DNA from: Nitrosarchaeum sp. | Lineage (GTDB): Archaea > Thermoproteota > Nitrososphaeria > Nitrososphaerales > Nitrosopumilaceae | NCBI GenBank assembly: GCA_023265135.1 | Contig: JAHFUM010000013.1 | Coordinates: forward strand, 1 to 32,881 | DNA length: 32,881 nucleotides | Reading direction: 5' to 3' | Part shown: piece by piece, positions 1-32,881 of the stretch | Layout: each line of letters begins with the position of its first letter | Position numbering within the stretch: position 1 is the stretch's first letter | The notes under the pieces: generated by a model | The model's database searches: none | Told to the model about the DNA's origin: nothing | Seen by the model: the letters and a program-made list of their open reading frames with translations, nothing else | Made by a program: the position numbers and the translations under genes

Positions 1-870
1 TGTGATGGTTCTTATGCTTGGTTTGCTAAAATAAGAATTTGCATCTACTGCAAAAACTTTTTTGTTTTTGACAGCTCTGAGCATGTTCCATGATTTATTG
101 TCTTTCAATATTTTGTCATATTCTGATGTTGTACGAAATGTGTCAAATCCACATGGCATCATGATTATGATGTCTGGTTCTGATTTTATGATCTCCTCGA
201 TACTTAATTTTCTAGAGTGTTCTCCAATTTTACTGATCATGTTTTCCCCACCTGCTTCTATGATCATTTCCGGCACCCAATGTCCTGCAGTGAAAAATGG
301 CTCAATCCATTCTATTGCAAGAACTTTAAGTTTTGTTTTCGGCGTGAATTTTTTCACGTATTCTATTCTTTTGTTAAGAGATTCTGTAATTGTTTTTGCT
401 TCACTATCTTTTTCAATAATTTTTCCAATTTCATGTACTGATTCTATTATTTCATGTAGATTATGTGGATCCATCGAATATACCATTGGTTTTTTTTGTA
501 AAATTTGAATTGCTTTGTTAACTTGATTGGTATGTGCTGCACACACTTCACATGTTTCTTGGGATATTATGAGATCTGGATTTGCTTTTATGATATTTTT
601 TTCATCTAATACAAAAATCTCTTTTTGTTCACTTAATAATTGACAAGTTATTGTGTCGATCTCTTTGCTAGATAATTCGTCTGAATTAATTACAGAATTA
701 ATCACACGTGGTTTTGTTTTTGCATCATCAGGATATTTGCATTCATGTGTAACTCCATACAACCTGTCTTCTGCTCCAAATTCGTATAGCAATTCTGTAG
801 CGCTTGGTAAAAAAGAAACTATTCTCTTTATTGGCATATCTTGACTTTGAATTCGTTCTTTAAACACCAT
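1..870 (-). CDS. BtuF-like ABC substrate-binding-fold protein, partial
   Basis: The gene is cut by the window edge: 290 codons are visible, from the ATG at 870 down to base 1. The start reads MVFKERIQSQDMPIKRIVSF and continues into a periplasmic-binding-protein fold of the BtuF/FepB class (PF01497): the N-terminal IVSFLPSATELLYEFG segment is the family signature. It has no signal peptide or lipobox, so the product is probably cytosolic, unlike a true ABC binding protein. An ETCEVCAAH motif (a CxxC after the ISQE strand) is shared with the cytosolic 'cobalamin-binding' subfamily of this fold. A second in-frame ATG at 837 would give MPIKRIVSF and may be the real start. No permease or ATPase gene is adjacent on the visible side. 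Binding of cobalamin or another metallo-ligand is inferred from the family only. Confidence 0.85.
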   Translation of the reverse strand, partial: MVFKERIQSQDMPIKRIVSFLPSATELLYEFGAEDRLYGVTHECKYPDDAKTKPRVINSVINSDELSSKEIDTITCQLLSEQKEIFVLDEKNIIKANPDLIISQETCEVCAAHTNQVNKAIQILQKKPMVYSMDPHNLHEIIESVHEIGKIIEKDSEAKTITESLNKRIEYVKKFTPKTKLKVLAIEWIEPFFTAGHWVPEMIIEAGGENMISKIGEHSRKLSIEEIIKSEPDIIIMMPCGFDTFRTTSEYDKILKDNKSWNMLRAVKNKKVFAVDANSYFSKPSIRTIT

Positions 871-936
871 ACGTTAAGCTATGGTCAATTCCGATGATTA
901 GGCAACTTAATAGCAACATTTTAGGCACAAATATCA

Positions 937-2094
937 TTGTCATCCAACTCTCAAGACATTCGAAGAGCAATCTTAGCAAGATGGCATGAGAATTTGTCAA
1001 AATATGGGAATTTGTTTTCATCTGATTCCATTAGTGGCTCTAGTCCACCGTCTGTGTTTGTAGGATCATACAACTATCCCAAAGTGTTCGTTGGACCAAT
1101 GGTTCCTCCAGTACACGGAGATACAAGTTTGCTTGATAACCCTGAAAAATGGGCAGGTAAATCTCTTGAGGAAATCGTTAATTTCAGATTGAATTTGATT
1201 CGCGGCATTCAAAAAATCTCAATAGAGCAAACAGAAGGACGCTACATAGAAAATTTACAAGAAATTACAATGTCTTCCAAACCTGCTGACTCTGATTTAC
1301 AATTCACTAAAACTACATCTGCAAGTGTTTCACTTGATGGTGAAAGCGCTCCGTTTGGACCAATAGGCGAAATTAAATCTGCAAAGTTTCATGCCACATC
1401 TGCAACCAAATCAATTGAAAAAATTTTCTACGACAAAGATCTAAAAGCACAGGATGCTGTTTTAAATCTCTACAATTCTGGTATAGATGTTTCAAAAATT
1501 CAAAAATGTTTTAGTATTGGAATGCTTGGTCAAAAAAGAAAACTTGTTCCTACAAAATGGAGTATCACTGCAACTGATGACATTATTTCAAAATCCCTTA
1601 CTGAAGAAATTTTAAATTATTCTTTGATTGATTCGTACAAAGTATTCACCTATGAACATCTAGGAAACTTATTCTCTGTAGTTTTGTTTCCACATAGATG
1701 GATTTATGAAATGATTGAAGCTTGGTATTCTGACGGGGTTTTAGGATTTGGTTCTGATTTTGAGGACGCACGTGGAATCAATCATCATCCCGCAATAGCT
1801 GGCGCATACTTTGCCGCCAAATTAGGTGTAACTGAATATCTTGAAAAAAATAAAATTCAATCTGGAGTCATAATTTTACGGGAAATTAGACCAGAATATG
1901 CAATTCCTGTGGGGGTATGGCAGGTAAGAGAGGGCATTCGCTCAGCCATGAGGCAAACGCCTTTAGTGGGTGAAACATTTGATGACGCTCTTACTTTGGC
2001 ATCAAAGAAAATGAGTATTAGCAAACCTGAATGGCTTTCAAAAGGAAATATTTTAAAATTAATTCGTCAGAAAACAATTGCAGATTTTTTCTAA
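937..2094 (+). CDS. nreA: Nre family DNA repair protein with C-terminal PIP box
   Basis: This 385-residue protein matches the archaeal Nre family (N-terminal PF04894, C-terminal PF04895): the early SSPPSVFVGSYNYPKVFVGP segment and HHPAIAGAYFAAKLGV in the second half are family hallmarks. In haloarchaea, NreA acts with the sliding clamp PCNA in repair of mitomycin C damage. The last eight residues are QKTIADFF, a perfect PCNA-interacting-protein box (Q-x-x-I-x-x-F-F) ending exactly at the C-terminus. The Cys-rich zinc ribbon that begins many euryarchaeal Nre proteins is absent. Translation starts at a TTG (937-939); no in-frame ATG lies nearby. The gene diverges from the BtuF-like gene with only 66 bases between them, so both promoters must lie in that gap. 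Function in lesion repair is inferred from the family. Confidence 0.9.
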   Translation: MSSNSQDIRRAILARWHENLSKYGNLFSSDSISGSSPPSVFVGSYNYPKVFVGPMVPPVHGDTSLLDNPEKWAGKSLEEIVNFRLNLIRGIQKISIEQTEGRYIENLQEITMSSKPADSDLQFTKTTSASVSLDGESAPFGPIGEIKSAKFHATSATKSIEKIFYDKDLKAQDAVLNLYNSGIDVSKIQKCFSIGMLGQKRKLVPTKWSITATDDIISKSLTEEILNYSLIDSYKVFTYEHLGNLFSVVLFPHRWIYEMIEAWYSDGVLGFGSDFEDARGINHHPAIAGAYFAAKLGVTEYLEKNKIQSGVIILREIRPEYAIPVGVWQVREGIRSAMRQTPLVGETFDDALTLASKKMSISKPEWLSKGNILKLIRQKTIADFF

Positions 2095-2229
2095 TTTGGT
2101 TTGTAAAATTCTTTTCCAGTTAAATTTATTGTAAGATGATTATCTGCAATTTCAAAAGAAAATATGACTTTGGTTTATGATCGTGTTAAACACAATAAAG
2201 TATTTCAAATACTATGTTCTTAAAAATTT

Positions 2230-3867
2230 ATGAAATATTTTATTTTTTTACTTGTTTGCTGTTCGGTTTTCTTACTGGCGATTAATCCAGTTTATGCCCA
2301 AAATTACCAAGATTCTGATCAAGACAATATCTCAGATAATGTGGATCAATGTCCTAATGAACCTGAAAATTATAATAATTATCAAGATGAGGATGGATGT
2401 CCTGATCAAATACAACAATCAAATCAGATAGTAGATTCTGATCAAGACAATATCCCAGACAATGTAGACCAATGTGTAAATGAACCTGAAAATTATAATA
2501 ATTATCAAGATGAGGATGGATGTCCTGATGAATTACCTGTAAAAGATTCAGACAATGATGGAATTTCAGATGATAACGATCAGTGTCCTTCACTAGCTGA
2601 AGTGTATAATGAAATAGACGACCAAGATGGATGTCCTGATGAATCATCACAACCTTCAGTGATGCAAGAAACTACAAGTGTTCCGTTATGGATAAAAAAC
2701 AATGCAAAATGGTGGGCTGAAGATACAATTTCAGAAAATGATTTTCTAAAAGGAATAGAATGGATGATTTCAAATGATGTCATTGCCATTGAAACCACAT
2801 CCACAGTTGATAATACAAAAATTTCAGAACCTGATAAACAAGTAGGGCAAACCGAATCAACTCCAAGTGTGCCTGACTGGATAAAAAAGAATGCTGGATG
2901 GTGGGCCTCGAATCTAATTACTGAGAAAGATTTTGTTGCTGGCTTGGAATATCTTGTAAAAGAGAAAATAATCCACGTGGGAACAACTGACGCTTTTTCC
3001 CCTTCGGAGATAACAGAAATACATGGTAAATGGACCGTTCTTGCAGCCAAAGGAAAGGAAATTGGGCAAGTTAACCATCCTGCAGCAATGCATGTGGATT
3101 CCTCAAACAATCTTTATGTAATTGATTCAGAAAACGATCGGCTCTTAAAATTTGCACCTGCTAAATCTGAATGGAGCAAAGTTCCAATCTCAAGAAGTGT
3201 GGAATATCTTAGAGATGTCAAATTAAATGGTAAGGGTGATTTATTTTTCCTTGGAAAAGGTTGGCTTGGTCAGTGTGATTCTTCAGGAATGTGTAAAGAA
3301 ATTAAGCATTGTTATAGATCAGAAGAAGATAGACATGACTATTTTTGTGGCATGACGGCATTTGTACTTGATTCTAAGGGAAATATCTTTTTCACTGACC
3401 GTGATTACCAGGAAGTTAACAAATATGATTTCAGTACAGAAAGAGAGGTAAATATCTGCAACGCAGCTAAATCTAAAGATGTAAACTGTATCAATGTAGC
3501 AGATATTGCAATAGATGCATCTGATAATATATTCATCTCTACTTCAGAATCTAAAATCTACAAATTTAATACAACAACTTTGAAATGGAGTTTGATTGCT
3601 GATGAAGGCAAGGAACTAGGACAAGTAAATAATCCTCACGGTCTTGACATAGACAAGTCCGGAAATCTGTATGTATTGGACGCGGGTAATGGGCGTATTC
3701 AGAAATTTATTAAAAATACCTCAAACTGGATGGAAATCAAATATACTGAAATTTACTTGAGTTCCTTTGAAGTTTGCCCTCATAACATATCGGTTGATTC
3801 TTCAGGATTTATTTATGTAAGCAATTTTTGTGAAAATGAAATACAAAAATTCACACCAAGTAAATGA
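2230..3867 (+). CDS. secreted modular protein: TSP3-like repeats, WW-type repeats, NHL propeller
   Basis: This is a 545-residue secreted protein. Residues 1-23 form a Sec signal peptide ending VYA-Q. Three 32-residue repeats follow (about 28-59, 69-100, 106-137), each with Asp-rich D-x-D-x-D and a closing DGCPD; these are thrombospondin-type-3/calcium-binding repeats. Two repeats of a second type follow (about 152-187 and 215-250) with the pattern P-x-WIK-x-NA-x-WW, then DF-x-x-G-x-x-x-x. From about 265 to the end are NHL-like beta-propeller blades (for example NHPAAMHVDSSNNLYVIDS and NNPHGLDIDKSGNLYVLDA). The propeller holds eight Cys, which fits disulfides outside the cell. No PEFG-type sorting tail or C-terminal membrane segment is present. 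The archaeosortase-like gene lies 370 bases downstream. Ca-dependent surface binding is an inference; the ligand is unknown. Confidence 0.85.
   Translation: MKYFIFLLVCCSVFLLAINPVYAQNYQDSDQDNISDNVDQCPNEPENYNNYQDEDGCPDQIQQSNQIVDSDQDNIPDNVDQCVNEPENYNNYQDEDGCPDELPVKDSDNDGISDDNDQCPSLAEVYNEIDDQDGCPDESSQPSVMQETTSVPLWIKNNAKWWAEDTISENDFLKGIEWMISNDVIAIETTSTVDNTKISEPDKQVGQTESTPSVPDWIKKNAGWWASNLITEKDFVAGLEYLVKEKIIHVGTTDAFSPSEITEIHGKWTVLAAKGKEIGQVNHPAAMHVDSSNNLYVIDSENDRLLKFAPAKSEWSKVPISRSVEYLRDVKLNGKGDLFFLGKGWLGQCDSSGMCKEIKHCYRSEEDRHDYFCGMTAFVLDSKGNIFFTDRDYQEVNKYDFSTEREVNICNAAKSKDVNCINVADIAIDASDNIFISTSESKIYKFNTTTLKWSLIADEGKELGQVNNPHGLDIDKSGNLYVLDAGNGRIQKFIKNTSNWMEIKYTEIYLSSFEVCPHNISVDSSGFIYVSNFCENEIQKFTPSK
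2311..2640 (+). repeat. three 96-bp in-frame coding repeats (TSP3-like)
   Basis: Three units of exactly 96 bases lie at 2311-2406, 2434-2529 and 2545-2640, separated by 27 and 15 bases. The last 51 bases of units 1 and 2 are identical (from AATGAACCTG to TGTCCTGAT), while unit 3 has diverged at DNA level but keeps the D-rich protein pattern. This points to a recent duplication or gene conversion between the first two units. They encode the calcium-binding repeats of the secreted protein. Confidence 0.9.
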
Positions 3868-3885
3868 ATTAATCTGTTTTACCTT

Positions 3886-3925
3886 AAAACTAACCCACCG
3901 AGAATTAGCATTTGTTAGTTTTTTA
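3886..3925 (+). terminator. possible hairpin terminator after secreted propeller gene
   Basis: AAAACTAAC (3886-3894) pairs perfectly with GTTAGTTTT (3914-3922), giving a 9-base-pair stem with a 19-base loop, followed directly by a T-run. It begins 18 bases after the stop codon. Archaeal termination depends mainly on the T-tract, so the hairpin may be incidental. Confidence 0.4.
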
Positions 3926-4045
3926 GTTCTATAGAATACAAAAATAACTTAAAATAAAACAATTTTTTTGTGACTTTTCTACATTAGGGTTATTTTCAAT
4001 CATTACATCCTGTTTCTAAAGTATATTTTATTGCCAAAACTCCTC

Positions 4046-4192
4046 ATGGACAGTTTACGATGCATGAAATGCAGTAAAATTATTCCAAAAACTGGTAATT
4101 ATACAATTATTGTATTTTTGGTCAAAGGCAAGCTATCTGAACCGCAATATGAACATCTTTGCTGTCCTGAGAAATTTACAATGATCTATTGA
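4046..4192 (+). CDS. possible 48-residue zinc-ribbon-like mini-protein
   Basis: An ATG at 4046 opens 48 codons ending TGA at 4190-4192, in a 369-base gap otherwise without a gene. The product begins MDSLRCMKCSKIIPKTGNY and has a CxxC pair near the N-terminus and a CC pair near the C-terminus (LCCPEKF), giving four possible metal ligands. A TTG at 4031 is in frame and would add MPKLL. The sequence has an ordinary protein-like composition and thaumarchaea carry many single-zinc-finger mini-proteins, but I recognise no family. No promoter is clear. It may be non-coding. Confidence 0.45.
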   Translation: MDSLRCMKCSKIIPKTGNYTIIVFLVKGKLSEPQYEHLCCPEKFTMIY

Positions 4193-4205
4193 TGTAATCT
4201 TGATC

Positions 4206-4213
4206 TATTTATT
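4206..4213 (+). promoter_or_regulatory. putative TATA box for archaeosortase-like gene
   Basis: TATTTATT lies 24-31 bases upstream of the ATG at 4237. That spacing would put the transcript start at or next to the start codon, as in leaderless archaeal mRNAs. It is based on position and composition only. Confidence 0.4.
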
Positions 4214-4236
4214 GACCACTTTTTAATTCAAAGATA

Positions 4237-5181
4237 ATGCAAAATAAGAACTTGATAATTGGCATTGCCATTATTGCAAGCCCTATTGTTTTTGCACTAG
4301 TTGCATTTCCTGGCAGCTTTAGTTTGAGTTGGAATCAAGGAAGAGGTGGATTTATTTTTGCACTTGTCTTTGTTGTTGCCGAATTAGTTGGTCTTAAAAT
4401 AATCATTCCTAAAAAAAGATTGTTTACTGTAATTCCGTTGGCTGCAGTAGTGATTGTATATCTTATTGGTTTGGAATATGGATTGCGAGATTATATTATA
4501 GCATCAGCAAAACATTTCAACGTACAACTGGTCTACTCTTGGACATGGATGTGGGACTTTATTATAATGGGAATTTTTGTCATTACTGCACTCAGTATCT
4601 ATTTTGGTAAAAGATGGATAAGAATTGCACCTGCTGGACCAATCTTTCTTGCAGGTAGTGCAATTATTCTTTCATTGGATGCATTTTTTCCATATGATTC
4701 ACTTGGTCCATTACAATATGTTGTACCTTACATGGTGCAAACAAACGTATGGCTAGTAAACTTGTTTCATCTTGGAACTGCTACGGCACATGGCAACATG
4801 ATGTTCCTTAAGGGTGATTTCGGAGCAATGGTACTTCAGGTATTTTGGCCATCTGCAGGTGTACACAGTATAATCATCTATTCTTTGGTCATGGGTGCAT
4901 TTCTATTAAAAATGAATATTCACAGAAATAGAAAAGTTGTTTACTTTGCAATGGGAATTGCTGGCACCATTGGTGTTAACATGATTAGAATCTTTTCTTT
5001 GTCTTATTATGCCCTCAAAGTTACCACAAATGCAAAGCAGTGGGAAGAGTTCCATTCTGTTGCAGGTGAGATCATGTTTTTGCCATGGTTGTTTACATTT
5101 TTACTAATTGTAATTCTAATAGAAACAAAGAGACTAAAAAAATTGGAATCTGAAGGAAAATTCCTTCCTAAAAATAACTAG
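4237..5181 (+). CDS. archaeosortase/exosortase-like membrane protein, Ser at the Cys position
   Basis: This 314-residue integral membrane protein has about eight hydrophobic segments. Its C-terminal half fits the exosortase/archaeosortase fold: PSAGVHS (205-211) aligns with the active-site Cys-Ser-Gly-x-Arg motif, Arg251 lies in VNMIRIF, and His273 lies in EEFHSVAGE. In canonical members a Cys nucleophile, an Arg and a His/Asn cleave C-terminal sorting signals such as PEP-CTERM, PGF-CTERM or PEFG-CTERM. Here the Cys position is Ser206 and the following Arg is His210. I believe the thaumarchaeal branch is known for such a replacement, but I cannot check it here. Substrates would be exported proteins with PEFG-type tails; none of the secreted proteins in this window has one. 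The 3' end overlaps the convergent dinB by 14 bases. Confidence 0.75.
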   Translation: MQNKNLIIGIAIIASPIVFALVAFPGSFSLSWNQGRGGFIFALVFVVAELVGLKIIIPKKRLFTVIPLAAVVIVYLIGLEYGLRDYIIASAKHFNVQLVYSWTWMWDFIIMGIFVITALSIYFGKRWIRIAPAGPIFLAGSAIILSLDAFFPYDSLGPLQYVVPYMVQTNVWLVNLFHLGTATAHGNMMFLKGDFGAMVLQVFWPSAGVHSIIIYSLVMGAFLLKMNIHRNRKVVYFAMGIAGTIGVNMIRIFSLSYYALKVTTNAKQWEEFHSVAGEIMFLPWLFTFLLIVILIETKRLKKLESEGKFLPKNN

Positions 5182-6262
5182 TTATGTCACTTTGACCTTG
5201 AATTTCTGAAAGCTCTGAAACTTTTACGCCTAATCTCCTGACTGTATTTTTTTGGTCTTCTAACGCTTCTTTTAATAATTGAACTGTATTTTTTTGTAAT
5301 TCTTCCAGGCTTGATGTGGGATTTTTTAACATTCTTGATTTTGTTTTATTTGTTAAATCTGAAAAAATGAATTGTATCCCAACTGATTTGAATGTTCTTT
5401 TGTTTTTTTGAATTACCTCATGTAATTCAATGCACAACTCATTTAGGTTTTCTGCCAAAAAATCATAATCATTTGAATCTTTTTTCAGAGTGGCAATCTT
5501 GCTGAATTGGGTGCTTGACTCTCTTTCTTTTACTGGTTCGTTATCAATTCCTCGGGCAGAATTGAATATGTATGTGCCATATTTTCTTCCAAATTCTTTA
5601 TTCAAAGTGAACACATCTAATTTTTTAAGATCTTTTATCGTTTCAATCTTCATCAATGTAAGTTGTTCTTCTGTTTTCTTTCCAATGCCTGGTATTACTC
5701 TGATCTTTAACTGTTCTAAAAATTCCTCTACTTTTTCTGGAGACACCATAGTTAATCCATCTGGCTTTCTAAAGTCCGACGCAATTTTTGAAATCAATTT
5801 GTTTGATGAAACTCCGATGGAGCAACTGATCTTTACCTTGTCTCTGATAGAGTTTTTAATTTGTTGTGCCAAATGACTTGCCTTGTCAAAATTTCCTTCC
5901 ACTCTGTCTGTGACATCTAAATATGCTTCATCTTTTCCCACATATTCAAAAATATCCGCACTTTCTTTCATGATGTCCATAACTTTCTCAGAAATTTCTA
6001 CGTAATAATCAAAGTCAACTGGAAGGAAAACTGCATCTTTTCTTTCTTCTAATCTTTTTTTTGCAAAACTAATTGGTATTCCTGATTTCACACCAAACTT
6101 TCTGGCAATGTAATTAGCAGTTGCGATTGCTCCACTATCTCCACCTCTATCTGAAAAAACACATACACACACCGGTTTTGATTTAAGATCTGGATTCCGT
6201 ATTTCTTCACATTGGGCAAAGAAATAATCAAAATCTACGTGGAAAACTACTCTAGCTCCCAA
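5168..6262 (-). CDS. dinB: DNA polymerase IV (Y-family translesion polymerase)
   Basis: This 364-residue protein is a Dpo4/Dbh-type lesion-bypass polymerase. HVDFDYFFAQCEE gives the first catalytic Asp (D10) and steric-gate region; GKDEAYLDV gives the catalytic Asp-Glu pair (D111, E112), with K110 before them. VIPGIGKKTEEQL is the helix-hairpin-helix of the thumb, and the little-finger domain follows. The final eight residues, QSDITSYF, form a perfect PIP box for binding PCNA. Translation starts at a TTG (6260-6262), because an in-frame stop lies four codons upstream. It converges on the archaeosortase-like gene with a 14-base overlap of coding ends. The length matches the family (about 350). 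Confidence 0.95.
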   Translation of the reverse strand: MGARVVFHVDFDYFFAQCEEIRNPDLKSKPVCVCVFSDRGGDSGAIATANYIARKFGVKSGIPISFAKKRLEERKDAVFLPVDFDYYVEISEKVMDIMKESADIFEYVGKDEAYLDVTDRVEGNFDKASHLAQQIKNSIRDKVKISCSIGVSSNKLISKIASDFRKPDGLTMVSPEKVEEFLEQLKIRVIPGIGKKTEEQLTLMKIETIKDLKKLDVFTLNKEFGRKYGTYIFNSARGIDNEPVKERESSTQFSKIATLKKDSNDYDFLAENLNELCIELHEVIQKNKRTFKSVGIQFIFSDLTNKTKSRMLKNPTSSLEELQKNTVQLLKEALEDQKNTVRRLGVKVSELSEIQGQSDITSYF

Positions 6263-6334
6263 TGCCTTGAATCATCTCTCTGATTATTACTATATTGTGT
6301 ATTCACCTAAATATTGATTATTTTCAATAATTCT

Positions 6335-6583
6335 ATGGACTATCCAGTATCCTCTGATGATAACGGCATCAACATAAAGCCAGAATTGATGGAAAATGAA
6401 AAATTATATCATCATGTGTTTAAGAACAAAGTTCTTCTGCTGTTCAAAGACTCGCAAGATTTCCTAAATTGTTATGAAATTGAGGAAGAAGAACTAGTAA
6501 ATCGAGTAAAGAATAGCAAAAATGATGATGAAGTTGAAAAAATCTTTGAAGAATACATACAACGTGAAAACCTCAAAAATTAA
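6335..6583 (+). CDS. small acidic conserved-looking protein, unknown function
   Basis: An 82-residue protein from the ATG at 6335 (MDYPVSSDDNGINIKPELM). A TTG at 6314 is in frame and would add seven residues, but AT-rich CTAAATATT (6308-6316) sits at TATA distance from the ATG, which favours a leaderless start at 6335. The product is highly charged and Glu-rich in the C-terminal half (YEIEEEELVNRVKN), probably helical, with no signal peptide or membrane segment and one Cys. I recognise no family. It lies divergent to dinB and 41 bases upstream of the Alba gene in the same direction, so it may share that transcript. Confidence 0.65.
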   Translation: MDYPVSSDDNGINIKPELMENEKLYHHVFKNKVLLLFKDSQDFLNCYEIEEEELVNRVKNSKNDDEVEKIFEEYIQRENLKN

Positions 6584-6624
6584 ATAAAAGACAAAGAAGC
6601 TTTTGTTGTTAAAGGAACAATAAA

Positions 6625-7164
6625 TTGAGTGACTCTAAAAAATCTAAAGATGCAGAAGAAATTTTATCAGAATTACGTGGTGCATATTTAGAGCCAAAAA
6701 CAGAACCACAACTACCTTCTCCTGAATCTGAACCACAACTACCTTCTCCTGAATCTGAACCACAACTACCTTCTCCTGAATCTGAACCACAACTACCTTC
6801 TCCTGAATCTGAACCACAACTACCTTCTCCTGAATCTGAACCACAACTAGCTCCAACTGTCGAGCCCTCAACTCAAACAAAACATGATCCTGAAGAACGT
6901 GATATAATTTTTGTTGGCACTAAACCAATAATGACTTATGTCGCAGCTACTCTGACACAACTTTCAACAAGACACACTGTTACAATAAAGGCACGGGGTC
7001 AACGAATCACTCAGGCAGTTGATGTGTCTCAAATGATTGTTAAAAGAATGAATACAGTTGGGTATGTTGTTAGTGACGTTAGAATTTCATCTGATTCACT
7101 TACTTCTCAAGATGGTAAACTACGCAATGTCTCTACAATAGAAATTGACATTACAAAAAATTAA
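6625..7164 (+). CDS. albA: Alba-domain nucleic-acid-binding protein with repeat-encoded N-terminal tail
   Basis: The 179-residue product has a C-terminal Alba domain (about 92-179): DIIFVGTKPIMTYVAATLTQ, IKARGQRITQAVD and the closing DGKLRNVSTIEIDI follow Sulfolobus Alba closely. Alba dimers coat DNA and RNA in archaea. At the position of the acetylated Lys of Sulfolobus Alba (GKKP) there is Thr (GTKP), with the second Lys kept. Usual Alba proteins are about 90-100 residues; here an extra 90-residue acidic N-terminal tail contains five exact copies of EPQLPSPES (27-71). The start is TTG at 6625, preceded by AAAGGA (6611-6616). The downstream small membrane protein begins inside this gene's 3' end. 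The role of the tail is unknown. Confidence 0.9.
   Translation: MSDSKKSKDAEEILSELRGAYLEPKTEPQLPSPESEPQLPSPESEPQLPSPESEPQLPSPESEPQLPSPESEPQLAPTVEPSTQTKHDPEERDIIFVGTKPIMTYVAATLTQLSTRHTVTIKARGQRITQAVDVSQMIVKRMNTVGYVVSDVRISSDSLTSQDGKLRNVSTIEIDITKN
6703..6849 (+). repeat. 5 perfect 27-bp tandem repeats in the Alba gene
   Basis: Five identical head-to-tail 27-base units run from 6703 to 6837 (6703, 6730, 6757, 6784, 6811), each starting GAACCACAACTACCTTCTCC. A 12-base partial sixth copy ends at 6849. Each unit is nine codons (EPQLPSPES), so copy number can change without a frameshift. Identity at every base, including third positions, implies very recent expansion or homogenisation. Confidence 0.95.
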
Positions 7165-7387
7165 AACCATTAGAAATCTAATTTTGATCTCTGTGGGCAT
7201 TTCAATAATTGGAATAATTTCTGTGACTGCAGCGTATTCTTGCGGAATACAACATATTGTAATTATGTCTAATTTGGAATCATATAAAAAATCATTTGAT
7301 CCAGAATTGTGTAATGCTTTAGTTGAAAAAATTAATTTATTTAATAATGATTGTAAACCAGAAGTTGAAATTTTAGATTGCGGTTAA
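7145..7387 (+). CDS. small single-span membrane protein with four Cys
   Basis: An 80-residue product from the TTG at 7145, overlapping the Alba gene end by 20 bases in another frame, which suggests co-transcription. Residues 11-31 form one membrane segment or uncleaved signal anchor. The remaining 49 residues contain Cys33, 56, 70 and 79, an even number that could form two disulfides outside the cell. AYSC before Cys33 is a poor lipobox, so a lipoprotein is unlikely. No family recognised. The start is uncertain because no ATG is available before the membrane segment. The stop shares a TTAA with the convergent LysE gene. Confidence 0.6.
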   Translation: MTLQKIKTIRNLILISVGISIIGIISVTAAYSCGIQHIVIMSNLESYKKSFDPELCNALVEKINLFNNDCKPEVEILDCG

Positions 7388-7998
7388 ATGACGTCTGATA
7401 TGAATGACGCTCCAAAATATACCAACATTACACTCAATCCCACCATCAAAATTTTATAATTTCTGTTTGAAAGAATTTTTGAACTCTTGGAAGCTATACT
7501 TGCAATTGAATACAACCATGCAAAATCCATCCATATATGCAATAAAAAAACAACAAATATTCCTGCAAATGCCCACATTAACATCGCATCTGAGATTAAT
7601 TTGAAACCCACACTTAGCCACCATATGATGAAAAATGGATTTAGCGCACTAAGTGTAATCCCTGTAATCACTTCTCCATGTTTTGGACTGAAAGTTTTCT
7701 GTTTAGTTTGAAATGTTGTTTTGATTTGAAGTCCTGCAAACACAAACAGTGTGATTGCGCCCAAAATTGAAATCAGCGTTCTGAATTCTGGGAAAATTTC
7801 AAATGAAAACACTCCAATCCCTAACAAAATCACCAGTGGTAATTCTACAATTGTATGTCCTACTGCCATTTTTATTCCAGCTTTTCCACCGCTTTGCAAC
7901 CCATACGCTATGCTTGCTACAAATAAAGGACCTGGTGCCATTACTCCTGATGCTGAAACCACGATAACTAAAAATGCAAATTCTATTGGCTGAATCAT
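7384..7998 (-). CDS. LysE/RhtB-family exporter
   Basis: This 204-residue, roughly six-helix membrane protein fits the LysE/RhtB/ArgO translocator family (PF01810), which exports amino acids or related small solutes. The N-terminal SGVMAPGPLFVASIAYGLQS with the PGP motif and the GKAGIKMAVGHTIVE loop are family signatures; LSALNPFFIIWW in the middle carries the second conserved NP. Length is typical. Start ATG at 7996-7998. The substrate cannot be told from the sequence. It converges on the preceding small gene with a four-base overlap of stop codons; PAC2 lies upstream on the same strand across 60 bases. Confidence 0.9.
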   Translation of the reverse strand: MIQPIEFAFLVIVVSASGVMAPGPLFVASIAYGLQSGGKAGIKMAVGHTIVELPLVILLGIGVFSFEIFPEFRTLISILGAITLFVFAGLQIKTTFQTKQKTFSPKHGEVITGITLSALNPFFIIWWLSVGFKLISDAMLMWAFAGIFVVFLLHIWMDFAWLYSIASIASKSSKILSNRNYKILMVGLSVMLVYFGASFISDVI

Positions 7999-8058
7999 TA
8001 ATTTCTATTTTTACTAACAACTCATTATAAAATAAACATAGTATTTTGATGATTTTTT

Positions 8059-8772
8059 TTATCTGTAAATTGAATCCTTTACCTGCCGTGATCCTTCGTC
8101 AGCTTCTTTAATTGATATTTCTGCCTTCTCTGCCTCTTTTTGTAAAAGTGGAATGTCACAAGATGTACCCGGAATTAATTGTGACATAGCCATGCATAAT
8201 TCTGCACTTGCTCTAAAATCTGGACCTGTTCCATCTGAATGAAAAAGAATTACAATTACATCTTGTTCTGAGATGCTTCCTTCATTAAGTAAGGTTCCAG
8301 CTATTCCTGGAATTGTACCATGCTGAAGAATTTTCAATCCTGATTTTTTTAATTTTGCTCTTGCCGAATCTGTGTTTCCTACTGCAATTATTCCTTGAAC
8401 ACCTTCCATGGATTTTACTGCCATGCTGCTTACAATCAGTTCTATTTTTTGTTTTTTAGCCCACTTGAGCATTGTCTTTGCAATGATTCTATGTAATGAT
8501 TCATCAAGAGTGAGATATGATAAAAAAACTGAAACTTTAAGATCATCATTTACAAAAATACGTGTCGGATAATTTGGTCTCCCATCTTTTACTAAACTAA
8601 TTGGAGGAAAACTATCTGAATCAATTATTCCTGCCAAACTAAACTGTGAAGTCTGTATCATTGATTCTGTTGCAATTGCACTGGTAAATCCCACAGAAGG
8701 AAATCCGTCTATGAGATAACCTCCTTCTAAATTAATTGGTCTTAGTTCTTTAATTCTTATTCTGGAAAACAA
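8059..8772 (-). CDS. PAC2-family protein (proteasome assembly chaperone-like)
   Basis: A 237-residue protein of the PAC2 family (PF09754, archaeal COG1938/COG2047 type). The GGYLIDGFPSVGFTSAIATE segment, the central strand LIVSSMAV and HGTIPGIAGTLLNEG fit this purine-nucleoside-phosphorylase-like fold. Eukaryotic PAC2 helps build proteasome alpha rings; archaeal homologues (PbaA/PbaB-like) form related assemblies, but the exact job is uncertain. The C-terminal 35 residues (KEAEKAEISIKEADE) are probably a coiled helix. Start TTG at 8770-8772; no ATG is in frame close by. No proteasome gene is adjacent. Confidence 0.85.
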   Translation of the reverse strand: MFSRIRIKELRPINLEGGYLIDGFPSVGFTSAIATESMIQTSQFSLAGIIDSDSFPPISLVKDGRPNYPTRIFVNDDLKVSVFLSYLTLDESLHRIIAKTMLKWAKKQKIELIVSSMAVKSMEGVQGIIAVGNTDSARAKLKKSGLKILQHGTIPGIAGTLLNEGSISEQDVIVILFHSDGTGPDFRASAELCMAMSQLIPGTSCDIPLLQKEAEKAEISIKEADEGSRQVKDSIYR

Positions 8773-8818
8773 TATGATGTATTGGATTCTAATGAATAAT
8801 AGTTTTTACCTGATTTGA

Positions 8819-8896
8819 TTACTTTGGTTTTGAAACAAGTGCAGAATGTTTTGAAATTATTCCTCCGATCATTAAATCTCCAGATTTTTTTGACAT
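8819..8896 (-). CDS. possible 25-residue peptide upstream of PAC2 gene
   Basis: ATG at 8896 to TAA at 8819 gives 25 codons, beginning MSKKSGDLMIGGIISKHSAL, in the gap between PAC2 and the divergent secreted-protein gene. Composition is protein-like and it is oriented with PAC2, 46 bases before it. The length is too short for confidence; it could be a leader peptide, a mini-gene or chance. Confidence 0.25.
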   Translation of the reverse strand: MSKKSGDLMIGGIISKHSALVSKPK

Positions 8897-8951
8897 AAGG
8901 TTAAAAGACTAGAACACTTTATGAACTTCTAATTAATCAACTAGTCTAATA

Positions 8952-9872
8952 ATGAAATACCTTGTTTTGCTACTAATTTTGATTGGTTTTTCAGGTTCCG
9001 CATTTGCCCAATACATGGGAAACACATCTGATGTTCAACCCGAAAAATCTTTTCCAATAGAAAAAAGAATCGGATCTATTCAAGCATTAGATGCCCCGTT
9101 TGAACTAAAATCTCAACAATATGTCGAGATTCCAGCAGAAAATCTCACAATAACATTCTTAAAAGTTGTTGAAGATTCTAGATGTCCAAGTGATGTTACA
9201 TGTGTTTGGGCAGGTAAGGCTGATTTAATATTTGACATATTAAAAAATCAAAGTAAAGAGATAACTTTGAGCACCTACACTAATAACACTCTAAATGTAT
9301 TTGATAAATACAAAATACAATTAATTGATGTAAAACCATATCCTACAAGTACGAAAACAATCAAACCAGAAGATTATGTTGCAATTTTAAAAATAACAAA
9401 GGATGATAAAATTCCAAATATGGAACATCCTGTTACCACAATACTCTCACCTCTTAAACAATTCAAGTCTGGAATTCCAATCGACAAAATACAATGCAAA
9501 GAATCTCTGATTCTTGTTACAAAATATGATAATTCCCCCGCATGTGTAAAATCAGAAACTAAAACTAAATTGATTGAACGTAATTGGGTAACCGTTGATC
9601 AAGTAAATGAAAGCGAAGCCATATCCCTCATAAAAAAACTGTATCCACAATTACAAGACTTTCCAAGTGATAACTTACCGCCAAAAGCAATTTACGTAGA
9701 AAAATCAAATGTGGGATGGTATGTAATTTTTGAAACCCAAGGTAGTGGAATACCAATTATTGCAGCAAAATGCTTTCTCGTAGATAATTTAAAAACAGTT
9801 ACTCAGATAGGTGAGTATAAACCTGAAATTGGAGAAATGAAAACAAATATCTCATTTAAAACATGCAAGTGA
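8952..9872 (+). CDS. secreted protein with RCPSDVxCVWAG motif and paired-Cys module
   Basis: A 306-residue exported protein. Residues 1-19 are a signal peptide (AFA-Q). Residues about 45-150 contain DSRCPSDVTCVWAGKADL (C78, C84), a motif recurring in bacterial and archaeal secreted proteins of unknown function with a probable disulfide. Residues 182-212 (C182, C198-V) form a second small module with pattern Cys, 15 residues, Cys-Val, then TKLIERNW; the same pattern occurs twice in the secreted protein encoded at 11030-12463. The C-terminal third (CFLVDNL) has two further Cys. There is no sorting tail or membrane anchor. TTTATGAA-like sequence around 8919-8926 lies at TATA distance from the ATG. 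Function unknown. Confidence 0.8.
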   Translation: MKYLVLLLILIGFSGSAFAQYMGNTSDVQPEKSFPIEKRIGSIQALDAPFELKSQQYVEIPAENLTITFLKVVEDSRCPSDVTCVWAGKADLIFDILKNQSKEITLSTYTNNTLNVFDKYKIQLIDVKPYPTSTKTIKPEDYVAILKITKDDKIPNMEHPVTTILSPLKQFKSGIPIDKIQCKESLILVTKYDNSPACVKSETKTKLIERNWVTVDQVNESEAISLIKKLYPQLQDFPSDNLPPKAIYVEKSNVGWYVIFETQGSGIPIIAAKCFLVDNLKTVTQIGEYKPEIGEMKTNISFKTCK

Positions 9873-10009
9873 TCTTATTGTGATTTTTCAAAGATTAAAT
9901 CTACCTTTTACTCATGTAATAATTTTGAAGTTTCTCATCACAAAGATATGATGAATATTTATGGGAAAATACTGGCATTTTTAATGTGTCACATCTTAGA
10001 GAATCATAA

Positions 10010-10912
10010 ATGAATCTGCAAAACACTAGAATCCTAGTTACTGGCGGGACTGGATTTATCGGCTCAAGGCTTGCACAAAAACTACTTGATTCTGGCGCTA
10101 ATGTCACAATTCTTACTAGAAAAATACAAAATTCTCCATTCAAAGTAATTATCGGTGATCTCACAAATCCTAATTTGCAATTTGATCAAAAATTTGACGT
10201 GGTGTGTCATTTGGCATCAGTAACCCCACTAGAAAAAAACAAGAAAATTCTTCATTCAGTAAATTATGATGGTGTAAGGAATCTTTTTTCTGCAGTATCT
10301 GGCGCAAAATTATTTGTCTACATCTCTGGTCTTGCTGTATTTGATTCTGCATGTGATTTGATTACAGAAGAATCTCTAAAAAAATCTGACACTGAATTTG
10401 TTAAAATAAAAATCAAAGCACAAGAATTTCTTGAAGAAAATTGTAAAAAGTCAGGGATGAATCTGGTTGTTGCGCATCTTGGTGATATTGTATATGGGAA
10501 TGGTGGATTTTTCAAATCAATTGTGTTTGATAGAATAAAAAATGGAACCTTTAGAATTCCAGGAGATGGCAAATACATCAAAAATTTTATCCATGTAGAT
10601 GATGTTACAGATGCATTGATTGCAATTATGCAAAAGGGAGAAAATGATACCTATATTCTGACTGACTCTGTACCTGTTTCATTTAGAGAATTTGTGAATT
10701 TTTTAGCCGATAACATTGGAGTAAAAAGACCTGGAACTGTTCCCGCATCTTTGGCAAAACTAGTTCTCGGTTCAGACGCAATCAATCTTTTGATGCGCTC
10801 AACTAGTGCATCAAATCAAAAAATTCGACAAATTTATGATTTTAAATTCACATCATACAAAGAAGGTTTGAATAATTTGATTCCTATCTTAAAAAACGAA
10901 AATGAACACTAG
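10010..10912 (+). CDS. extended SDR / NAD-dependent epimerase-like protein, catalytic residues lost
   Basis: The 300-residue product has an N-terminal Rossmann fold with TGGTGFIG (11-18), GDLTNP (49-54) and a helix containing NYDGVRNL, all typical of extended short-chain dehydrogenases that modify nucleotide sugars. At the active site, VYISGLAVFD (103-112) has Gly107 where the family has Ser/Thr, and FVKIK (130-134) has Phe130 where the catalytic Tyr of YxxxK should be; Lys134 is kept. The later NFIHVDDVTDALIAIM is the standard HVDDV segment. So cofactor and substrate folds look intact but redox/epimerase chemistry is doubtful; it may be an atypical SDR, a binding or regulatory protein, or use other chemistry. 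Stands alone between two unrelated genes. Confidence 0.85.
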   Translation: MNLQNTRILVTGGTGFIGSRLAQKLLDSGANVTILTRKIQNSPFKVIIGDLTNPNLQFDQKFDVVCHLASVTPLEKNKKILHSVNYDGVRNLFSAVSGAKLFVYISGLAVFDSACDLITEESLKKSDTEFVKIKIKAQEFLEENCKKSGMNLVVAHLGDIVYGNGGFFKSIVFDRIKNGTFRIPGDGKYIKNFIHVDDVTDALIAIMQKGENDTYILTDSVPVSFREFVNFLADNIGVKRPGTVPASLAKLVLGSDAINLLMRSTSASNQKIRQIYDFKFTSYKEGLNNLIPILKNENEH

Positions 10913-11029
10913 ATGATTAATAAAATTCATGTAAGAAATTAAAATTTTAAAGTGATTTTACCTAGTTTTAGAATGATATCAAACTTCTCAAGCATATGAC
11001 TTACACACATATTTTTTCAAGAACTTATT

Positions 11030-12463
11030 CTAGTCTTTCTTTACTGCTTCATATTTTGAGAGTTGATCATTCCAGATTACATTGACATATGGGTCAATCT
11101 CATACGAGTCAGCAAATTTCTTTAAATTTTCTTTGTATGAATCATCTAGAGATTTTAAATCTACTATCTTTTCTTTTAGAATATTCTCTTGAGTCAAGTC
11201 ATACTCTTTTCTTATTTGCATGATTTTTGCACTAAGTTCTTCCTTTGTCATGCCCGGACGCTCACTCTGATTCTTTATCGCGCTTTTCTCATCTGCTTTT
11301 GATTGAACCAATGCATCAGCATATTTCTTGTCATAGACATCTTTCAGCTCTGCCTGTTTTAACGCAAGTTCCTCGTCAAATTTTTCTAGTTTTTGGTTGA
11401 CTTCTAAAATTATTACTGCGGTATCCTTGTCTTGAATTTTATCTAAAATATATGATTGAGGATCATGGTGCTCTGCAATCCCTTGTGCAATCCATGAATC
11501 TGCAGTTTCTTGCAGTACACAAGAGTATTTTTCAGACTCTAAAACATACAGTACTGTAAATCCTTCATCGCATTTTGTCAACGGTGTTACAGAATTGGTA
11601 TTTGACTGCATATCCTGGTTTCCAGTTATTTCTCCCATTCCGTGACGTATCCACATCTCTGCAGTTGACATTGAAACGCAAACATAGTCATTTGCATGGA
11701 AACGATACACAACAACATATCCATTTCTGCATTCTGTATCTGGGGAAGTTTTTCCAAGATCATTCCATGATATTTTGTCATTAGGATTTGCTTGCAGGTA
11801 TGCAGGATTTGTTCTATAATCCTCATAGTATTTTCGCAGTTGCTCTCCCGTTATAGGAGTTTCAACAAACTGCCCTTCTTTGTTAAAGAGAATCTGTTGA
11901 TTGTAATATGCCAAGTTGTGATTTACATTAAAGATGCTATTTGCCTCAATTAGTTCTATTCGTTTTGTTTCTGCTGCAGTGTGATATGCTTGTCGTGCCT
12001 CACTAAGTGAACCACCGTTTGCTAAAACCATTTTGAGCGCTGTTCGTCCCGCATCTACTTTCATTTGATGAAATTCAAACTGATCCCAAAAAACTTCCTT
12101 TACCTGAGGTTGTGCAACTTTATCTACAAACCGTGAATAAGATTCCTTTGGAGAATAAAATTCCCAGAGCGTTTCCCATTCTTTAAGATCTTGATTTAGC
12201 TTCTCTAGTGCCTGTGCTCTTTTTGTTTCAAGTTCTTTTTTAGCTTCAAGTGCTTTGTAGTCTCTCTGTTCTAGTTCTTTGATCCACTTTTTTGTCTGCT
12301 CTATTTTTTTTAGAATGTCTTGTGCAACTGGATTGTTTGCAAGGTCCCCTGATAATGTAACCTGTTCACTTGTCTGAGAAGACTGAGCAAAGGATTGATT
12401 GACTGATATTGCTAATAAGACAAATACAAAAAGACATACGCCGATAACTCTATTCACAGACAA
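11030..12463 (-). CDS. secreted coiled-coil protein with two paired-Cys modules
   Basis: A 477-residue exported protein starting at a TTG (12461-12463). Residues 1-26 are a signal peptide (SFA-Q). Residues about 45-100 and 350-460 are Lys/Glu-rich with heptad-like spacing, probably coiled coils. Between them sit two copies of a module: Cys245 and Cys262, then Cys298 and Cys315. Both have 16 residues between the Cys, G at the third place after the first Cys, Val after the second Cys, and a helix with TAxxWIxxG. These probably form one disulfide each. The secreted protein encoded at 8952-9872 carries one similar module. No anchor or sorting tail. I recognise no named family; the role could be envelope structure or binding. 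Confidence 0.8.
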   Translation of the reverse strand: MSVNRVIGVCLFVFVLLAISVNQSFAQSSQTSEQVTLSGDLANNPVAQDILKKIEQTKKWIKELEQRDYKALEAKKELETKRAQALEKLNQDLKEWETLWEFYSPKESYSRFVDKVAQPQVKEVFWDQFEFHQMKVDAGRTALKMVLANGGSLSEARQAYHTAAETKRIELIEANSIFNVNHNLAYYNQQILFNKEGQFVETPITGEQLRKYYEDYRTNPAYLQANPNDKISWNDLGKTSPDTECRNGYVVVYRFHANDYVCVSMSTAEMWIRHGMGEITGNQDMQSNTNSVTPLTKCDEGFTVLYVLESEKYSCVLQETADSWIAQGIAEHHDPQSYILDKIQDKDTAVIILEVNQKLEKFDEELALKQAELKDVYDKKYADALVQSKADEKSAIKNQSERPGMTKEELSAKIMQIRKEYDLTQENILKEKIVDLKSLDDSYKENLKKFADSYEIDPYVNVIWNDQLSKYEAVKKD

Positions 12464-12683
12464 TTATTTTATTTTCATTATTTAACTTGTTCTGATAAAT
12501 TCTATCTAAAAACAGGCTTCTATTATTCCGACTTCATCGAAGTTACAAATGACTTGATCAAACATTGAGAATTTCATTTGAAGAATGTGCAGGAATTATT
12601 CAAGCGATTGTATATTTTCTAACATGGTAAAATAAGAAAATGAAGACTAGACTTTAGATAATTGTTGAAATTCCAGTAAGAAA

Positions 12684-12691
12684 ACTTAAAA
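12684..12691 (+). promoter_or_regulatory. putative TATA box for inositol-phosphate synthase gene
   Basis: ACTTAAAA lies 26-33 bases upstream of the ATG at 12717, which fits a near-leaderless archaeal transcript. The 253-base gap from 12464 to 12716 holds no other gene that I can see. Confidence 0.4.
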
Positions 12692-12716
12692 CCGGCATAA
12701 TCTCACTTATTTTTGA

Positions 12717-13811
12717 ATGGGAAAAAGAATTCGAGTAGGTTTGGTAGGTATAGGCAATTGTTTTGCAGGTCTAATTCAGGGAATAGAATACTATAGACAA
12801 AACCCTGCTCAAGAAGTTACAGGTATTATTCATGATAAACTGGCTGGATATGGAATTCACGATATTGATTTTGTATGCGGCTTTGATGTAGGTGAGAACA
12901 AAATTGGCAAGCTACTCAATGAAGCAATTTACGAATATCCGAACATGGTTACCTGGATCCCAAAGGAGGCAATGCCAAAAACTAATGCCAAAGTCTTCGA
13001 AAGTCCTGCACTTGACGGTGTTGGGTTGTGGGTTGAAAATAGAATAAAACCAATCCATTCTACAAAAACTGACAAACAACTGGCAGATGAAATTAAAAAA
13101 ATTCTCAAAGAGAATGGTGTTGAAATCATCGTCTCATATTTGCCCGTTGGCTCTGATGGAGTCACTGCATTTTGGGCTCAAATTTGCCTTGACACACATA
13201 CTGCTTTTGTAAATTGTATTCCATCTTTTATTGCATCTGATGAAACATGGGCTAATAAATTCAAAGAAAAGAACATTCCTGTAATTGGCGATGATATTAA
13301 AGGTCAGGTAGGAGCAACTATAGTTCATAGAACTCTAGCTAAATTATGCAGTGATCGTGGAACTAAAATCGAAAAAACTTACCAGATAAACGTTGGAGGA
13401 AACACTGATTTTCTAAATATGAAAGAACAAGACAGATTGGCATCAAAGAGAATCTCTAAAACTGAGAGTGTTCAAAGTCAACTTGCTGAAAGATTGGCAG
13501 ATGATCAGATTTATGTCGGTCCTTCTGATTTTATTCCGTTCTTAGGTAACACCAAGCTGATGTTTATGAGAATTGAAGGTAGACAGTGGGCTAACATTCC
13601 ATATAACATGGAAGTTCGTTTGGAAGTCGATGATAAAGCAAATTCTGCAGGAATTGTTATTGATGCAATACGACTGGCAAAGATTGCCCTTGATAGAGGC
13701 GTAGGAGGCCCCATCATACCTGCCAGTGCGTATTTAATGAAACATCCTCTTGAACAAATGTCTGACGTTCAAGCAAAAATAGACTGCGAAAAATTCGTAG
13801 AAGGCAAATAG
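12717..13811 (+). CDS. ino1: myo-inositol-1-phosphate synthase
   Basis: A 364-residue protein of the prokaryotic inositol-3-phosphate synthase family. It converts glucose 6-phosphate to inositol 1-phosphate using bound NAD, for archaeal inositol phospholipids. The N-terminal VGLVGIGNCFAGLIQG is the Rossmann NAD site with the family's GNC; VSYLPVGSDGVTAFWAQICL, the DDIKGQVGATIVHRTLA block and NVGGNTDFLNM are the conserved catalytic regions, with Lys in DDIKGQ and IRLAKIALDRG near the end. Length fits the archaeal/actinobacterial form rather than the 500-residue eukaryotic one. Start ATG at 12717. It is apparently monocistronic, with a 334-base gap before smc. Confidence 0.95.
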   Translation: MGKRIRVGLVGIGNCFAGLIQGIEYYRQNPAQEVTGIIHDKLAGYGIHDIDFVCGFDVGENKIGKLLNEAIYEYPNMVTWIPKEAMPKTNAKVFESPALDGVGLWVENRIKPIHSTKTDKQLADEIKKILKENGVEIIVSYLPVGSDGVTAFWAQICLDTHTAFVNCIPSFIASDETWANKFKEKNIPVIGDDIKGQVGATIVHRTLAKLCSDRGTKIEKTYQINVGGNTDFLNMKEQDRLASKRISKTESVQSQLAERLADDQIYVGPSDFIPFLGNTKLMFMRIEGRQWANIPYNMEVRLEVDDKANSAGIVIDAIRLAKIALDRGVGGPIIPASAYLMKHPLEQMSDVQAKIDCEKFVEGK

Positions 13812-14145
13812 AAACATAATTTTTCTGTATTTTTAACTATGTGCATTTTTGTTCTGCTTTTATAATTTAATTTTGTACGTATCTGATTTTGTACGTATCT
13901 GATTTTGTACGTATCTGACTTTACTTCCAATCTTAATCATGCCTAAAAAATAATTTAATTGAACACCGTTTGGTTCAATACAGGCTCAATTTCTGGACTG
14001 TAAACAATCATACGTAAATTGTTATTTACATTCTAATTTCATAATGCTCACCGTTACGAAAAAAATGATAGTAAACCAAGGAAAATTAATCAATTATGTC
14101 AACTAAACTTGTTAAGTATCGATTATCCAACCAATTGAGAAATCA
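13812..14145. other. 334-base non-coding gap between ino1 and smc
   Basis: After the ino1 stop there are several T-runs (13819-13860) that could terminate transcription. The 3 x 16 base repeat follows. From 13920 to 14145 I see no credible reading frame or RNA gene; the smc promoter must lie in the last part, but no TATA-like element is convincing. Confidence 0.7.
13871..13918. repeat. three perfect 16-bp tandem repeats upstream of smc
   Basis: TTTTGTACGTATCTGA occurs three times with no spacer (13871-13886, 13887-13902, 13903-13918). Each holds the palindrome TACGTA. A further lone TACGTA is at 14011-14016. Spacing of 16 bases places repeats about 1.5 helical turns apart. A protein-binding site array or a small non-coding expansion are both possible. 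Confidence 0.9.
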
Positions 14146-17100
14146 ATGTTATTGGTCCACATTAAAAAAGTAGAGATCTTTGGTTTCAAATCATTTGGAT
14201 TTAAAAATACCACTGTTCTGTTTGAGCCAGGTCTAGTTTCCATCTCTGGTCCAAACGGTTCTGGAAAGAGCAACATACTTGATGCGATAATTTTTGCCCT
14301 GGGCGAAAATAAACCCAAAATGATGAGAGTTGATAAACTCAGATCGTTGCTACACGATATAGAAGGCAATAGACATGGACCTAAAATTGCAAGATCTAGT
14401 GTTCATTTTGATAATTCTGATCGAAAGATCCCTGTAGATTCCGATGTTGTAGAAATTACAAGGGAAATGGATGATAAAGGTGAAAACTCTTACTATCTGA
14501 ACAAAAAACCTACAAACCGAAGTCAAATCTTGGATCTTCTTGATGTTGCAAATGCTGGATTGGGACAACTAAATGCTGTACAGCAAGGAACCGTAACAAG
14601 AATATCTGAATTCACATCAGAAGAAAAAAGAAAAACAATTGAAGATTTAATTGGATTATCCTACTTTGATGAGAAAAAAACTGAGGCAATCAAACAACTA
14701 GATGATGCTGACAGGAGATTAGAAATTGCTCTTGCAAAGATGGGCGAAATTAAAAAAAGAATTGATGAGCTTGAAGAGGAACGAAATCAAAAACTTCGTC
14801 ATGATATACTTGAACGAGAACTAACTCGATACAAGGCAATTTCAACATATAACAAGCTAAGAGCAATAACAAGTCAGAAATCTTCAAAGGAAGACACATT
14901 TAACAAAATTACATATGACATCAAAAAATTTGATGATGAGAGAATCATAATTAGAAACGATATTGCCAGGCTCGAAAATGAAAAATCACAATTAATGAAG
15001 GCTGCCACTGACTATACTCAGGCAAAAACCGCTATTGACTTTGAGCTAAGTTCTGCAATGCACCAATATGAGACAGACAACAGTGCAATTGTTGCATCCA
15101 GCAAAAGATTACAACAAATTGATTTAAGAATTCCTGAAATTAAAATTGAAATTGAATCAATTGATCTAGACAGAGTTGAAATCGAATCTCATATCTTGAA
15201 ATCCCAGGAATTAATAAATGAAACAAACATAAAAAAGAAAAAAATTAATGATGATTTGGAAATACTTGATTCTGAAAGAAATAAAATTCTGACAGAGCAA
15301 TCAGTAGCCGCATCTAAAAAATCTGAAATTGACAATAAACTAAAATTGCTTTCTGACCAACTCAATGACACAAAACTAAAACTATCTAAAGTTGAAAACG
15401 AAAAAGATGAATCTCAAATAAAAATCAAATCCAATTCTGATAGACTGTCTGATCTGGAACAAGACACCATTGCATTATCTACTTTGAAATCAAGATTGGA
15501 ATCTCTGATAAATAATCACAATGCATCCATCTCCGAATTAAAATCTAGGATCTCTAAACTTAATTCAAAAAAATCTAAAACATTAAATGATTTAGAAGAT
15601 CTTGAACTGATTTTAGACAAATCCAGCAAAGCTGCAGCACAATATGATACAAAAATCAAAACTGTAAAGGGAATAATGCATGAAGATTACACTGTTGCTA
15701 AATTAAAAGAAGATGCAGAAAAGCTTGGCATTGAAGGATTAGTCTATGAAATGATATCTTGGGACAAACAATATGAGCGCTCAATACTTGCTGTAAGCTC
15801 TGATTGGATTAAGGCAATTGTGGTTCCGGACTTTGCAACATTACTTGGCATTGCAGAAGTTGCACGTTCAAAAAATCTTCCAAAATTAAAAATAATCCCA
15901 CTTGATGCAATTCCAAAATTCAAATTAGATCTTCCAAAGGAACCAGGTGTAATAGGTGTCCTATCTGACTATGTCAGGTGCAATCCTTCCCACTATTCTC
16001 TTAAAACATTTCTTTTTGGAAATGTTGTTCTTGCTGACTCTAGGGATTCGGCATACCGCATCTCAAAATTAGGTCACAAGGCAGTGACTTTGGATGGCGA
16101 GTATTTTGAGGCTAAAGGTGGGGCTGTTATAATCGATATAAACTCAAAAATTTCAAAATTAACTAAAATTATCTCCATGAGTGCCGATATTGACGGATTG
16201 CTTGAATCAATCAATCTGCTCAAAAAATACGTCTTAAAGAAAAAACACTCCCTAAAGAAACTAGATGATTCCATTCAGAGCTATTCTGGAAGGTTGTCTC
16301 TTTCAGAGCAGAGTCTTGCATCAGCTGATGAGAATTATTCTAATTTGAAATCAAGAATTTCATCTGCAATCAATACAAAACAGCAACTCACTACAAGAAT
16401 TTCTGGGTTGAATAAAAGAAATTCCAATTTGCTTGTAGAAATTGCTTCACATGAATCTCACATTGAATCACTTGTTGCAAGAATTACCATTGTTGAAGAA
16501 AACTATGCCAGCGGAGAACAAACACGTATTGCAAATGAACTATCAAGAGTAAATACAAAAAAGTCTGAACTTGAAAATTTTTACACCACAATCATGAATG
16601 AGTATCGTGATAGAGATTCACAATTAACTACATTGCAGACTGAAGACGGCAGAAAAAAATCTCAAATTAAAAGTCTCTATGATGAAGAATCTTCATTACA
16701 CTCACAATATCAGGAATTAGAACACAAGATTAAAGAATTGGAGATAAAAAAAGAATCAAAAACTGCAATTCTTGTAAAATTAAGAGAGAAAGAACAAGAA
16801 CTAATTTCTACATCCGGTTCATCCATCGGACAGCTAAAAGAATACGATGATAAATTAAAAATTCTTTCTGAAAAAGACAAAGAATTAACAAAGGAAATCA
16901 ATTCTTTGGAAAGACAGTCTGATTCTTTGACTCGTGATTTACGTGATTTAATTGAAAATGAAACAAAACTACACAATCTACTCACATCATTTGGATTCAA
17001 CAAAAATATGGAAACCTTTGATGTTGACTCTATAGTGCAGGGATTGACTACTGAATTAAATTCTCTTAATGCCCTTAATGCAAAAGCCCCTGAGACATAT

Positions 17101-17676
17101 CTTGAAGTATCATACGGGTATCGTTCTATGTCTGTGCGTAAAAACTCACTAGAAGAGGAACGAAACTCTATTGTGAAATTCATTGAAGACATTGAAAAAG
17201 ATAAACGCCAAACATTCTTGGACGCATTTGATAAAGTAGACAAGGAAATACGTCTTATTTTTAGTAAAATGACTGGAGGCAATGCCTGGCTTGAATTGCA
17301 AAACGAAGACGATATCTTTAATTCTGGAATTTCTTATATGATTCAATTTCCAAATAAACCAAAAAGAGAATCCACCTCAATCAGTGGTGGTGAAAAAACT
17401 CTAGCTGCTATAGTTTTTGTATTGGCACTTCAGAAATTAAAGCCATCTCCTTTCTATCTCTTTGATGAGGTCGATGCACATCTTGATGCACCAAACTCTG
17501 AAAAACTTGCAAAAATTTTGGAGGAACGTTCTCACGAGAGTCAATTTATAATGGTTTCTCTAAAAGACTCTGTCGTGCAAAAAGCCAAACTCATCTATGG
17601 TGTCTATCCAAAAAACGGTGTATCTTATGTTGTCACATACAAAGACAAACGAATGCCTTCTCTTAAGACATCCTAG
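14146..17676 (+). CDS. smc: chromosome segregation protein SMC
   Basis: A full-length 1176-residue SMC ATPase, which entraps DNA and organises the chromosome. The N-terminal head has Walker A GPNGSGKSN (35-43); long coiled coils (about 170-500 and 690-1010) flank the hinge, seen around DAEKLGIEGLVYEMISWDKQ to the conserved KGGAVIIDI. The C-terminal head has the signature SISGGEKT from about 1078 and Walker B FYLFDEVDA from about 1103, followed by the D-loop HLDAPN. All ATPase motifs are intact. ATG at 14146 was chosen; translation begins close to the conserved IKKVEIFGFKSF strand. ScpA/ScpB kleisin genes are not adjacent here. Its stop overlaps the convergent ABC ATPase gene by four bases (CTAG). 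Confidence 0.97.
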   Translation: MLLVHIKKVEIFGFKSFGFKNTTVLFEPGLVSISGPNGSGKSNILDAIIFALGENKPKMMRVDKLRSLLHDIEGNRHGPKIARSSVHFDNSDRKIPVDSDVVEITREMDDKGENSYYLNKKPTNRSQILDLLDVANAGLGQLNAVQQGTVTRISEFTSEEKRKTIEDLIGLSYFDEKKTEAIKQLDDADRRLEIALAKMGEIKKRIDELEEERNQKLRHDILERELTRYKAISTYNKLRAITSQKSSKEDTFNKITYDIKKFDDERIIIRNDIARLENEKSQLMKAATDYTQAKTAIDFELSSAMHQYETDNSAIVASSKRLQQIDLRIPEIKIEIESIDLDRVEIESHILKSQELINETNIKKKKINDDLEILDSERNKILTEQSVAASKKSEIDNKLKLLSDQLNDTKLKLSKVENEKDESQIKIKSNSDRLSDLEQDTIALSTLKSRLESLINNHNASISELKSRISKLNSKKSKTLNDLEDLELILDKSSKAAAQYDTKIKTVKGIMHEDYTVAKLKEDAEKLGIEGLVYEMISWDKQYERSILAVSSDWIKAIVVPDFATLLGIAEVARSKNLPKLKIIPLDAIPKFKLDLPKEPGVIGVLSDYVRCNPSHYSLKTFLFGNVVLADSRDSAYRISKLGHKAVTLDGEYFEAKGGAVIIDINSKISKLTKIISMSADIDGLLESINLLKKYVLKKKHSLKKLDDSIQSYSGRLSLSEQSLASADENYSNLKSRISSAINTKQQLTTRISGLNKRNSNLLVEIASHESHIESLVARITIVEENYASGEQTRIANELSRVNTKKSELENFYTTIMNEYRDRDSQLTTLQTEDGRKKSQIKSLYDEESSLHSQYQELEHKIKELEIKKESKTAILVKLREKEQELISTSGSSIGQLKEYDDKLKILSEKDKELTKEINSLERQSDSLTRDLRDLIENETKLHNLLTSFGFNKNMETFDVDSIVQGLTTELNSLNALNAKAPETYLEVSYGYRSMSVRKNSLEEERNSIVKFIEDIEKDKRQTFLDAFDKVDKEIRLIFSKMTGGNAWLELQNEDDIFNSGISYMIQFPNKPKRESTSISGGEKTLAAIVFVLALQKLKPSPFYLFDEVDAHLDAPNSEKLAKILEERSHESQFIMVSLKDSVVQKAKLIYGVYPKNGVSYVVTYKDKRMPSLKTS

Positions 17677-18638
17677 TCTAAATTGACATAGCAAGCTACA
17701 AGGTGATCCTTTTGTATTTTTTCTAAACTTGGTTCTATTTTACATTTTTCAATAGCATATGGACACCTTGCTCTGAATCTGCATCCGTCATAAACATCAA
17801 TGTCTAGTGGTTCGTTGATTCTGATCTTTTTCTCTCTGTTGAGATTTTCAGGATCTGGCTCTGAAATTGCATCGATAAGAGCCTGTGTGTAAGGATGTTT
17901 TGGTTTTAACAATACATCATCAATTAATCCCATCTCGACAATTTTTCCAAGATACAAAATTCCTATTTTTTGACCAAAGTATCTGGCAGTTGCCAAATCA
18001 TGAGTGATGTATATGAATGAAATTTGATATTTTTTCTGTAACTCTTGCATTAGTTCAAGCATTTCTGCTCGTATGGAGACATCAAGCATGGAAACAGGCT
18101 CGTCTGCAAGAATTATCTTCGGTCTTAGAGCCAGAGCTCTTGCAAGCACTACTCTTTGCCGCTGTCCTCCGGATAACATATGAGGATATTTTTTTAGAAT
18201 TTCTTCGGCAGGTTCAAGTTTTACCTCCCGTAATACCTCGATGACTCTATTTCTTCTATCTTGTTTATTTCCAATTTTGTGAATCTCTAGAGGCTCTGAA
18301 ACAATATCTCCTATGTTCATTCTTGGATTTACTGAATCATACGGGTCCTGATGAATCATTTGACAATTCATTCTAATTTTTTCTAAACTTTTTTTGCCAT
18401 TTTTAATCTCTTGATCTTCAAAGAATATTTTTCCTGAATCTGCAGTAATGGATTTGAGAATTAATTTTGCTATAGTTGACTTGCCTGAACCCGACTCGCC
18501 TGCCAATACAAATACCTCTCCTTTTTTTATAGAGAATGAGACATCATCTACTGCTTTTACAGATGTTGCTTTTTTACTGAAAATGCCTTTTTTTGTAAAA
18601 AACTTTGTCAAATGATCTATTCTTAAAATTTCATCCAA
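17673..18638 (-). CDS. oligopeptide/dipeptide-type ABC transporter ATP-binding protein (OppF/DppF-like)
   Basis: A 321-residue ATPase with Walker A GESGSGKST, Q-loop in MIHQDPYDSVNP, signature LSGGQRQRVVLARAL and Walker B KIILADEPVSMLD, then the switch His in YITHDL. The C-terminal tail GCRFRARCPYAIEKC and a final HLVACY hold four Cys, the pattern found in Opp/Dpp ATPases where it can bind a metal cluster. Such proteins energise import of peptides or nickel together with two permeases, a second ATPase and a binding protein; none of these is beside it, so it is an orphan here. Start TTG at 18636-18638. The nearest upstream gene, proS, ends 88 bases away on the same strand. Confidence 0.9.
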   Translation of the reverse strand: MDEILRIDHLTKFFTKKGIFSKKATSVKAVDDVSFSIKKGEVFVLAGESGSGKSTIAKLILKSITADSGKIFFEDQEIKNGKKSLEKIRMNCQMIHQDPYDSVNPRMNIGDIVSEPLEIHKIGNKQDRRNRVIEVLREVKLEPAEEILKKYPHMLSGGQRQRVVLARALALRPKIILADEPVSMLDVSIRAEMLELMQELQKKYQISFIYITHDLATARYFGQKIGILYLGKIVEMGLIDDVLLKPKHPYTQALIDAISEPDPENLNREKKIRINEPLDIDVYDGCRFRARCPYAIEKCKIEPSLEKIQKDHLVACYVNLD

Positions 18639-18726
18639 TGTATGGAATTAGATAAAGAAGTATATCAAGAAATATGATTTACACCTATTGATTTGCGATA
18701 AAACATTTATTCAAATAAAACCGGTT

Positions 18727-20169
18727 TTAATACCCTCTTGCAAAAATCGGAGTTGAAACACTTTGCTCCTTGCAGTAAATACATTTTCCATTTGTGTTTT
18801 CACTACCAAAAGGAATAACTCTAATGTCTGCTCCTGTCTCTTCTTTGATCTTTTCTTCACACTCTGTTTTGCCACACCAATCTGCATTGAAAAATCCACC
18901 TTTTCCTATTTTTGATTTAAACTCTGCATAGTCTGAAATATTTATCGTGTTTTCTTTGGCTTTTACCCTTGCAATCCTTAGCATATCCCTTTGTATTTCA
19001 TCTAATATTGTGACAATTTTTTCAATCTCATCAAACCCTAAACTTATCTTTTCGCGATTGTATCTTTTTGCCAAAACTATTTGTTGTTTTTCTACATCTT
19101 TTGGTCCTATCTCCATTCTCAATGGAATTCCTTTTAGTTCCCAGTCATTGAATTTGTAACCTGGAGTTAGATCATTTCTGTCATCAACATGAACCCTGAT
19201 TTTTTTTGATTCTAACTGTTCCTTAATTTCATTTAATTTTGAAAATACAGTCTCTCTAGCCTCATCTGATTTGTAAATTGGAACAATCACCACCTGCATT
19301 GGTGCTACTTTTGGTGGAAGTACAAGACCTTTGTCATCTCCATGTACCATAATCATGGCACCAATCAATCTCCATGATACTCCCCAGGACGTTTGCCAGG
19401 CAAATTGCTCTACGTTGTCTTTGTCTGCAAATTTTACCTCAAATGGTATTGAAAAATTCTGTCCAAGAAAATGAGACGTTCCCATCTGCAAAGCTTTTCC
19501 ATCTGGCATTATTGCCTCCATTGTAGTAGTGTACACTGCTCCTACGAATTTTTCTTTTTCACTTTTCTTCCCTGTGACTACTGGAATAGCTAACTCATCT
19601 TCGACAGTATTTTTGTAAATTTCTAATATCTTGAAGACTTCTTTTTCTGCTTCTTCTTGAATTGCATGGACGGTGTGACCTTCCTGCCACAAAAATTCTG
19701 AAGTTCTAAGAAATGGTTTTGTAGCTTTGATTTCCGCTCGTAATGCTGTATTCCAAAAATTAATCTTTAATGGTAAATCTCTCCAGCTCTGTATCCATTT
19801 AGAATACATTGTATACGCCAAAGTCTCTGATGTTGGTCTTAGTGCAAGTCTATCCCCTATTTCGTTTTCTCCTGAATGAGTTACCCAGAATACTTCGGGA
19901 TTAAATCCTGCAAAGTGTTTTTGCTCTTTTCCCAAAAGTGACTCTGGAATTAAAATTGGAAGAAATCCATTTCTGATTCCATTTTTAGAAAATTTTTCAT
20001 CAAAAGTACTTCGCAATGATTCCCAAATGGAATAGCCATCAGGTCTTAGTACAATCAGACCTTTTACTGGTGCATAGTCTGCTAGTTTTGCTTTTAGAAC
20101 CACCTGTGTATACCATTCACTAAAGTCTGCCTCTTTTGAAACTGTAATTCCAATGTCTTCTTTACTCAA
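18727..20169 (-). CDS. proS: prolyl-tRNA synthetase, archaeal/eukaryotic type
   Basis: A class II aminoacyl-tRNA synthetase that charges tRNA-Pro. Motif 2 and 3 regions are visible (for example RPTSETLAYTMYSKWIQ, FLWQEGHTVHA and the late GDDKGLVLPP), and the archaeal C-terminal zinc domain with four Cys (CGKTEC and CIYC) ends in the conserved Tyr (FARGY). An ATG at 20220 is in frame and would add 17 residues (MIYHERLISKIISLNVT), but the family usually starts just before the GITVSKEADFSEWYTQV segment. I therefore prefer TTG at 20167-20169, giving MSKEDIGITV and 480 residues. AGTAAAATTA about 20-30 bases upstream could be its TATA box. The start remains unsettled. Confidence 0.95.
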   Translation of the reverse strand: MSKEDIGITVSKEADFSEWYTQVVLKAKLADYAPVKGLIVLRPDGYSIWESLRSTFDEKFSKNGIRNGFLPILIPESLLGKEQKHFAGFNPEVFWVTHSGENEIGDRLALRPTSETLAYTMYSKWIQSWRDLPLKINFWNTALRAEIKATKPFLRTSEFLWQEGHTVHAIQEEAEKEVFKILEIYKNTVEDELAIPVVTGKKSEKEKFVGAVYTTTMEAIMPDGKALQMGTSHFLGQNFSIPFEVKFADKDNVEQFAWQTSWGVSWRLIGAMIMVHGDDKGLVLPPKVAPMQVVIVPIYKSDEARETVFSKLNEIKEQLESKKIRVHVDDRNDLTPGYKFNDWELKGIPLRMEIGPKDVEKQQIVLAKRYNREKISLGFDEIEKIVTILDEIQRDMLRIARVKAKENTINISDYAEFKSKIGKGGFFNADWCGKTECEEKIKEETGADIRVIPFGSENTNGKCIYCKEQSVSTPIFARGY

Positions 20170-20248
20170 AGTAACATTCAAGGAAATAATTTTACTAATG
20201 AGCCTTTCGTGATAAATCATACATTATCTAAACTGTGATGTTTGGTCT

Positions 20249-20536
20249 TTACTTTAGCGAGTCGCCTTTGCAGAGGACTTTGCCCATGACTCTACTTTGA
20301 AAGTTCGGACAAACAAAGCATTGGACAAATTGAATCTCTTCTTTAAGAACTGGGCAATTTACAAATTCCTGCTTCATTTTTTTGAGCATTTTTGGGCTGA
20401 CTCCTTTGAGTTTTAATTTTCCTTTCTCATCCATCATGCCTGATTCCTTTAACTCTGTCTTTATGGCATCTGGAAGTTTTTGTTTTGCTTCCGTTGTTTC
20501 TATGACAACTTCGTATTTGTGTTCTAGCTCTTCCAT
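20249..20536 (-). CDS. small Cys-containing protein, unknown
   Basis: A 95-residue product from the ATG at 20534-20536, encoded just upstream of proS on the same strand (28 bases to the longest proS start). The N-terminal 50 residues are charged and probably helical (KLPDAIKTELKESGMM). The C-terminal 40 residues hold four Cys (NCPVL, QCFVCPNF, VLCKG), with a CxxC in the middle, a pattern that could bind zinc or an Fe-S cluster. No signal peptide. I recognise no family. Its position suggests co-transcription with proS, but gives no function. Confidence 0.7.
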   Translation of the reverse strand: MEELEHKYEVVIETTEAKQKLPDAIKTELKESGMMDEKGKLKLKGVSPKMLKKMKQEFVNCPVLKEEIQFVQCFVCPNFQSRVMGKVLCKGDSLK

Positions 20537-20723
20537 GTATAATTGAATAATTATCTCCGATTTATTACTAGCGTTTTTAGATTTTTAAAAAATTTTATAG
20601 GTTGAATTAAATCTGTAGTTAAATACCCTGAATCATTAATGATGTGTTGATAAAATAAAGAGCAATTCAAATTTTGAAACACATTGTTAGAAAAAATCTC
20701 ATTATCTAAACAACTTTACTGTC

Positions 20724-21605
20724 TTATAGTTTTGAAAGTTCATCTAAGATTGTATTTGCAAATCTCCTCTCTGAAATGTTTTTTGTTTTTGCAATTTTTG
20801 CTAAATGAGGACGTATCTCCTTGTCGCTATAGCAAAGCTTCAACAGGTTATAGTGCTCCAAAGTAATGGTATCCGTTTTCTCATGAATTATTTTCTCTAT
20901 AGTGTTATTTGCCCTGGCAATTTTGTCTTCAAGTGGAAGTAGAACTATTGCATGCTCTAAAAACTTTTTTACAATCTCTTTGTGTCTTTCTCCAATTGAT
21001 ACAGTAAGTCTGAACTTTGGCATTTTGTTAAACTCGTCTATGATCTGTAAAAGTGCATTGTCATACTCCATGTGGTATCGTTGCATTAATGGTGCAATCT
21101 GAAGCGGTATGGTCTGATCAAACTCATACGGTCTAGAAAGATTTCTTTCTGCATCTATTGCAAGTTCAGTAATTACAAATACAAGTGATAAGGGATTTCT
21201 GGTTTCTCTTTTTTTGTATTCTACTGGATAATTCACAAACATCTTGTTTAGTATGTTAATTGCATGTGCTGATAGCAGTCCTCTTTTTTTGTCTGCATCT
21301 AGAGTTTTGATTATTTTTAGTAGTGTGACTGAAAATAACGAGTAATTTTTTGCAGATGCTCCTTTTTTTTGGAGACATTGAATCTCAAAATCATTCATAA
21401 ATTCCTCTAGAATCTTTGGAATCTGGTCTGCCTGCTCTATGTTTCTAAAACTGATTAATGTTTTTTCACTGCTTTGAGTATCTGATAGGAATAATGGTTT
21501 TGCTAGTTTGAGAGCGCTTTGAATCGCGGCTAGTCTTTTTTTATTGCCTTTACCGTATTTGCTCTTTTGTAATGCCTGAATGGATTGAACTAACAAATCA
21601 TACAA
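20724..21605 (-). CDS. unrecognised all-helical protein
   Basis: A 293-residue protein from the TTG at 21603-21605. It is rich in Leu, Ile, Lys and Glu and appears fully alpha-helical, with no membrane segment or signal peptide. Features seen: a basic N-terminal stretch (KSKYGKGNKKRLAAIQ), many LxxxL/I helices, and a terminal RRFANTILDELSKL. This could be a HEAT/ARM-like or TPR-like scaffold, but no motif identifies it. It is divergent from the secreted beta-sandwich gene across 360 bases and precedes the proS cluster by 187 bases. Coding is supported by its length, composition and codon use like its neighbours. Confidence 0.7.
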   Translation of the reverse strand: MYDLLVQSIQALQKSKYGKGNKKRLAAIQSALKLAKPLFLSDTQSSEKTLISFRNIEQADQIPKILEEFMNDFEIQCLQKKGASAKNYSLFSVTLLKIIKTLDADKKRGLLSAHAINILNKMFVNYPVEYKKRETRNPLSLVFVITELAIDAERNLSRPYEFDQTIPLQIAPLMQRYHMEYDNALLQIIDEFNKMPKFRLTVSIGERHKEIVKKFLEHAIVLLPLEDKIARANNTIEKIIHEKTDTITLEHYNLLKLCYSDKEIRPHLAKIAKTKNISERRFANTILDELSKL

Positions 21606-21965
21606 TGTATGATTATATTCACACCTTTTGATAAATCTACACTTTGATGATTTTTTAAATTTTAGATTTAGTTGGAATTTGTTAGATCTTTGTTTTCTTG
21701 TTAAATCTCTCTGATTTTACAATGTCTAATTTTTGTATCAAAAAATGTTTGATTTACAAATCCAATAATGCCAATTTAATAAGAAATAATTTGAAAATCT
21801 GTTCAAGTAAAACAATATCTTGATTAATCAAAAATATGTTTGATCTGTTCCTTTTAAATTTGATTAATCTGGTTTTTGCAACCATCTTTAATTGATCGTA
21901 AAGATCATGATGTTTCACAATTAGTTTATTAATGACTGTGCTACGATATTTTTTGAACTATAACA
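21606..21965. other. 360-base divergent intergenic region
   Basis: This lies between two divergent genes and must hold both promoters. It is very AT-rich and has no credible reading frame. It contains the paired TTGATTAATC sites described separately. I see no RNA gene. Confidence 0.6.
21820..21870. promoter_or_regulatory. paired TTGATTAATC sites, candidate operator
   Basis: TTGATTAATCAA (21820-21831) is a perfect 12-base palindrome. Its first ten bases recur at 21860-21869, exactly 40 bases on, close to four helical turns. The second copy breaks the last two bases. The sites lie about 100-145 bases upstream of the secreted beta-sandwich gene. AT-rich chance is possible. Confidence 0.35.
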
Positions 21966-23567
21966 ATGACTCAATTTAACGAGACAAAAAATAATCTTAA
22001 ACTTGATTTTAGGAAAATGGCATCTGTTAGTACTATTGTTTTATTTGCTATTTTGACTGTATCTATAATTAGCATTTCTAATCAAAAAGCATTTGCATCT
22101 GGAGGATTCTCTGGAGACTTTGATCCAGCAAACTGGACTTTTTCCACAGAGGGCAATGGTTTTGTTGATACTGATGGTGCTCCTGATTTTATTGAGCTTG
22201 ATGGAAGTGATGATAGTGAATGTGGTGAGTGTGCTCTAAATACAGATTATACAATTGAAATTCCTAGTACCAGTACAATAACTTTTGATTGGGATTATAC
22301 TACACATGATTGTGATGGCCCATCTTTTGATCCTGCTGGTTATTTACTCAATGGCGATTTTTTCCAATTTACTAATGATGATGGCTCAAATTCTCAATCT
22401 GGACATATAGAAGTCCCAGTAAACTCTGGCGATATTTTTGGTTTTCGAGTATTTACTACAGATGATACTTGTGGGCGTGGTGTAATTACATCTATTTCTA
22501 ATTTCAATGGACCTACTTCATCTCATAGAAATGGTTCTTGTGATGACTGTACTGCTCCAACACTAGGCTATGACAGCATGGGCAGAAAACTAGTAGACGG
22601 TGGATTTACATACAATGGCAAAGTCACTGATGCAAATTATTACTATACTCCATATCCATTAATCAATGCAACAATAGGAGAAGAAAATGTTGCTGAATTA
22701 AAAATATTTGATGAATCTGGGTATAAGCAAATCAGACACGTAGAGTTGGCATTTGGATTAAGAACAGGAGAGGTCATGAGTGAGAGCAAAGCTTCAATTA
22801 TTTATGATATCGACTCTGAAGGAAATGGTGTTGTAACCCAGACAGATCCTGAAAATGCAATTGACGATGATACTCTTAGAGTAACACACCAAGCAGCAAA
22901 GTGTACCCCATCATCTGTTGATGATGATTGCTTACTAGTAAAAATATATCACACATTTAGAGCTCCATTAGATTATGACATTGTAGGAACTGTTGCTACA
23001 GATGAGCAGCGAAATTCATGGCAGAATTATTTTAATCATGGAATTCACATAATTGGCGATTCAATGAATCCTGTAAAGGAATACGCTGGAATCAATGACG
23101 GTGTAATTTACCACCTTATTCAAACAGATAAAACCAACGCAGTTGACGATCTTGGAAATTCATGGTCATTTAATTATGGTGTGTGGAATAAAGACTACAT
23201 TCCAGTGATAAGAGACGCTCCTTCAAATATCAACGAGAAAAAAATTGAGGCAATAAACAAACTATCTACAATGACTCCTCAAGAGATATCTGATTTATTT
23301 GGCTATGATAGAAATCATGTCAATTTTGTAGAGGTCAAAGACAATCAATTGCTAGTTGCCAAGTCAGTGATGGACAAGTTATGTCCCGATTGTACTGCAA
23401 AACCATACAGCGAAATAAGCAATACCTTTTACTATGAAATTCCAGAGTTTGGAAAAAGATCAGCAGAATCTGGATTAGATGAGAAAGCACAACACGAAGC
23501 AGACTTGGCATTTGAATCCCTGACTGCAATGTATGAGAAAATATATCATCACGATATCCACAACTAG
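21966..23567 (+). CDS. secreted beta-sandwich protein, Cys-rich
   Basis: A 533-residue protein with a cytosolic lead of 18 residues, a hydrophobic stretch (about 19-40) and likely cleavage after AFA (44). Residues about 46-180 (DPANWTFSTEGNG, APDFIELDGSDD, FDWDYTTHDCDGP, GYLLNGDFFQ and SNSQSGHIEV) resemble a beta-sandwich domain known from bacterial secreted proteins that often end in PEP-CTERM tails. The remainder (about 200-533) is unrecognised. About a dozen Cys occur, several in CxxC pairs (ECGEC, SCDDC, LCPDC). There is no C-terminal sorting tail or anchor here. A shorter start at ATG 22017 would give MASVSTIVLF. The domain may have come from bacteria by transfer, but base composition matches its neighbours. 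Confidence 0.8.
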   Translation: MTQFNETKNNLKLDFRKMASVSTIVLFAILTVSIISISNQKAFASGGFSGDFDPANWTFSTEGNGFVDTDGAPDFIELDGSDDSECGECALNTDYTIEIPSTSTITFDWDYTTHDCDGPSFDPAGYLLNGDFFQFTNDDGSNSQSGHIEVPVNSGDIFGFRVFTTDDTCGRGVITSISNFNGPTSSHRNGSCDDCTAPTLGYDSMGRKLVDGGFTYNGKVTDANYYYTPYPLINATIGEENVAELKIFDESGYKQIRHVELAFGLRTGEVMSESKASIIYDIDSEGNGVVTQTDPENAIDDDTLRVTHQAAKCTPSSVDDDCLLVKIYHTFRAPLDYDIVGTVATDEQRNSWQNYFNHGIHIIGDSMNPVKEYAGINDGVIYHLIQTDKTNAVDDLGNSWSFNYGVWNKDYIPVIRDAPSNINEKKIEAINKLSTMTPQEISDLFGYDRNHVNFVEVKDNQLLVAKSVMDKLCPDCTAKPYSEISNTFYYEIPEFGKRSAESGLDEKAQHEADLAFESLTAMYEKIYHHDIHN

Positions 23568-23756
23568 TTCAAATTTTCATAATTCAATTCTATCTTTTAG
23601 TTATATGTGTAAAGTTTGTCTGGACTATTCATTTTCCCACTCAGATTGTAATGTTGAAAATACACATCACAAATTCTTTTAATTATGGCGATCTTTAGTT
23701 TATCATTGATAGTGCTGGAAATCCAGTTCTCAACTTTAATATAATTAGTAATTTTT

Positions 23757-24419
23757 TTGCAAATTAGAAATCAATTGCTGGCAATTTTTGATGTTGAAGG
23801 GGTTCTATACGACGCAGAATACCTTCCCATTCTTGCAGAAAAACTAAACAAGGAAGATGAGATTTGGGAAATCACAAAGCAAGGTATTCAAGGTGTGATT
23901 AAATGGGAAGATGGTCTTAGAACAAGAATTGAGGCATTAAGAGGCCTTGATTATTCCACGTGCAAAGAAATTGCAGATGCTTTGCCAATCATGACTGGTG
24001 CAAAGGAGGCATGTCGAATTTTAAAAGCTGCAGGATGGAAACTAATGGCAGTCTCTGGCGGTTTTACAATAATGACTGATAGATTAAAAAAAGAACTTGA
24101 TTTGGATTACATTTTTTCAAATGAGCTAGTTTTTAAAAATGGAAAACTTGACGGGGTAACAATTCATGTTGATTCTGATAAATCAAAATCAGCCAAAATC
24201 AAAATTGCAGAATGGAATGAAAAGAAAGAAAATATCATCTGTGTTGTGGATGGCGCAAACGATATCAAACTATTTGATATCTCTGGTCTAGGCATTGCTT
24301 ATCGAGCTCAGGATGTGGTAAAAGATTTGGCAACTGCTACACTAGAAGAAAAAGATCTCTCAAAAATACTAGATATAATAAATAAACACTATCACTTAAC
24401 CTTGGAAACCACTGCATAA
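23757..24419 (+). CDS. serB: phosphoserine phosphatase-like HAD hydrolase
   Basis: A 220-residue HAD-superfamily enzyme with the SerB layout; it would make serine from phosphoserine. Motif I is FDVEGVL: D12 is the nucleophile, but the usual second Asp is Glu14, as in ThrH-type DLEGVL. Motif II is AVSGGFT (S100), motif III is in the SKSAKIKIAE segment, and motif IV is VVDGANDIKLF (D165, D169). Length fits. Start TTG at 23757; TTTAATATA at 23735-23743 is close to it, and a second TTG at 23775 would give a shorter MLAIFDVEG start that suits the TATA spacing better. A different phosphomonoester substrate is possible. It is followed after 34 bases by cofE. Confidence 0.85.
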   Translation: MQIRNQLLAIFDVEGVLYDAEYLPILAEKLNKEDEIWEITKQGIQGVIKWEDGLRTRIEALRGLDYSTCKEIADALPIMTGAKEACRILKAAGWKLMAVSGGFTIMTDRLKKELDLDYIFSNELVFKNGKLDGVTIHVDSDKSKSAKIKIAEWNEKKENIICVVDGANDIKLFDISGLGIAYRAQDVVKDLATATLEEKDLSKILDIINKHYHLTLETTA

Positions 24420-24453
24420 ACAATATCTTGATGTATTTTTACAACTATTATAA

Positions 24454-25179
24454 TTGCAAATCATTCCAATACGCATAGAAAAAGAAATAGAGCCCGGAGA
24501 TAACATATCTGAATTAATAATTAATTCAGAAAAAATCCATGATGGCGATATTTTAGTTGTCGCTCAAAAAATTATCTCAAAACAAGAAGGACGTATGGTT
24601 GAATTGTCTTCTGTTGTACCTTCTTTATTGGCAGAAGGTATTAGCTCCGAATATAAAAAAAATCCACACCTTGTTGAATTGATTCTAAACGAATCAAAAC
24701 AAATCATTCGAATGGAACATGAAATACTGATTGTCGAAACAAACAATGGATTCATCTGTGCAAATGCCGGCATAGATGAAAGCAACGTCAAAAATGGATT
24801 TGTTACATTACTTCCTTTGAATTCAGATGTTTCCGCAGAAAACATTCGCAAGGAAATCTTGCAAAAAATAAACAAGACAGTGGCTGTTATTATCTCTGAT
24901 ACATTTGGACGTCCGTTTAGAATGGGGCAAACTAATTGCGCCATTGGAATTTCTGGCATAACTCCAATACTAGACTATGCCGGAACCAAAGATTCTTTTG
25001 AAAAAACTTTACGCATAACTGCAATTGCAATTGCCGATGAATTATGCTCAGCAGCAGAACTGGTAATGAAAAAAGCAACAAAATGTCCAGTTGTAATTGT
25101 ACGTGGGTATGATTTTAAAATCGAAAACTCTTCCATAAATCATCTTATTCGTCCTCAAAATGAAGACTTGTTTCGATGA
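24454..25179 (+). CDS. cofE: coenzyme F420-0:L-glutamate ligase
   Basis: A 241-residue CofE. It adds glutamate residues to F420-0 with GTP, completing the redox cofactor F420. Signatures visible: IEPGDNISELI near the N-terminus, DILVVAQKIISKQEGR, ANAGIDESNV, LPLNSDVSAENIR, ISDTFGRPFRMGQTN, AIGISGITPILDYAG, and the late TAIAIADELCSAAELVM. Length matches stand-alone archaeal CofE, not the fused bacterial FbiB. Start TTG at 24454. It sits in a same-strand run serB-cofE-PHP with gaps of 34 and 41 bases; other F420 genes are not in the window. Confidence 0.95.
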   Translation: MQIIPIRIEKEIEPGDNISELIINSEKIHDGDILVVAQKIISKQEGRMVELSSVVPSLLAEGISSEYKKNPHLVELILNESKQIIRMEHEILIVETNNGFICANAGIDESNVKNGFVTLLPLNSDVSAENIRKEILQKINKTVAVIISDTFGRPFRMGQTNCAIGISGITPILDYAGTKDSFEKTLRITAIAIADELCSAAELVMKKATKCPVVIVRGYDFKIENSSINHLIRPQNEDLFR

Positions 25180-25220
25180 ATTATTGCAATAGAATTATAA
25201 TCCAATAAAGAAAATTTTAC

Positions 25221-26141
25221 TTGAAATTGATTATTAAAACTGAATTACACTGCCATAACTCATTCTCCAATTTTCATGTTGGTGATAAAGAAGCACCTTA
25301 TGATTGCAATGTATCCATCAGGGATCAATTAGAGCGCTCTTATAATCTGGGATTGGACGCAATCTTTGTTACCAATCATAATACTTTGGATGGATATCAT
25401 CAGTTACTACAATACAAAAAAGATCATTTGAAATTTCAAAACATTCAAGTTTACCCAGCTGAGGAAATAACTACCGATACTGGCGCACATGTTTTAGCAT
25501 ATGGGATACACGATGAAATTCAATCTGAACTTTCTTTGGAAGAGATAATTGATCAAGTTCGAAATCAGGGTGGAGTTTCGTCAGCACCCCATCCGTTTAG
25601 TCTACTTGATGCACTTCGTGATAACGCCAAAAAATGTGACATGGTTGAGGTGTTTAACAGCAATAATGTGGATATTCTTTCAAATGCGCGCGCAACCCAA
25701 TTTGCACTGGATAACAAAATGGTTCAAGTGGCTGGCAGTGATTCTCATGTTCTCTCCACATTGGGACGTTGTGTTAACATGATAGACTCTGAAAATAATC
25801 TAGATAGCATATTGCAATCAATGAAACATGGCAAGATTGAAATTTCACAGACTGGATATGCATTGCAAAATGAGACCCTTGATCATTTAAAATACAAAAT
25901 TCACAATTCAAAAGATTACTTGATTGATTATATCTCAGAACATTATCCTAACGCAAAATGGCTATTGACTTTTTTACTACGAGTCTACGATATCAATCAA
26001 AATAGCCACGTCTGGTCGTTATTTTATAAAATAGCAATATTTTTGATGAAACGGATTTCCCAAAAAATTAATTTCCAAAACTGTGATCCAGGATTTATGA
26101 AAGAGAGAGATTTGGCTACCATGTTTAAAATGGCACTATAA
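25221..26141 (+). CDS. PHP-domain metal-dependent phosphoesterase
   Basis: A 306-residue protein with an N-terminal PHP domain (about 5-230). Metal ligands are visible as ELHCHNSFSN (H10, H12), FVTNHNT, the acidic PAEEIT, SAPHPFS and the late GSDSHVLSTLGR. These enzymes hydrolyse phosphoesters with two or three metal ions; substrates range from histidinol phosphate to nucleotides and nucleic acid ends, and this one cannot be assigned. The C-terminal 75 residues are hydrophobic and basic (WLLTFLLRVYD, FYKIAIFLMKRIS) and may attach to the membrane. Start TTG at 25221. Spaced 41 bases after cofE, so probably co-transcribed. Confidence 0.85.
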   Translation: MKLIIKTELHCHNSFSNFHVGDKEAPYDCNVSIRDQLERSYNLGLDAIFVTNHNTLDGYHQLLQYKKDHLKFQNIQVYPAEEITTDTGAHVLAYGIHDEIQSELSLEEIIDQVRNQGGVSSAPHPFSLLDALRDNAKKCDMVEVFNSNNVDILSNARATQFALDNKMVQVAGSDSHVLSTLGRCVNMIDSENNLDSILQSMKHGKIEISQTGYALQNETLDHLKYKIHNSKDYLIDYISEHYPNAKWLLTFLLRVYDINQNSHVWSLFYKIAIFLMKRISQKINFQNCDPGFMKERDLATMFKMAL

Positions 26142-26178
26142 GCAAAATAACTATTTTTTAAATCTTGACAACAAGAAA

Positions 26179-26895
26179 TTACATTCCTATTCTAAAGCCA
26201 CCAATATTCAAGTTGTTTCCTTGAGTTTCTTGAGTGTGTCTAACACCTAGCAAATCAATTAACTCTTTGAGATTCTTTGTTTGAAAATACACTGTAGATG
26301 GACCGGATATTTCTGTGACTAGTCCTTCGCCACCAAGCATAGTACTTTTGAGACCGCCAAATTTTGTGACTTTGTAATCTGCATCAAGACTCAGTGCAAC
26401 AAGATGATAGTTATCAAGAACAAACTTTTCACCTTGTAAAATCTGTTTTTGAATTATTCCTCCATATGCATTACAAAATACTTTGCCTTCTCCAGTTGCT
26501 TTTAGCATGAAAAGTTCGCTTCCAAATATTCCTTTTGTGAATCCCTGCCATTTTGTATCAATTTCTATACCTGGTGTAGAAGCGATATAGGAACCTGACT
26601 GTACAATAAATCCTGCATCATTATTTATTGAAATCTCAAAAATGTCACCAACTGGTGGACCAGTTAGTCCCAAAACACATCCATCTTCTTGTGCGGTGTA
26701 CTTGTTTACAAAAAACGACTCATTTCCTAAAAATGAAACTTTGACTGCCTTTAGAATACCTGAACGGATCTTGGTATCTATCTCAATATCTCCTTTCATA
26801 AACACCAAAGCGCCAGCTTCGGCAGTAATGCTCTCATCTTTCTTTAATTGAACTTCCAATATACTCATTGGATTTTTTAAGATTTCAAATTCCAT
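26179..26895 (-). CDS. AIM24 / TIGR00266 family protein
   Basis: A 238-residue all-beta protein of the AIM24 family (PF01987). Seen: the N-terminal SITAEAGALVFMKGDIEIDT, the central VNKYTAQEDGCVLGLTGPPVGDIFEI, the SGSYIAS strand and GGLKSTMLGGEGLV near the end. Family members are widespread; the yeast relative is a mitochondrial inner-membrane organiser, but prokaryotic function is unknown. No signal peptide or membrane segment. Start ATG at 26893-26895. It stands alone, converging on the PHP gene with 37 bases between. Confidence 0.9.
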   Translation of the reverse strand: MEFEILKNPMSILEVQLKKDESITAEAGALVFMKGDIEIDTKIRSGILKAVKVSFLGNESFFVNKYTAQEDGCVLGLTGPPVGDIFEISINNDAGFIVQSGSYIASTPGIEIDTKWQGFTKGIFGSELFMLKATGEGKVFCNAYGGIIQKQILQGEKFVLDNYHLVALSLDADYKVTKFGGLKSTMLGGEGLVTEISGPSTVYFQTKNLKELIDLLGVRHTQETQGNNLNIGGFRIGM

Positions 26896-27039
26896 AAAAC
26901 AATAAAAAAGATATGCTAGAAAACTGTTGTGATTCTCAGTTAATATCTGATTTTGTGGCTTTTGTGAATTTAATTAGATTGTTATCTGGGCAAATAATTT
27001 CTTGATATCTTTATTTGTGGGTATGGTTTTTTGTATTTT

Positions 27040-27276
27040 ATGCATGATTCAGAGTCTGATACCTTTGTTTTACAGTCATGGCCTGAGAAATTTTCTGAGA
27101 TGCTAAAAAAGATCGGAGTTGATTCTCAATCAAAACAAATTGGAACTGACGATGTTGAAAAAGGCGATTATTACAGTAGATATTTCACTCAAACACCTAG
27201 AATGGTTACAAATAAGGGATGTCTTGATGTTAAGAATTCTAACATTGATGTGATTCAAATTATTCAAAAGGGATAA
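27040..27276 (+). CDS. small unknown protein, first of a coupled pair
   Basis: A 78-residue product from ATG 27040 (MHDSESDTFVLQSW). A TTG at 27031 in frame would add three residues. The CTTTATTT stretch at 27008-27016 sits at TATA distance from the ATG, consistent with a leaderless mRNA. No signal peptide, one Cys. The C-terminal residues (NSNIDVIQIIQKG) are followed by a stop that overlaps the next start by one base (TAATG), so the two products are made from one transcript and may act together. Family not recognised. Confidence 0.65.
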   Translation: MHDSESDTFVLQSWPEKFSEMLKKIGVDSQSKQIGTDDVEKGDYYSRYFTQTPRMVTNKGCLDVKNSNIDVIQIIQKG

Positions 27277-27656
27277 TGATGCAAGATCCAAATCCGCTAC
27301 CATGGGGCGCACAAGATAGATATCAAGCACACTTTATTGTTAGAAAACATATTGATCAGGGAGTTACAAATTACCTAGCCCGAACCAAACTTACAACAAA
27401 GGGATATTTTTCATCAAAAATAATTCTCAAAGTACAATGGGATGGAAATGGCAGTCTTGCAAGAAAATTAAATGAAGATATCGAACTAAATGAGATGATC
27501 GCAAAACAATCCCCTTCTGATGCTACAATCATCGTGGAACCAACTGACGATGCAATTAGAATTCGAAACAAATGGAAGAATCATCTCGAATTTGGAATTA
27601 CAAAAGAACTCTATGAGATTTATGACAGAATAGCTGGACACATAAAAAAAGTCTAA
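27276..27656 (+). CDS. small unknown protein, second of a coupled pair
   Basis: A 126-residue product starting ATG at 27276 within TAATG, which implies translational coupling with the preceding gene; a second ATG follows at once (27279). The protein is soluble, without Cys or membrane segment; the middle WDGNGSLARKLNEDIELNEM and SDATIIVEPTDDAIRIRNKW suggest an alpha/beta fold. The stop shares four bases with the convergent endA. I do not recognise it. The pair lies between AIM24 and endA, which are unrelated to each other. Confidence 0.7.
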   Translation: MMQDPNPLPWGAQDRYQAHFIVRKHIDQGVTNYLARTKLTTKGYFSSKIILKVQWDGNGSLARKLNEDIELNEMIAKQSPSDATIIVEPTDDAIRIRNKWKNHLEFGITKELYEIYDRIAGHIKKV

Positions 27657-28189
27657 GCTTTCCACCAATCTAGCGCAAGAAAATCTACTTTGTCTTTTCC
27701 TCTTGGTATTGCCAGGATGAATTGTTTTCTCACCGTAGTCGCAAGTCTTCCAGCTAAAACAATTCCTGTTGATGTGATTGGGTCGCTTCTACTATACACT
27801 TGAATCAAAAATGGGGCATGATCAATTCCCGGACCTTTTTCATAAACTGCAAAATCACATCCGAATTTTATTCCGGGATTAATAACATATCCTTTGTCTC
27901 GAAAGTTTTTGTACACTACATATTTTTTATCAAAATCATGATATTCTTTTTTACACAATTCCGTCATCTCTTCTACCGTAATTTTTTGATTTGATTTGTG
28001 AATGGATATTTTTTTATTCTCAAGCAGGTAAAGTCCCTCTATAAGATCCAAGATTAGTGGAACGTTGATTTCTTCAGGCTTTGGTTTTGGAATTCCTATG
28101 GGCTTACCATAATATCCATGACTAAATAATTTACGTGAATCTTCAATATTCCATACTATGATTCTGTTTTCAATTAGTTCCGTACGCAT
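27653..28189 (-). CDS. endA: tRNA-splicing endonuclease
   Basis: A 178-residue tRNA-intron endonuclease that cuts bulge-helix-bulge motifs to remove tRNA introns. The catalytic triad is visible: Tyr116 (KFGCDFAVYEKG), His124 (IDHAPFLIQ) and Lys155 (TTVRKQFILA). The N-terminal domain is short and degenerate as in archaeal subunits. With the whole triad in a single-domain subunit it fits a homotetramer, though a separate structural subunit elsewhere cannot be excluded. Start ATG at 28187-28189. Its stop overlaps that of the convergent small gene by four bases. Confidence 0.95.
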   Translation of the reverse strand: MRTELIENRIIVWNIEDSRKLFSHGYYGKPIGIPKPKPEEINVPLILDLIEGLYLLENKKISIHKSNQKITVEEMTELCKKEYHDFDKKYVVYKNFRDKGYVINPGIKFGCDFAVYEKGPGIDHAPFLIQVYSRSDPITSTGIVLAGRLATTVRKQFILAIPRGKDKVDFLALDWWKA

Positions 28190-28383
28190 CTAGTTTTTTC
28201 AAGTAACATGTGTATATGAATTCTCTAGTTTGTATTTGTACATAATTTTGTATGCTGATGGTTATTTTTGCTAAATACCTCCACCTGGTTTTATTTTCTA
28301 TGTGGTATTTTTAAAATGCTATAGTTTGAAATTTGCATTGATTTATCAAATAAGATAAAAATTAAAAAATGGATGTGATTTAG

Positions 28384-29037
28384 TTATAAACTCAATGCTA
28401 ATAGTATGAAAGAATCTGAGACACGTTGACATTTGTCTGACATTTCTTCAATTCCTTCAATTACGTCTTTTATCAGTAATAATTCTTTCATATTTGTTAC
28501 TTCTGATAAAAGTTTGATTGTTGCCTGTCTGTATTTTACATCTATTTCACGTTCTATTTTTTGTGTTTCTTGTGCAAGTTCAATTGCATTAGCAGTATTG
28601 GTGTTTAGACTACGTATGATTTCATTTAATTTGTAAACTTCGTCTACTACCAACTCAATCAACTTTGTAATATCTTCGTCCAGCTTTGCACTTTTCAGTG
28701 TAGTTATCTTGATGTTAGAAAGTTTGAATGCTATTCCAGTGATGTAGCCGGCAATTTCATCCATTGTGTATGCTGTATTTAGAAGATTTTCTCTGTTCAT
28801 GATCAAACCTCCTACGTCAGCTACCTCTCTAGTAATTTTTCTTCTAAGATTTTCTACTTCTTCTTCGATAGTTGATATTTGCTCCAGTGAATTCTTGATG
28901 CCTTTCTTGTCTTTTTTCATCATCAGTTCTGGTAGTGTTGCAAGTTCTCTGGCTGCATTTAAGATTCTGTTGATTTCGTCTTGTAAAACTGCTATAGCCT
29001 TTCTTTTTGCTTGAACTTCAAGCTCTCCGCTATACAT
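28384..29037 (-). CDS. DUF47/PhoU-like phosphate transport regulator
   Basis: A 217-residue all-helical protein of the DUF47 family (PF01865, TIGR00153), a PhoU relative. Seen: the E/K-rich helical repeats with EVENLRRKITREVAD, the TMDEIAGYITGIAFKLSN helix holding acidic metal-binding positions, and the second bundle EREIDVKYRQATIKLLSEV. In other organisms DUF47 genes neighbour Pit phosphate permeases and modulate them; no permease is adjacent here, so a phosphate link is family-based. Start ATG at 29035-29037. The gap to endA (194 bases) shows no gene. Confidence 0.85.
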   Translation of the reverse strand: MYSGELEVQAKRKAIAVLQDEINRILNAARELATLPELMMKKDKKGIKNSLEQISTIEEEVENLRRKITREVADVGGLIMNRENLLNTAYTMDEIAGYITGIAFKLSNIKITTLKSAKLDEDITKLIELVVDEVYKLNEIIRSLNTNTANAIELAQETQKIEREIDVKYRQATIKLLSEVTNMKELLLIKDVIEGIEEMSDKCQRVSDSFILLALSL

Positions 29038-29103
29038 TTCTAGATTTTAAAACATGCTCAGGTAATTTAAATCCTCTAAGTAATGGCACTTTTTGTACAG
29101 CGA

Positions 29104-30876
29104 TCACATTAAATTTTTGTCATGAGCTACTTTTTTCTGCCCTTTGAATAATGTCATTATCTCTTCATTAGTTGACGCATCCTCGGCATCTTTTTCCAGC
29201 CTTATTTTTCCAGCAAATTTTGGAAATCTTAATGCCAATCCAGTATCCTTTCTAATTTCATTTCTTGCCGCCTTGTGAATAGGACTCAGAGTTATTTCAG
29301 ATGCGACCACTTCAATTACTAGTTCTGGCTCAAACCACACATCAGCTTCCATGTCACTATCTATTCTTGGGTTTTTCTTTATTGTTACCTTATCTGAGAG
29401 AATCTGATAGAGCTGATCCAAGTCTTCATCTGTAAATCCTGTTCCAACTTTGCATATGCTTGTAAACATATCCGTATCATAATCGTATGAAGCCAAAAGC
29501 AGTGTTCCATATTTTCCTGTTCGCCTACCTTTTCCAAAAAATGCACCAATCACTACTAAGTCAAGACTGTCACCAAGCTCGTTTCTATATTCGCGTTTTA
29601 GTTTTAACCAATAACTTCCTCTGGAACCTGCTTGATATGGCTTGTCTAGCATCTTTAACATCACTCCCTCACATCCCGCATTAATGCTGTTTTCTAAAAA
29701 TTCTTCAATGTCTCCTTGATTGTTTATTATATTCATTGGCACATGTTTTGCAAAGTCATCTTCTTTTACAATTTTTTCTAAAAGATTTCTCCTCTCTTTG
29801 TATTCTAATTCCAAACAGCTTTTTCCATTATGATACAGCACATCAAAAAAGTTTACAGTGATTGGATACTGTAACACTGCTTTTTCCACTTGATATTTTC
29901 TTCTTCGATGCATTAGTTCTTGGAACGGCAAAAATTCTCCACTATTCTCATTTATTGCAACTGCCTCTGCTTCTAAAATTACTTCGTTTACCTGAATTGC
30001 TTTTGGAATTTTTTCTACTATATCCGGATAATAACTTGTAATGTTTTCTAAACTTCTTGAAAATAATACCACCTCGTCTTTTTTTATGTGTAATTGAACT
30101 CTCTCCCCATCTAGTTTGTATTCTGCAGCAAATTTATCCCCCAGTTTTTCCATTGCCTCTTCTTCACTTTTTACTCTGTCTGCCAGCATTGGTCGTATAG
30201 GATTAAACAAATTAATTTCAAATTCTTCTATTCCCTTTAGTCCTTTGTTTGCAATGGTTTCTGCAACCTTTCCAAGATCACTTGATACATTGTATGCGTG
30301 TTCCAAAGCTTTTCTGTTTTCTTTATTAGATGTAAATGCGATTGCAAGTGCATCCATCACTGTGTTTTCTGCAATGCCTAATCTCAATGTGCCAAGTAAA
30401 ATCTTTAAGATGAATTTAGCTTCAATTGGATTTGCATCATTGAGTAATCCTGAAATGTATTTCATTTTTCTGTCCTGAGTTTTTGAGCCTTCTAGTTTTG
30501 CAATTGTAAACAAGTTTTCGTAAACTCGTTCAACTGTGATATCTTGAACCAGAAATGTTGTCTGCTCTTTTTGCTCTAATATCTTGGATGCTGCATGTCC
30601 CAAGTCCCCACTTTTTCTGTACTCTTCTTCTATTTTTCTCTCTGCGTTATCTGACCCCATTGACTTTGCTATTGCTCCAATTGCTAGTTTTTCTGCAACT
30701 CCTAACTCAACTCCCTCAAAATCTGGTCTTAATTTTCCTTGCAAGAGATAAACAATTTTTGAAATAACATCTTGTGGGGTTTTTTTAAATAATTCTACAA
30801 GATACTGTGTTAGCTCTAGTCTCTTTGTAGTTGATTCCATTTTACTAAATGCATCAGCAAGAATAGAAAACTCCAT
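29104..30876 (-). CDS. lig: ATP-dependent DNA ligase
   Basis: A 590-residue archaeal replicative ligase (LigI type), joining Okazaki fragments and repair nicks. Domains in order: helical DNA-binding domain (about 1-215), adenylation domain with AEYKLDGERV (Lys254 takes AMP) and the later EGVMLKMLDKPYQAGSRG, then the OB-fold with LVVIGAFFGKGRRTG. Around 105-109 is QTTFL, the place of the short PCNA-binding motif of the Pyrococcus enzyme (QKSFF). Start ATG 30874-30876, with CTTTTATT on the coding strand at 30899-30906 as a likely TATA box. Typical length; intact motifs. Confidence 0.97.
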   Translation of the reverse strand: MEFSILADAFSKMESTTKRLELTQYLVELFKKTPQDVISKIVYLLQGKLRPDFEGVELGVAEKLAIGAIAKSMGSDNAERKIEEEYRKSGDLGHAASKILEQKEQTTFLVQDITVERVYENLFTIAKLEGSKTQDRKMKYISGLLNDANPIEAKFILKILLGTLRLGIAENTVMDALAIAFTSNKENRKALEHAYNVSSDLGKVAETIANKGLKGIEEFEINLFNPIRPMLADRVKSEEEAMEKLGDKFAAEYKLDGERVQLHIKKDEVVLFSRSLENITSYYPDIVEKIPKAIQVNEVILEAEAVAINENSGEFLPFQELMHRRRKYQVEKAVLQYPITVNFFDVLYHNGKSCLELEYKERRNLLEKIVKEDDFAKHVPMNIINNQGDIEEFLENSINAGCEGVMLKMLDKPYQAGSRGSYWLKLKREYRNELGDSLDLVVIGAFFGKGRRTGKYGTLLLASYDYDTDMFTSICKVGTGFTDEDLDQLYQILSDKVTIKKNPRIDSDMEADVWFEPELVIEVVASEITLSPIHKAARNEIRKDTGLALRFPKFAGKIRLEKDAEDASTNEEIMTLFKGQKKVAHDKNLM

Positions 30877-30926
30877 TAAGGTACTACTTTATTTCCTGAA
30901 TAAAAGTCTGAATTTTGTCTAGATTT

Positions 30927-31337
30927 TTAGATGTATTTGAAAATTGTTCTCTTGTCTGATTTTGAAAGTTTGGATACCATGGCAAAATTATACAATGGGT
31001 ATGACTTTTTGTACTGCTTCATAAAGCTCCAAGCTACATCATGAGTCTTAAATTCAGTACGTATATCTGCTATCTTACTTTCTTTTCCATACACGTCAAA
31101 GATTACAACTGAATAGCTCTTTGGACGATTGTGCGGTCTGGCCTTTAGTAGCCATGCTAGAGCAAACAAAAACACTGCTCCTAAAATTATTATCTCTCCT
31201 GCATATCTAAAAAATGTCACAAAAATTCCTGGTATGGTTTGACCAAATAATACTGCCATAAAATTTGAAAATGAAATCACTGCAACGGCTGTGGCGATGT
31301 ATGTTCTCCAATCAAAAACCTTCAAGATCAACTGCAT
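30927..31337 (-). CDS. small two-span membrane protein, unknown
   Basis: A 136-residue product from ATG 31335-31337. Hydrophobic segments at about 11-31 and 38-65 are separated by a short loop (GQTIPGIF), followed by a cytosolic-like basic domain of 70 residues (RPHNRPKSYSVVIFDVYGKE and on to FKYI). This arrangement is a two-helix anchor with a soluble tail. No family recognised. It lies on the same strand between fbp and lig with 53- and 50-base gaps. Confidence 0.75.
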   Translation of the reverse strand: MQLILKVFDWRTYIATAVAVISFSNFMAVLFGQTIPGIFVTFFRYAGEIIILGAVFLFALAWLLKARPHNRPKSYSVVIFDVYGKESKIADIRTEFKTHDVAWSFMKQYKKSYPLYNFAMVSKLSKSDKRTIFKYI

Positions 31338-31390
31338 GAGTGATTTTGGTAGGAGGTGATTTCTTTTAACTATTTCTCATTTTTGATTTT

Positions 31391-32527
31391 TTAATCAGGA
31401 TCTTCGTAATTTTCTTTCTTTTGTGACTTTACCCCAGATTCATCAATTGACTTCATCTTGGTTTCCAGTATCTTCATTCTGGCTCTGTATCCTTCAGCGT
31501 ATTCTAATTCTGATGGAACAAGTGTGGCTGGGTGAATAAATCCCTGGCTTCTCATTGCAAGTGCTTTTTTCGTTGCAATCTCTCTTATGTAATCCCAATC
31601 AGGAGTTGAAAATCCGTCAAATGGACCTGTCAGTTTTCCATTATGCATGCTAAATACCAGTGCTTCCACAATTGGAATACAAAAGTTGATCGTTGCTGCA
31701 GAGTTTAGTTTTACTGGCATTAATGGCATATTGTGGCTTCCTCGTGTGTTTCCTGCAACATAGTGTGGATTGTTAAATACACTGCCCACTTCTTCTGTTG
31801 CCGGAAAATTTTTCTGTGTTCTGATTAAACATATTGGATCATCTTTTCCGACATAAGTTCCTGCAATGTTGTGTAGCCTATCTGTCGACGCTGCAAGAAT
31901 TGGTTCTCCTTGTTTTGTTGTAACTGTTGATACTACGTATCTTCCAGGATACATCAGAGCAGCTTCAATTGTTGGTTTGTCTTCCCACAATGAAAGTTTT
32001 GCAATCTTGCCTTCTTCTACATCCATGATATTAATTATTACACCACTTGCAAGAGATTGGTTTACAATTAATCCTGTATTGCTTAAACTGTCTACAAACA
32101 TCCTGTAAATTGGATAGTTAAATGCGCCAGGCTCTGTTTTGTCCGCAGCAAAAACTGTAAATGCCTCATTTGCTCTTTCTTCAAATTCCATCTCTGCAAC
32201 CCCTGGTCCCATTCCTTTTACATTTCCTGAAAAGGAATCCTTTAGAAGATCTTGACCTGCTCCGTAAAGTCCCTCTTGTTTTGCAACTTGAGTTCCTGCC
32301 ATAAATGCATCCCATGCTAACTTGTGAATTTTATCATTGTCCATACCATGTGTATGTGACATAACAATGTGGACATCATCCCCACAATATCCTATATAAT
32401 GATCAATCAATAAGTCTCCTGAATTTTTGACTGTCTTTCTAACCGCTTCTATCAATCCATCGCTTGGTCTTGTATGTCCGCCAATTCCACCTACATCTGC
32501 TTTGATGATTGACACTGTAATTTTCAT
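31391..32527 (-). CDS. fbp: fructose-1,6-bisphosphate aldolase/phosphatase
   Basis: A 378-residue bifunctional gluconeogenic enzyme (FBPA/P, class V FBPase) that condenses triose phosphates and hydrolyses FBP to fructose 6-phosphate, ensuring one-way carbon flow. Metal-binding N-terminus ISIIKADVGGIGGHTRPS-like (seen as KADVGGIGGHTRPS), GYCGDDVHIVMSHTHG, and the aldolase site GTYVGKDDP with Tyr225 and Lys228, matching the Tyr/Lys three-residue spacing of the Sulfolobus-type enzyme. Start ATG 32525-32527. It fits CO2 fixation by autotrophic thaumarchaea. Length is typical (about 380). Confidence 0.97.
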   Translation of the reverse strand: MKITVSIIKADVGGIGGHTRPSDGLIEAVRKTVKNSGDLLIDHYIGYCGDDVHIVMSHTHGMDNDKIHKLAWDAFMAGTQVAKQEGLYGAGQDLLKDSFSGNVKGMGPGVAEMEFEERANEAFTVFAADKTEPGAFNYPIYRMFVDSLSNTGLIVNQSLASGVIINIMDVEEGKIAKLSLWEDKPTIEAALMYPGRYVVSTVTTKQGEPILAASTDRLHNIAGTYVGKDDPICLIRTQKNFPATEEVGSVFNNPHYVAGNTRGSHNMPLMPVKLNSAATINFCIPIVEALVFSMHNGKLTGPFDGFSTPDWDYIREIATKKALAMRSQGFIHPATLVPSELEYAEGYRARMKILETKMKSIDESGVKSQKKENYEDPD

Positions 32528-32658
32528 GACTTCTCTGATTTTCCCTTTGATTTATGTGTAATTTTTCAAATTCATTTGATCTAAAAATTCTTGAAAAATT
32601 TCTAAATTTTTTTCAAAAATTCATAACAGTAATAAATCCCCTCGAATACCGATTTTAT
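32528..32658. promoter_or_regulatory. divergent promoter region of fbp and EF-1A
   Basis: On the minus strand CACATAAA (rc of TTTATGTG, 32551-32558) lies 24-31 bases before the fbp ATG. On the plus strand GTAATAAAT (32629-32637) lies 22-30 bases before the EF-1A ATG. Between them, an imperfect AT inverted repeat (32591-32616) is probably compositional. Confidence 0.4.
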
Positions 32659-32881
32659 ATGGCAGTTAAACCACACTTGAACCTAATAGTTACAGGTCAT
32701 ATTGATAATGGTAAATCAACAACTATGGGTCATTTCTTAATGGATCTGGGTGTTGTAGATGAGAGAACTATTGCAGCACATGGAGCCGAATCCGAGAAGA
32801 CCGGAAAAGGTGACACTTTCAAATATGCTTGGGTTATGGATAATATTAAAGACGAAAGAGAAAGAGGAATCACAATTGATC
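32659..32881 (+). CDS. tuf: translation elongation factor 1-alpha, 5' part
   Basis: Only the first 74 codons lie in the window; the gene runs off the right edge. The product delivers aminoacyl-tRNA to the ribosome with GTP. P-loop GHIDNGKST is seen, where most archaeal EF-1A read GHVDHGKST; the family also shows ESEKTGKGDTFKYAWVMD and the DERERGITID switch-I segment. Start ATG at 32659. Confidence 0.97.
   Translation, partial: MAVKPHLNLIVTGHIDNGKSTTMGHFLMDLGVVDERTIAAHGAESEKTGKGDTFKYAWVMDNIKDERERGITID

Follow-up and report, generated by a model that had tools for sequence, protein, structure and literature searches.

What does a small two-cysteine module do when it turns up in two secreted proteins that otherwise have little in common? 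The question is raised by two genes within a 32,881-nucleotide stretch of DNA (the window, meaning the whole stretch analysed), for which the original prediction proposed that both products carry the same paired-cysteine unit and that this unit may be an exported, shuffled and lineage-specific one. The module is catalogued in NCBIfam as WING-49 (NF058652). The archaeal family in which it is concentrated, the Nitrosopumilaceae, ranks among the most abundant archaea and drives nitrification, and its members have a surface formed of an S-layer with no peptidoglycan. The window comes from a Nitrosarchaeum-like genome: the SMC-like protein encoded at 14146-17676 shows 88-89% identity with its counterparts from two Nitrosarchaeum assemblies, whilst the value falls to 74-77% for Nitrosopumilus, to 61% for Nitrosotenuis and to 56% for Nitrosotalea.

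Both open reading frames lie exactly where they had been predicted, and the cysteines had been numbered correctly (Table 1). The all-beta domain of protein 1 has no match in Pfam, and it is also present without WING-49 at locus L152:4914-5417. The region that follows the module in protein 1 was judged PepSY-like by eye only. Relatives of protein 2, about 480 amino acids long and with two tandem short copies of the module, occur in 13 other genomes and form a conserved family with it; protein 2 is probably a structural envelope protein. In six of these 13 genomes, which are related and not independent, a long-form host is encoded within about 6 kb of the protein 2 relative, as is also the case in the window. 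Elsewhere in the window, the exported proteins encoded at 21966-23567 and 2230-3867 have no WING-49 yet share regions with WING-49 hosts, namely L040:4219-6135 (E=2e-42) and L119:2483-4156 (E=2e-12).

Table 1. Coordinates in the window of the two proteins and of their features.
Feature	Position	Strand	Basis
Protein 1 (306 aa), with a signal peptide, a beta-rich domain containing RCPSDVTCVWAG, the long WING-49 and a mixed domain at the C-terminus	8952..9872	+	
Cleavable-looking signal peptide of protein 1, MKYLVLLLILIGFSGSAFA	8952..9008	+	from sequence
All-beta domain with RCPSDVTCVWAG, residues 39-150 of protein 1	9066..9401	+	AlphaFold
Long-form WING-49 of protein 1, residues 167-214, C182 and C198	9450..9593	+	WING-49 profile, AlphaFold
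Helix plus four strands, residues 220-289, C-terminal in protein 1	9609..9818	+	AlphaFold
Protein 2 (477 aa), with a signal peptide and two tandem short-form WING-49 between helical/coiled-coil-like flanks	11030..12463	-	
Signal peptide of protein 2, MSVNRVIGVCLFVFVLLAISVNQSFA, TTG start	12386..12463	-	from sequence
Short-form WING-49 copy 1, residues 240-282, C245 and C262	11618..11746	-	profile, AlphaFold
Short-form WING-49 copy 2, residues 293-335, C298 and C315	11459..11587	-	profile, AlphaFold

Against the WING-49 model, protein 1 scores 77.4 bits (E=6.5e-22) and protein 2, over two stretches, 33.8 bits (E=2.7e-8), both of which are above the curated cut-off of 22 bits. Scored copy by copy, the module gives 80.6 bits at 9450-9590, 24.7 bits at 11633-11740 and 16.4 bits at 11474-11575, the last of these, copy 2 of protein 2, falling under the cut-off when taken singly. 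Protein 1 covers positions 1-48 of the 49-position domain, whereas the copies of protein 2 cover only positions 13-48 and 15-48 and hence represent a shorter variant. When long and short copies are compared profile against profile they match over 37 columns with a probability of 95.5 and E=1.4e-8. Moreover, a profile made from long copies only scores 15.8 bits on protein 2, whereas 2000 shuffled versions of the protein reach 7.5 bits at most. The E-values, the profile comparison and the shuffles together exclude chance similarity as the source of the likeness, and the three copies in the window are, as judged from these alignments, homologous versions of one module, just as had been proposed. 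A known Pfam family was also considered and rejected, as neither the window proteins nor the host sets gave a Pfam match to the module.

The long form follows the consensus PLKQFKSGI, a short gap, D-V/I-x-C, x(3), L-x-L-V-I-K, a loop, P-A-C-V-K-P-x-T, x(3) and L-I-E-R-G-W. Both cysteines are retained in 187 of 187 long copies; the closing helix keeps its L in 97%, its G in 88% and its W in 96%, and polar positions including Q8, K29 and R49 are 82-99% conserved. The N-terminal PLKQFKSGI part, conserved in the long form and present in protein 1, is missing from both copies of protein 2. The single plan that had been suggested for all three copies thus holds for a shared core, whilst protein 2 represents a short, acidic and tandem form. 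This short form has no N-terminal helix, places its W inside the remaining helix and retains the closing G. The two forms also differ in number, with the long form (about 49 amino acids) occurring as exactly one copy in each of 189 out of 189 proteins and the short form occurring twice in 17 of 25. They differ in charge too, the mean net charge being +2.05 for long copies and -2.9 for short ones. The long form is basic and the rest of its host acidic (+0.043 and -0.039 per residue; p=6e-23), although about 23% of long copies have no net positive charge.

AlphaFold models place the three copies of the window on a common strand-strand-helix core with the cysteines in equivalent places, rather than on unrelated folds. 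The model of protein 1, made with an alignment, has a helix at 167-172, strands at 186-191 and 196-200 and a helix at 201-209, with a pLDDT of about 83-94 over the domain. The two copies of protein 2 are each predicted as strand, strand and helix with a pLDDT of about 82-92; copy 1 was modelled with aligned rows and copy 2 without any, and the latter model therefore cannot have been steered by the long form. In all three models the first cysteine lies four residues ahead of strand 1 and the second within strand 2. Because of these equivalent places, and because both cysteines are kept in every long copy, it is likely that the two are bonded as a disulphide, by which a small hairpin-helix would be locked. 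Foldseek returned no structure match to a solved structure or known fold at E<=1e-3, and no sequence relative was found in the PDB. The tandem short form gave weak but recurrent Foldseek matches to C6, C7 and follistatin, which were not significant (E 0.19-6), and the FOLN model of Pfam gave no match in 20 members at E<=10.

The distribution of the module is narrow. A sample of 398 genomes from the phylum contained WING-49 in 59, of which 58 belong to a single family; the lineage-specificity that had been foreseen is borne out. The named loci come from Nitrosotalea, Nitrosotenuis, Nitrosarchaeum and Nitrosopumilus, all Nitrosopumilaceae, and two sister families have a single match in one genome each, such that the module is almost confined to the Nitrosopumilaceae. 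The number of copies per genome ranges from 0 to 25, mostly from 1 to 25, with 18 above the cut-off in the window genome. Larger genomes tend to have more copies (Spearman 0.60 across 62 genomes of the family, calculated from rounded genome sizes and with copy counts entered as 16 at most). Several Nitrosopumilaceae genomes have no copy at all and hence the module is not a general requirement. Four genomes (G003, G013, G053 and G132) have 7-11 long copies and no short one, and the idea that the short form is an obligatory partner of the long form is consequently not supported. Carriage by viruses or plasmids was discarded, as no copy was found in the viral contigs, phages and plasmids searched. 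An apparent case of horizontal spread to Alphaproteobacteria (L048, in the metagenome-assembled genome OFTM68) was attributed to a mis-binned contig, since this has 34% GC and matches a Nitrosopumilus contig with 95% identity along 212 bp.

The proteins that host the module are diverse. Within the window genome the partners are a serpin, a dienelactone hydrolase (DLH), a Hint domain, a YVTN propeller and an alkyl-sulfatase-type metallo-beta-lactamase (MBL), and a further host reads as an HExxH peptidase by its sequence. The 103 complete hosts from named loci add MG2, a virginiamycin-B-lyase-type propeller, ice-binding, GSDH, NHL and cupredoxin families to DLH and serpin; each family is represented by only 1-4 proteins, and most of the 103 have no Pfam match. 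In the serpin, DLH, MBL and beta-propeller hosts the module sits outside the catalytic domain. A signal-peptide-like N-terminus is found in 102 of 108 complete hosts, in agreement with the predicted export. A single long WING-49 has been spliced into unrelated exported proteins. The serpin of the window genome (PF00079, E=4.9e-119) was noted at G000:C15:145862-146005 (L013), and serpin-like proteins also occur in Nitrosotalea loci. Nitrosotenuis chungbukensis has been reported as the sole non-host-associated ammonia-oxidising archaeon with a serpin (PMC6790972), with which the serpin of this Nitrosarchaeum-like genome contrasts.

Unrelated exported proteins repeatedly carry near-identical signal-peptide starts (MKTLHLSIIAI, MKTRLLIIIG and MKYLVLLLILIGF), whether or not they also have WING-49, at named loci L040-L119 and L150-L162 (for example L047, L079, L083, L071 and L156) and at window position 8952. 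These starts resemble a 5' cassette common to clustered genes for exported proteins. The possibility that WING-49 hosts have a signal peptide peculiar to them was rejected, as N-termini of the MKTLHLSII type are also found on neighbours that lack the module.

The position of the module within its hosts bears on two other explanations. Among the 108 complete hosts it is flanked on either side by at least 80 residues in 67, starts within the first 80 residues in 20 and ends within 15 residues of the C-terminus in 15. WING-49 may be a passive unit without a partner, either a disulphide-stapled linker or an element for folding or stability placed between exported domains, and both its usual place between two sizeable regions and its small size and invariant cysteines fit such a role. 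The copies near either terminus do not, and a spacer would have no obvious need of the conserved Q8, K29 and R49; this explanation is considered unlikely. Alternatively, a single copy in exported proteins of one lineage could serve as a signal by which its hosts are recognised for export, sorted or proteolytically processed, analogous to a lineage-specific sorting tag. Known sorting tags occupy a fixed terminus, which WING-49 does not, and no transmembrane tail is associated with it, only four of the 108 hosts having any later transmembrane segment. Such a signal is thus very improbable.

The comparison of hosts with homologues that lack the module gives a hint of function. All collected proteins were compared with each other after masking signal peptides and WING-49, and a shared region of at least 80 residues was required; 122 hosts matched 85 module-less proteins in this way, from which it follows that members of one family have acquired or lost the module. 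Together with the unrelated partner domains, this supports the idea of a shuffled module. By the author's own simple rule for signal-peptide classes, fixed after many sequences had been seen and with no held-out set, the ratio of cleavable-looking to anchor-like N-termini was 66:11 with WING-49 and 21:27 in the homologues without it (Fisher p=1e-6). One-to-one pairing gave 16 pairs that were cleavable with the module and anchored without it against one of the reverse type (p=2.7e-4). The effect persists when length is included as a covariate (logit 1.95, 95% interval 1.36-2.62) and appears in both halves of the data, with odds ratios of 8.8 for Nitrosotalea-side loci and 9.3 for the other genera. 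Permutation within homology clusters gave p=2e-4, with only nine clusters being informative. The clearest pair, serpin-like from a reading of its sequence, shares 369 residues at 55% identity; the member with the module, L042:1739-3823, has a cleavable signal, whilst the module-less L047:4783-7353 keeps an uncleaved helix. Computation thus shows that hosts have cleavable-looking signals where their module-less homologues often keep an uncleaved N-terminal helix. A passive linker would leave this exchange of anchors without explanation.

Taken together, the single copy, the addition outside catalytic domains, the anchor exchange and the basic charge on acidic hosts suggest that WING-49 is an exported, disulphide-locked two-cysteine domain whose long form acts as an envelope docking module in place of an anchor, a reading that is favoured tentatively and held at somewhat less than even confidence. 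The long form would hold exported proteins, once their signal peptides have been cleaved, at the envelope instead of a membrane anchor, and its target could be the acidic S-layer, S-layer glycans or acidic lipids beneath. The S-layer of N. maritimus is indeed strongly acidic (PMC11153153). Charge alone cannot be the whole mechanism, since about 23% of long copies carry no net positive charge and the short copies are acidic. Structure searches gave no match in support of a binding fold. The short tandem form of protein 2 misfits simple electrostatics and may be a diverged version with another partner. An extension of the docking proposal, in which basic long copies dock their hosts and tandem acidic short/coiled-coil proteins such as 11030-12463 serve as scaffolds or partners where present, forming a lineage-specific surface display, is quite improbable.

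The correlation with cleavable signals could equally be compatible with a module that marks proteins for release. WING-49 might then be a CBM-like unit that binds a ligand or substrate (a glycan, a peptide or the surface of other cells) on released proteins, as the cleavable signals, the lack of any other anchor and partners that include hydrolases, inhibitors and propellers would allow. The enzymology of the hosts is too diverse for one substrate, however, and substrate-binding modules often repeat whereas the long form is present once per protein. Binding on released proteins is therefore regarded as distinctly unlikely. The preferred role, retention at the surface, is made testable by the anchor exchange. 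If retention is correct, one module of 49 residues, present in as many as two dozen exported proteins of a genome, would provide a handle on the surface proteome and a testable tag; should it fail, WING-49 still defines a major element common to the exported proteins of the Nitrosopumilaceae.

With respect to what is already known, the copies in the window and NF058652 are the same domain, and the catalogue entry provides a name without a function. The original description of a module with no clear named function is accordingly right about function and is amended only in that a name exists; a full-text search for that name gave no paper. The split into two forms, their difference in charge, the single-copy rule, the anchor exchange and the proposed function are new. 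Amongst structural comparisons, the follistatin/factor-I-like hairpins (FOLN and FIM) resemble the tandem short form as small disulphide-bound hairpins, a weak Foldseek lead only, and differ in having more cysteines and in their lineage. If the docking proposal is right, WING-49 would resemble the bacterial S-layer-homology (SLH) and cell-wall-binding modules in that one module holds many unrelated exported proteins at the envelope. It differs from them in being a single 49-residue copy with one cysteine pair, on an archaeal S-layer with no peptidoglycan, and no SLH or other wall-binding model of Pfam or NCBIfam matches it. A parallel in function is offered by NmPin of N. maritimus, in which a lysine patch holds the protein on the outer face of the membrane without an anchor (PMC4922055). 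Whilst that patch lies on a parvulin fold and not on a separate module, in NmPin, as is proposed for WING-49, a basic surface replaces a transmembrane or lipid anchor on the outside of the thaumarchaeal cell.
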